Shown here piece by piece: positions 1 to 64,000 of a stretch of 64,000 bases of DNA. Position 1 is the first letter of the stretch. Every line of letters starts with the position of its first letter. Made by a program: the position numbers and the translations under genes. The notes beneath the pieces are model-generated. The model did no database searches and was not told the origin of the DNA. It worked only from the letters and a program-made list of their open reading frames with translations. This DNA comes from Hygrocybe punicea (lineage: Eukaryota; Basidiomycota; Agaricomycetes; Agaricales; Hygrophoraceae): contig OY744469.1 of the NCBI GenBank assembly GCA_963556145.1, forward strand, positions 930,001 to 994,000, given 5' to 3'.

Positions 1-1424
1 AATCGACTAGCAATTGGCGCGAGAACAAGGTCCTGAGGGCTTGCGTTATGGAGCACATACAGAATTCCAAATGTTCCAGACCGGACTTTTGCGGGGGTTG
101 ATGAACCACGCTGTTCGACAAAGTTTGATGTGCTGATATTGATGTTGTCATAGCAGAACATGTGCGGGAGTGTGGCCACTCGCTTTGCCAAAGATATGCA
201 GTGTTGACTGAGATGTGATAGAAGTTTTGTGATGCTGTCATAGGATATCGTCAGGCTGCAGCGGAAAAGTGTGTCGATCATTTTTTTTAAGGACCCAGTA
301 CTCCATAGAAACAGGCCGAATACACCTTGAAACTTGAGGCATCGGTTCGAGCGCTGATACGCAAGCTGGGAAATCATAATATCACAAGCCTGATGTGTTT
401 GAGCAACCAGCAGGAAAAGAAAGCGAATTGTGACAAACAGTCTGGGGACTTTTCTTCTTATTCTTTCGTTTTGCATCTTCCGTTTGGGCAGCAGTTTCGA
501 GGATTCGCAGCAGCATTGGACAACACTGTGTTGCAAGCCCAAGGGTCATCTCGAGTTTCCAGTTTGAAATCATCTCTGAAGTGAGATGTTGTACACTCAG
601 AAGAGAGAGTTCTTTGACGACTTGATCCATTTCGGAGGAGACCACTGAGCAGAGTAAGTCACAGCATGGGGGCGCATCCAGTCCGAGATAACATTGTGGC
701 CTTTCGGGTGTGCAAAGATCCTGTCAAGAAGAAGACCTATTTTCCGAGAGCTTCGAGAGAACCATTTCGATCGATAGATCTCGTAGACGTCCTGTTCCGG
801 GTCAAGGAGATCTAGAATAAAATCAAGCGGTGTCCGGTGAGCACTATCGAGCATTGTCAAGATTTTTTTCTTGCAGTCCTTCCAAGAGTCTCGAGGTGAA
901 GCAGTACCATGTATCGTATTGTATGTAAACATTCTGCCAGTGGGTGCCGGAAGAGTTGGCACATTTTCTTTGGCAGAAGAAGTCGGCTCGAGAAGCATAG
1001 GCAGCGATGCATTGTCCATTTGTATCGGAGACAAGTCGTCGACCAGAAAGAGGCTGTCATCTCCAGGAAACAAGATCGAGTCACCTAGGAGGTCCTTTGG
1101 CGTCTCTAGAATTGATGACTGCTCTGACTCGGATGGTGGACTGTGAGTCGTCGTGGTGTTCACTCTGAGAGCTTGTTGGCTTGATGGATCCCAGGCTCGA
1201 AACACAGGAGAAGGTGTCCAATTGCTGCTCATCAAGAATGGACTGGCCAGCAAGTCTTCATAAGTCTTCCTAGCAGGTGTTTGTCTGGTCACTGTGTTCA
1301 TACCAGGTGTTCCAAAGTTCAAGATTTGTTCAGCATTGTGGATTTTCTTGTTCCGTTTCTTCTTAGGAGCATCTGGGTGAACAGATATGAAGGGGTCGTT
1401 CAGGTGGACGGAGGAGTTTTTCAT
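1..1424 (-). pseudogene. DUF6589-family protein, 3' end outside window, one frameshift
   Basis: Reading from the ATG at 1424, a 5' exon encodes a low-complexity leader followed by the conserved block with LDLLDPEQDVYEIYRSKWF and DWMRPHAV. At about 650-660 one base is missing: the family continues DLLCSVVSSEMD, but this lies one frame away, so the annotated frame runs into unrelated residues. Downstream of the shift the frame stays open to position 439. A 49-nt GT-AG intron (complement 390-438) then leads to an exon that stays open to the window edge, with ISQLAYQRSNRCLKFQGVF and MFCYDNINISTSNF, which I recognise as DUF6589 core motifs. Function of the family is unknown; it is expanded in Agaricomycetes and often lies near transposons. 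The single frameshift suggests a recent pseudogene or a sequence error. Confidence 0.75.
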
Positions 1425-1942
1425 GTTGCACGATCAAAAAGCTGTATATTGTGCAATCGACATGCTTGATTTTCAGTTCACGTGATGAGCTCCCTTTTTT
1501 AGTCTGACCTAATATGGTAGGTGCTACGGTACATAGAGATTTACACTCAGATCGACCAGGCTCTCTAACGAGGGTTTCCCGTTATAGTCAGAGAGCCGGT
1601 CACGAGGCTAGTGTTTTGGGGCCTCTCGAACCATCCGAAGACAGGACCAAGCCTCCAAATTTGAGTTTTCAAAAACTGCAAATTAAATGCTGTAAAATTC
1701 GGCGCACCTAGATACAGTACTCGGCTGCCCACAGCCAAAATTTCAGGCCAAAATATGAAGATTTCAGTGAGATATAGCAGTTCAAAGTATATGTCTCAAA
1801 ACAATATCCAAAAATGGTGTTCGCCAAGTCACGTGCAAAACACAATAATGCAGCATTAATGCAAATTGATGCGCATTGATGGTGAAATGCAAAGAGAGCA
1901 GGTTTTGTCCAGTATATACTCGCGGCCTGAGTCCATAGTATA
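1425..1942. other. Intergenic, nothing recognised
   Basis: This gap lies between the divergent DUF6589 gene and the thioesterase gene, so it should hold both promoters. I see no convincing ORF, repeat or RNA gene in it. Confidence 0.5.
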
Positions 1943-3128
1943 ATGCGTGACTGCCAGTGGACGGCCAGACTAGCACTCAAAATTCGAAAATACCTACCCT
2001 CATCACGAACTCGATTATCTGACTCGGAGTCTGAGACCGAGCTTCATGCGGGATCCTGCGCTATAACCAGTACTGGTGCCTCACTCAACTTCAAGACGAT
2101 AGTATCCGACAGGAACTTGAAACACACATCCACCGTCATTTTCCTCCACGTTAGTGATGAATCGATTCATCATCAGGGACCCTTGCATATGGTTAATTTT
2201 GATGTTTCGCTTTGCAATAGGGTTTAGGAGACAGCAGTAATGGGATATGGCAGCACGCAAAGCAGATGAGCGCAGATCCTGCTCTTGGACATGTCAGATG
2301 GATTATCCCCGATGCATTGAGTTATCCTTTATCATGTTATGCAGTTGTTGTTATTTGACTAAATACATTCAATATTAGCCCGACGAGGCCAGTAACAGGA
2401 ATCGAAGGCATGATAATGCCTTCATGGCAAGCTCACGCTCTAGTTTTTATCCACTTAGCCCCGACGAATCATCCCCGCCCACAGGTTCGACGTCCTCGCC
2501 TTCGACATCTTCACCCGCTCCGAAGATGAACCAAGTCTCTTATCCGCCGTCGCATCCATCAATGAGCTCATCTCCACCGAAATACACCTGCACGGAATCC
2601 CGCCCGAACGGATCGTCGTCGGAGGTCTCAGTCAGGGCGGAGCTTTGGCGTGTTTGACGGGGATCACCAGCGAGAGGATGTTAGCTGGGGTGTTTATCTT
2701 GAGCGCATATGTCCCGCTTTGGAGGAAGACCGCAGAGGTGAGTGTGTTGCCAATAAGTTACTAACTAGGGGATGCGATAACGTGATGGGCGGGGACAGGT
2801 AGCCACGACAATTGCACGTTCCATCCCGGTTTTCTGGGCGCACGGCACCAGTGACTCCCAGGTCGATCACGAAAAGGCTTTCGGGGCTGCATCAGATCTC
2901 GCCCGAGATCTGAACGTCGCCATTATTCACATGGTGCCTGCTGACAATGTCGTAACGACAGAAGACGATTCAGGAAAAGAGGACCCACTGGGCCCACTCA
3001 TTGCGGCGCTCAATCCCAAAGACCCAGGTATTCGATTCAATTCCTACAAGGGGTTGGGGCATTGGATTGACCCTGGGTGTGAGTTGGCTGATCTGGTGAT
3101 GTGGCTCCGTGGTGTTGTCCCTGTGTAG
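1943..3128 (+). pseudogene. Acyl-protein thioesterase (APT1/lysophospholipase-type alpha/beta hydrolase), probably damaged
   Basis: Five exons can be traced. Exon 1 ends HTSTVIFLH at 2149. After a 71-nt intron (2150-2220) the next exon opens GLGDSSNGIWQHAKQMSAD and includes HVRWIIPDA. A short exon (2379-2426) gives PTRPVTGIEGMIMPSW. Exon 4 (2485-2737) holds the nucleophile motif GLSQGG, and exon 5 (2799-3128) the catalytic Asp (HGTSDSQVDH) and His (GLGHWIDP). The family removes palmitate from cysteines of membrane-anchored proteins in the cytosol. All three triad residues are present. Intron 3 (2427-2484) appears to be GC-AG. No donor near 2320-2330 gives the phase needed to join exons 2 and 3; one missing G there would explain it. 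The start is uncertain: the ATG at 1943 opens the frame, but the homologous region begins only near 2090. Confidence 0.78.
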
Positions 3129-4543
3129 AGGCACACAAACTGGTAATTCACGATAATGGGAACAACTAGTCTGGTATGAGGGCATTTTATGTTGGGACTG
3201 ACCTGGAAATGTCCTAGAGTTCGCTTGCAACGCAGAAATTGTATTGTGCTGGAGTTCAAACACAGTGATAAGATCAAGAACAACGAGGAGGTACCCTGAC
3301 CGGAAAGGCAAACTATTAGGAATCGCAGATGCAGTCTTACCCAAAAACTCAGCTTTCGATCTTTGCTTCCTGTCCTTGGCCAAATTTCCCTCAAGCATTT
3401 GCCTTTGACCCGGCGACAAACGAAGCGGTTGACTTTGCCGCTCAACTTTCCTTCAACTTTTCTTCCCAGAGTTCTCAACCCCACAGACTCTGCCCAGTTG
3501 GATGCCATCAGGAAAATGTGGAGATACAGGGATTTCCAGACAGATCTTATCAACAGATAGCTGACCGATATCATGTGATCTAGTGATATATAAGCTTATC
3601 ACAATTTAGAATTCTGATAACAATATTGTCACACTATTCCTGTAGCTATCACATTGATATTCTAAGATCATGTCATGAAATTCTGATGTTAAGATGGTGA
3701 ATTCTTCTCAGAGGTATTGCAAGACTGGAATTATTTTGTATGTGGTGATATATTAAAATCTATGCATGGTCACACTGTTAAGATTTGGCATTCCATTGGC
3801 AAGTAACTATCTTTCTTGTACCTGGAGTCTGTATAAATATGTACACATATGTTGGCACTATTTGGCTGCACACCTGTGGGTTGAACAAAATACAAAATCT
3901 TGTTCATGTCTCAATTTTTCATCCTTACACTTATATTAAGCATTCAAATTGGACAATAAGACAATAAGTGAGATAAGATAAACTTCCAAGACCTTGAGAT
4001 AAGATTAGATAAAATTAATTCTGAGACCTTGAGATAACATCAGATAAATTCCAAGAAGATTTAACATGAGACCATTATAAGATAAGTGAATGAGAAAGAC
4101 AATGGTTAAAAGGCAGAATTTTTTCCCCTCCTTACTCGATAACAGATATTCTAATATCATTGGTTACCAATGAATACCAGAGTTAGTAGTCAAGACATTG
4201 TTGGCAACTAATGCTACATTGACATCAATATGCTTGATGTGATGTATTTTCATCTAGGTAACCATAAATTATCTGAGTTGACCTGGCTGTCATCATAGTG
4301 ATACTGGATGTTACTTATGATGTATCAGGTCAGGTCTTATAAGACTTTCTCATTTCATGTTCAATTTCCTGATGGCCGCGCTGCAAGCGGAGGGCTCAGC
4401 AGGTGGACTCACGTCGCCTTTCAAAGGTGTTTCGGCTGCGCCAATTGTAAGATGACGATTGTTCGATTTAAGGCTTGCCTTCCCCCTGCAATTATGAAGA
4501 AAAGATGAGAACTTCCAGTGGATCGGGAACGTGAGGGAATGCA
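3129..4543. other. AT-rich intergenic region
   Basis: It probably includes the thioesterase 3' UTR. Competing ORFs of 60-170 codons lie on both strands at about 3,170-3,580, and none could be chosen with confidence. From 3,590 to 4,330 the DNA is AT-rich, with irregular GATAAGAT-like repeats near 3,960-4,060. No gene was recognised. Confidence 0.45.
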
Positions 4544-4550
4544 CAGCTCT

Positions 4551-5195
4551 ATGACGTTCCACGTGCACTTTTATTATTTGCGCGATAGAGGCTGCGCGAT
4601 CGCGCGAATTGGAACCGCGCGGTTTCACAAGGTACACAGACTTTGTTTTTTTGGCATTGCTGTGCGTCTGTGGGGCCATTTGGGGAGAATAGTACATTTA
4701 ATTTATTTCTACCTGTATACTTAGAGTGTTTTAGTCAACTATTAGCTATATTCCAGCAAGCTTTGTGCAATACGAAGCAGACTCTAACTCCGAGCAAGAA
4801 ATCAACAAGCTGCCTGTTTTGGTTGCAACAATCATGTGATATCAAATTTGATATGAGTTGTCATCGTGATGGCCTGGCCAATGATCGGATTGTGCAATCA
4901 AATCTCTACATCACGAAGCTTGCCCAAAATAGGAAATCCAAAATTAGCGGTCATGCTCACCGAGGCTGCTTTGTGCCCACAAAGCTTGCTGAAATATAGC
5001 TAATAGTTGACTAAAACACTCTAAGTATACAGGTAGAAATAAATTAAATGTACTATTCTCCCCAAATGGCCCCACAGACACACAGCAATGCCAAAAAAAC
5101 AAAGTCTGTGTACCTTGTGAAACCGCGCGGTTCCAATTCGCGTGATCGCGCAGCCTCTATCGCGCAAATAATAAAAGTGCACGTGGAGCGTCATA
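4551..5195. mobile_element. Foldback/MITE-like element with long inverted arms
   Basis: Two arms of about 215-220 bp (4551 to about 4768 and about 4977 to 5195) are near-perfect reverse complements, starting TATGACG[T/C]TCCACGTGCAC. They enclose a spacer of about 210 bp. CAGCTC flanks both sides (4545-4550 and 5196-5201), consistent with a 6-bp target duplication; a seventh matching A leaves the exact edge open. There is no coding capacity of its own, so it would depend on a transposase encoded elsewhere. Confidence 0.75.
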
Positions 5196-5201
5196 CAGCT
5201 C

Positions 5202-6186
5202 ATCAGGTTGCCTCATGTCAGTGGACTTGAAAATGTACTTGATCGCTCAGCTGCTGAACGTGTTGTCTTCATACGAGATGAAGAAGGTTGAGCTGAGCTG
5301 ATTCTTGCGGTTGTGTGCGGCGCCAAAGGAAGTTGGCGGTATTGGTGAAGGCATCGCAGTTATTCTTCGATTCCAAGGTGGCTGACATGCGTATCAGATC
5401 TTCCACGCAGACTCAGGCTTGGGGTTGAGTACTTTGAGTACTCTACAAAGGATATCGCAACAGACTTAGTTAGTTACTTTCTTTCCTCAACTATTTCTCA
5501 CTGCCGAAATGTATCAATGAATACAGCATCCAGATTCCAGAATCTCAAGATGCTGGTTGTGCAGATTTGACATTGACAACCGGTAGACGTCCCGCCCTTC
5601 AAAAGTTCTCTCAGGTTAATCCTCGTCGTCGGGCCCTTCATCGAGCACTTCCGCTATCGAGTTATGATATCCGATGCTGTCTCAGCACCATGAGCCGGCG
5701 ATTTGTCTGTTACTCCACAGCTCATAGACTTCACATGAATGCTGAAGGTGAAGGCTGCTTTCCGTAGAACATTGTTACTAGTATTTTGTTTGCAAAAGCA
5801 CACAATGAGCAGACACTATCCGACATAAATTTCCAAAAAGCCGGCTTGGTCATGGTTTGAGCCGCAAATCTGAAGATCAGTCGTCTGTAACCCAAGGAAG
5901 TGCTATTCCATCAACCCTCCTGGCATACCGGTGGATAGAGTTTGGCAGAGCACTCTTGGTCGGAGAATCTGGTACTTCCATGTCGCAGACTCTGCAGCGA
6001 TACCGTTTTCAAGTTCACGATACGATTTCAGCAGTAGAAGAGATGAAGTACAACCGAAGCGATACTCGGCAAATGGCATACAAGTACAAGTACATCAATG
6101 GAAGAAGACAGAAATTCGCAAACAAAACTGTGGCACATTGGGCCGTCCGGTGTCGAACTCTGGATTTGAGGCTTATCAGCTCATGA
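5202..6186. other. Unassigned region
   Basis: Short open frames occur on the plus strand (5567-5767, 5857-6186), but no family was recognised and no splice pattern stood out. They could be remnants of a gene interrupted by the foldback element just upstream. Confidence 0.35.
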
Positions 6187-6992
6187 TTATGTTGGAAGAA
6201 GAAGAAAAAAATCACGCACAGCCCACGGTAACTGTTCGGTGTTCATGTTGTCCGTATGTTCCCCACCCGGTTCCAAACATTTACAGCTACATCTGGCTTC
6301 AATGAATTCTTGGTTAAAGAACCAGGCTGTGTTGATGGACTCCTGGTGAGACTGAGAGGAACGAGCATTAGATGTTGCCGAGCCCTGCAAGAGGTTTCAC
6401 TGACCTCGGTTGGAGGGAATGTAATAGTTAAATGGCTGGTCGTGATCTCCACAAAGCCTTTAAAGCCAGCTCCAGGCCAGACACGAAGGCCAAGGACATC
6501 ACGAAGGTTGAACTTATCGAGGGCTTGCCTCAGCTCATCAATAAATGTCGGGTTTTCTCGGAGTATCTCCTCAGATTTGACTGTCTTGGGCTTCTCCAGC
6601 TGGGCAAACTCGTATTCATATGGTACCAGGGCAGTGCCATGTCGGGTGAATTTCCAGCAGCAAGGGGTGATCATTCCTTCTGCGTGGGTGATGTCGAGGG
6701 TCCAAGGTGTTGCCACATTGTAAAGTTCGACGAAACGTTGGTTCTCCTTCATGTCATAGTGACGGTGAAGGAGACACAAGCCAAAGCTGACGACGCAGTG
6801 AGCTTACTCCACCAGTGACGAGAGGTTGACGATAACATATTGGTCGCATAAATTATGCTTCTCGAAGATGGCTCTGAAGTGGTCAAAGATGACCTGCTCG
6901 CCGCCGCCAGTAGAGAGGTCAGCGAAGGCTGCCTCAGGACCAGATAGCGAGTTGAACTCGACGGGCGAATATGGCAAGATTTGAACAGACAT
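6187..6992 (-). CDS. Unnamed basidiomycete protein with LLHRHYDM motif
   Basis: The start is the ATG at 6992 (MSVQILPYSP). The first part contains SLSGPEAAFADL and FEKHNLCDQY, followed by LCLLHRHYDMKENQ, LYNVATPW, then RDVLGLRVWPG and a Cys-rich C-terminus RCSCKCLEPGGEH. This order matches a multi-copy hypothetical family I remember from mushroom genomes; no biochemical function is known to me. Two short segments must be skipped to keep one frame: 21 nt at 6787-6807 (GTAAGC...GTCAG, contains the only stop) and 20 nt at 6385-6404 (GTCAGT...TTGCAG). They are either exceptionally short introns or a stop plus a frameshift in a decaying gene. Confidence 0.55.
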
Positions 6993-7109
6993 GTGCGGTA
7001 TCGAACGGGACCCCCTTGCAACGGCTAGAATCAAGTTGTTTCATCATCTTTTATCCGCGTCTTGCTGTAGAATCGATGCCTACGGTGATATGGAAGGATT
7101 AGACGAATA

Positions 7110-7586
7110 CAGACAACAGACCTAGGAAGTTGGCAAGTCCCTCAAAGCCGTCGATTTTCAGAAAGTAGTCGGAAGGCCGCTGGTCCGAAAGAAGTTCAGC
7201 GAATCCAAAACTGGAAAATCTGATATGTCTTACTAGAGTTTTGACCGAGATACGTCCCATCCTGGTTTACCACCTCGAAGTGCATATCTGGGTCTCCGTC
7301 TCTAGGAGGATTTGCGAGACTCTGCCACATTCGAGGAAGACTGGGCTGGGTCCTGTCCTATGTACAGCGGCGTGTAAAAAGAGAGGATGAAAATTTGATC
7401 TCACAATCATTGGGCCAGGACATACCTGGAAGACATCTTGTCCATCAGAAGTACTGACATTGTTGCCGTCTGAATCCATCTGCCGTCTGAATCCATCTGC
7501 CTTGGGAATGTGGCGAATCAGACGGGTCCAGTATCCCTGCCCATTGCATATTTGGTGGGACTGCCAGTGACAGCCTGCCAGTGCAT
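7110..7586 (-). pseudogene. Unnamed fungal gene, 3' portion, cut by the KDZ transposon
   Basis: Read on the minus strand, an exon ending SDGQDVFQ (7426) is joined across a 68-nt GT-AG intron (7358-7425) to DRTQPSLPRMWQSLANPP, DPDMHFEVVNQDGTYLGQNS and, after another break, FGFAELLSDQRPSDYFLKID. This is a hypothetical family of basidiomycetes whose role I do not know. The 5' part of the gene lies beyond the KDZ element at 17,105 to about 17,210 (VLWVKKVLTKNKNQ... and HGTMHWQAV). The two halves meet at the 8-bp duplication CAGTGCAT. A frameshift near 7,530 shows it is a pseudogene independent of the insertion. Confidence 0.5.
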
Positions 7587-7762
7587 CACCTGTACTTCCC
7601 ACCTTAACACGCTTATAAGCCTGGTCTAATGGTTGATGCGTCCAGCCTTATTAAGCTGTGGTCCATGGTTTCCCTGACTCCAGCAATACCAGTCCGAATA
7701 ATCCTCAAACATCGCCCATCAATCCGCCATCTATATTGGGAAAACATCGACTCCAGCAATAA
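7587..7762 (+). repeat. KDZ left terminal inverted repeat
   Basis: This 176-bp repeat is the reverse complement of 16921-17096 with about four mismatches. It contains two copies of a CTCCAGCAATA motif, possibly subterminal transposase-binding sites (inference). Confidence 0.93.
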
Positions 7763-10313
7763 CAACGCTCTCAATGTAACAGCATGTATGTCGTATCTTA
7801 TCTGTATGTCGTATCTTATCAATAGATCGTTATCGTTATCTACTTGATTATCCACTTGATTATCTAAGGCTGACCTGTTCGGAACCCAACTGCTGGTGCT
7901 GCTACTGCTGGCACTGGCAACTTAAAATGTATCGCAAAGGGACTCGTACAGGGGGTGTTTCCAAGCGGATCACTGTTGTGACCACTGCAAAGCGCCGGGA
8001 ACACCGAACTGTCTATTGCGCTGGAAGTCAGAGGAAGCAAATAGATTCTCAAGCAGCTGTACAGCAGTCAGCCCTTGCAGGTACATGTTATTCTAACGAC
8101 ACAGACTACGACTTGACACTGTATCCAGGTTTGAGCTACAAAGATTGCGAAGCTGTTGAAGAAATGGATGCAAGCATGTACGACCATGATGATTCCTGGG
8201 CTTTCAACTCCGTGCCGCTGGGAGAGGAGGCTTTTGATCTTAGCCACGCTGGAGGGGAACATAACAAATTTATGGATGTTGCCAACACACTGACAAGTTG
8301 GGCAGGCATGTAAGTTCCAATGCAAATGTAGATCCACAACCACTGATGTATCAATTCAAGTCAACGTCCAGATACCAGAGAACGCATAAATCGCATAAAT
8401 CGCCAGACGGCGCAATAGAATCTCCAAATTGACACTTTGGTTGATGCGTACTTGGAATATCACCTGCACAAGGGTGAAGATCAGCGAGCAGCAGTCCTAC
8501 CTGACGAGGAAACAACTGACAGGCTACATATTGACATTGTCGACATATTCGGTAAGATGCTACCTTATGTCCATCATACAAGGTAGCTAACCACTCAACA
8601 GATCGCAAGTCATCAAGTTTTGGTATTTTACCAAAGGATGAATATCCGAATGTTACGCTAGTTCGAAATGGATACATTGGGTCGTCCCCGCTTTACCCGA
8701 CAGTCGCTATCTCATTGTGCACCCTAGCCACATATTGACAAACCCATCAGGTGTGTCCCAGGTATTCCCTGCAATCCGAGGCTCGAAAGCTCTGTCACCT
8801 GCATAGTGTGAGTTATACTTCGGTTTGCTGCTCCTCAGTTAACCAACTATAAATAGATTCCTTACCAGCGCTACTTATGTGACCAGTTATCTGTCGCATA
8901 TGATATCTATCTCCAGATCCTTTGACAAGTTGACAACCATATCAAAGTCGTTCTTGGTCAAAATGAACCAAACTGGCAGCTGAAAAATGTGTGCCTGCCA
9001 TGCTTTTACAAGCTTCAGGGCGAGCCACCACTTGAACATTCATTTCATTGCGAAATGGATGGAAACAATTCAGCAAAGTGTTCTGATGCTTTGATATGGA
9101 AAAAAGAGGAATTACCAGACTCACGAAGGTTGAGCAGTGACCGTTGGCTCTCCCGTGAGGAAGTGGATCTATTTAAGGATGAGGTTAGAACCTGAACCGT
9201 ACAATCAGTAAGTTCGACTTTAGAAGAATTTTGTTCCGTTTTAATCTTGTTCTGTAGGGACAGACAACAAAACATAGTGATGATGACGAATTCGGTGCTG
9301 ATTGGGAGGTTGTCCCTGAGGATGATCCCGTTGCAATATGTATCTCGCGGTGGAAAAATGCAAGCCCGGAACAGTGAAAACGAATGTTCAGCATGTTTTC
9401 TGAGACTGGTATCTTCATTACTGCTTGCCGTCATGGGTTTGTGCTTCTTGTATGTGACATGGTTAGAAGTGGAGAACTGTGAGTCTCTGCTGTTTCATTG
9501 ATAGCTGTTCAAGCTCAGATTTACTGTTTCAGCACTAAATACCCACTTGCGATGGCCAATAAGCTTATGGGGAAGACATTGGTTGTGGGTATGACATCGG
9601 CTGCACATTCTCAAAGACACTTGATGCCAGCTCTCTTGGCCCCGCTGCTCGTGAAAAGCATTTTCGTTGCTTTGTTGGAGCATTTCACGGCCATGCTCAC
9701 AATCGAGCTTGCCAGCTTGAATGGCTTCCTCTCCATGTTAAAGGAGCTGGCCGTTCAGATTTTGAGGGATGCGAACGAGTGTTTTCTGCTTCAGATGAAC
9801 TGGCACCAAGCATTCGGCATGCAAGTCTATTCCATTTCCACCAGGCACTTCTCGAACACTTCGGTTTCTGGGATGAAGATAAGTATGCTCAGCTGGGTAA
9901 GTGGTATAAAGTATTTTGCTCTTCAATTTTGGGTAACAACTATGATCAGGGAGGCATTTATTGAATCATTACAATGAAGCCCTTGAAATCACCACTGGTA
10001 TGGCAAGACAATTGAATGGCATTCAATCTGAATTAAATATCTCCGATGAGGACTTTGAGGAATATCTGTGGCAGGAAAAAGAATATCTGCAAGGCTTGAA
10101 GAATAAACCTCCTGAGGAAACCCTTCAATTTGTATGTTGAATGACTACAAGAACTGGAAAATGCATGGTAAGTTGCAACCATCTTGCAAGAGTATGAATT
10201 GTCAATGCTTTTCAGTATCAAATGGGATCAAGCCCGTGCTGCAGCAAGCTTTATTGTGCAGACGCTGGCAACAGTTGGAATCTGTGCAGCTCAGACAAAA
10301 GCCAATAGAGCGG

Positions 10314-10461
10314 TGGAGTGGTAGCGACCATGGATCACGTGACCTAGTTCCCACAGTTGATCCAGAGAGTAGCACATCCAGATGTAGTAGATACCCTTCT
10401 CCTAGTCTTTCCGAGGTACACATCCTCTGAGCACCCTGAGGGTACCCCCGGTATCACTCCA
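10314..10461 (+). repeat. 5' LTR of the Gag-only element
   Basis: Its 148 bp align with 12917-13064 with only scattered substitutions. It starts TG and ends CA within 10-bp inverted ends. Confidence 0.88.
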
Positions 10462-10463
10462 CC

Positions 10464-10489
10464 TGGTGATGAGAGTGTGGTTTGAACCC
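10464..10489 (+). promoter_or_regulatory. tRNA primer-binding site
   Basis: The site starts TGGTGATGAGAG and runs on to GGTTTGAACCC. Its reverse complement reads as a tRNA 3' end with T-loop (GGGTTCAAACC), acceptor strand and CCA, so about 26 nt could pair with the primer tRNA. I did not identify the tRNA species. Confidence 0.7.
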
Positions 10490-10563
10490 ATGCACACTGC
10501 ATTTGCTTCGTTTTTCACTCTCTAGCCTGCTGGCTCTGACTTGCCATATCTCCCTCAACTCTA

Positions 10564-12541
10564 ATGTTGGATTACCGAAGGATTTTTGTGTTTTGGGGCT
10601 CATCTGGGGACCCAGCAGACTGGCTGAGCCTGGTGGACCAAGAAGTTGCCTTGGGGAACACTGACCACAATAAAATCAAGATATTCGCTGGCAAAATCGC
10701 TGACACAGCGAAACAATGGTTCCTTGGGCTTCCGAAACAACTACGAAAACATTGGCCCATAGTTCAGGAACTATTCATCGCTCGGTGGATTGATAAACTC
10801 AGTCCCAACACCCTGGCAGCCAAAGAGTCCTCGTTACTTCAAAGTCTGGACCCTTTATATTCTGAAACATTTACACTCAATGTCTTATTCACACAACCAA
10901 CTTCAGACGACTCAGAATTCCATTTACCAGAAGTACGAGGTATATCAGCTGCTACCACAACAACCACAGCCTTTGGAACAGAGGCACACTCCACGAATTC
11001 AAATACTATATCGAGGACCACAACTTACGAGGACAGAGGACAGAGTACAGAGAACAGCGCGAACTTCGAGGACAGGGTACAGAGAACATTGGACGTGATA
11101 GAGGCAGTTTACCAAAAGAGGACTGAGGAATACGAGGAACGAGCGCATCTGAAAATCGCACTAGCATTTGAAGAAGGGCACAACACCGGAATTGCCAAAG
11201 AATGCCAGCATTGGGTCACGCTAGCATCAACAAACGTCTTTACACTCGCCCAAACAATGACACAAAACGAGCCGTTCAACAAGCGCCTGCGTTTCGTCAC
11301 GAGCAGACTCACCCACTCGCACCAACACATCAATGCAAACAAATGCAGCACCCCTAGCGCCAGAATACATCCCAGCACCAATACCTGTCAACCCATCTTC
11401 ACCAAAAACAACGACGTTCGCGCCCGAACACGCCACGTCGTTATTGCCCACCCAAATGACACCCCTGGCTTCTATTTCCACGGCAGCCCAGCAGCAATCA
11501 CCATTCCGCACCTCAACATCGATGCAGACGGCTCCATACACAAACACGATCCCACCAGTCCCACCAGCTCCAGCGCTCGTGCCGAGGCGCGTCCCCTTGC
11601 CCAAACCTCAACAGGAGATGCGTCACGCGTCTGCATTCACCCAGAGACCACCAGCCCCACTGACAGAGACGCCTAAATGCGCCGCAAGCCCTATTCCTGG
11701 CATATCCGTGTGCCCCACAGACCTACACGCGCCCACGTTGACCCCAAACCCAACTGCCATCTCCCGCATTCCACCACCCACCCAAACCCTTCCACTTTCG
11801 CAGGAAAACGCGTCCATTTGTACCCCAGGCCCCGTTCCAGCCCCATCCGCGTGCCCCACAGGCCTACACGCATCCGCACCGACCCCAAACCCACAGCTCC
11901 CGCAGGAAAACGAGTCTGCGCGCACCCCAAACCCCGGGTCTACCCCACCCACCTGCCCCACGAAACTGCATGCGTCCAAACCCACAACAAGCCATGACGC
12001 CATGGTCCACGTGCCGCAACTGCAAACACTGGGGTCCAATGGCGCCGAAACGCAAGCGGACGGTTGCCTGAAGTCCAGGGAGGGTGAACGGAAACAAACG
12101 ACGACGGACACAAGGGAAGAGGACAGAGATGGCGTAGAAAAGAGGGCGAACGAGGAGACAGGGCAAGCAGAGACGGGGGCAGAGGAAGCATATGTGGAGG
12201 TGTCGAAGATCATGACATGCAAGGAGCCTGGGCTGCACCAGGACGACAACGCCACCGAACGGACAGTTGAGAACGCCCCCATTCGCGTACCCAGCCCTAC
12301 ATCGTCAGTCACGTCCACATCAACAGTTCGACCACCACCCCGCCCATTCAGCTGGGCCGAAGACGCAGCACACATCCCCATTTACACCACCACCATGATG
12401 AAGAATGCCCCACGCAGCGTCTCAACCCCTAGATCCCCAGGCAGGCCGTTTACCACATCACAATGCTGCACTCGACGGACTGCCCCACATATCCAGCCCC
12501 AGCACTCGTTCCCCATGCCATCTGGTCCCATTTTCACTTGA
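10564..12541 (+). CDS. Gag-like polyprotein of the small LTR element, in two overlapping frames
   Basis: The first frame (10564-11676, 370 codons) has a capsid-like block: FWGSSGDPADWLSLVDQEV, KIKIFAGKIADTAKQWFLGL and HWPIVQELFIARW, the pattern of retrotransposon Gag (helical region with conserved W and FxxRW). The second frame (11333-12541, 402 codons) overlaps it by 344 nt in the +1 register, is rich in Pro, Thr and Ala, and carries repeats of the type CPT[DGK]LHA. Either a programmed +1 shift or a single indel near 11,300 could join them. No zinc knuckle and no protease were seen. Confidence 0.65.
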
Positions 12542-12916
12542 AGCCACCCCCACGGCATTGGCCCCAGGAGACCAATTGTCACCCGACCCCTCATTCCTAC
12601 CAACTCACCACCCCCTGACTTGATGTGCCCTGATTGGGATCGTGACCCCCGTCTTCGCGATTTGAGTAGGACACTGATAGCCCTGGGTTGGACCAAACCG
12701 GAGTAGTCATTTCGAGTATTGCTTTGTGGACTGATACCATTTCTTTTTGCTCTTGGACACTTTCCCCTTTCTCCTTTTGCTTCTGCTCCTTGATTCTCTC
12801 TCTTTCTTGGCCTCATTTCTTCTTTTACTTGTTTTGTGCTCAATCTTTTTCCCTTTCTTTTCTCTTTCTTCCCTTTTGATAGTGACGAGGGCGTCGCTAT
12901 GTGGAGGAGGGGCACT

Positions 12917-13064
12917 TGGAGTGGTAGCGACCATGGATCATGTGACCTAGTTCCCACAGTTGATCCAGAGAGTAGCACATCCGGATGTAGTAGATACCCT
13001 TATCCTAGTCTTTCCAAGGTACACATCCTCTGAGCACCCCGAGGGTACCCCTGGTACCACTCCA
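12917..13064 (+). repeat. 3' LTR of the Gag-only element
   Basis: It is the partner of 10314-10461 and lies just after the purine-rich tract at 12,901-12,915. Confidence 0.88.
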
Positions 13065-14114
13065 GTGGTCACAACCACCTATAACAGGCTCCAACGTGCC
13101 AAAGCAAACATTGCACAGATTGAAGACCAACTTTGTATTGAAGCTGGGTGGACATCTGACTGTCCAGAATATAATGATGTCGTTTCCAACCTTGCCCATC
13201 GAAACTATTGTTTGGCTCTCGATGAACTCGAGCGATTAGTTGTCCAACGCTTATTTGAACTCTCGAAGCTCAATATGTCGAGGACCGGTGAGGTATATTT
13301 TCCCTGTCTATAACATTAACTGACTGTCCTGCACAGGGTACAAACTCTGAGTGCATATATCCAAGGCTTTGCGACATCAGGCAGATGCTATCTGCAATGC
13401 TCTGGACAAATACAACGAAGTGGCCAAAAGTGTTTCCATGCCAACAATAACTTGGAAAGAGATTGTCGAGTATACCTTCCTCAGTGAATCTGACCTGCTT
13501 CGGAACTCAAGAAACGACATTCGGAATGCTGCTTGGGCAGAACCCAACTGACAAGAAGCCACTGTGATGTATCTTCAAGTATGTCAAGCACATGCTGAAA
13601 TTGCATGACTAAATGTTGAAATTTCCCGTTTGCACACTGCGATTCATGATGAGACAATTCTCATGAATGAGATCATCTCCAAACTCAGGATGGAGAATCC
13701 TGCCCTCTGTTCAGAAATCTGTTGACAATGGAAGGTCCGATCCATGGTGAATGCACTGCATCTCCATTTTCTCAATCAGATTGAACAGTTGGATGGTTTT
13801 TTGGGAAAAGGTGGTGTTGGGGTTTGGCTTGGAAGTGATACTTGTCATATGGATACTGTATTGGATTCAGTGGCTAGTGAAGTCATGGATGAAGTTCATT
13901 TGGCTGGCGAAAGAGATGAGGAAGATGTTATTCCCAATCTTAATAGTTTCATGAACTTCCAGTTGTCAATCAATGAGTAGCTGAATCATATACTGGTGTT
14001 ATACAAGAGTTTTACAGTAAATGTAGATTTGTGTTTGGGCATACAGAAACAGAAACTGAACTGTCAGCCACAACAGTTTGAGTTTAGCGACAGTGGAAAA
14101 TTTAACAGCCACCC

Positions 14115-15192
14115 ATGCTCACTTCTCACTCTGCTCCTCCAGTGTCTGCACCAGTCAACACACTCAACCCATACTTACAAGCCATCTCTCCAGGGAGGAG
14201 TATGGAGATAGAGAATCTTGACCATGGCCAACACATTGCTTGGTTGACTGCTCGAGCTCTTCTTTGTTACAATGCCCACCATGACAATCTTCATCTTGAA
14301 GGGTGTAAAGATGGTGGCCTCCATCCCCTCGCTGTAGAGCTGTACAGAAAAACAGAAGAATGCCCCGAAACAACAAAGCTTGTTATCACCTTGTTGATGA
14401 TACATTCAATGATGCTCTCGATGCTGCAAGTATTTTTTCTGTTGTGGTTCGGTTATTTGCATTCATTAAACTGACTCATCTTCCTGTGACCAGCTGACAG
14501 TCCTTGACTGCCTCAATGGTGGTTTTTCTCTTTTGATTTGTTGCCCAGGTATCTTGCCTGCAGTCAAAGAGTCCTTCACAGCGCAGGATATTCTTACCCA
14601 CATTTATGTCCCACCATTCGAACTTGCCAATCATGAGGAGCACGTCGGTCACTTGATACAACAATTCATCAAAACCATTGCATGTCATCATCTCAGCAAT
14701 CTTCAACAACGGGCTGTCAAATCAAATGTCTCGTTACCAGTCAAAGAACCTGCAGATGACAAAGGAGAATTCATAAACTTAAACGTGTTCCCGACTCCGA
14801 TTGAGCCTGAAAAGGCACTCTTCATTTTTCCTGGACGAAAAGTTCAAGACAAGAGTTTTCCGGATAGCAATGGGACTGATTTCTGGGCCGAGGCTAGCAA
14901 TCTCAATGCAGTATGCAAAGCAAATGACAATGCAGAGACAACCACGAGCAGCCCCAAGGCCGCCAGCTCAAATGTGAAGGATACCCTACCTGGAGCTGGT
15001 CACACCGATGGAATATTTGCAGACCAACAACAGAGGAAATTGGGGACTCAAAACACTGGAAAAGATGAGGAACGAGATGGGGGAAATGCAGACCCCAGCT
15101 GTTTAGAGCCTAGCAACTTTGGAAATCCCTCGGCCAGTGCAAGCGCAGAAGCCAATGTCAGTGCAGATACACGTTGCCATTCGGACATCTAG
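14115..15192 (+). CDS. Unknown second gene of the KDZ element, with introns
   Basis: Two plus-strand blocks lie inside the KDZ terminal repeats. The first (14115-14474) contains DHGQHIAWLTARALLCYNAHHD. The second (14533-15192) contains FTAQDILTHIYVPPFELANH and a long hydrophilic tail rich in Ser, Asn and Ala. An intron probably separates them at about 14,400-14,545. I recognise no domain. Its position suggests an accessory or captured gene. Confidence 0.4.
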
Positions 15193-15560
15193 CGAACTTC
15201 AACTTCAACTCCGAAAACCATTTCGCAAGCAATGGAAATGATACCTTCGCCAATAACCTCATGAACTATGACCCCACAGTGGATCCCAACTTCGACGACG
15301 AAAATTTTCTTCTATCCTTACAAAGCTTCAGTGCGCTGTTGGCCACACCAGTTGTGTTTGACCTCCTCCTTCCGCCTTCAGAGCCTATGTTTAACACCAC
15401 AATGCCTCAAATGACGCTCGACTGGACAATGTTCAACACCACAATGCCACAAGGAACGTTCAACATACCTGACAATGACGACACGTCCCGCCTTGTTGGA
15501 TCCAATGTGACGATGCTGTTAGGTGTGTGGAATGGAGAGGGATGGATGGGAGGACACTAA
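15174..15560 (+). CDS. Unknown ORF, possible last exon of the preceding gene
   Basis: This 128-codon frame overlaps the previous ORF by a few codons. It is acidic and Asn-rich and carries a duplicated TMFNTTMPQ-type motif. No family was recognised. It ends shortly before the hAT-like element at 15,638. Confidence 0.3.
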   Translation: MPFGHLANFNFNSENHFASNGNDTFANNLMNYDPTVDPNFDDENFLLSLQSFSALLATPVVFDLLLPPSEPMFNTTMPQMTLDWTMFNTTMPQGTFNIPDNDDTSRLVGSNVTMLLGVWNGEGWMGGH

Positions 15561-15637
15561 GTCACTGTGCAGAGATAGCTGCTCTGAGTCTGTGTACACA
15601 AGCTTATCGATGGTATCTGACCAAACAAGGCACTATC

Positions 15638-16814
15638 TAGTGTTGCCGAAGTCCGGATTGGTCCAGTTTTTGGCCTTTTTGGCTGAACCGAAAACCAGAC
15701 CCTTGGTTCAGTTCGGCCCCCCCGCTGAACCAGAACCAGAACCACATGGAACCGTTCCATACGATCTGGTCTGCGTTCCGATGCGATTTGAACCGTGAAC
15801 CACCTTCCTTCACCCTCAAATTTTCTCGCAAGCCGCAGCACCATGTCAATTGATGTGGGCCTGGGGTTGCGAGGAGTTGGGAGGGTGGGGAGGAAGGGGG
15901 GGACCATCCGCTGCCATGGGTGCTGCATTGCTGCCGGCGCCATTGTTGCAACTGCTGCCGTTGCCATGGTCACTGCTGCTGCTGCTGTCGCCATCGCTGC
16001 TACCACTGCTGTCAATGCTGCTGCTGCCGTAGCTGCTGTTGCTGCTGCCATAGCTGCACTGCTGCTGCTGCTGTTGCTGCTGTAGCTGATGCTGCTGTAG
16101 CTGCTGTTGCCATAGCTGCTGCCGTAGCTGCTGCCGTTGTTGCTGCTGCCATTTTCATTGCAGCTGTGGCTGCTGCCACTGCTGCTGGGGTTGCTGTGGG
16201 GCTGCTGCCACGTCCATGCTCACGGGCGTCATGGAGCTGTGGGGGGTAAGTATAGATAAATAAGTGAAAAATAAAAAAGGCGACATATCTTAGCAGCAGG
16301 GATGGGCGCACCACTCCCCGCTGTGTCCCGTTCTCGCTATGGTCCCTGGTTCCCATCGTGGGCATGGTGTTGGCGTGGGTGTGGTTTTGGCATGGGTGCA
16401 AGCAGGGCGTGGGCATGGCCGTGGGCCGTGGGGGGCTTCTTTGTGTAAGAAAATGTCAGTAAAGTATGAAATAAACTAACTACTTACCAGTGTTGCTGTT
16501 ACTGTACGTTGCTGTTGTGGTTGAGTCGAATCCACGTGAATTCGTGTGTATGTTTAAGGTCACATGACCCAAGTTCTCACAAGTTCATACACAAAAAATT
16601 AACATAAAAATTGAATATTTCAGTATCTACCTACAATGAGTTCACGGTTTGGACCCGGTTCCAAGCTGTTCAGAAATTTCTGAAGGGCCCTGAACCCCGC
16701 ACTGGACCCGCGGTTCAGTTCAGCCAAAGTTGCTGAACTTAGACTGAACTTAGGGTTTGGTTCGGAGTTTGAACCGGGTTCAGATCAGTTCTGAACCAGA
16801 CTTTGGCAACACTA
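15638..16814 (+). mobile_element. Non-autonomous hAT-like element with CTG/CAG-rich core, copy 1
   Basis: Its ends are TAGTGTTGCCGAAGTCCGG and (reverse complement) TAGTGTTGCCAAAGTCTGG. GCACTATC flanks both sides (15630-15637 and 16815-16822), an 8-bp duplication typical of hAT. The centre (about 15,900-16,215) is a long impure CTG repeat. No transposase is encoded. The outer parts are built of repeated GGTTC/GAACC words. Confidence 0.85.
15905..16215 (+). repeat. Impure (CTG)n trinucleotide tract
   Basis: About 310 bp are dominated by CTG, CTA and CCG triplets, giving poly-Leu, poly-Ala or poly-Cys frames on one strand and poly-Ala or Gln-rich frames on the other. These are repeat artefacts rather than proteins. 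Confidence 0.85.
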
Positions 16815-16920
16815 GCACTATCTAATTGATAAAAAGAATGATAAGATTTTGGCGCTGATAATCTCTATTAGATGTGATAAGATTAATGTAATCTAAGGAC
16901 ATCGCAGTACCTCAGTATAC

Positions 16921-17096
16921 TTATTGCTGGAGTCGATGTTTTCCCAATATAGATGGCAGATTGATGGGCGATGTTTGAGGATTATTCGGACTGGTATTGC
17001 TGGAGTCGGGGAAACCATGGACCACAGCCTAATAAGGCTGGACGCATCAACCATTAGACCAGGCTTATAAGTGTGTTAAGGTGGGAAGTACAGGTG
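16921..17096 (-). repeat. KDZ right terminal inverted repeat
   Basis: This is the mirror copy of 7587-7762. It is followed directly by the second CAGTGCAT copy. Confidence 0.93.
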
Positions 17097-17104
17097 CAGT
17101 GCAT

Positions 17105-17210
17105 TGTCCCATGTGCAGCTTCTTCAGTGGCATCAGTCTGACTGTTCTGGTTCTTGTTCTTTGTCAAAACCTTCTTTACCCACAGTACGAAGTCGAAGTG
17201 ACTGAAAAAT
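17105..17210 (-). pseudogene. 5' fragment of the gene interrupted by the KDZ transposon
   Basis: Minus-strand reading gives an open stretch including VLWVKKVLTKNKNQ, then TEEAAHGT, which becomes continuous with MHWQAVTGSPTKYAMG on the far side of the transposon when one copy of the 8-bp duplication is removed. An acceptor-like tttttcag precedes it at about 17,208. No start codon was fixed. Confidence 0.4.
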
Positions 17211-17327
17211 AGTGTTGTGAGAGTGGTGCCGGCGATCGGGTTATTTAATAGGCACCCTCAAAACGTGCGGTAGGACGCACTGTCAAATTTTCTGTCAGGG
17301 TTCAACAGCATCCTGTCATGACCACAT

Positions 17328-17431
17328 CACATCGGGTTACATCGGGTTCGAATGCGAGTTGAATGGAGGCAGCGGGTTCGTCCAGATTCGTGATATATCG
17401 ACGATACGGACTCCGAGGGACGTTGAGTCTC
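17328..17431 (-). repeat. Truncated LTR, family L2
   Basis: On the minus strand this starts TGTAGAG...ACGTCCCTC and matches the first 100 bp of the L2 LTRs at 25842 and 33948-34840, then stops. Confidence 0.75.
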
Positions 17432-17952
17432 TACATCGGTATTTACTGCACTCGGAAAAAGGAGTTGTTGGGCATCGGAATGATGGTCCTGATCTGGCTG
17501 GGAAGATACAAGACATGGATTGAAGCTTGGGATTGATCGCCAATAGCTGTGAAGACGAGAAAAGTATGGAAACTCTTGCTGGATTTTGGCTGAAAAGAAC
17601 GCGTTCAATTCTACTTTGGGCCAATAATAATGAGATACTTACCACCAAGATTTTGGTTCTCCGGATTTGCCAGGAGCTACTCCCATGTCAAGCCAGAACC
17701 AGTAGCGCGAAGCAGTGCAATTTTTTCACGATATTTCTTCTTGAGACTGTGATTGATAACATCAGTGCAAATAAAAATCAATAAACAGGTAAAATGTACG
17801 TAGTGATACGATCTGCCACCGATTTTGTGAACTTGCCTGGGTGTTCATGGTAAAGCCGAACATAATCAGGATTTTGGTCATTGGTAAAGACATATTGCGT
17901 GATCATTGCATGGTACGTCGACTTCTGCATTTTTCCAACATCCTGACAGTGG
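17432..17952 (-). pseudogene. SANT/Myb-like gene, 3' portion, split by the Plavaka-type element
   Basis: On the minus strand the frame directly after the transposon reads MQKSTYHAMITQYVFTNDQ and HPGKFTKSVADRI. A 51-nt intron follows, then LKKKYREKIALLRATGSGL, and after an intron of about 58 nt EFPYFSRLHSYWRSIPSFN. This is the C-terminal half of a family of short SANT/Myb-like proteins common in mushroom genomes, some near transposons; function unknown. A TAG (complement 17677-17679, one step from CAG) interrupts it. The 5' half lies at 32,013-32,239. Confidence 0.6.
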
Positions 17953-17968
17953 CATCAGGAAAAACACT
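17953..17968 (+). repeat. Left terminal inverted repeat of the Plavaka-type element
   Basis: CATCAGGAAAAACACT, preceded by the GG duplication. Confidence 0.85.
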
Positions 17969-18353
17969 TCTGGTCCCATGGGGTCCTGGGAAATCCCAAA
18001 TTTCCCAGGGTCACCAGGGAGTGTCACAGAGCTCCACAGAGCATCTTAGAGCTTCTCAGAGCATCTTAGAAGTTCAGAATCACGCTTGACCTAGAAATAC
18101 TAAATAAACATATGCCAGGTGCTTGGAGGCATACTGATTAGGATTGTTTAACATCTTATGGAGTATATTATGCCACACAATGTATTTATCTACCTTAGCT
18201 GTTTGCAATGCCAGTGGCCCCACTGTTGCCTCACCGCCTGCTGGAAATTACAACATTCTAATACTATTGCTACCATATAGTCTTGTATGCATACATGTTA
18301 TGCCAGTTATTAACAAAGAATGTTGAACATTTATCTAGAACATCATGAGTGGT

Positions 18354-21300
18354 TCATGTTCTTTCTACGCACCGTCCAAAAGTAGGCATTAACATGCAAC
18401 TTTGACGTATGCTGGTCAATGGAATGATAGAACCAGCAGGACTTCCATCAGTATGGTAAGACCTCTTGATAGAGTACATGTTGTGGTTTTGTTCTGCAGC
18501 AGGCTTCGTCCTCGTGTACCATTCAATATACGCCAAAGGCATCCGGGGCCAAAATGATGGTGATGGTCCAAGGCCATAATCTAATGATGAGGGAAGTGTG
18601 AAAATGACTCGGAGACGTCCTATCCTTGTTCCTAGCATTTTCGTGGTCAACAGAAGTCAATGTGGTAGAAATGGGGGCAGACCTTCAAGGCCAGTGGATT
18701 CTGCATCATCTGTGTGCAGGATGACAGCAGTGTCAAATCGACTAGGCCTGTTCTTCATTGCAGGAGCAGCTTTGAGGACGTCACATTCTTCCTCACTGTC
18801 TTCAAGACTGGGAGGATGAAATTTGAACGTATGGTAGACGTCAAGCCTCTGGAATGGTAGGGTATGCAATGCAGTGATCCGAGAAGGTGCTGGGTGGGGT
18901 GCGAGACGATTTAGATAGTCCTTGAGAGCAGTAGAAAGTCCAGGAGCTGAATGTTGTTTTTCGATATCAGAAATTAAACGTTGAGGCTGAGTCGGATATT
19001 TAGGAAGTGAGATTGCTTTTCCAGCCACATTGCATGAAAGTGACTTGGATGGTGGATTGTCAGCAATATGTTCATTTTCTCTCCAGGAAATGTAATTTTG
19101 GAAAGTAAACATCTTCTCTTGACGCGAAAGCCATTTTATCATCTGGGGAAACTCGTCACGTTGGTTTGATGCCCGCCACCCCTCCTTCGCGAAATCAATG
19201 TGGAGACGTTCGAACATTTCTGTGTTATAATTGTCAGATGTGCCAAGATACTTGATGGACTGGATGTAGTGGATGAGGCAATGGAATTTGGGGATGTTAA
19301 GATCCTGGCGTATGCCTGTCTCGACGAAGTATGATTTGTGACGATGAAAGGCATCTAAGGCATCTTGCATGTAACCAAGGGTAATGTTGTCATGGGTGCT
19401 GTATTGGGCAAGGTAAATGAAATCGAGAAGAGAACGGCATGCGATGATAGCTTTCTGGGGCATGACACCAATAAGACAGCCTAGGAGAATCTTTGCCATG
19501 TTTTTCCTCTCTGTGCCAGATATTTGGGAGAGTGCAGATATACCATTTTTGAAATGACGCAATCCATACGCAGGTGGGAGACAACGTATACGGCAGTCCA
19601 GTTCGTTAGGTCCTATGGTCCGTTTACACCAGTTTGTGAGATGTTTGAAAACACCCTGGTAGAGTTGATGAAGAACGTCAGGAGTGATAGCAAGATGAAT
19701 GTCGGTGTGTGGAAACCCTGCCCAGAATGGAGCGTACACACTCCCAGATACCCCCCTGTCCATGCAATACTTGTGGAACTGTGATTTTGTCGTTGACGTC
19801 TCCTTTGCCTTATCTACGACACCCAATGTCCACTGACCTGTCCTGTGGGCGAATGGACCAGGATCCTGAAGCTTGTCGGAAGGGCATTGGCATTTAGGGC
19901 ATGTCCCATACTTAGAGCAAGATACAAGGCATTGTTCTGGGTAGTCGGCGACATAGCATGCCAGGATTGGGTATACCTTCCTTACAAAGCCCTCGCCGCC
20001 CGTCATCTCAACACCATTCTTCCCTGCATCCATCAAAGGAGCCAGAATCGTTCGCATGGACTCGTGGAACAATCGTTGATTGCGCGCTCTATGCTCCTGC
20101 TGTGTTAACTGGTCACGACAAATTTTGTCCACCGACAGGTAACCAATTAGAACACATGCATGCTGCGAGGGTTTACGACGAATGGCTTTGGGTATATTTC
20201 CCAATGTCAGATAGACAGGATAAGCAGATTTGCCTCCAGTGAACTTCGTAAGTTGAGTCTTGTCAGTCGCAATAATCACAGGTGCCAGTGTGGAGCCCAC
20301 TGGGAGGCGGTTCTACAATTCTATCAGAAAGATAACGTATGGTTGAGGATCATGGCTAGTGCACCTGAACTACATGCCACCATGAACCCGTCCACATCTC
20401 AGAGTAGACCCTATTGTCGCGATTAGAATCGGAAAACACTTTCTTCGGCTGGTAAACCATATATTTTGATAGAGTTGGATCGCCCCAAAGACACTTTATA
20501 GCCTCTAGCACACTCCTGAACCTGATGATATGCTTCTCGCCAGGGCGATCTTTGAAAGAGAGGCATTTCGTTGTCCACCTTCCTGCCCGTTCAGGAATAT
20601 CGTCCACAATCTGATGTAGCGCCCTTGTATTTCCAAATGAAAGCCCTAGCTTATCCTTGACCTTAGACATGCAAATCAGACGTGTCATATTCTTCAGAAA
20701 GTCAGAAAACATACACCAGGAATTGAGAGAAGTCTGTCAAATGCCTTGTTCCCTGGGCTGTCCTTGATTACCCAATTAGCAACACGCCAGTCGAGCTCTG
20801 AGGCAAAAGGATAGAATGATTCACCGCCAATCTGGTCCCCCATCAGGTCATCGCCGTCACTATCACATTGTCCATCAAACTGCTTCCTCCATCGCTCATG
20901 CAGGTTTTCATTCATTCTTTTCACCTTAGCAGCATTGTCGTACACATCCTCCACCCTATTATCATCCACGTCGTCCAGAACCCTGTGCTGCATGCGTCTA
21001 GCGGCTGCAGCAAGAGTGGATGGTCCTGGCCCTGCTTCTCCAAGCTCATCGTCGTTGGTTGTAGGCAGTGTGGAAACCATGGGAATGAAGTCAAAGAGAT
21101 CGCCGTCATCTTCCTCGATATCATCCATAATGCCTTGCGGATCTTCATCCACATCCATTCCACCCAATTCACCTTCTCTCACTAGCCCCTCATCATCAAT
21201 AACCTGCATGTCCCCACCCTCTCCTTCTAAATCTAAAGGCGCAAGTTCTGCCAACTTGCCACGACGATACCAGGAGCATGTACGTGCAGTTCGTAGATGA

Positions 21301-21371
21301 GATGTGCAGCCTCTCTTGGTCTTGAAGGACCTATTACAAACAGGGCATGCAAGGTCGTCCAGAACATCCAT
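18354..21371 (-). pseudogene. Plavaka transposase with N-terminal C2H2 finger, one premature stop
   Basis: Exon 1 (21371-20715) carries a C2H2 finger (CPVCNRSFKTKRGCTSHLRT), an acidic linker, FYPFASELDWRVANWVI and DRLLSIPG. A 53-nt intron (20662-20714) leads to VKDKLGLSFGNTRALHQIVD and YSEMWTGSWWHV. A 52-nt intron then leads to LAPVIIATDKTQLTKFTGG, YPVYLTLGNIPKAIRR, GFVRKVYPILACYVADYPEQ, CPKC, ITPDVLHQLYQGVFKHL and MFERLHIDFAKEGWRASN, the conserved Plavaka core. The frame runs to a TGA at complement 18657-18659 (CGA-to-TGA type), after which the same frame continues with RIGRLRVIFTLP and PLAYIEWYT to a natural end at 18354. Otherwise it looks intact, so it was recently active or is read through. 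Confidence 0.9.
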
Positions 21372-21648
21372 GATAATGCAGATACTGGATAGATGTTGTA
21401 GCTTGAGATCCAGGAGGTTCAGGCTTTGTGAGTTGCGACCTTCAGTTAGGAAAGATCAGATTACGAGATAGGGTGCACGTGCCCCACTGATTACGGACAA
21501 TAAGGACAGCATACAACGTTAGAGACGAATAGCCTGTCATGCTACAAGAGAACTAGACAGATAAAAGGTGGAGTCAGAAAACCAACAAGCTACAAAAGGT
21601 TGAACAGGGATAACATGTATACCTAATGGGGAATTGCAACAGCGAACA

Positions 21649-23527
21649 TCACAACAATTGAGAATGTCCAATGTCCAACACCTGCCTCGCTGTCTGATGC
21701 TCAGTGCATTCTCTAATGCCCATGCAGTCGTGGAGAATAGCATGTGAGAAGTCGAGTATTTGAACGCCGCCTGTTGTTGATAAACTAATATTGTCAGGCC
21801 GTATGTCCTGATGGCTGACGCCGGCGGTATGAATGGTCTGTATCATGGTCCAAAGATCAGATCTAAATGTAAACCAAATGGGGAGAACAACATCAATAAT
21901 ATGTCCACCCAACAGAATAGAAACCATGTACCGTTGGCAGATCAAAAGCTCGGAAAATAAGGAGATAGCTTCCCCTGCGTAACGCATAACGAGCACGTTA
22001 ACATTTTCGCCAATAAATAGGCCATACACTATGGGTATTGCAGTGCCCTGCAGTGCTGAGAGGGTCGCATACATTTTGGCTTCGTGGCGTAGAAGTGCTT
22101 GTGACGACTCTTGCATAGCAACTTTTGCAACGATGTCCTCTGTTAGCACGTTGCCGAAGTGCCCTCTGAACACATTCCCAACAGACCCACTTCCCAGAAA
22201 CGTCGTCATACGTAGTTCGCAGCATGGTGGGTCTTTTAGATGCCTCAGAAGTGACTGTAGAAAAGTGGATATAATTTCCACACAGTGGACAATGGCTGGG
22301 ACGATGGCTTGGAACCGAAGAACTGCAACGCTGGAGTCAAAAGTACATGAACTAAGCTCAGTTTGGCACGGAGGATCTGCCACTTCTTGGCGGCTCAGCT
22401 CGTAGATGGCTAGATCGAAGCGCTCCAGATCGAATGTCAGCTGCAAAGTTTCCGACTAAAGGTGTTCAGAATTAGAAGACGCTGAGAAACAGAAGCAGCT
22501 GACCTTGGAGAGTATGCTTCCACTGGAAAATGTTGTCAAGGGTACAGCAGAAAGCGTATTAGAACCAGCATCCTGAGAGCTATTCTTTGTGGCCAGTTTC
22601 GCTGCCAACCGTGTTCGGGACAACGGCGTATGCACATCAATGGCTGGGATTTCAAGGTGTTGCGGAGGCTTGACGTTGCCTGCACGCAAAAGGCAGAAAA
22701 CCATGATAAGCATAAAGGGCAGTGTGGAGTTGAGGGTGGAAAGAATGTCGGAGCAAATGAGGCTGTGCAGCTTGGTCCCTGGGATTGGACAAAGTGTGAA
22801 GAGCATATAATGATCTCCACCAAATAGAACTGCATATGGGATCTTAGTTGCTCCTGACAGCATAGATATGCCAATCTATATAATGATATGGTGATGATGA
22901 ATGCCGAGGAGCAATACAAGATTGAGACCCAAGCACCTTGAAGATAATCGATCGATGTCCTGTTTCAGTGGGACCCAGCTCTAAAATTGTAGAATTTTGG
23001 CCCAGGTGTAATATATTCTCAGCGTGATATGAGAACGCAGACCAACTCTTGAACTCAATGTGGAGCTGGGGAGGAGCATCCTGACAAGGACGGTAGACGG
23101 CATCTGGTGTCTGATTATAAACTGTGTACTGAACGATGGCCTCTGGATGTGTCTGATTTGCATCCACAGCTTCGACAGCGTGGCATATCGGGATGAAGGC
23201 TTGACTGAAGAAGTTACTAGTGGTAGGTTCGTGGCCCAGAGGAAAATTCCTGAGGGACATACCCAGACTAGCAATAGTTTGGATGAGAATCATGGAAGGT
23301 TCAAGATGTTGGCCTGGTGCAGTTTGAAGGTAGATTCCAAGGGATTCCACCATGCGTGTCGCCAAGGATTGATCATGAAATATGAAAGCTGGATGACCTT
23401 CCTGATTCGGCTGCGGGATACTGGGATTGTACGGCGCTGTGGAGGTTGATGTGGGGGTCTTTCTAAATTCATGTTCAGGGGGTAGAGGAAAGCGCATGGC
23501 AGGGATGAAGGTCTGTAGAGTTGCCAT
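21649..23527 (-). CDS. Protein-kinase-like gene carried by the Plavaka-type element
   Basis: Four exons: 23527-22937, 22875-22504, 22455-21932 and 21862-21649, with introns of 61, 48 and 69 nt that keep one frame. The N-terminal 300 residues match a basidiomycete-specific leader (IEFKSWSAFSYHAENILHLG and LFTLCPIPG). The C-terminal part has kinase features: a Gly-rich loop GSGSVGNVFRGH, VAKVAMQ (lysine), a conserved Glu helix, the catalytic loop HQDIRPDNI in place of HRDLKPEN, and DFSHA in place of DFG. The family is known to me as fungal kinase-like proteins; altered motifs leave catalytic activity uncertain. It is a passenger between two transposon genes. Confidence 0.75.
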
Positions 23528-24767
23528 TAGGTTGCGGGTACTAACGGATTGATCACGACTCAGATGACGCTCTCTTGAAGTTGTCCTTTCAATTATTTAC
23601 AGGGGGATGACTGATAGGATAAACTGAAGTGCTGTCTGTGCCGTCAATCTACGTAGCTTGGATACCACCCCTGCCCTTTGCCACAAATCGGAGATGCGAG
23701 CGGTGGCTGTTAGCGAACGTAATGTTACAGCTAAAACTGAGCAAGATGATGACATATAGAACAAATCCTGACCCAGCAGGGGGAAATTCCTAGGATGTAG
23801 TGTAGCGTGTCAGATATAGACACGAACGAACACGAACGAACACGATAATGGGGCACTCACAAAAAAGTCAAAACGAAAAAAACCTCAGTTTACGGAGCGG
23901 CAGTCCCCCGAGCGAGCAAGGGTCGACGGATCGCCGCAGGACCTAAGATGACGATAGTGGCGACAAAAGCCCAGCCAAAGAAAAGTATTGCTACAAGACC
24001 CAGCTTTGTTGTTGGAAAGTGAAGAAAAAGAAGGTTGAAAAGGTGAAGGGCAATGACGAACGACCTTTTGTTGGTTTTTGGGGTTTTCTAACTTGAAACA
24101 GGCCAGACGTACCACATGGCATTGGCAACATTGCCTGTCTGTTTGATTGCACCTGCATGCCAGGGCCGTGAGTCACGGAGGCAGCAAAATAACCCAATGT
24201 AGGCCCATCGCAGTCCCCGAGGCTTGTATTGTGTTGGCTACCAGGAGGGGAAAAAAACAGGCGATAATGAGAGTTCGAGGATAACGAGGGTTCGAGGATA
24301 ACGAGGGTTCGAGGATAACGAGGGTTCAAGGATAATGAGAGAGGATAACGAGAGTTCAAGGATAGGTTTTCTAAACTGTATTACTGAAACAATTAGGAAA
24401 CTTTACCCCATCAAAAGGGTATGTACGCACCAGCAGCATAAAACGATAGAGAATAATGAAAGCAAACTAGCCTCCGTAGCTTGAAAAGGGGACAATAGGT
24501 CGGACATGATGAGGAATCTAATCGGACATCGGCGTGCTGTGCTAGTGGGAGACTCAGCTCATTGAAGGGGGGTGGTAGACAAAGCTGTAATTACTGAAAC
24601 AATTAGAACAAAAGAAAGAAACTTTATCCCATGAAAAGGGTATGTACGCACCAGCAGCATAAAAACTTAGGTACGTTGTTTCCTGAAAAGGTGTCTATGT
24701 TACAGCGATAACATGGACACCTTTTTTGGACAACTAACCGGAACCGTCCGGTACTTCAACACGCTTC
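23528..24767. other. Non-coding interval with short repeats
   Basis: It separates the divergent kinase-like and TET/JBP genes and so should hold their promoters. A direct repeat of about 65 bp containing GGGTATGTACGCACCAGCAG occurs at 24,376-24,443 and 24,590-24,663. No gene was recognised. Confidence 0.55.
24269..24364 (+). repeat. Minisatellite, 17-bp unit
   Basis: About five imperfect copies of GTTCGAGGATAACGAGG. Confidence 0.85.
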
Positions 24768-25841
24768 ATGCAGCGTATTCTGCTGGATCTCTCACAAAAG
24801 GAGGCTCTGTGCCTGCTTAACTACCTGGATCAGTGCGCTGGCAGTCTTCCACTTGACATTTTAACCCTTTATAAGAAAATAGAGTCTCACTCACGAGCAT
24901 CCGCAACTCCCTCCCTCGCGTATCCGGCTCCCCTTGCTACTCCCTCCCTGGCGTATCTGGCTCCCCTTGCTACTCCTCAACTTGAAACACCACTGAGCTC
25001 TTTAATTCCTGGATCTGCATGTAGCTCTCATCTCAGTCAGCAAGACATTGATCATGGGGCTCAGGCCCAAACTGCTGGAGATATGGTGCGTACATTCATT
25101 CAACTGAGTCATTCCTTCTTGACTTGAACTGGCACCAGCCGAACACTTCCTTCCCCAGAAACCTTGATGCCAACCCTGTGAGACTCAGCGGGGACGTTGC
25201 TAATCTCACGAACTTGAACGCGAATGCGAATGTCGTGAACTTGAACCCAAATGATGTTAAAGCCATCTTACCTGCATCACAAAACCAATCGGAACGATCT
25301 GCGCTACGATGGTCGAAACGAGTTGGGGACCGGCGGGACCTGGATCCTTACGGCGGGGTGGGCATGGCTGCGGCGGGTGGTGGGGTGGGCATGGCTGCAG
25401 CAGGCCATTGCAAATGCGGAGGTGTGAAGCATAGGAAAAAGGCAAAACCAAGGAAAGGGAAGAAAAAGCAGGCCAAGGCTGACAAAAGCGAAGGTGAAGG
25501 TTGGGAGGTTATGGATGAGCCTGCTTGCGCCGTAGGAGAGCGGGCTGCTGAGGCTGTCTCAAACTTAGCACAAGGTGCTTTGAGCAATATTTTGCATCCA
25601 CTAACCCAAAGGTGGATTGAGTCAATGAAGACGATGGTGAAGGGGCAGAAATGGATCAACGAGAACGGTGCTTTCGTGACAAACTCCTTGCAGTCACTTG
25701 TGGTTCGATGCAAACGGAGCCTTGAAATGGCTGCAGGGTTAGAATTTGTGACGATGATTAATATGCTGCAGCTGGCGGCAAAGGCAGACAGGTACGTCCT
25801 GTTGCTATCTTTTACTGTTCTCAAAGGAATTTCGGCAGCGT

Positions 25842-26735
25842 TGTAGAGGGTCGACGTCCCTCTGAGTCTGTATCATTGATATATCACGAATCCGGACCAA
25901 CCCGATGCCGCCATTCAACTTGCATTCGAACCCGACGTAACCCGACGTGACGTGACGTGACGTGACCCGACGTGACCGACGTAACCCGACACATGCCGCT
26001 TTGTGACGGCCGCTTTTGGGCTAAATCCGGCAGCCTCAAACGCCTCGGAGTTCCAATTCCAGGAGATGGATCTCTTCGGACTCAATCCCCGACTTCGGAT
26101 TTACGTTATTTATGTATCCCCTCGTCCTTTCGGAGATATGTAGGACTTTCTAGATCTTTTCCTTGCATATTCATTTTCCCCTCCATTTCCTGTCTTCGTT
26201 GCTTTGCAACCCCCCTTTCCACATCCCCATTCCAACCTTTCTTTGTAGCTTACCATTGGCCGAAGTAGACATGTCCGAAAGTAGATTACTGTTTCCTGTA
26301 CTATAAAAACGGTCCCCGATGACCGTACAAAAAAAACATACCCTTAGTCCCCATTTCCCTTTAGTCAGAATCGCCTTTTAATCCCTTCAAATGCTCGTCC
26401 ATGTAGACCCTTAGCTTTTTATAGTCCACTTCATCGTCTTTATCGTTGTTTCCGTATATTCATTCATTGTTTCCGACCCGACCCGACCTGACCCGCTGTA
26501 CCCGACATCGTCGGCATCATCGGGTTCTTTATTATTTGTCTGTTTTTACTCCGTTCATCACCGGATTCGTCATTATTAGTCCAGTTTTACGTGGCGGCTT
26601 TACTTTTACTAACATTCCCTTCCTTTTACTACTATTCCTGACACTGACTTATCCAGTCACTTCTACGCTGACACCCTCTGGTTAGGATCTTATTTCTTTA
26701 TATAGTTCCAAAGCCACCAAGAACCCGCATCTACA
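25842..26735 (+). mobile_element. Solo LTR, family L2, in the TET/JBP gene
   Basis: 894 bp, starting TGTAGAGGG and ending CATCTACA, flanked by GCGT (25838-25841 and 26736-26739). The left part contains a CGTGA-type tandem run (25,935-25,985). The same LTR recurs at 33,948, 34,841, 55,078 and 17,328. No internal region remains, so it is a recombination scar. Confidence 0.9.
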
Positions 26736-26785
26736 GCGTTATGCAGATCAATGGCCTAAAATCAGTGGATGCTGTCTTTCGTGAC

Positions 26786-27429
26786 TATGGCCGGTCAGGG
26801 GTACACCCGCAGTGCTCTGGGGCTGTACTTGGACCCGTACCCGTCACGGGTACGTACCCGAGGCCAAAAGTACGGGTATGGCACGGGTTTTGCAGGGGTA
26901 CAGGAAGAAACATGCAAAATACCCCATTTTTACCTGTTTTTGGTGGTTTTTATGGTTATTGTGGACAGAATACTGGCCGGATCCCTTTAGTGTAAAGGAA
27001 CACAATGTTTAGAATACTGTGGGGAGTGTTGAGAGCATTTTTACATATTTTTACAAGCAATGATTCTCATTATATCCCTCAAAAACATGCAAAATACCCC
27101 ATTTTTACCTGTTTTTGGTGGTTTTTATGGTTATTGTGGACGGAATACTGGTCGGATCCCTTTAGTGTAAAGGAGCACAATGTTCACAATACTGTGGGGA
27201 GTGTTGAGAGCATTTTTACATATTTTTACAAGCAATGATTCTCATTATATCCCTCAAAAATAGCGAAAAATACCCCAAAAATTGAGTTTTTGATGTTTCT
27301 TCTCCCAAAAAAAATACAGCCCATACCCGTGTGGGTACTGCGGGTATTCTGAGGCTGGACTCGTACCCTTAACCCGTGGTACCCGTACTTTTAACCCCTG
27401 GGGGTATTGCATACCCTTGACCTGCCCTA
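26786..27429 (+). mobile_element. hAT-like MITE, copy 1
   Basis: 644 bp with ends TATGGCCGGTCAGGGGTA and (reverse complement) TAGGGCAGGTCAAGGGTA. TTCGTGAC flanks both sides (26778-26785 and 27430-27437). Inside, a segment of about 175 bp with CCCCATTTTTACCTG and GTGTAAAGGA is directly duplicated. No coding capacity. A near-identical copy lies at 50,608. Confidence 0.92.
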
Positions 27430-29614
27430 TTCGTGACTGCATAGCTGGCATGGATGGTGCGCCTCAGCCATCTACATTTCGGAAATGGGTCGGAGTCGGC
27501 ATGAAATATGCCTCGATCGCCGGGGCAGGTATGAGGCACACCCTATCTATCTCACTGTTGTTGGTCTCTAACATCATATCATAGGAACTATCTACTTGCT
27601 GATGGTTATAGCGGCCAAAAAAAAACGGGTTCAGATTGGCTGTATGAATGTTGATGAGATTTCAGCTGTATGTAACGCACTTCGCTGGCCTAACCCAGGT
27701 GAGTCTTCTTGATCTCAGTGATTCTTGCTCTAACTGTTATCTTAGATATGGACATGGGACAGGATATAATCGGTCGCCTGATTCCGTTGATTGACTACCT
27801 ACGTCGTCGGATTCCCTTGACGATGTCGACCATGTTCTCCCGTTCACTTCTCAAGGACTTAGGTTTAACTGGAGACATAGACTGTGGCAACTTGGACGAT
27901 TCAGACAAATTTTTTGACAGCATTAGAAGGAAGTAAGTGCTTCATTTTTATTGCGATTTGTATATTAAGGTCACCAGTTCTTTTGTGTCATTGACTAGAA
28001 ACCGGCCGATCTGGGCAGAGTGCCTGGAGCCTCTGGAACCAGCAGATGACCCTGTGTCCCTTCATGTTATCAATCAGAATCTTCTCATGTCCCATGCGTC
28101 ATCAAGCTGTTCTGATATGTCCACGCGTCCGCCATCACCGTTCTCAGAATCTGGGAGTGACAGTGATATCCAGAATTGTGACGACAGGCCGCTTGACAGT
28201 GACAATGACATGCCAGCCCCTCCTCCTACTGATACATTTCGGTTTCCTGATCGCAAATGGCGGGACTACATGGTACTTGACACCCGATTTGACATAGATG
28301 CTGAGCAGAATAGGAAGATACCTTATCCATGTGATGATGATGAGAGGAGTGAATGGACATATATGCAAAGGGCTTATGCAAGCCGTGCACGCGTGCCGTC
28401 GGACAGTATTGACTTTGCCCGCATGGTATGGTGTTTTGAATCTGATATTAGAGCTGCATATTTGATGTTCTTTTGTTAGGTATCGGAGCTCTATGATGAC
28501 GACGGCGTAAAGAAGGAAGGTAGTTATGTGGTTATGGATGAGAAAACTTTTGATCAGTCTGTGTGTTCTTGAGAATTCCCAGTCTACTAACTAATGTACA
28601 TTTCCTTACAGGAAAGAGGTCCGACTTAATTGCTTGGATGGCTCAGTAAATGTTTTTGTCTGGGGAGATATGCCGCTGCAGATGCGTTCCTCATTGGAAT
28701 GCAACATACGTAACGCTTTATTAGTTGAAAGTGGCTCTTCTCTCGTTTATACCGATAGTTCTGCCACTCCAAAAGGGCACAAATTTCCGGCGATCCACTG
28801 CGACATGTACATGCGGAACGGAACACGAGTGAGTAGCACCTGTTTTGCAGGGCCCCAATTATATAAAGGAACTAACACCTCCAACTAGGGAGAAGGTGCT
28901 CCGCCTGATGTGCATCCTCACTTCCTTAGACGCAAAGGATGCTCCAAGACCAACTATTATCAACTAGTCCCGCGTGTTTCAAAGGAACTCATGGAACACA
29001 CCAGGGAGTATGATAACCTTTGCAATTCATTTGAGGAGTTCTTTCTGTGGGTTGAAGAAAAGGTACATGCCAGGTTTACATTGTTTTATGTTATTGATAT
29101 ATGCTAATGTAATCATTTCAGTTACTTGAACGGCTTCTTGATGTTTATGAAGACTTGGCCATATTTGCTGATGTTCTCCCAGGGAAGGCGGCTTCGCCTG
29201 TTCATCCATTTGGCGGGTTTGTTCTCAATATCAATGTTGTCACATGCTGCCACCGTGACGTCAAGGACCTACGGGCATGCCTAGTTCTTGTCATAGGTGA
29301 ACATGTAGGTGGAGAGCTGTGCTTGCTGGAGCCAGGCTTAGTGTTACGTTTGCGAAACGGAGACATGGCACTTTTCCCCTCCGGTAGGATTACTCACTTT
29401 AATCTCCACTATATGGGTATTAGAGCATCTATTGTTCTACATTCTGATCATGCTGGGAAGATGTGGGCTGAGGATAGGAATGGTTGGATGGGCCATGGAT
29501 ACATGTCATAGAAAATAGTGCTAACCGAGACTTGTTTGTTTGTTTATATGTGCCACGTAATCGTTGATATTCATTCTTTGCTCTTTCCACCACCGTCTTC
29601 CTTTGTATCTTGTC

Positions 29615-31638
29615 ATGGCAAAGAAACGTGGCACCTCTAGGACTTCCAAGGGGTCATCTTCAACCAATGGGAAGAAGCCCAGCTCAGTGACAGCCTCAGC
29701 TCCCACCTCAAAGACTCGTTCAAAATCAAAGCCCAAAAGCAAAGGTAATCAAGGTGGCTCTGAGATTGAACCTTCTGCTTCCTTATCCACTGGTGGTCTG
29801 TCTGCTGCTGAAGAGAAGCTATTGATGGAGCTTTCTGCCAAGAGAAAAGCCAACAGAGCAGCCGCGTTGCAGGAGCAGCAGGATGAACGTAAGCCATATT
29901 AATTTCAGACTTTATTTTAATTGGCCACCACTGCAGTTGTTCGTAAACGTAACGCTGAGATGATGGCGGCTGAGGAGGCTGATAACACTGACGATTCCTC
30001 CAATGGCAACAACAACACCTCTAAAAGGCGTAAAAGGACTGTAATCTTAGATGAAGATGAAGAAGATCTGGATGCAATATTCGATGATGTCCCAGAGATG
30101 GACAATGGTGATGATAGTGAGTTGTTATACTAACCACTACGGCAAATTATGATGCTCACTTAATCTGCTTCCAGGCGACCAGGATCATCTTGATGACAAT
30201 ATACCTAATGAGGATGACTTAGATGATGGTCCAAAGGATGATGATTTGGGAAATGGGGTGTGCACTTTTTCCCCCTCATCATTAGCGGTGCCTAGCTGAT
30301 AATAAGTTACAGATTAGTATCCAGGATGAAGACGGGATCAAGCCAACTAAAAGGAGCAAGCAATCTACTCGTCGCTCTGCATCCATTGCTGCAGGATCCA
30401 TTACATCGATCATGTCAGGATGATGAGATAAGCTCAGTAAGAATGACTTTACTCCTAGGAGTTTTCGTCTGGCTACTGCAAGCAAATCTACCGCAAGGGA
30501 GCGCATTGCATTGTCTGATGCATTTCCCAATGATAAGGATAAGTTTGTCTTGGAGTCCATTCAGTACACTGCAAAGGACAGTGATAGTTTTCAAAGTACT
30601 CTAGACAGGGTGCAGAATAACGATGATCTTCAAGACAGTCTTATGGAATATGTTTGAGTTTATTTTGTCGTTTTCTGCTATTATATGGAGCTGATCTTAT
30701 CTTAGGTGGGTTATGCGATCACCGGTCTACGTGGCGATCTGAAGGCAAAAGCGAAGGCTGGTATTGCAGGCTACTTTGGAATTCCTGGCCAGATGTCGAA
30801 GGCAGATATAGAGGAGGCAGCACGTTGGCTTTTACAGGGATGCAAGTTTGCACGTGGTGAAGTTGATGTTATGGTATATGGCCCAGGTATCTATAACCTG
30901 CTATACGATACTAACCTAGAATTGTTGAAACAGAAACGTACGGTTGTCAACAATGAGCCATTCAGTCATGCAATCATCGGTGACATGATCAGGAATCAGT
31001 GGTTTGGAAAGGGCAAGGCTGACATTCAAGCTTACCACAAAATGATGGAGCTGAAGAAGATCCATGAGGAAATCATTATCCTAGTAGTAACTGCGGTGTG
31101 TCTCCTTCACTTATGCTGTGCTCAAATACATTTTCATCTGTTGGCAGATTGAAAATGCACTGATGGAGTGGGCAAGCGGGTCGCACCTCAATGTGCAATT
31201 CAGCCATGAAGCAGCAAGCTTAAGGTGATTTATTTTATAGACATTATGTCCATGTCTAATATCTCCCTTTTTATAGATATGCTCATCATCGTTCAACATG
31301 GAATACATTGAAGGCAAAGTCACCGACCTGGACTGCAAAGAAGCAAGCGTCTTTGTTTCTTACTATAAAATCGTATAGATCTGACCGTACTCTTTTAGGA
31401 ACAATGTCAAGAATGCTCCGATTCTCGATGATGCCATTGAAAACATGGACTTGATGGACGTTGACTTTGACCAGCTGGAGCAGTCTGCAAGGTAGACACT
31501 ATGCAAGTTATTGTTCTTTGTATAAACTATCGATGTCTGATTGACTTTTACAGCTACAGGCTCAATTTCATAACCTTGTCAGTCTATTCACCACCCCTCT
31601 ACGTCTACGTCTCCATTTCCATTTTACTGTCAACTTGA
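29615..31638 (+). pseudogene. DUF6532-like gene with two adjacent in-frame TGA codons
   Basis: The ATG at 29615 opens 104 bp after the TET/JBP stop. A Lys/Ser-rich, probably nuclear, N-terminus (MAKKRGTSRTSKGSSS, KRRKR) and an acidic region are followed by VVGYAITGLRGDLKAKAKAG, FARGEVDVMVYGP, EEIIILVVTAIENALMEWAS and LRYAHHRSTWNTLK. The arrangement fits DUF6532, a domain of unknown function frequent in Agaricomycete genomes. About eight introns keep frame to TGA 31636-31638. At 30421-30426 two TGA codons interrupt the frame; they could come from CGA-CGA, or be skipped with a 24-nt GTCAGG...CTCAG segment. Same strand and close spacing suggest co-carriage with TET/JBP. Confidence 0.6.
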
Positions 31639-31799
31639 ATAGCCCATTTGTGTTTCTTTTGCATTTCTTTTGCATTTCTTTTGCATTTCACACCAGCTAT
31701 TACCGCTCATTTATGTATATTTTTAATGCTATTTGGAGTATTTTGAACATAACCAGAGCAATTCAGAGCACTGTAGAACAGCAATAAATCAATACATAT

Positions 31800-32010
31800 A
31801 CATCTAAGAGCTCTTTATGACGCTCTGAGGACCTTCCTCAGAGTACCTCAGAGTGTCCCAGAACACTCTCAATGCAAAATAGCCAGCCACTGTGCTTTCA
31901 GACCGTTCTAGGTCACTCTGAGAACTCTGGTGCTCTGAGCACTCTGACACACTCTAACACACTCTGACACACTCCAAGAGTGTCTCAGAGCTATAGTGTT
32001 TTTCCTGATG
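31800..32010 (-). repeat. Right terminal and subterminal repeats of the Plavaka-type element
   Basis: More than ten variants of ACTCTGA/CTCAGAGT occur in 200 bp, ending in the inverted copy of the 16-bp terminus. Such arrays are usual transposase-binding regions in CACTA-like elements (family knowledge). Confidence 0.8.
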
Positions 32011-32012
32011 GG

Positions 32013-32239
32013 CCCTCAGCGCTGGCATCTTGGGCTGAATCGGAGAAAAGCATGTGTCATTCCCTGGGGTATTGATCCAACCAGTCGATGAGCCTGGAAG
32101 TTCTGGATGGGTCAGACCACGAGATCTTAAATGCAGTCTGCCTCTGCTTTCCTTCAGGGGCCATGCAGGGCCGTTTGGCGGGTGAGGATGGAGGTGTATT
32201 ATCGATGAAGGACCTCTTGCATTTTTTCAACTTGGCCAT
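32013..32239 (-). pseudogene. SANT/Myb-like gene, 5' portion
   Basis: The start MAKLKKCKRSFID is followed by PPSSPAKRP, a nuclear-signal-like stretch, and the helix block ISWSDPSRTSRLIDWLDQYP, then LFSDSAQDASAEG. A TGA at complement 32057-32059 (one step from CGA) follows YPRE. The ATG lies inside the 5-bp duplication ATGGC of the solo LTR at 32,240, so the LTR is inserted at the start codon. The right end of the Plavaka-type element cuts the gene after SAEG. Confidence 0.6.
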
Positions 32240-33883
32240 TGTTACGTTTTTCAACTCCGCAACTCCGATCCCGACTCCATTACCCACGATGACGATTCCA
32301 CTTTACCATACCTTCCTTTTTCGTTCCCCTTTACCTTTTGTCTTCTTTTGGACCTTGTTGTTTATTCTTGTCCTTGTTCTCTTTTCTTCCTTTCTTCTTC
32401 TAGAACAATCCAGACCGACCATGGACATCTCCCACGTGACCTTGTTGTACCCGAATAGTCTCCTTGCCGATGGACGTCACCGACATTGTCTTTTCCCTTC
32501 GATATCTTGTTTACGCTATCCCACGACAAACCGATCACAATGGCTGTACTCCCGACACAGCTCATTACCGTAATTGTTATTGGCAGCATTGCCATCACCT
32601 TCCTGATCAGTTTCTACTTTGTTATGATCTATCTTTGGCATCGGCACCGAAACCCTTCCACCATTGATACTTCTGACTTCCACCTCAACAATATATCGAC
32701 ACGTAATTGACAATTGCCATTCCCGGATATTTGGTTTCCATATTCGTACCCTGTGCCCACCATTATCCTCCCTGACGATCCGACGACATTCCTCACCTGC
32801 ATGCGAACTCTGAACAATCCCCGATCACGGGACATTTCACTGTTCTCTCTAATCCGACCATTGCCGAAGCACATTCTTTTGGACTTCGACCACAGACCAT
32901 ACGACATCCCAAACAGTGAACCAACCCCTATCGCATATTGTTCGCACGACACCGCTTCAATGCAGTACCCGACGACTTGTTCCCACAGCTTGTCACTCGT
33001 GCCATGACTCGAAACCTGGACCCACATTCATTTATCCTTTTCCATCTTTCATCTTGATACCTCCCACACTCGTTTACAATGATACCCTTTCTTGGACGAA
33101 TACCGACATCAAGTGGACCTTCTTGTTCCACAAACAGGACAAGACACCGCTCCTCGATATGTCATCAACAGACATTGTCATCCGGTACAGCTTATGCTGT
33201 TCATATGTCTGACCTTGACTAGCCCATTGTCCTAGTTGGTTTTTTCCTCTATACATTCCTTCATTTTCTTTCATACCAACCTTGCCGCTATATCCATGCT
33301 ACCTCAAGACACTCTCATTGCCAACCCCACACTGGACGATACCCATCTTTGACCCGACCGTGCAACGCACTTGCCAAACTGCGCACTTGCCTGTTACAGC
33401 AAGTGTAGACCCCGAATTGGCAATTCTGCTTGTCACATGATCCGATGACAAATCATCCGAGTCATCCGGACCTCTTCTATCCTCAATGACACCTGGGCCT
33501 CCAGTTGGATCGCGAGAACATCGACATGAGGACGCCTCATGTCCGCCTCATGGTGAAAATATGGTGTAGTTGGACATGTTGTAGCTTCATGGTTGGATTC
33601 CCATTTACCTCCCCTCAAGTCCATTCACTATATATACTGTTCTTGTTGTTGGTTCGGACTTTTTCTTCTTTCCTTTCCTTACGTTTAGTCTGGTTCTTGG
33701 GGCAGACTCATCTTGTTTTGGGTAACCCCCACGGCTCGCAATGACATTAGACCTTGACCCCCCCTTCTTAGCAGTGTTGTCTTAGCTGTAAGCAACAATG
33801 AAAGCTGCTGTTCTCCCCTCTGGAAGCCGATCCCCTGTTAAGTTGATTGTTGCCGGAGCCCGCTGCAGAAGCGATCCGTAACA
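32240..33883 (+). mobile_element. Solo LTR, family X, copy 1
   Basis: 1,644 bp from TGTTACGTTTTTCAACTCC to GATCCGTAACA with a GCCAT duplication (32235-32239 and 33884-33888). It matches the LTRs of the full element at 57,457-63,890 in the opposite direction. It contains the short hydrophobic ORF described separately. Confidence 0.92.
32543..32710 (+). CDS. Small membrane-protein ORF inside LTR family X
   Basis: The frame MAVLPTQLITVIVIGSIAIT... has one hydrophobic segment of about 25 residues, followed by a basic/aromatic turn (LWHRHRNPS) and a short polar tail, 55 residues in all. It is retained in all five LTR copies in the window (complement at 38,544; 52,176; complement at 58,634 and 63,420) with mostly conservative changes. 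After its TGA the same frame continues open for about 98 codons (FPDIWFPYSYPVPTIILP). Whether it is translated is unknown. Confidence 0.4.
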   Translation, partial: AVLPTQLITVIVIGSIAITFLISFYFVMIYLWHRHRNPSTIDTSDFHLNNISTRN

Positions 33884-33947
33884 GCCATATTGGGATGGAA
33901 AACTCTAATGGTACATTTGAACTCCGAAGGAGATTTACGACCGACGT

Positions 33948-34840
33948 TGTAGATGCGGGTTTTGTGTGGCTTCGGAACTATATAAAGAAATAATATAAAG
34001 ATCCTAACCTGTGGGTGTCAGCGTAGAAGTGACTGGATAAATCAGTGTCGGGAATAGAAGTAAAAAGAAGGGAATGTTAGTAAAAGTAAAGCCGCCACGT
34101 AAAACTGGACTAATAACGACGAAGCCGGCGATGAACGGAGTGAAAACGGACAAATAATAAAGAACCCGACGATGCCGACGATGTCGGGTACGGCGGGTCG
34201 GGTCGGGTCGGGTCGGGTCGGAAACGATGAACGAATATACGGAAACAACGATGAAGACGACGAAGAGGACTATAAAAAGCTAAGGGTCTACATGGACGAG
34301 CATTTGAAGGGATTAAAAGGCGATTCTGACTGAAGGGAAATGGGGACTAAGGGTATCTTATTTTGTACAGTCGTCGGGGACCGTTTTTATAGTACATGAG
34401 TGTGTAGCTACTTTCGGACATGTCTACTTCGGCCGATAGAAACTACAAAGAAACACTGGAATGGGGAAGTGGAAAGGGGGGTTGCAAAGCAACGAAGACA
34501 GGAAAGTGGAGGGGAAAACGAATATCCATGAAAAAGATTGGAAAAGTCCTACATATCTCCGAAAGGATGAGGGGATGCATAAATAAGGTAAATCCGAAGT
34601 CGGGGATTGAGTCCGAAGAGATCCATCTCCTGGAATTGGAACTCCGAGGCGTTTGAGGCTGACGGATTTAGCCCAAAAGCGGCCGTCACAAAGCGGCATG
34701 TGTCGGGTTACGTCGGTCACGTCGGGTCACGTCACGTCACGTCACGTCGGGTTCGAATGCAAGTCGAATGGCGGCATCGGGTTGGTCCGGATTCGTGATA
34801 TATCGATGATACGGACTCAGAGGGACGTCAACCCTCTACA
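33948..34840 (-). repeat. LTR, family L2, reverse orientation
   Basis: Minus-strand reading starts TGTAGAGGGTTGACGTCCC and ends ACCCGCATCTACA, 893 bp, the same length as the solo LTR at 25842. It is joined directly to a second, truncated L2 LTR in the opposite direction. Confidence 0.88.
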
Positions 34841-35595
34841 ATGTGACCCGATGTATGCCGCTTCATCACAGCCGCTTTTGGACCAAATCCGGCAGCCTCA
34901 GAAGCCCTGGAGTTCTAATTATAGGAGATGGATCTCATCGGACTCAATCCCCGACTTCGGATTTACCTTATTTGTGCATCCCCTCGTCCTTTCAGAGATA
35001 TGTAGGACTTTTTTGATCTTTTCCTTGCATATTTGTTTTCCCCTCCATTTTCCTGTCTTCGTCGCATTGCAACCCCCCTTTTCACATCTCCATTCCATCT
35101 TTTCTTTGTAGTTTCTATCGGCTGAAGTAGACATGTCTGAAAGTACCTACACACACATGTACTATAAAAATGGTCCCTGACGACCGTACAAAAAAAGATA
35201 CCTTTAGTCCCCGTTTCCCTATAGTCAGAACCATGTTTTAATCCCTTCAAGTTCTCGTCCTCATAGACCCTTAGCTTTTCGTAGTTCACTTCGTCGTCTT
35301 TATCCTTGTTCTACTATTTGTTCATTGTTTCTAACCTGACCCAACCCGACCTGCCGTACCCGACATCATTGGCATTGTCGGGTTCTTCGTTATTTGTCCG
35401 TTCTACTCCGTTCATCACCGGATTTATCGTTATTTATCCAGTTTTACACGGCGGCTTTATATTTCACTTTCATTTCACCGTTTACTACTACTCCCGACAC
35501 TGATTATCCACAGTCACTTCTACGCTGACACCCCTTGGTTAAGATCTTTACTTCTTCTATTATTGTTCCGAAGCCACCCGGAACCCGCATCTACA
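34841..35595 (+). repeat. 5'-truncated LTR, family L2, forward orientation
   Basis: It begins inside the family sequence (GTGACCCGATGTATGCCGC) and runs to CATCTACA. Head-to-head with the preceding LTR, it forms a long inverted repeat of about 750 bp per arm. Confidence 0.85.
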
Positions 35596-36601
35596 CTGAG
35601 ACACATGCCATTAACACAGAATACCCAGGGGAAGGGGTGCAGGATAACACTATCACCCTTGATCAGCAAGCCACCGTATCTCAGGCTACCCCGATGTTGG
35701 ACAGTTCCCGGGCACAGGTTACGCCCCTTCCTTTCCAACCTCCTGCTCCGTCCCTGGCATTTCCACCGTATCCCTCCACATCGGTGTCAACACAACAACA
35801 AACGATGTTCTCTTCTAACCCACCTACTCCACAAATGCCAAGCAATTCCTACAGCACTGCCAGCTCACCACAACCACATTTGTTGCCACATTTATCATCA
35901 TCCCCTCGCTACTCACCATACCCAAGTCCGGATTCCTGGCATCCATCGCCTATTACACCACTGATGAGTGGTTCAAATCTGGAGTCCCGGCGTCCATCTC
36001 CTATTACAACACTGATGAGTGGTTCCCCAGCTGCCACACCTCCTCCTGAACCTGGCCCCTTTCGTGTCACCCCACAACGCACTGCATCTCACCCAACTCT
36101 GCACCAGCGTGGCAGCTCAGCACCGCCACATGGTCTCCCTCATGCACGTTCTTCATGATGAACTCGGGCAGAAGAGGAGCGACAGGTTCATGTCAGAAAT
36201 CTTGACAATATGTTCACATCCACCGTGGAGATAATGGACTGGAAGAAGGAACATGAACATGAACGAAACATGAGGGAGGCAGATATCAGGATGGAGAATG
36301 TAAAAATGGAAGGTGCCCGGATGCAAATGGAATGGGAGAAACAGCGGCTGGAGCTCCAGATGAACCAAACTCATGAGCAACAAGTAGCCCAGGAGTGAAT
36401 ATTGAACCTATACATTCAGTACAAGCATGCCCGCAATCAAAACTCAACGCTTCCAGTAAATCCAATTATGCCACCACCTCTCCCTCCACCTGGCCACCTG
36501 GCTTCTCCAAATCCGGGTCTTTTGTTGGCACCTAACCAACACACCATTACAGGATTGCACCTTCCGAATGAGCCATATCTTCCTCTGCAAAATCTGGATG
36601 G
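35596..36601 (+). pseudogene. Unnamed gene fragment with Pro/Ser-rich and coiled-coil regions
   Basis: An open frame after the LTR is rich in Pro, Ser and Thr (SPRYSPYPSPDSWHPSP and a repeated PSPIT-LMSGS unit). After a frame change it reads a charged, probably coiled-coil helix (MEWEKQRLELQMNQTHEQQ). A third stretch, MPPPLPPPGHLASPNPGLLL, is cut by the hAT-like element at 36,602. The text resumes at 39,458 (VADTYSAGDTTGSESG). It resembles the C-terminal tail of the SANT-like family seen at 17.4 kb, which also lies next to an L2 LTR. Function unknown. Confidence 0.4.
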
Positions 36602-39451
36602 TGTAGTGTTGCCGAAGTCCGGTTCAGAACTGATCTGAACCCGGTTCAAACCCCGAACTGAACCCCAAATTCAGTCTAAGTTCAGCAACTTTGGCTGAAC
36701 TGAACCGCGGGTCCAGTGCGGGGTTCAGGGCCCTTCAGAAATTTCTGAACAGCTTGGAACCAGGTCCAAACCGTGAACTCATTGTAGGTAGATACTGAAA
36801 TATTCAATTTTTATGTTAATTTTTTGTGTATGAACTTGTGAGAACTTGGGTCATGTGACCTTAAACATACACACGAATTCACGTGGATTTGACTCAACCA
36901 CAACAGCAACATACAGTAACAGCAACACTGGTAAGTAGTTAGTTTATTTCATACTTTACTGACATTTTCTTACACAAAGAAGCCCCCCACGACCCACGCC
37001 CATGCCCACGCCCTGCTTGCACCCATGCCAAAACCACACCCACGCCAACACCATGCCCACACCCACACCATGCCCATGATGGGAACCAGGGACCGTAGCG
37101 AGAATGGGACACAGCAGGGAGTGGTGTGCCCACCCCCGCTGCTAAGATACGTGGCCTTTTGTATTTTTCACTTATTTATCTATACTTACCCCCCACAGCT
37201 CCATGACGCCCGTGAGCGTGGATGTGGCAGCAGCCCCACGGCAACCCCAGCAGCAGTGGCAGCGGCAACAACGGCAGCAGCTATGGCAGCAGCTACGGCA
37301 ACAGCAGCTACAGCAGCAGCAACAGCAGCATCAGCTACAGCAGCAGCAGCAGCAGCAGCACAGCTATGGCAGCATGTTACGGATCGCTTCTGCAGCGGGC
37401 TCCAGCAACAATCAACTTAACTGGGTGGCAGTTTCCAGAGGAGAGAAGAGCAGTTTTCATTGTTGCTTATAGCTAAGACAACACTGCTAAGAAGGGGGTC
37501 AAGGTCCAATGTCATTGCGAGCCATGGGGGTTACCCAAAACAAGATGAGTCTGCCCCAAGAACCAGACTAAACGTAAAGAAAGGAAAAGAAGAAAAAGTC
37601 CGAACCAACAACAAGAACAGTATATAGTGACTGGTCTTGAGGGGAGGTAAATAGAAATACAACCATGAAGCCACAACATGTCCAACTCTACCATGTGTTC
37701 ACCATGAGGCGTACATGAGGCGTCCTCATGTTGATGTTCTCGCGATCCAACTGGAGGCCCGGGTGTCGTTGAGGATAGAAAGGTCCGGATGACTCGGATG
37801 ATTTGTCATCGGATCATGTGACATGCAGAATTGTCAATTCGGGGTCTACACTTGCTGTAACAGGCAAGTGCGCAGTCTGGCAAGTGCATTGCACAGTCGG
37901 GTCGAAGATGGGTATTGTCCAGTGTGGGATTGGTGACGAGAGTGTCTTGAGGTAGCGGGGATATAGTGACAAGGTCGGTATAAAGGAAAACAAATGAATG
38001 TATGGAGGGAAAACCAACTAGGATGGTGGGATAGTCGAGGTCAGACATGTGAACAGCATAAGCTGTACCAGATGACGATGTCTGTGTCGATGACATATCG
38101 AGGGGCAATGTCTTGTCCTGTCTGTGGAACAATGCGGTCCACCTGATGTCGGTATTCGTCCAAGAAAGGGTATTGTTATAAACAAGTGTGGGAGGTATCA
38201 AGGTATGGATGAAAAAGGTTAAATGAATGTGGGTCCAGGTTTCGAGTCATGGCACGAATGACAAGCTGTGGGAATAAGATGTTGGGTACTGCATTGAAGC
38301 GGTGTCGTGTGAACAATATACGATAGGGGTTGGTTCACTGTTTGGGAAGTCGTATGGTCTGTGGTCGAAGTCCAAAAGAGTATGCTCCGGCGATGGTCGG
38401 ATTAGAGAGAACAGTGAAATGTCTCGTGATTGGGGATTGTTCAGAGTTCGCATGCAGGTGAGGAATGTCATCGGATCATCAGGGAGGATAATGGTGGGCA
38501 CAGGGTATGAATATGGAAACCAAATATCCGGGAATGGCAATTGTCAATTACATGTCAATATATTGTCGAGGTGGAAGTCAGAAGTATCAATGGCGGAAGG
38601 GTTTTGGTGCCGATGCCAAAGATAGATCATAACAAGGTAGAAACCGATCAGGAAGGTGATGGCAATGCTGCCAATAACAATTACGGTAATGAGCTGTGTC
38701 GGGAGTACAGCCATTGTGATCGGTTTGTCGTGGGATAGCGTAAACAAGATATCGAAGGGAAAAGACAATGTCGGTGACATCCATCGGCAAGGAGACTATT
38801 CGGGTACAACAAGGTCATGTGGGATATGTCCATGGTCGGTCTGGATTGTTTTAGAAGAAGGGACAAAAAGAGAACAAGAATAAGAAAATACAAGGATGTC
38901 CAAATGAAGAAACAATGACGTTGAAAGGAAGACAAAGGACAAAAAGAAATGAAAAAGGAAGGTGTGCAGTGCAGAATCATCATGGTGGGTATCAGAATGG
39001 GCATTGGGGTTGGAAGCGGAGTTGGAAACATAACACAGCAGCAACAGCAGCTATGGCAGCAGCAGCATTGACAGCAGTGGCAGCAGCGACGGCGACAGCA
39101 GCAGCAGCAGCAGCAGTGACCATGGCAATGGCAGCAGTTGCAACAATGGCGCCGGCAGCAATGCAGCACCCATGGCAGCGGGTGATCCCCCCCTTCCTCC
39201 CCACCCTCCCAACTCCTCACAACCCCAGGCCCACGTCAATTGACGTGGTGCTGCGGCTTGTGAGGAAATTTGAGGGTGAAGGAAGGTGGTTCACGGTTCA
39301 AACCGCATCGGAACGCAGACCGGATTGCATGGAACGGTTCCATGTGGTTCTGGTTCTGGTTCAGCGGGGGGGCCGAATTGAACCGAGGGTCCGGTTTTTG
39401 GTTCAGCCAAAAAGGCCGAAAACTGGACCAATCCGGACTTCGGCAACACTA
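36602..39451 (-). mobile_element. hAT-like element with CAG-rich core, copy 2, split by a solo LTR
   Basis: Terminal TAGTGTTGCCGAAGTCCGG is present at both ends as a perfect 19-bp inverted repeat. It is flanked by GGATGG (36596-36601 and 39452-39457), a 6-bp match rather than the 8 bp of copy 1. The orientation is opposite to copy 1. The (CAG)n core is broken at 37,375 by a solo LTR of family X and resumes at 39,036. Confidence 0.85.
37375..39035 (-). mobile_element. Solo LTR, family X, copy 2
   Basis: 1,661 bp from TGTTACGGATCGCTTCTGC to GTTGGAAACATAACA with a CAGCA duplication (37370-37374 and 39036-39040). It is more diverged from the full-length element than copy 1. Confidence 0.92.
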
Positions 39452-39457
39452 GGATGG

Positions 39458-39978
39458 TGATGGAGTGGCTGATACATACAGCGCAGGTGATACCACTGGG
39501 AGTGAATCCGGAGCAGATTTTATGTATATCCACCTGTGTGATCAATGTTCCCCCCGTCCCCTTGTAATATATTCTGTTGTTGCATTCAGTGATTCAAAGC
39601 AAACATCATTCATATTAAAAAAAGGTCAGGCATAATACAAGAAACAAATTTACATGGTAGCATAAATTAGACTAGAAAGAACGACATCAAATAAATGTGC
39701 ACGAAAAGCAACACCATTTTGCATGACCAGAGGCACCAGAATATCCTCATCAATTTCCCCGTCCTCCTGTCACAACTAGCAGTCGTGTAATGGATCTGTG
39801 GGTCAAATAGTTGCACGATGTCGACGGTAGCGAGGGTTTTACATTCAAGGGTCTTTTTACGAGGGTGATTGTATGTTTTTGTGGAGGTAGGGTCTCAGGG
39901 ATAAGGTTCGAGCGGTATGGAGGTTGTGAAATTTGTTACGTCTAGTACAACTGCTAGGAGAAATACAAGAGGTCAAAG
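39458..39978. other. Tail of the interrupted gene, then unassigned DNA
   Basis: The first about 150 bp continue the open frame interrupted at 36,601 (DTYSAGDTTGSESGADFMY). The remainder is AT-rich with no recognisable gene. Confidence 0.35.
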
Positions 39979-40386
39979 TTAAGGTAGGCTACGTGTAGCA
40001 CGATGTCTTTTATACCGTTCCCCCTCCTCCGCAGTACCAGTGACACATCGTAAAGATGACTCGCTCCATCGTGTTGGTGGGTCTTCGTCTCCCCCAGCAT
40101 CAAAGTGATTTGTGATCATACTGGGCTGGCACGCAGATTCGTCTCCAGATTCATAAGCGTCCGGATACGCGTCACCACAGCTGTCTAGTTCTTCATGAGG
40201 GTGTTCGTTGCCATGTGATGTGTCGTTACTGTGGATTGTAGGGGGTCGGAACGCCTCGAATGTTGATAGGGGGATTTCGGGATTGGCAGTGATGGAGACT
40301 CGTTGTACTCCTCGGCATATCGTCACGAGGATAAACACGTACACGACGATGATGGCAATGATAGCGGCAATAACTGATTGGGTCAT
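39979..40386 (-). CDS. Predicted single-pass membrane protein, 135 aa, function unknown
   Basis: The ATG at 40386 starts MTQSVIAAIIAIIVVYVFIL, a clear N-terminal membrane segment of about 22 residues, followed by a basic stop (RGVQR) and a hydrophilic tail with acidic patches and HGNEHPHEELD. Its layout (few polar residues, one membrane span, short soluble tail) is like the ORF inside LTR family X, though the sequences are not obviously alike. It is divergent from the zinc-knuckle ORF at 40,618, with 230 bp between them. Confidence 0.45.
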   Translation of the reverse strand: MTQSVIAAIIAIIVVYVFILVTICRGVQRVSITANPEIPLSTFEAFRPPTIHSNDTSHGNEHPHEELDSCGDAYPDAYESGDESACQPSMITNHFDAGGDEDPPTRWSESSLRCVTGTAEEGERYKRHRATRSLP

Positions 40387-40617
40387 GATTGGAGGGAGTT
40401 TGAGTGTGAATGGTGAAAGTGGGGTGTCTTATTGTTCTGATGTGAATGATGGGAGTGGTCTGTGGTGTCCTGTGGGAGTTGGAGGTTTCGACCTCTGGTC
40501 ACGTGCTGCTCTCACGGGTTCGTTGATGAAGTGATAGAGGTTCCTTCCTGATCGGGAGTGGGTCTTCGTTCAGTATAAAGTGTGGTTGGATCCTCTGTCC
40601 CATCTCTCATCAATGTG

Positions 40618-41225
40618 ATGTTTCCCCACTCGTGCCATCATCTCGTATTCTTCAAACGTTCTGCCCTCTTTAACCCATCCTGCCCTGTCGCGGTTAATTG
40701 TATTATGCACGACTTCGCCTGCCATCTCTCCGACTCTGATCGGGACTTGTATTGGGCTACTGGTCGTTGTTTCACTTGTGGGAAGGCCAAACATCATATG
40801 GAGTGTTGCCACCTTGTTGTATGCAACAAGAGGCTTCTGTGCGAGCTTCTGGCCAACCCGTTTGGTAAGTTCTGTCTTTCTTGGGGTGTTTGAGTATCGT
40901 TCTGATAGTTCTTTATGATAGTGTTGGATGATGCGTTCCTGCCCTCAGACTCCCTGTCTGAGGACTCGATGCCGTCGCTCGCAACGAAGGTTTCCTGGGG
41001 GTCTGACTCCGATGAGGACTTCTGGCCCAGGGATGCCTACATGGATACCAGGGCACCCCTCAGGCTGCATGAGTTCCAGCCTCATCTTCCCTTCGGCATC
41101 GCTGACACGTTTAGGCGTAATTGCCGTGCAGCGATCGAACAGGCGTTGGAAGACCAGCTTCGTTGCCTCGTTGAAGACACCATCCTCCAGGAGGTGATTA
41201 AGGAGGAGTATCTCGTAGATGAGTA
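40618..41225 (+). CDS. Small zinc-knuckle protein, one intron
   Basis: Exon 1 (ATG 40618) contains FACHLSDSDRDLYWATGR and a CX2CX4HX4C zinc knuckle, CFTCGKAKHHMECC. A 55-60 nt intron starting GTAAGTTC (about 40,865) leads to exon 2, which is acidic (SEDSMPSLATKVSWGSDSDED) and ends DTILQEVIKEEYLVDE. Zinc knuckles of this spacing are typical of retrotransposon Gag or nucleic-acid-binding proteins. No capsid domain or polymerase is attached, so it may be a free-standing, possibly domesticated, protein. Confidence 0.5.
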
Positions 41226-41486
41226 GATGCTCTGTGGTTGTGATAGTCGTGCTCCCTTTCGGGGAGTTGTAGTTATAGTCTGGTCCGGTCTTGCCCCTTC
41301 AAGGGGCTTGTAAATGTAAAAGCCTTCCCCCACTCCACAGGGTGTGTGAGGAATAAGGGTTTGTCTAGTGATCTGTCGAAGATCGTCATGAAAATAAGTG
41401 GTGTCTGAGGAAAAATGTATGGGGGTGACATATTTTCATGACACCTCCACACCATCTTCACCACCCTCGGGATAGAAATCAGGGAC

Positions 41487-41928
41487 TCATTCAGTTTTGC
41501 CATTTGCGCCAGCTAATCCCACAAAGATAAGCTGGTTCCTCCAAGTATTGTCGACCGAAATATTGTCTTCATCTTCAAATTGAATGATGAGATTGTGCAA
41601 AGTTATACAGCAGCAGATCCACAAAATTGCCTGCACATGACGATTACAAGTATTGATTTGGATGCGAAGCTCACAGAGAGACTGGAATTGGCCCTTGAGC
41701 AAGCTGATGGCATGCTCAGCCCGTACACGTACAGTCGACAAACGGTAGTTGAAGCGTTTGTGTTCTCGAGTAAGGACAAAGTTGGGCCGCTTCACAAATG
41801 GGGGGACACACCAGGAACGGATGGGGTATGCCGAGTTGGCCCACATCCATTCCCCTTCGGAAAAGAAATCTTGTTGGTGAGAGGAGATGTGGGTACCCTC
41901 AAAAGTGTAAGTGTCGTGGGCACTTCCT
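41487..41928 (-). pseudogene. PIF/Harbinger transposase, C-terminal part
   Basis: Minus-strand reading gives GSAHDTYTFEGTHI, EWMWANSAYPIRSWCVPPF, RVRAEHAISLLKGQFQSL and CCCITLHNLIIQFEDED, the conserved second half of the Harbinger DDE domain (HD, DSAYP-like and EH..LLKG motifs). The first half lies on the same strand at 49,967-50,310, separated by the 8 kb foldback element. GTGTGCCC duplicated at both edges marks the insertion. Confidence 0.85.
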
Positions 41929-41994
41929 GTGTGCCCACCAGATTCAGCAAGATATTACCAACTGAGATGGGATGCCTGAAAATGAGATCACCCA

Positions 41995-42970
41995 ACTGAC
42001 TTGGGGATAGCTGAATCAGGCTGAGATATATCCTGGCCCAACTGACATGGTCTAGGCTGAGGTTCTCAGGATATATCCTAGCCCAACTGACATGGTTCAG
42101 GCTGATTTTCTCAGGATATATCCTGGCCAAACTGACATGGTTCAGGCTCTATCAGGATATATCCTGACCCAACTGACATGGTTCAGGCTGATGCTATCAG
42201 GATATATCCTAACCCAACTGACATGGTCTAGGCTGATTTTCTCAGGATATATCCTGGCCCAACTGACATGGTCTAGGCTGAGGTTCTCAGGATATATCCT
42301 TGTCCAACTGACATGGTTCAGGCTGATTTTCTCAGGATATATCCTGGCCCAACTGACATGGTTCAGGCTGATGCTTTCAGGATATATCCTAACCCAACTG
42401 ACATGGTCTAGGCTGATTTTCTCAGGATATCCTGGCCCAACTGACATGGTCTAGGCTGAGGTTCTCAGGATATGTCCTGGTCCAACTGACATGGTTCAGG
42501 CTGATTTTCTCAGGATATATCCTAACCCAACTGACATGGTTCAGGCTGATTTTCTCAGGATATATCCTGGCCCAACTGACATGGTCTAGGCTGAGGTTCT
42601 CAGGATATATCCTGGTCCAACTGACATGGTTCAGGCTGAATTTCTCAGGATATATCCTGACCCAACTGGGATGGTCTAGGCTGATTTTCTCAGGATATAT
42701 CCTGGCCCAACTGACATGGTTCAGGTTGATTTGATCTAGGCTGATTTTCTCAGGATATATCCTGACCCAACTGGGATGGTCTAGGCTGATTTTCTCAGGA
42801 TATATCCTGGCCCAACTGACATGGTTCAGGCTGATTTGATCTAGGCTGATTTTCTCAGGATATATCCTGACCCAACTGGGATTATCTAGGCTGATGTCCC
42901 AGGATAACTTCAGGCCCCACTGGGATGGCCTAGGCTGATGTTATCAGCATATCTCCTGCACCCACTATTT
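41995..42970 (+). repeat. Left satellite arm, unit about 44-48 bp
   Basis: About twenty tandem units of the form CTCAGGATATATCCTGGCCC followed by AACTGACATGGT and CTAGGCTGATTTT. Each unit contains the palindrome AGGATATATCCT. Variants alternate (TTCAGG/CTAGG, ATGCT/ATTTT), suggesting higher-order duplication. Long frames here are repeat translations, not proteins. Confidence 0.92.
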
Positions 42971-44570
42971 TCTAGGCTGATGCACCTCCACAAATGCAAA
43001 ATTTCTGGTGAAGATTATCGTTTGGTTTATATAATTAATTCACTATTTATTTTCTGCTATTTACAGATTTATATTCATCACAAAAGATAATACCACTGTG
43101 TATTCTTTACAAAGTATCATATACTTCAACATACAATTTATAAGTTCCATATTTCATGTTTCTATTCTCATTACATTCACAGAATGATAGAACCCCTATT
43201 TCTGTTCATCACTTGTAGAGAAATCATTGCTATTTGCAGTTATTTTGGCACATGTAATATAATCACAAATTTATGATGTTTTCAACATTTCAATTTTAAC
43301 TCCTTTGGGTTTGGGCAGGATCAGGTGATTAGATAGGCAAAATTGCAGTACATTCTGATTCCTAGCTGCTAGTAATACAAATGAAATAATTTGTTTGATA
43401 TATACTCAGTTTTGCTTATAAATGACTATATTCAACATGTGGATTTTTATGCATTTGTTATTGCTCTACAAGTGAGCCAATCTAATCATCTGATTCTGCT
43501 GAAAACTGAGAGAGTTAAATTTTGATGTTGAAAACATCAAAATCTTGTGATTATTTCACATGTGCCGAAATACCTACAAATAGCAATAAATATGTATGCC
43601 TTGTCATTTCTTTTTTGATGGCCCTCCTCATTTGCCTCTTCTTAATCCATATGCATTTTAGACTCCTTTCTAATTTCTGATCTTAGTGTTTTTATTGACC
43701 ATATCCACCAATAATCACTTACAATTTTTCAGCAGATAGAATTTTCTGAAACACTGACTTTACCTCTAGCTGAACTTTTATCCATTTTTCATGTGCTGCC
43801 TTCCCATGAATTTGAATTCCCCATTCCTTCAATCCCAGTACAAGTAGAACAATTTTAACAAGTCCACCTTTGCACCATTCTTTTTCCAAAACAATATTAG
43901 CAGTTTGTGGTAGGAACATATTTGTTGTAGTGGCCTTGAGAATTGTCTGAATTTCCTCAGTAGCTCAGGCAATTGTTCAGTATATGGTAGACTAGAGGGT
44001 AAGAGTGGGTAAGAGCTTGAATGAACTTCAGAAAGTTGAAACAGAGTTTGTGCAAGATTGCTAGTGTAGTAACTCAGACTTGGAGTAAACTCATAAGTGA
44101 CATAGCTAATTCTCACGTCAAAAATCACATGTTTAAGGTCATGTGATTGGGAATTAGCCACGTCAAAAATCACATGTTTAAGATCATGTGATTGTTCAGT
44201 TTCAATTAAAAACCCCGAAACCTTCGTGTTTGGCCCCCAGTGCTCTTCGACTTCCAGTCCACTCACCCCGGCAGAGAGAGCCGAATTTCTCTGCTTGATG
44301 CCAGGGCACGGAAGTCCTGGTTTGGGTGCAGCCTCTGGATGGTTGTGAGCATTCAAATCTAGCCTTGACTGTCACCAGTGGGGAGGGTGGCCTCTCCACT
44401 ATCCTTGGGCATGGGTCTGGGGTTGGTGACTTTAAAGGTCCTAGTATAGTTGTAATTTTATTCTAAGCAATCATATATATTTAAGTTTATTATAAGGGAA
44501 CATTCAGTTCATTTTTGATGTCGGTGGCATCAGTCCCACACCCAGTAAGAAGGCTACATACCTCGCGAAG
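42971..44570. other. AT-rich unique interior of the foldback element
   Basis: There is no convincing gene. A tandem duplication of about 52 bp (TCAAAAATCACATGTTTAAG) lies at 44,115-44,195. Confidence 0.5.
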
Positions 44571-44589
44571 CCGGCACACGCATCAATTG

Positions 44590-47570
44590 ATGCGGCGGCG
44601 TGTTTCGCGAGGTGTTGATGCCCTACTGGTGGGCTTGTCATTGGGGCCGTGAGGGCCATCGCCGTCGTCGTTGGGCCGTGTTGGGCGTCAGTGGGGCCGC
44701 TGTCGTCGTTGGGCGTTGGCTGGGGGCCCTTTACGGCATTGGTGGGGCCGTTGCCGTCGTCATTGGGCGTTGGTGGGGCCGTCGGCGTTGTTGTTGGGCG
44801 TTGGCGGCCCTATTGGGTGTGGCTTGGGTGTTGTTGGAACCCCAGTCGTCGTTGAGGGCCCCTTTGGGCGTTGGTGGGGCCGTCGTCGTCGTTGGCGGCC
44901 CTTTGGCGTTGGTGGGGCGTTGGTGGGGCGTTGGCGGCCCTGTTGGGTGTGGCTTGGGCGTTGTTGGGGCCGCCGTCGTCGTTGGGGGCCTTTGTGAGGC
45001 CGTCACCGTCGTTGTTGGGCGTTGGCAGCTTTGGGGCGTTGGTGGGGCGTTGGCGGCCCTGTTGGGTGTGGCTTGGGCAGTGTTGAGGCCACCGTCTTCG
45101 TTGGGGGTCTTTAGGGCGTTAGTGGGGCCGTCGTCGTCATGGTTGGGCGTGGTGGGGCCGTCATCAGCGTTGTTGGGCGTTGGCCGCCCTGTTGGCGTTG
45201 GCGGGGCCATCGTCGTCATCGTTGGGCTCCGTGGTCCTCGTCGTCCCGTTCTGCCGTCCCGGTCGTCCTCGTTTCCGTCGTCCCCGTGCCCGTGCCCGTG
45301 CCCGCTGTCCTCGTCTTCGTTGCCCCTGCCCGTTGTCGTGGTTCCCGGTTCCCGTCGTCGTATTCCCCTTTCGCACCGTCGTCGCGTTCGTTCGTTTACC
45401 CCGTCGTCCGCATCCCAGTCGTCCTGTGTCGTCCTGTGTCCGCCGTCTCCTTGTCGCCTGCATCCGCGTCCACTTGTTGCAGTTGCCTTGTTCGCGTTCG
45501 TTTGGCACGAGGGTGCGGGAAAAAAACCCTACAAGTATTTAAATAATCAGTAGAATAAATGAACAAGATAAATAGAATACTTACCTGGGGTGCTCTGGCA
45601 TCCGCACCCGTTGTCGTGTCGTTGTTGAAAACGAAGTGTTGTTGAAGTCGCGCGCGAGAATTTCAACCGGAATTTGCCGATATCCAAAACGGGGTCGAGT
45701 TGCCATATAGGGAAGAGTGGCTGGATTTTCTTATTATTATTATATATACTACAACGCCTCAATGGCCGGGGCAAGACCCTGAAGAGATGTAAGTATGATA
45801 TACCTACCCCGAGAGGAGTTCTTGTATTTTATTTCATTTTATATTGGGAGATATTCACAATGCATTTTATGCCTCTGCCAAAATTGGACCCTTAAACACC
45901 TAACTTTGCGAGTACACGTCTGAAAAATCCAAAATTAATTCTAGGAGTACTAAGGAAGGTGTACATTGTGTTCCAGACAAGTGCCTGGTAGTTGGTGTGG
46001 CAAGGAATGTGTTGTAGCCAAAATTGATTTGGAGCTTTGCGGACAATCAAAAGTCCGTATAAGCAGACACAATCATGAATGGAAGGTGAGTGACAAGTTC
46101 ATCACATTTTGGCTCCAACACATTCCCTGCCATACCAACTACCAGGCACTTGTCTGGAACACAATGTACACCTTCCTTAGTACTCCTAGAATTGAATTTG
46201 GATTTTTCAGACGTGTACTGGCAAAGTTAGGTGTTTAAGGGTCCAATTTTGGCAGAGGCATAAAATGCATTGTGAATATCTCCCAATATAAAATGAAATA
46301 AAATACAAAAACTCCTCTCGAGGTAGGTATATCATACCTACATCTCTTCAGGGTCTTGCCTTGGCCATTGAGGTGTTGTAGTATATATAATAATAATAAG
46401 AAAATCCAGCCACTCATCCCTATATGGCAACTCGACCCCGTTTTGGATATCGGCAAATTCCGGTTGAAATTCTCGCGCGCGACTTCAACAACACTTCGTT
46501 TTCAACAACGACACGACAACGGGTGCGGATGCCAGAGCACCCCAGGTAAGTCTTCCATTTATCCTTTTCATTTATTCTACTAACTAATTATTAATAAACC
46601 GTTTTAGGTTTTCTTTGCCGCACCAAACGAACGCGAACGCAACAGCAACAACAAGTAGACGCGGTGCGGGCGACAAGGAGACGGAGGACGCAGCCGTGAA
46701 CGGGAGCAACCCAGGACGACCACGACAGCAAGACCGAGGACGACGGGAATGACGACGACGGGGTGAACGAACGAACGCGACGACGGCGCGAAAGGGGAAT
46801 ACGACGACGGTAACCGGGAACCACGACAACGGGAAGACGACAACGGGCAGGGGCAACGACGACGAAGACAGCGGGCACGGGCAGCGGGCATGGGGACGGG
46901 GACGGGGACAACGGACGACGGAAACGAGGACGACGGGGACGGGGGAACGGGACCACGAGGACCACGGAGCCCGAGACAACAAGGACGACGGCAACGGGGA
47001 CGACGGCAACGGGGACGACGAGGACGACGGGGACGACGACGAGGATGACGACGAGGACAGTGAGCACGGGGACGGGGACGGGGGCAACGGACGACGGGCG
47101 ACGGAAACGACGAGGGAAAGGGATGACGAGGACAACGAGACCGGGACAACGAGGATGACGGCAACAGGGACGACGAGGACGGAAACGGCGAGGACGGGAC
47201 GGCAAACGGGACGGCAACGACAACACGAACGGCACGGGGCCGACGGCCGTGGGCCACCACACGGGAACGGGGACGACGACGACAATGACGACGACGAGGA
47301 TGGGGACGACGAGGACGACGACAAGGACAGCGAGGACGGGAACGGGGACGGGGACAACAGGCAACGGAAACGAGGACGGCCGGGACGAGGGAACGGGATG
47401 ACGACAACGGAGACCGCGACAACGAGGACGACGACAATGGGGACGGCGAGGACGGAAATGGCGAGGGACGGCAAACGGGACGGCTACGGCAACACGAATG
47501 GGAACGGGGCCAGACGGGAACGACGACGACGACGGGGGCGACGAGGGCGACGCGGAGGGGCGTGGACATG
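44590..47570. repeat. 3 kb palindrome with GC-rich minisatellite arms
   Basis: The arms are reverse complements around a centre near 46,065. The inner arms (about 45,540-46,020 and 46,110-46,590) match closely, including AAATTCCGGTTGAAATTCTC and its complement. The outer arms (44,640-45,500 and 46,620-47,560) are diverged minisatellites of TTGGGCGTTGG/GGGGCCGTCGTCGTC type on one side and ACGACGGGGACG type on the other. The long Arg/Pro/Ser or Gly/Val frames in it are low-complexity artefacts. The centre is about 90 bp. Confidence 0.85.
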
Positions 47571-47964
47571 TAGGTAACCCCGGTATGTAATTTTTTAGGT
47601 CCCCCCCGTTTCCCTCCCCTTCCCCCCGTTTCCCTCTCCTCTGCCCCTTCTCCCCCTGCCTATCTCCTACCCCCTCCCATCCACCTCCTGCCCTTCTCCC
47701 CTTGCCCACCTCCTGCCCTTCTCCCCTTGCCCACCCCCTCCATTCCCCCTGGTCATTTCCCCCTCTCCTCTTCTCTCCACCACCACCACCACCACCTCCC
47801 ACCCTCATCCCCTGATAATATAATGTAGATATGTATATAATTAAGCAAAATAATTATGTGATTTGCAATGTCTATTTTAAGTAAGTTGCTAAATGTAAAT
47901 TATTTAAAATTATGTTATAACATATGATATAATGATTTAGTGGTATGATTACTTAGCAGATGCT

Positions 47965-48235
47965 GAGCAGGGTGAGACATCCCAGAAAAGGCTGTGGGAT
48001 GTCCCACAAGCTGACAGGGATGTCCCAGATAAGCTGTGGGATGTCCCACAGGCTGGCTGGGGGCTGAGAGGGATGTCCCAGACAAGGCTGTGGGACATCC
48101 CATCCTGACTGTGGGACGTCCCACAAGCTGACAGCAATGTCCAAGAGAAGGCTGTGGGACATCCTACAAGCTCACAGGATATCCCAGAAGCTGAGAGGGA
48201 TGTCCCAACCAAGCCTCTGTGAGATGTCCCCTTAC
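47965..48235 (+). repeat. Array of GGGATGTCCC / GGGACATCCC palindromic motifs
   Basis: More than a dozen copies at spacings of roughly 15-30 bp, linked by CACAAGCTGA and AGGCTGTG words. Two or three further copies lie at 48,797-48,880. The 10-mer is nearly self-complementary and could be a protein-binding array. Confidence 0.85.
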
Positions 48236-49209
48236 TTTAAGCCCAAGTCCACTTTCCTCAAGAAGCACTCTAACCTTAACATAGATTGAAAATTAGATCT
48301 CTCCTCTGCATCTGCATCCCAGTCAGCCATTGTATGCACAGCCAATAATGTAATAACCACTGATATCCTGATCAAATCCTCTTCATAATACACTTGTTCA
48401 ATTTTCAGCTCAGCCTCCTTTGCATATGTAGCCCCACTTCTCTTTGTTTATTATGCATGCTCTGCTCACTCACTCCCCTACAAGCTTCGGATTGCCACAT
48501 GCACAAGGGATTGGTTTACTAGAAGCACACCCTCCTCTTTCCCATCTCATTACCCAAAATCTCCAGCCCTTTTCCTCTCCTACTCCTTCTGTCTTTATAT
48601 GTGGAAACAACTGAAGGAGAATCAGCTCTGTGACTCTCAAATGTACAATCTTATACTATGCTATCGCACCCATGGTACCTATAGTGGCCATGACAAGGCC
48701 TTGAAATTTACAACTGGATGCTATCATCATTCTGAGTTTTCTATTAAATACCTATGAAAGGGGCATCTCAAATTCCCCCAGACACCTCCTCTGGTAGGGA
48801 TGTCCCATGGGGCCACAACACCAAATGTCATCCCATGGGCCATCCCATATACCAGACCAGGGACAATGGAATGTCCCAATGTATGGTCCCAGGGATGATG
48901 GTTTTGTCCCAGGGCTGCCCAGTACTTGTACCAACATGTAGATGGTTCAGTACTAGGAGTGAGTTGAAACTAGTTGCCCAGGCTTGGGGGTAGCCTGAAG
49001 TGCATATGAACACTGCACTAACCATCATTGGCTGACAAAAAGAACCTCTCAAGAAACTCCAAGCTCATATGATTAGCTTTGAAAAGAAGCTATCTGCTCG
49101 CACATATTCTATTTTAGTCAATTGTGGGGGATGATCTATAGCAGGAGTACAATCAGGATGGATAGTATTGGTCTGAACTTGACAGTCATGTTTGAATGTG
49201 CAACCAGTC
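48236..49209. other. Unique DNA within the foldback element
   Basis: No gene was recognised; mixed AT-rich sequence with a few more GTCCCA words. Confidence 0.45.
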
Positions 49210-49214
49210 TGAGT

Positions 49215-49905
49215 CATAATGGTTGGCCCAGGATATATCCTGACTCAATAAGCGTAGACCATCTCAGTTGAGCCAGGATATATCCTGAGAAATTCAGCCT
49301 GAACCATGTCAGTTGGGCCAGGATATATCCTGGGAACATCAGCCTGAACCATCCCAGTTGGGCCAGGATATATCCTGAGAAAATCAGCCTAGACCATCCC
49401 AGTTGGGTCAGGATATATCCTGAGAAAATCAGCCTGAACCATGTCAGTTGGACCAGGATATATCCTGAGAACCTCAGCCTAGACCATGTCAGTTGGGCCA
49501 GGATATATCCTGAGAACATCAGCCTAGACCATGTCAGTTGGGTTAGGATATATCCTGATAGCATCAGCCTGAACCATGTCAGTTGGGTCAGGATATATCC
49601 TGATAGCATCAGCCTGAACCATGTCAGTTGGGCCAGGATATATCCTGAGAAAATCAGCCTGAACCATGTCAGTTGGACAAGGATATATCCTGAGAACCTC
49701 AGCCTAGACCATGTCAGTTGGGCCAGGATATATCCTGAGAAAATCAGCCTGAACCATGTTGGTTGGGTCAGGATATATCCTGAGAAAATCAGCCTGAACC
49801 ATGTCAGTTGGGCCAGGATATATCCTGAGAACCTCAGCCTAGACCATGTCAGTTGGGCCAGGATATATCTCAGCCTGATTCAGCTATCCCCAAGTCAGTT
49901 GGGTG
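49215..49905 (-). repeat. Right satellite arm
   Basis: About fifteen tandem units, the reverse complement of those at 41,995-42,970, ending in the same CCCCAAGTCAGTTGGGTGATC boundary that starts the left arm. Confidence 0.92.
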
Positions 49906-49966
49906 ATCTCATTTTCAGGCATCCCATCTCAGTTGGTAATATCTTGCTGAATGCCCTGGTGTGCCC

Positions 49967-50310
49967 AAGCGAGTAGTTGATGATGCAAAGATTGTGTAAC
50001 AAATTGACAAATTGGCCATTCATTGAATATTGAGAAGACTTGTTGAACAAAGGGAAAGTGGTGCCGTCAACAGCAAGCCACCCATCGTGCCATTCTGGGA
50101 TGACCTTCTGTTCAGTCCAACATTTCGAACCTTCTTTCTCCTGTTCAGTCAGCATGGAGAAGGCGCGGTCATGAAGCTTGATGATCACGAGCATACAACA
50201 TTTTGTACAGTTGATAACGGTACCGGGTGAAATGCCCGCCCATTCCACAATGTCAAGTTGTTGCGAAACAAGACGAAAGAGGTCGGATATGTTAGGTTCG
50301 ACCAGTTCCG
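49967..50310 (-). pseudogene. PIF/Harbinger transposase, N-terminal part, fused in frame to a Gag fragment
   Basis: Minus-strand reading contains LFRLVSQQLDIVEWAGISPG, VINCTKCCMLVIIKLHDRAF and the first catalytic-Asp block GWLAVDGTTFPLF, ending FVNLLHNLCIINYSLGHT at the foldback insertion. The partner half at 41,487-41,928 continues with GSAHDT. Upstream the frame runs without a stop into Gag sequence. Confidence 0.8.
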
Positions 50311-51702
50311 CTTTAGGAATGACCGGGTCATAGCGAGCGGGTGGCGGGTAGCGGGTGGCGGGTTCTATTGGAGTCGAGTACCTGATGGTGGCAGGCGATG
50401 TCGATGATAGACGAGAGACAGTGGATGGTTCAGCCACAATTCCGGCCAGCAGAAAGTGGGCGCAGTTGTGGAAGTCCTGGAAGTTGTAAGGGTCGCTGTG
50501 GAAATGGTCTGGCTTCTGGTACTGCAGATGGGTTTTGATGTCCTTTTTAAGCTTGGCATGGAAGCCATTCTCGTACACGATGTTGCGTTCTCAAGGAGAG
50601 ATTCGACTATGGCCAGTCAGGGGTACACCCGCAGTGCTCTGGGGCTGTACTCGGACCCGTACCCGTCACGGGTACGTACCCGAGGCCAAAAGTACGGGTA
50701 TGGCACGGGTTTTGCAGGGGTACAGGAAGAAACATGCAAAATACCCCATTTTTACCTGTTTTTGGTGGTTTTTATGGTTATTGTGGACAGAATACTGGCC
50801 GGATCCCTTTAGTGTAAAGGAACACAATGTTTAGAATACTGTGGGGAGTGTTGAGAGCATTTTTACATATTTTTACAAGCAATGATTCTCATTATATCCC
50901 TCAAAAACATGCAAAATACCCCATTTTTACCTGTTTTTGGTGGTTTTTATGGTTATTGTGGACGGAATACTGGTCGGATCCCTTTAGTGTAAAGGAGCAC
51001 AATGTTCACAATACTGTGGGGAGTGTTGAGAGCATTTTTACATATTTTTACAAGCAATGATTCTCATTATATCCCTCAAAAATAGCGAAAAATACCCCAA
51101 AAATTGAGTTTTTGATGTTTCTTCTCCCAAAAAAAATACAGCCCATACCCGCGTGGGTACTGCGGGTATTCTGAGGCTGGACTCGTACCCTTAACCCGTG
51201 GTACCCGTACTCTTAACCCCTGGGGGTATTGCATACCCTTGACCTGCCCTAGATTCGACCCTTCTCTAAGAGGAATCCTGAGATCCGGATGAACTCGTGG
51301 TAGTATTCGCCAAGTTCGGTGCGAGTATGGATGCCGTAACTGGTTTCAGTGTGGGTGAGATGGTCGAGATCCACCATTGTGTACCGATGATCGTCCTCCA
51401 TGCCCGGGTATAGCACGAGAAGGCTTCTTTTGAAAGTCGTGTAATTGGTGCCGGTCGCACTAGGCAAACTTGCCCAAAGCTCGTAATCGCTAAGGGACGC
51501 GTAAGCTATGCTTAATGCAGCCTGCGTCATCGAGGCCAGCATCGGCAGCAAGTAGCTCGACTTCTTCGAAGAAGCGGCTTAGGTTGAGCGGGTTCCCGTT
51601 GAAGGTCGGGGCTGTAGAATGACTGCGAGCAGGCATTTGTTGTGGAGTAACATGGGGAGCGGTAACGTGGGGAGCGGTTAAAGATCCGGAGGTCGAAGTC
51701 AT
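50311..51702 (-). pseudogene. Gypsy-type Gag fragment, interrupted by a MITE
   Basis: The ATG at 51702 opens MTSTSGSLTAPHVT, then FNGNPLNLSRFFEEVELLA, a frame change, and SDYELWASLPSATGTNYTTF, SLLVLYPGMEDD and LGEYYHEFIRISGFLLEKGR, the pattern of Agaricomycete Gag capsid regions. The MITE at 50,608-51,251 follows. Beyond it come a TGA (CGA type), GFHAKLKKDIKTHLQYQKPD and FHNCAHFLLAGIV. The 3' end is replaced by Harbinger sequence, with no protease or polymerase. Confidence 0.75.
50608..51251 (+). mobile_element. hAT-like MITE, copy 2
   Basis: 644 bp, same length as copy 1 at 26,786 and nearly identical, with GATTCGAC flanking both sides (50600-50607 and 51252-51259). Confidence 0.92.
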
Positions 51703-51880
51703 TGTTGTAATAAAATTTGGCTGAGATGGGACAGTTGTCGGGTGATGGGCGAGTCGGGTAACGTGGATGATGATGGCGTGGGCGAAGACGAAGACGGGGA
51801 TGATGACGATGATGGAGTTTTCGATGTTGAGAGTGAAGACGTGGATGGGGGTTCTAACGAGGTCGAAGTTGGGGACGTAG

Positions 51881-52913
51881 TGTTACATTTTTCAACTCCG
51901 CAACTCCGATTCCAACTCCGTTACCCACCATGACGATTCCACTTTATCACACCTTCCTTTTTCGTTTCCTTTTACCTTTTGTCTTCTTTCGGACATCGTT
52001 GTTTCTTCTTGTCCTTGTTCTCTTTTCTTCTAGAACAATCCAGACCGACCATGGACACATCCCCACATTACCTTGCTGTACCCGAATAGTCTCCTTGCCG
52101 ATGGACATCATTGCTATTGTCTTTTCCCTCGCCCTGACATATTGTTGACTTCATCCCACGACAAACCGATTTACAATGGCTGTACTCCTGACACAGCTAA
52201 TTACCATAATCATCATTGGCAGCATCGCCATCACCTTCCTCATTGGTTTTTACCTTGTTATGATCTATCTTTGGCATCGGTACCGAAACCCTTCTGCCAT
52301 CGATACTTCCAACTTCCACCTCGACAATATCTCACCATGTAATTGACAATTGCCATACCTGGATATATGGTTTCCACTTTCGTATTCCATGCCTACCATT
52401 ATCCTCCCTGATTATCCGACGACATTCCTCACCTGCAGGCATGCCCTGAACAATCCCCGATCACAAGACATTTCACTGTCCTCCCTAATCTGACCATCGC
52501 CGAAGCACATTCTTTTGGACTCCAACCACAGACCATACGACTTCTCAAACAGTGAACCAACCCCTATCGCATATTGTTCACACGACATTGCTTCATTGCA
52601 GTACCCAACATCTTATTCCCACAGCTTGTCACTCATGCCATGACTCGAAACCTGGACCCACATTCATTTAACCTTTTCCATCTATAACCTTGATATCTCC
52701 CACACTCGTTTACAACAATACCCTTTCTTGGATGAATACCGACATCAGGTGGACCACATTGTTCCACAGACAGGACAAGACATTGCTCCTTGATACGTCA
52801 TTGACACAGACATCATCATCCAGTACAGCTTATGCTGTTCACATGTCTGACCTCGACTATCCCACCATCCTAGTTGGTTTTCCCTTCATACATTCCTTTG
52901 TTTTCCTTTATAC
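51881..52913 (+). repeat. 3'-truncated LTR, family X, copy 3
   Basis: It starts TGTTACATTTTTCAACTCC, matches the first about 1,030 bp of the family and breaks off at about 52,913, where Gag sequence begins. Confidence 0.85.
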
Positions 52914-53717
52914 CTCACGCAAGCCCTCACCAAACGTAACAACCCCCCAAAGCCTTGTGCAAATAGAGCTGAGCCGACCACCACGGGACAGGGTTTCACA
53001 AATTTCAACTGCCTCTTTTGCGACGACCCATTCCATCGTATACGCGATTGTCCCATCTGCGAGCAGTACACTTGAGATGGAATATGCCGCAAGAACGAGC
53101 ATGGCCGCATTGTGTTGCCTAACGGAATGTATCTTCCAAAGGCTATCGTCGGCAAAAATATGAAGGATCGCTTCGACGCGTGGCACGCACAGAACCCCGG
53201 CAACCGCGCTCCCCCTGCCTGTAACCCCACAGAACCATTCCAATGCAACCCGCCGCCTCATGTCAAAACTAACTTCGTCTCTGCCGTTGAAGTACCAACT
53301 TACGAACCTGAGGTCACCACCGAGTATGCCAACATCTTTCAGTCCACGACATCTGACATCGACAACGACAACGAACAAATTAAGGTTCTGGAAGCTGAAG
53401 TACAGCGGCTTCATAAACAGGTTAGATTCGACAGTGTAGAAATCCCCTCAAAAGTGAAAGGCAAGTCTAGAGAGACATATCCCAATCCACCCGCCGCTTC
53501 CACATCTGTTCCAGCTATGAAACCCACCGAGAAAATGGCCAGACCTATCAACGAGCAGCCAATCACCATAGTCCCCCCTTTGAACACGCGGCCAACCGAG
53601 CTGACCGCCTTCATGCTGCACACCCCCCAGAACCTTCCAGCGAGGCGAGTCATGCGGAGACACTTCCGAAACTCTCTATCGCCCCGTCGAATGGGTTTCC
53701 TTTGGAATCTGCCCTAG
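52914..53717 (+). pseudogene. Gypsy-type Gag C-terminus with zinc knuckle
   Basis: A CX2CX4HX4C knuckle (CLFCDDPFHRIRDC, about 53,010) is followed by a TGA, then GICRKNEHGRIVLPNGMYLP, GKNMKDRFDAWHAQNPGN and a spacer with ANIFQSTTSDIDNDNEQIK, the region that precedes the protease in Agaricomycete Gypsy elements. It stops at 53,717 against an ORF on the other strand. It is abutted directly by the broken LTR. Confidence 0.75.
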
Positions 53718-54878
53718 GCCTTTTCGTCGGCCGCTCCTCAGCCATCTCTTCTTCCTCATCCTCCAAGTCCGACTCCACCTCTTCGATTGGCTGCTTACTT
53801 GTCGATGCCCGAGCGGGTCTCGTCCGGATCATTTTGGTGGTAAACGAAAGTGGTTTCCTCGTACCCGCTACCGCTTTTCCCTTGCCGGTGTCCACCTTGT
53901 GTCGTCCCCCGCCCGTCCGATGAGTCACGTTGGTACATTTCTTCTTCAACTTTCGACACCGCTTGCAAACGTATCCGGTCATGCCTCGGCATGCCTCTTG
54001 AGCTTTGATGCAATTCGTGCATGGCTGTAGAGGAAACGGTCTGGTAAACTTTTACGACGCTCAATGGTTAAGAATAGATACTCAACAAAAGGGACTTACA
54101 GTCGTTCCGTCCACGTCCTCAATTTCCACACTAGGCATCTCCACATCTCCTAGACCCACCAGTTGCTCTGGTGTCGGTTTGACGGGCTCTTCTTCGAATC
54201 TGACTGCGACTTCGCCCTCTGGCACCGGTATGACGTCCTGCTCACCTGTGGTCGATGTGTTGGCGATATTTATTCCCGCCAGTCGGTCCTCGCTGACCTG
54301 TCGCCGATATTTGATCCCCTCCCTCTCAACCCGGTCCGCCTCCTGGGTCCACTGCTGCCATTCCTTCTCCATCCTGAGCCTCTCCCACCTCTCCTCTGCA
54401 GCCGCTCTCTGCTTCTCTGCCTCTGCTCGCGCCTGTGCCCCGCCAACCATTTTGCCTCCTCTTCCCATGCAGCTGCCTCCACATCCGCCCGCCGTTTTTA
54501 TTCTTCCTCCTCCCATCTAGCCCGCTCAGTTGTCTCCATCAGCCACTCCTCCAACATGTTTGCGTATGCCTGCCGATCTTCCCACAAAGGGGGCGTCACT
54601 ATAGGTTTGCCCGCATCTTTGAGCTCGGCCACGATCCCATTATATACCCGCTGATGGACAATGTTAGTCATACAGGATCTCCTCTCTGGATGGAAAAGTC
54701 ACCATGACCTTTCTATGGCCGATCAACCACTGCTGCGCTGCGCCTTCGTCGCCTTCGACCATCCCCATGAACCCATCGTTATGGAACGCGGCGACTCAGT
54801 CCACCGTGTCCTGGTAGTCCGCCCGAGTCTCAGGGTCAATGCTTCTAACAAAGGCGAGATAGGTGTTGTAGTTGTTGT
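53650..54878 (-). pseudogene. Transposon-associated ORF with CxxC region, several lesions
   Basis: The ATG at 54878 starts MDNNYNTYLAFVRSIDPETR, then a TGA replacing the W of WVAAFHN, then MGMVEGDEGAAQQWLIGHRK and MVTFPSREEILYD. Frameshifts follow before IVHQRVYNGIVAELKDAGKP, LEEWLMETTERARWEEE, a charged coiled coil (EAEKQRAAAEERWERLRMEK), an intron near 54,040-54,095 and the Cys cluster VCKRCRKLKKKC. I know this order from repeat-associated ORFs in mushroom genomes; its role is unknown. The G-to-A stop is consistent with C-to-T change on the other strand. Confidence 0.65.
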
Positions 54879-55077
54879 CCATTGTGTGAGTCGAGGTGGA
54901 GTGTTGAAATGAAGTTAGAAAATGCGATCAACAACGACGCATTTTTTTTATGTTTTTCTCACTTTGTTGTTGTTTGGCTGCTCACGTGATAAGCCACATT
55001 CGCGCCCCACATTTGAAGATCTTGTACTATCAACCATGGATGGTCTCTATTAGAAGACCCAAGGAGATGTAGAGGGC

Positions 55078-55846
55078 CCTCTGAGACCAGAAACCCGATT
55101 TATTATGAATCCGCTCGAACCCGCTCGAATCCGACCCCTCCGACGACTCACATTCGAACCCGATGTAACCCGACACTTACCAACTAGCACGGCCACTCAC
55201 ATACACATGGTCCAAACTCCTAAAGTCACGGAACTTCAAATATCGAAGATAGATCTCATCGGACTGGGATCCCGACATCGGACTTGCCTTATTCACGCCT
55301 ACCATCTCCCTTATGGAGATATAGTAAAGTATATTACATCTTTTATGAGTTTTTATATCTTCCACCCATTTTCCCTGTCATGGTCGCCTCGCAACCCTCT
55401 TCCTACTTCTCCATTTTCATTCTCCTTTGTTTCCTCTCATTGGCCAAGGACTCTCGCCCAAATCTAGGTACAGAAATTTGTAGTATAAAAACGGTGCCCA
55501 AGTGGTGTCTCATAATAAGAAACCAGTTCCCCCACTTTCTCCCACTCAGAATCCGTCTCCTACCAAAATCACTTACTCTTTTAACTCGTCGGTTTGCTCA
55601 ACACTCTTCCCGTCCTTCTACTGTCTTTGTCATTATACCACTCGACACCCAACACCTGACCCACCGTACCCAACATCGTCGGCATATGTCGGTATCATTA
55701 GATTTTTAGTAGTTTTAGTCAGCGGCTTATTACCATTAGTCCTTTTATTATCTATCTGAAGCTTGCTAACTATTCCCAGTCACTTCTACGCTGACTACCC
55801 CAGGCTAGGATTACAGTTCCGCAGCCACCCTGACCTCGCCACTACA
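55078..55846 (+). repeat. Diverged LTR, family L2
   Basis: It runs from TGTAGAGGGCCCTCTGAG to CCACTACA, 769 bp, recognisable by ATTCGAACCCGATGTAACCC and CAGTCACTTCTACGCTGA, but with many substitutions. No clear duplication flanks it, so it is the oldest L2 copy here. Confidence 0.75.
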
Positions 55847-56520
55847 TCGCAGTGGATGAGATTAGCAGTGAGGAGTTGTCTGATGAAGATGGTATGCTTT
55901 GTTCTGACCATACTCAGGCCTCATCTCATGCCATTTCCTTCACAGTCGCTTTCACATTTACTATGGAAGTGCTTAGTGCCTCGAAACAGTCCTGCAATAT
56001 TGATGTCATCTCATCATCGATCTCACTCTATTTTCTCCAACAGAAGATAGCAAGTTCTTTGAACATCTATCCTGAATCCTTACAAGCACAATATCACTTT
56101 AGTACCCATTCAAAGGACTCTCTCTCTTGTGATCTTTTAACTCACAGCCACTTCAACACACTTCTCCGACTTCTCCATGAACAATCTGTTCCAGCCAAGT
56201 TGGCCAATGGTCAGCGTTCGACTCGGAAGATGAAGGCATTTACATTGCAAGTCTCTAACAAAGGTGATTCCCCCTATGTGGGGTCCACAGATACAAAGGT
56301 ATGTATAATTCTGTTTGATTCCTATCACGTTGAGTTAAATATTTTTCGCAGGGCGGTGGGTCTGCGAAGTCCAAAGCAGCTGCTGCTCTCAAATTATGTT
56401 ACACACCTGATTCTCTTCTCAATGGTTTGATGTGTTCAACATGCTTTTTTTATTATGCTACACTAATACATTCCACTGGTGATAAAAAATTGAGTTCTGA
56501 GACCAAGGCTGAATGAATGT
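55847..56520 (+). CDS. Unknown ORF, probably spliced, truncated by the LTR
   Basis: A frame of about 150 codons contains YPESLQAQYHFSTHSKDSLS and HFNTLLRLLHEQSVPAKLAN, then a donor (AAAG|GTATGT, about 56,299) and acceptor (TTCGCAG, about 56,351) leading to GGGSAKSKAAAALKLCYTPD. The composition looks genuine, but I do not recognise the family. Confidence 0.4.
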
Positions 56521-57204
56521 ACATTGTAATACTAGATAATGGAATGTATACACTACCTACAACATCCATTTATGATGCTGGGCAATGTCAAAGTTTGTAA
56601 TACCAACTGAAATGATGCCAATCAGAAAATGATGCTTCAGAGAGGTATAATGAGCCTTGAATGCTATGAGCACCAAGATAGTGAAGCATGGAACAGATTC
56701 TCACCAGTTTCCCATGGCTAGGATGATGCTTGCTCATCATAGAACTGCTGCATGATGGTGTAACCTGCGAAAAAGTTGATTTATAAAAAAAGCGAATTAG
56801 TGTCTGGAAAGTGGCTTACACCGAGACAATGACTGTAGAAGCCCATATTTTCAACCGCTAGTCAATAGGATGTGATTTGAGGGAGATATGGCAATTGCAT
56901 TCTGCACGAGTAAAATGAAGTGTTTTGGTCACGGCGCCAAGTCACGTGACAATAACAATAATGAAAATGGGCTAATGATAACTAATGATAACACTGGCAG
57001 GCAATGATAATGCCCAGTGTCAGAGCTGAATTCATAGTTCTAAACATCGCACTTGCCTGTGAATTCTTCCTATTAGTTGTGTATTTCTTGATTCCCTGCC
57101 TTCATTGTTCAAGTGATGACACAAGGGCAATGATCTGGCGTTCACACAGAGTAACCCTTGCTTCCATACTCATACTTTATCTTACAACACTTCTAGTCTA
57201 GGGA
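56521..57204. other. AT-rich intergenic region
   Basis: No gene, repeat or RNA was recognised in this interval. Confidence 0.45.
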
Positions 57205-57456
57205 CTAGCACGGGTCACCCGCGGGTTGTGTGCGGGTTTTTGTTAATGAGGGTGTAGCTCTTGATTTCGTGATCGAAATGCACTAATTTTCTTGTCAAAT
57301 GGATAAGAACTGAGTGAGATATGGCCAATACAAGATATAGCATCCTATCCCAACAACTGACTCTGATCTTTCCAAAAAATCTTGAAAAACTCTAAAAACT
57401 CGGACTTTTCAAGATTTTTTGGAAAGATCATAGTATAGGATCAGTTGTTAGGATAG
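57205..57456. mobile_element. Palindromic (foldback) element, left part, split by an LTR retrotransposon
   Basis: GCGGGTTGTGTGCGGG is followed by TAGCTCTTGATTTCGTGATC and on to GATATAGCATCCTATCCCAA, a sharp hairpin (AATCTTGAAAAACTC... AAGATTTTTTGGAAAGATC) and the start of the return arm. The return arm continues at 63,891 after the LTR element and leaves the window at 64,000. When the LTR element and one GATAG are removed the arms pair almost perfectly for more than 120 bp. Confidence 0.85.
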
Positions 57457-59104
57457 TGTTACGGATCGCTTCTGCAGCGGGCTCCGGCAACAATCAACTT
57501 AACAGGGGATCGGCTTCCAGAGGGGAGAACAGCAGCTTTCATTGTTGCTTACAGCTAAGACAACACTGCTAAGAAGGGGGGGGTCAAGGTCTAATGTCAT
57601 TGCGAGCCGTGGGGGTTACCCAAAACAAGATGAGTCTGCCCCAAGAACCAGACTAAACGTAAGGAAAGGAAAGAAGAAAAAGTCCGAACCAACAACAAGA
57701 ACAGTATATATAGTGACTGGTCTTGAGGGGAGGTAAATAGAAATACAACCATGAAGCCATAACATGTCCAACTCTACCATGTGTTCACCATGAGGCGTAC
57801 ATGAGGCGTCCTCATGTCAATGTTCTCGCGATCCAACTGGAGGCCCGGGTGTCATTGAGGAATAGAGGGGGTCCGGATGACTCGGATGATTTGTCATCAG
57901 ATCATGTGATGTGCAGAATTGCCTATTCGGGGTCTACACTTGCTGCAACAGGCAAGTGCGCAGTCTGGCAAGTGCATTGCACGGTCGGGTCGAAGATGGG
58001 TATCGTCCAGTGTGGGGTTGGTGATGAGAGTGTCATGAGGTGGTGTGGATGTAACGGCAAGGTTGGTATGAAAGAAAATGAAGGAATGTATAAAGGAAAA
58101 AACCAACTAGGACAGTGGGCTAATCGAGGTCAGACATGTGAACAGCACAAGCTGTACCGGATGATGATGTCTGTGTTGATGACGTATCGAGGAGCGATGT
58201 CTTGTCTTGTTTGTGGAACAAGAAGGTCCACTTGATGTCGGTATTCGTCCAAGAAAGGGTATCATTGTAAACGAGTGTGGGAGGTATCAAGATGAAAGAT
58301 GGAAAAGGATAAATGAATGTGGGTCCAGGTTTCGAGTCATGGCATGAGTGACAAGCTGTGGGAACAAGTCGTCAGGTACTGCATTGAAGCGGTGTCGTGC
58401 GAACAATATGCGATAGGGGTTGGTTCACTGTTTGGGAAGTCGTATGGTCTGTGGTCGAAGTCCAAAAGAATGTGCTTCGGCAATGGTCGGATTAGAGAGA
58501 ACAGTGAAATGTCCCGTGATCGGGGATTGTTCAGAGTTCGCATGCAGGTGAGGAATGTCGTCGGATCGTTAGGGAGGATAATGGTGGGCACAGGGTACGA
58601 ATATGGAAACCAAATATCCGGGAATGGCAATTGTCAATTACGTGTCGATATATTGTTGAGGTGGAAGTCAGAAGTATCAATGGTGGAAGGGTTTCGGTGC
58701 CGATGCCAAAGATAGATCATAACAAAGTAGAAACCGATCAGGAAGGTGATGGCAATGCTGCCAATAACAATTATGGTAATGAGCTGTGTCGGGAGTACAG
58801 CCATTGTGATCGGTTTGTCGTGGGATAGCGTAAACAAGATATCGAAGGGAAAAGACAATGTCGGTGACGTCCATCGGCAAGGAGACTATTCGGGTACAAC
58901 AAGGTCACGTGGGAGATGTCCATGGTCGGTCTGGATTGTTCTAGAAGAAGAAAGGAAGAAAAGAGAACAAGGACAAGAATAAACAACAATGTCCAAAAGA
59001 AGACAAAAGGTAAAGGGGAACGAAAAAGGAAGGTATGGTAAAGTGGAATCGTCATCGTGGGTAGTGGAGTCGGAATCGGAGTTGCGGAGTTGAAAAATGT
59101 AACA
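57457..59104 (-). repeat. LTR of family X (left copy)
   Basis: It runs from TGTTACGGATCGC to AAAATGTAACA and carries the complement of the small membrane ORF at about 58,634-58,801. Confidence 0.92.
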
Positions 59105-60212
59105 ATACCCCCGGAACAAGGGGAATCGTCCCGATTAACCGGAAGAACAAAGAACAAGGGAAACAAAGCACAAGGAAAAAATTACAAGGAAAGAACAGAC
59201 AGTTTAACGACGCTATCAAGGTCGGCAAGAAAATAAAGACATGATGAAGGAAAAAACGCCAGTCCAAAGGTCAATGCATCAAGAAGACGTTACTGAGTTT
59301 CAAGGGTTAACAAAGAAATATATTCGGGTTTGTCCAATTGTTTCGTTTGTCATTTTTTGTCATTGTAGATAATCAGGGGTCATTGTTGTATTGTCATTAA
59401 GTCGTCAAGGGTGTCGGGTTGAAAGGAGATAAAGGTCGTCGGGGTCCAGGTGTTCATTCAGGGTTTTCGGTTTAAAGAGAATTAGGTGGTCGGCATTTTT
59501 GGGATGAGGGAGTTCTGGATGTCAGGGAGTTCTGGGGTGTCAGAAGTTTATAGTCATTACGGACATTTGAATGGGCATAGATTTATATCGTTTCAGATAT
59601 CGGTGTTGTTGACTGATCGTGGATTTCCTACACTCAAATGGTGTGCGAGATTTCTTCATATTCCATGAATGCAACAGGGATTGGTGTCGGTCAGAAGATG
59701 TTTGGGAATTCGGGATAAGGAAGGTGAAAGAGTTGCCAGTTCCAAGTTGTACATTGGCAAAGGATTTCGGATGGGGATTCATTCTTCACTGTTTCTTTTT
59801 CTGGTGCATTTACTGCCATACTGGTCAGTAGCACATTGGGTTCCTTTCCACATGGGATTGGAGGTCATTGGTTTGATAACCAGTATCCTTCTGGTTCAGT
59901 TCTGGTGTCCATAGACATCAAGGTTTGTTCTACGGCTTATAGCGATCATGCATGCGTCTGGAGGTCATAGATTTTATATCATTTCGGATATTCATCTCTT
60001 ACTTATATAGCTGGTGAGAGAACCTGCTGCTTCATCTCTTATTTGTATAGCTGGTGAGAGAACCTGCTACATGTTTCTCTATGGTCATGTTCCATCTGTC
60101 CATTCCATTTCTGTTTCTTCTCTTCTGTTTCTGGGTATTCTGTTTCTTCTTCTGGGTGTTTTCGTTGGTGTAAATAATGTTGAGGTCGTTTACATACAAG
60201 GGAAAGTTCATT

Positions 60213-61177
60213 CTATGCATCATACATGACGGGGGTGTATCCTTTCACAAACAACATCAATCTCCAATCCAATCCATGGATGTCATTCTCCTTCCCCTTC
60301 ACCATACGCACATGCATTGCACGAAACAAGGCATGACGATGATAATCAGGTTCTTTGGTCCCATGTCTCGAGCGTTTGTTCTGCATGTTATGGCCGTCAG
60401 AACGGTGTGCACGGTCGAGTTTCTTTTTCTGGGATTGGGGAAGAAGTGGAGAGCGGCGACGTGACTGGGTTTGGAGCGAGACAAGAGGTGGAGAATATAA
60501 CCATGCTCGGTATTCATCATCCATCTCTACATGCAGTCGGTGGGTTACTTTTCGAGGGGGTGTTGGAAGATCAGTGAGACTGTCCATGTACGCATCAAAG
60601 TCATCAATGGGGGGAGTCGGATGTTCTTCACCGCAAATGTTCACTGCACCAAAATATAGCTCATTGTCCAGATCATCAAAGATAAAGGGTACGTCGAGAC
60701 TCATTGTCGATGTCGACGGTGGGGACAGTGTCGAGGATGCTGGACGATACGTGTGTCACGATGATTCTGGGGTACGGGTGCAAGACGAGGAGCGGGGATC
60801 CGAACAACAAGTCGATGGAATGGTACGTCAAAATCGAGGAGAACTTGTAATTCGTGGATGAGGGTCTGGATGCGACGATTTCTTTGTGCGGTAGGCCGTA
60901 GACGGTTGTGAAGTCGATGTAGTTCCTGTAAGATAGGACCGAGGAAAATATCGTGGATGGTGACCAGGTGGGGGATGCGAGGATCGTTCCAACTGATATA
61001 GTCAACCCAGTCGTCAGGACGGTCGAGCAAACACCAAACGTAGGGGTCACTCCAGGACCGGCGGTCAGGCCATGGGTAGGGATGGCCTGGAGGGCAGAGG
61101 TTGGCCAGGGTGACGACAGGTGGGTGGTTTAAAGAAGTTTTCCGTCTTCGGTAATTACCATGCCTCGTTGTCAGCAT
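60213..61177 (-). CDS. Unknown overlapping ORFs in the family X internal region
   Basis: Two minus-strand frames, 61177-60701 (LCPPGHPYPWPDRRSWSDPY, DWVDYISWNDPRIPHLVTI) and 60704-60213 (MSLDVPFIFDDLDNELYFG, PPIDDFDAYMDSLTDLPTPP), overlap by four bases in the ATGA style. I recogn no retroviral-type domain in either. They may be structural genes of the element or captured sequence. Confidence 0.35.
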
Positions 61178-62243
61178 CGTGTCGGAGTTTCCAGTGATCG
61201 ATCCATGTACCAGGGTCTTGGTTGCCTCGTGGATTCGTATGTATGATCGGGGATCAAACTTCTAGAAAAGAGGGTGTGTAGCGGGATATCACCTGATATG
61301 CCGATCCGCGCTATCCAAATCGGTAAGGAGTGGCGTTTCGTATGTGTTCCGTTCACGACAATCATTATAGTCTTGGTCATTTGTTCATCCATGTTAAACA
61401 AAGAGGGTCCCCTTTCATCTGTTCCAACAGACTACTAAGATCAACCACTTCTCTTTGTTACATGTACAAGTCATCACAGGATTCGGGGTTTCGTATGCAT
61501 ACTGGCTTTCTCTGGGCTTTCTGCATTTGGTGAGGAGATGGGGGGGAGGAGGTGGAAGGAAGGCTAGGAAGGCGGTTTGAAGGATTTATTGATTTCGGTT
61601 TGTCTAGGGCGAGGGAGTCGTAATATGTCTGGTACAACCAAAACATATTTGAATCATGAAAGGTGGGATACCTAAAGTGATTGGTTTGTCTAGCAGTGTC
61701 CTTCTACATCTGGGGCAATGACAAGTCTTGTCCATTGCATCATTTCATGTCGTAATTATCATATCAAGGTATCGGAGTGACAGTGGTGACGTTAGTCAGG
61801 GGTTTATTACGATTTGGGTTCCAGGATTGGGCTTGAGCAATTATTATGGATAAACCATAAATAATTCGCAGGGCGGCAGTCTTGAGGTTGACCATTCGGA
61901 GTATTCAACATTCGTTCAGGGGTCCGGGTGGCTAGTGTACATCAACAGATTTCAGGTCTGCATCAGTAACAGGCTAGCATCGTTCGTTCGTCCATTCGTG
62001 TGGGGTCAGGGTTGAGGGAGGAATAAAGTTGAGAGGAGGAGGAGAGGGAGAGGGTGTAGGGGAGGACGAGGGAGAGATTCGGGAAAGAGGAGGGGGTTCA
62101 TTGGTTCATGTCGAAAGTTGAATGTCGGGGGAGTTGGGAAACGTTTAGTCTTTTGTTACGGATCGCTTCTGCAGCGGGCTCCGGCAACAATCAACTTAAC
62201 AGGGGATCGGAATACCGTTGTCCATGCACGAAGGCCTGCCGTT
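61178..62243. other. Internal region of the family X element without recognised genes
   Basis: It contains a purine-rich GAGG/GGAG run at 62,030-62,100 and the short LTR-end duplicate at 62,153-62,200. Confidence 0.5.
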
Positions 62244-63890
62244 TGTTACGGATCGCTTCTGCAGCGGGCTCCGGCAACAATCAACTTAACTAGGGATCGG
62301 ATTCCAGAGGGGAGAACAGCAGCTTTCATTGTTGCTTATAGCTAAGACAACACTGCTAAGAAGGGGGGGTCAAGGTCTAATGTCATTGCGAGCCGTGGGG
62401 GTTACCCAAAACAAGATGAGTCTGCCCCAAGAACCAGACTAAACGTAAGGAAAGGAAAGAAGAAAAAGTCCGAACCAACAACAAGAACAGTATATATAGT
62501 GACTGGTCTTGAGGGGAGGTAAATAGAAATACAACCATGAAGCCATAACATGTCCAACTCTACCATGTGTTCACCATGAGGCGTACATGAGGCGTCCTCA
62601 TGTCAATGTTCTCGCGATCCAACTGGAGGCCCGGGTGTCATTGAGGAATAGAGGGGGTCCGGATGACTCGGATGATTTGTCATCAGATCATGTGATGTGC
62701 AGAATTGCCTATTCGGGGTCTACACTTGCTGCAACAGGCAAGTGCGCAGTCTGGCAAGTGCATTGCACGGTCGGGTCGAAGATGGGTATCGTCCAGTGTG
62801 GGGTTGGTGATGAGAGTGTCATGAGGTGGTGTGGATGTAACGGCAAGGTTGGTATGAAAGAAAATGAAGGAATGTATAAAGGAAAAAACCAACTAGGACA
62901 GTGGGCTAATCGAGGTCAGACATGTGAACAGCACAAGCTGTACCGGATGATGATGTCTGTGTTGATGACGTATCGAGGAGCGATGTCTTGTCTTGTTTGT
63001 GGAACAAGAAGGTCCACTTGATGTCGGTATTCGTCCAAGAAAGGGTATCATTGTAAACGAGTGTGGGAGGTATCAAGATGAAAGATGGAAAAGGATAAAT
63101 GAATGTGGGTCCAGGTTTCGAGTCATGGCATGAGTGACAAGCTGTGGGAACAAGTCGTCAGGTACTGCATTGAAGCGGTGTCGTGCGAACAATATGCGAT
63201 AGGGGTTGGTTCACTGTTTGGGAAGTCGTATGGTCTGTGGTCGAAGTCCAAAAGAATGTGCTTCGGCAATGGTCGGATTAGAGAGAACAGTGAAATGTCC
63301 CGTGATCGGGGATTGTTCAGAGTTCGCATGCAGGTGAGGAATGTCGTCGGATCGTTAGGGAGGATAATGGTGGGCACAGGGTACGAATATGGAAACCAAA
63401 TATCCGGGAATGGCAATTGTCAATTACGTGTCGATATATTGTTGAGGTGGAAGTCAGAAGTATCAATGGTGGAAGGGTTTCGGTGCCGATGCCAAAGATA
63501 GATCATAACAAAGTAGAAACCGATCAGGAAGGTGATGGCAATGCTGCCAATAACAATTATGGTAATGAGCTGTGTCGGGAGTACAGCCATTGTGATCGGT
63601 TTGTCGTGGGATAGCGTAAACAAGATATCGAAGGGAAAAGACAATGTCGGTGACGTCCATCGGCAAGGAGACTATTCGGGTACAACAAGGTCACGTGGGA
63701 GATGTCCATGGTCGGTCTGGATTGTTCTAGAAGAAGAAAGGAAGAAAAGAGAACAAGGACAAGAATAAACAACAATGTCCAAAAGAAGACAAAAGGTAAA
63801 GGGGAACGAAAAAGGAAGGTATGGTAAAGTGGAATCGTCATCGTGGGTAGTGGAGTCGGAATCGGAGTTGCGGAGTTGAAAAATGTAACA
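62244..63890 (-). repeat. LTR of family X (right copy)
   Basis: Nearly identical to 57457-59104; one fewer G in a poly-G run accounts for the length difference. Confidence 0.92.
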
Positions 63891-64000
63891 GATAGGATGC
63901 TATATCTTGTATTGGCCATATCTCACTCAGTTCTTATCCATTTGACAAGAAAATTAGTGCATTTCGATCACAAAATCAAGAGCTACCACAACAACCCGCG
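63891..64000. mobile_element. Palindromic element, right arm, cut by the window edge
   Basis: Reverse complement of about 57,225-57,345. It begins with the second GATAG copy of the LTR insertion. Confidence 0.85.

What the first reader, a model, noticed from the sequence alone, without database searches (positions are those of the whole stretch)
17953..32010. A 14 kb Plavaka-type transposon that carries a TET/JBP DNA-oxidising enzyme, a kinase-like gene and a DUF6532-like gene
Seen: a perfect 16-bp inverted repeat at both ends, a GG duplication, subterminal repeat arrays, a Plavaka transposase, and a gene with TET/JBP signature residues, all within these ends. Excising it rejoins a SANT-like ORF in frame. 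Known: fungal TET/JBP genes have been linked to KDZ-class transposons. Inference: here the enzyme travels with a different superfamily, which could let an element demethylate or re-mark its own DNA, with the kinase and DUF6532 genes as further modules.
Basis: partly seen in the sequence, partly recalled or inferred. Interest (0 to 1): 0.92.

Follow-up and report, generated by a model that had tools for sequence, protein, structure and literature searches.

The report
Transposons sharing a DNA-demethylase gene pair
In the genome of what is likely a mushroom-type fungus, a multi-copy jumping gene (a Plavaka transposon) carries a TET-family gene whose enzyme is predicted to remove DNA methylation, and the same kinase-plus-TET gene pair also sits in an unrelated jumping gene of the Tc1/mariner type, so the pair likely passes between transposons and would help them escape silencing.

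Summary
The element is real. Its 16-bp inverted ends and GG duplication are exact; 11 copies in the genome have both ends, 11 of 11 hold the TET gene and 10 of 11 the Plavaka transposase. Target duplications of 2 bp match in 8 of 9 copies read; two paralogous empty sites exist. The uninterrupted unit is about 12.5 kb; the window's 14 kb includes two nested insertions, one breaking its TET gene.

What differs: this TET has HxD, not the HxE reported for the type that Plavaka carries, and lacks the two CcTET residues of the other mushroom type.

The main new result lies outside the window. The divergent kinase-TET gene pair also sits in a 9.9-kb Tc1/mariner-type element (10 copies with both ends), a carrier not named in that paper. 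Its TET is closer to that of a sister Plavaka family than the two Plavaka TETs are to each other (support 100/99), so the pair likely crossed superfamilies. TET is under purifying selection; copies differ mostly by C-to-T at CpG, a methylation scar. Enzyme activity is untested.

The parts
17951..17952 (.). left copy of the 2-bp target duplication (GG)
   Evidence: sequence; matching 2-bp duplications in 8 of 9 copies read; single GG in two empty paralogs
17953..17968 (+). left terminal inverted repeat CATCAGGAAAAACACT
   Evidence: copies start here genome-wide
18028..18062 (+). left subterminal repeats, 10-bp spacing
   Evidence: D8
18657..21455 (-). Plavaka transposase gene (main exon 18660-20312, further exons 20359-20736 and 20697-21455 with a C2H2-like motif)
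   Evidence: Pfam Plavaka 9.2e-87 and 2.2e-18, DUF6830 3.7e-5 just under cut-off, C2H2 weak at 0.0052; main exon open in 4 of 5 copies aligned
21652..23527 (-). protein-kinase-like gene, divergent from TET
   Evidence: Pfam Pkinase 2.3e-7 on the exon, 1e-6 on a spliced model, both just below the curated cut-off; homologous genes in Plavaka family B and in the Tc1/mariner-type family C
24768..25795 (+). N-terminal exons of the TET gene (approximate ends)
   Evidence: similarity by eye to Artomyces P0002/P0003 and DNA match to family C, 71% over 304 bp
25843..26740 (.). nested insertion 1 with its right target copy; 7-bp direct repeats CAGCGTT at 25836-25842 and 26734-26740; lies in a predicted intron
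   Evidence: absent at this place from 8 of 8 other copies aligned
26741..26785 (+). remnant of the TET exon between the two nested insertions
   Evidence: the 37 bp found at this place in other copies
26786..27437 (.). nested insertion 2 with its right target copy; 8-bp direct repeats TTCGTGAC at 26778-26785 and 27430-27437; interrupts a predicted TET exon
   Evidence: another copy of the inserted sequence in C1 at 98%
27602..29511 (+). catalytic (C-terminal) part of the TET/JBP gene; exons 27602-27698, 27746-27932, 27978-28425, 28480-28556, 28612-28828, 28889-29062, 29122-29511 (529 aa open); HRD at residues 444-446 and H492
   Evidence: all 6 introns keep GT and AG in 9 of 9 copies
29615..31495 (+). 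DUF6532 gene (approximate ends)
   Evidence: Pfam DUF6532 6.1e-15, 4.1e-32 spliced
31940..31977 (+). right subterminal repeats, 10-bp spacing
   Evidence: D12
31995..32010 (-). right terminal inverted repeat
   Evidence: copies end here genome-wide
32011..32012 (.). right copy of the 2-bp target duplication (GG)
   Evidence: empty paralogs

Best explanation
A PlavakaB-type DNA transposon of about 12.5 kb, seen here as a 14-kb copy with two nested insertions, carries a divergent kinase-TET gene pair that likely passes between unrelated transposon superfamilies, and its TET is predicted to oxidise 5-methylcytosine so that carriers would escape methylation-based silencing. Shown: ends, 2-bp target duplications, empty sites, multi-copy co-mobility of transposase and TET; the same kinase-TET pair in a 9.9-kb Tc1/mariner-type element with long inverted ends; closer kinship of the Tc1/mariner TET to the TET of Plavaka family B than of A to B; purifying selection on TET; TET fold in a homolog; CpG C-to-T scars and C5-methyltransferase domains in the same genome. 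Inferred: the Plavaka transposase moves the element by cut and paste through the CATCA ends; TET acts on DNA of its own carrier; the kinase acts in the same pathway (its target is unknown); the gene pair moved from a Plavaka of lineage B into a Tc1/mariner element.
Against: No activity or expression data. Pfam Tet_JBP scores the window protein under its cut-off. In family A no copy of the five aligned over both blocks has a wholly open TET gene: window (nested insertion), C34_368 and C39_1459 (a stop each), C39_4292 (a stop in the N-terminal exon), C36_5404 (20 bp missing in the N-terminal exon); in the C-terminal part 3 of 9 copies are free of stops. In family C 8 of 13 loci have six open TET exons and 6 of 13 have TET and transposase segments both open. 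The CpG scar shows that carrying TET did not keep these copies unmethylated, and it is not special to them: TET-free nested insertions and the flanking host repeat show CpG transitions as 0.35-0.46 of differences, against 0.59-0.72 in A and C, with ages not matched. The tree's bootstrap had not settled (0.989), several rows are short, and only three carriers are known. Family B transposase could not be fetched, so its divergence from A at silent sites is untested. The ends of family C fit TA duplication inside TTAA in 5 of 5 copies but equally an inverted repeat that begins with TTA and no duplication.
Confidence: 0.62

Rival explanations
1. TET is passenger cargo: it was captured by Plavaka and by the Tc1/mariner element by chance and does nothing for their mobility; the elements spread because of their transposases alone.
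For: Stops and indels in TET in most family A copies; CpG decay goes on despite TET; many Tc1/mariner relatives of the family C transposase have no TET match beside them in the lists.
Against: dN/dS 0.07-0.16 between families A, B and C and splice sites kept in 9 of 9 copies; kinase and TET kept together in three families and two superfamilies; 16 of 18 family B transposase loci keep a TET in the same arrangement (compared by hand).
Confidence: 0.2
2. The kinase-TET pair was not exchanged; an ancient element carried Plavaka and Tc1/mariner parts together, and families lost one or the other.
For: Same gene order and orientation in A, B and C.
Against: Family C has its own long inverted ends unlike CATCA, no match to the Plavaka region or DUF6532 in the copy read, and its TET nests with B, not outside A and B.
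Confidence: 0.1
3. The enzyme writes rather than erases: like CMD1 or JBP it makes a modified base that marks the element's own DNA (for example its subterminal repeats) for its transposase.
Against: NgTET1, CcTET and TET2 match better than CMD1; no evidence of a modified base here.
Confidence: 0.08

Closest known systems
TET+ PlavakaB transposons of Agaricus bisporus and Gymnopus confluens (Kojima 2025, PMC12730594; parts 1-4 of 7 of the text, legends and word finds read)
   Same: Plavaka transposase, CATCA..TGATG ends, 2-bp duplications, TET/JBP gene inside
   Different: he assigns the TET carried by Plavaka to the PE type with HxE; here HxD. His main text has the word kinase only for the IS3EU alpha-kinase and does not contain DUF6532, mariner or Tc1; the supplement was not readable
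TET+ KDZ transposons (Kyakuja, Zisupton) with AG-type, CcTET-like TET
   Same: TET inside a multi-copy fungal DNA transposon; such TETs are present in this genome too
   Different: other transposase; CcTET Gly331 and Asp337 positions hold D and V in this type
TET+ IS3EU of rust fungi with an alpha-kinase (Kojima 2025)
   Same: TET together with a kinase gene in one transposon
   Different: alpha-kinase there; Pkinase-like here; other transposase superfamily
Tc1/mariner transposons of fungi
   Same: family C transposase (DDE_3), ends consistent with TA duplication
   Different: about 9.9 kb with inverted ends of at least 396 bp and a kinase-TET pair; ordinary Tc1/mariner elements are much shorter (recalled)
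NgTET1, human TET2
   Different: transposon-borne; long N-terminal part of unknown function; sequence identity about 14%

Membership tests
Plavaka (PlavakaB) | Plavaka transposase domain (PF18759) | tested here: met
   9.2e-87, 291.7 bits, cut-off 26.3
Plavaka (PlavakaB) | termini CATCA..TGATG | tested here: met
   feature as stated in PMC12730594
Plavaka (PlavakaB) | target duplication of 2 or 3 bp | tested here: met
   2 bp in 8 of 9 copies
Plavaka (PlavakaB) | C(2)C and H(3-4)H motifs between catalytic residues; place in the PlavakaB clade | not tested
   no reference transposase tree was available
TET/JBP dioxygenase | Pfam Tet_JBP over cut-off | tested here: inconclusive
   window protein 17.4 bits against 34.9; 16 of 28 homologs carry PF12851 in the database
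TET/JBP dioxygenase | HxD...H iron site and 2OG arginine on a TET fold | tested here: met
   invariant H444, D446, H492, R501; homolog model nearest NgTET1, CcTET and TET2
TET/JBP dioxygenase | oxidises 5mC | not testable with these tools
   needs an assay
PE-type TET (Kojima) | HxE instead of HxD | tested here: not met
   HxD in 5 of 5 and 17 of 17 sequences, one of them in both sets
AG-type TET (Kojima) | Gly/Ser at CcTET 331 and Asp at 337 | tested here: not met
   D and V at these places by counting from HRD; the CcTET-like copy L072 has HRDTGG
PU-type TET (Kojima) | residues shown in his Figure 7 | not tested
   figure not held
Tc1/mariner (family C) | DDE_3 transposase | tested here: met
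   32.1 and 35.0 bits, cut-off 28.6
Tc1/mariner (family C) | TA target duplication | tested here: inconclusive
   TTA/TAA at both ends in 5 of 5 copies fits TA inside TTAA, but no empty site was read

The most novel reading that the evidence does not exclude
A kinase-TET gene pair is a mobile anti-silencing cassette that jumps between transposon superfamilies: in this genome it serves two Plavaka families and a 10-kb Tc1/mariner-type element, with a TET of a fourth fungal transposon type (HxD with an acid at +5) that none of the three named types covers.
Probability: 0.5. Interest if true: 0.76.

Novelty: new variant of a known kind. Interest (0 to 1): 0.6.

Why it matters
If transposons of unrelated superfamilies trade the same kinase-TET pair, removal of host DNA methylation is a function worth stealing, and the kinase becomes a prime suspect for a partner of TET in fungi. 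The multi-copy elements with CpG scars give a natural system to ask whether a transposon can demethylate itself in cis, which the 2025 survey only proposed.

Tried and rejected
First TET gene model with an intron inside the fifth coding stretch was rejected after comparison with family C and replaced. A KDZ carrier for family C was looked for: no KDZ match lies beside the family C TETs in the list shown (150 of 429 candidates scored, list cut). A Plavaka carrier for family C: none (79 of 576 candidates scored). Kinase homologs in the large protein set: none at E 0.001 among the 7996 candidates scored, so the kinase has no outgroup and no named family beyond Pkinase. The single-sequence PDB search with TET gave nothing; the first profile gave TET2 at E 0.047, the wider one a chance hit first and TET2 at 1.4. 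The family C transposase gave no PDB match by sequence. Nothing naming the species was found; nearest named TETs are from Artomyces, Russula, Schizophyllum, Mycena, Coprinellus and Armillaria. Paper searches. Those with the term 'tet jbp' (13, 64) cannot match TET/JBP, so they do not test absence; the top 15 of 59 papers were listed and the only one with JBP and mariner both (PMC12477816) has JBP only in its reference list. PMC13297926 (2026 review; word finds only) calls transposon-encoded TET functionally uncharacterised. Iyer 2014 is not held. I therefore claim only that no TET+ Tc1/mariner was seen in these searches. The statement that Plavaka family E (44% transposase) lacks TET rests on lists that are cut and was not followed.
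Full report
Observation. The window holds a complete element at 17953-32010 with perfect 16-bp inverted ends and a GG duplication. In the 92.2-Mb assembly the left end recurs 13 times at 93% or more and the right end 13 times at 94% or more, window included, with sharp borders at the inverted repeat. Pairing ends by hand gives 11 both-ended copies: the window, C36:5404499, C39:4292957, C39:1459304, C34:368742, C35:1495217, C41:2988666, C34:5429048, C7:5431916, C33:2632872 and C8:4909737. TET matches lie inside 11 of 11 and Plavaka transposase matches inside 10 of 11. I aligned 9 other stretches; eight are both-ended copies and one (C1) holds only the left end. Matching 2-bp duplications stand in 8 of 9 both-ended copies read. 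Two paralogs of the flanking sequence are empty, 93% identical, with one GG.

Anatomy. Four copies without large insertions measure 12.50-12.53 kb. From left to right: Plavaka transposase (-), kinase-like gene (-), TET/JBP gene (+), DUF6532 gene (+). The ORF at 25.1-25.8 kb, which gave no Pfam match, is the N-terminal part of the TET gene, as shown by likeness to full-length Artomyces proteins (36% and 34% over 99% of the 5-member profile's first sequence for the C-terminal part; N-terminal likeness judged by eye) and to family C. In the window this gene is hit by two nested insertions: one with 7-bp repeats in a predicted intron, one with 8-bp repeats in a predicted exon. 8 of 8 other copies aligned there lack both.

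Is it TET? Pfam Tet_JBP scores only 17.4 bits (cut-off 34.9). A profile of families A-D and one Mycena protein finds 28 homologs, 16 with PF12851, and reaches human TET2 in the PDB at E 0.047. An AlphaFold2 model of the Artomyces homolog P0002 (mean pLDDT 58, blocks of 66-92 between residues 451 and 570) matches only TET/JBP or CMD1 chains in its first 26 Foldseek rows; on VIA-align NgTET1 18.7, CcTET 18.4 and TET2 17.4 stand above CMD1 13.0 and FTO 12.6. H, D and the later H are invariant, and so is a D five residues after the first H; one search aligns it to an asparagine of TET2, which with the matching acid of NgTET1 contacts the methylcytosine (recalled). This type differs from PE (HxE) and from AG (CcTET Gly331, Asp337) as defined by Kojima; the AG type exists in the same genome, 96 Pfam matches over the cut-off, not all of which were typed.

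Sister and unrelated carriers. Family B: 18 loci with a transposase at about 73-80% identity, fragments counted once per locus, 16 of which have a TET match in the same arrangement 6-17 kb away (compared by hand; lists cut). Family C: 15 loci with TET at 66-77% identity and no Plavaka beside them. The one read nearly whole (C8:4021360-4031254; about 0.8 kb near its left end was not read) has the kinase (-), TET (+) with its N-terminal part, and then a transposase with DDE_3 matches over the cut-off. Its ends are inverted repeats of at least 396 bp, 99.5% alike, found on both sides of TET in 10 of 15 loci at 9.7-11.3 kb. 13 of 14 loci share the TET-transposase stretch at 96.5% or more. Relatives of its transposase abound in the genome, many away from any listed TET match. 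Homology between C and the window stops at the kinase end on one side and the TET stop on the other: the shared unit is the divergent gene pair.

Exchange and selection. TET of C is closer to B (72.2%) than A is to B (65.7%); silent sites agree (pS 0.588 against 0.772); kinase DNA agrees (74.1% against 68.2%); the tree supports C with B and a metagenome relative at 100/99 (bootstrap not quite settled). Since A and B share a Plavaka transposase (73-80%, next relatives 47% or less), the simplest history is a move of the pair from a Plavaka of lineage B to a Tc1/mariner element; the direction is inferred. dN/dS of 0.07-0.16 shows constraint. Yet no family A copy of five aligned over both blocks has a wholly open TET; family C is fresher (TET exons open in 8 of 13, TET and transposase segments in 6 of 13, one of five transposase segments not located).

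Methylation. Among family A copies 217 of 256 (left block, 5 copies) and 237 of 295 (right block, 9 copies) C>T/G>A changes lie at CpG, in family C 193 of 263 (13 loci), against 13-17% expected. Other repeats here also show CpG transitions, 0.35-0.46 of differences against 0.59-0.72, but ages are not matched. C5-methyltransferase domains occur at four places. So the host likely methylates CpG in these elements, which gives TET a substrate; it also shows that TET did not keep them clean.

Known or new. TET+ Plavaka is known (PMC12730594; read: abstract, parts 1-4 of 7, legends, word finds). The HxD type on Plavaka, the kinase-TET pair and the Tc1/mariner-type carrier are not described in what I read there, and the words mariner and Tc1 do not occur in its main text. 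Its supplement could not be read. Verdict: new variant of a known kind.

Noticed in passing
window 9563-9874 (+): A KDZ transposase match (134.6 bits, 133-aa open frame) lies 8 kb left of the element.
   Followed up: no
genome-wide: 96 Tet_JBP matches over the cut-off; at least 17 lie about 2.5-4 kb from a KDZ transposase match, counted by eye, i.e. a large TET expansion of the CcTET kind.
   Followed up: partly
C1:9411941-9415614 and C2:8453230-8456903: Two Tet_JBP matches over the cut-off lie 2.6 kb from another Tc1/mariner-type transposase with the same spacing near contig ends; possibly one duplicated segment, possibly a second TET-mariner link.
   Followed up: no
L070, L071 and C2:3730066, C7:3098712, C33:3726666, C6:7971329: Family D: TET at 40-44% identity with a P0001-like N-terminal part, near-identical flanks in the two loci read; carrier unknown.
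   Followed up: partly
P0014 (Russula compacta): A predicted protein joins the TET type to DUF6532, the order seen in the window, so a like element probably exists in Russula.
   Followed up: no
window 25843-26740 and 26786-27437: Two short nested insertions with 7-bp and 8-bp direct repeats; related copies sit in C34_5428 (92%) and C1 (98%).
   Followed up: partly
window 17901-17952 and 32013-32058: The flanking host sequence is itself repeated: one search lists further matches to the left flank on C1, C6, C33, C39 and C40.
   Followed up: partly
genome, right-end matches at 76-88%: More than 20 further right ends without a matching left end suggest other, perhaps non-autonomous, relatives.
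   Followed up: no
C34:128275: The family C copy at C34:127263 is cut 1 kb after TET; its missing part appears 40 kb away at C34:169410-170427.
   Followed up: no
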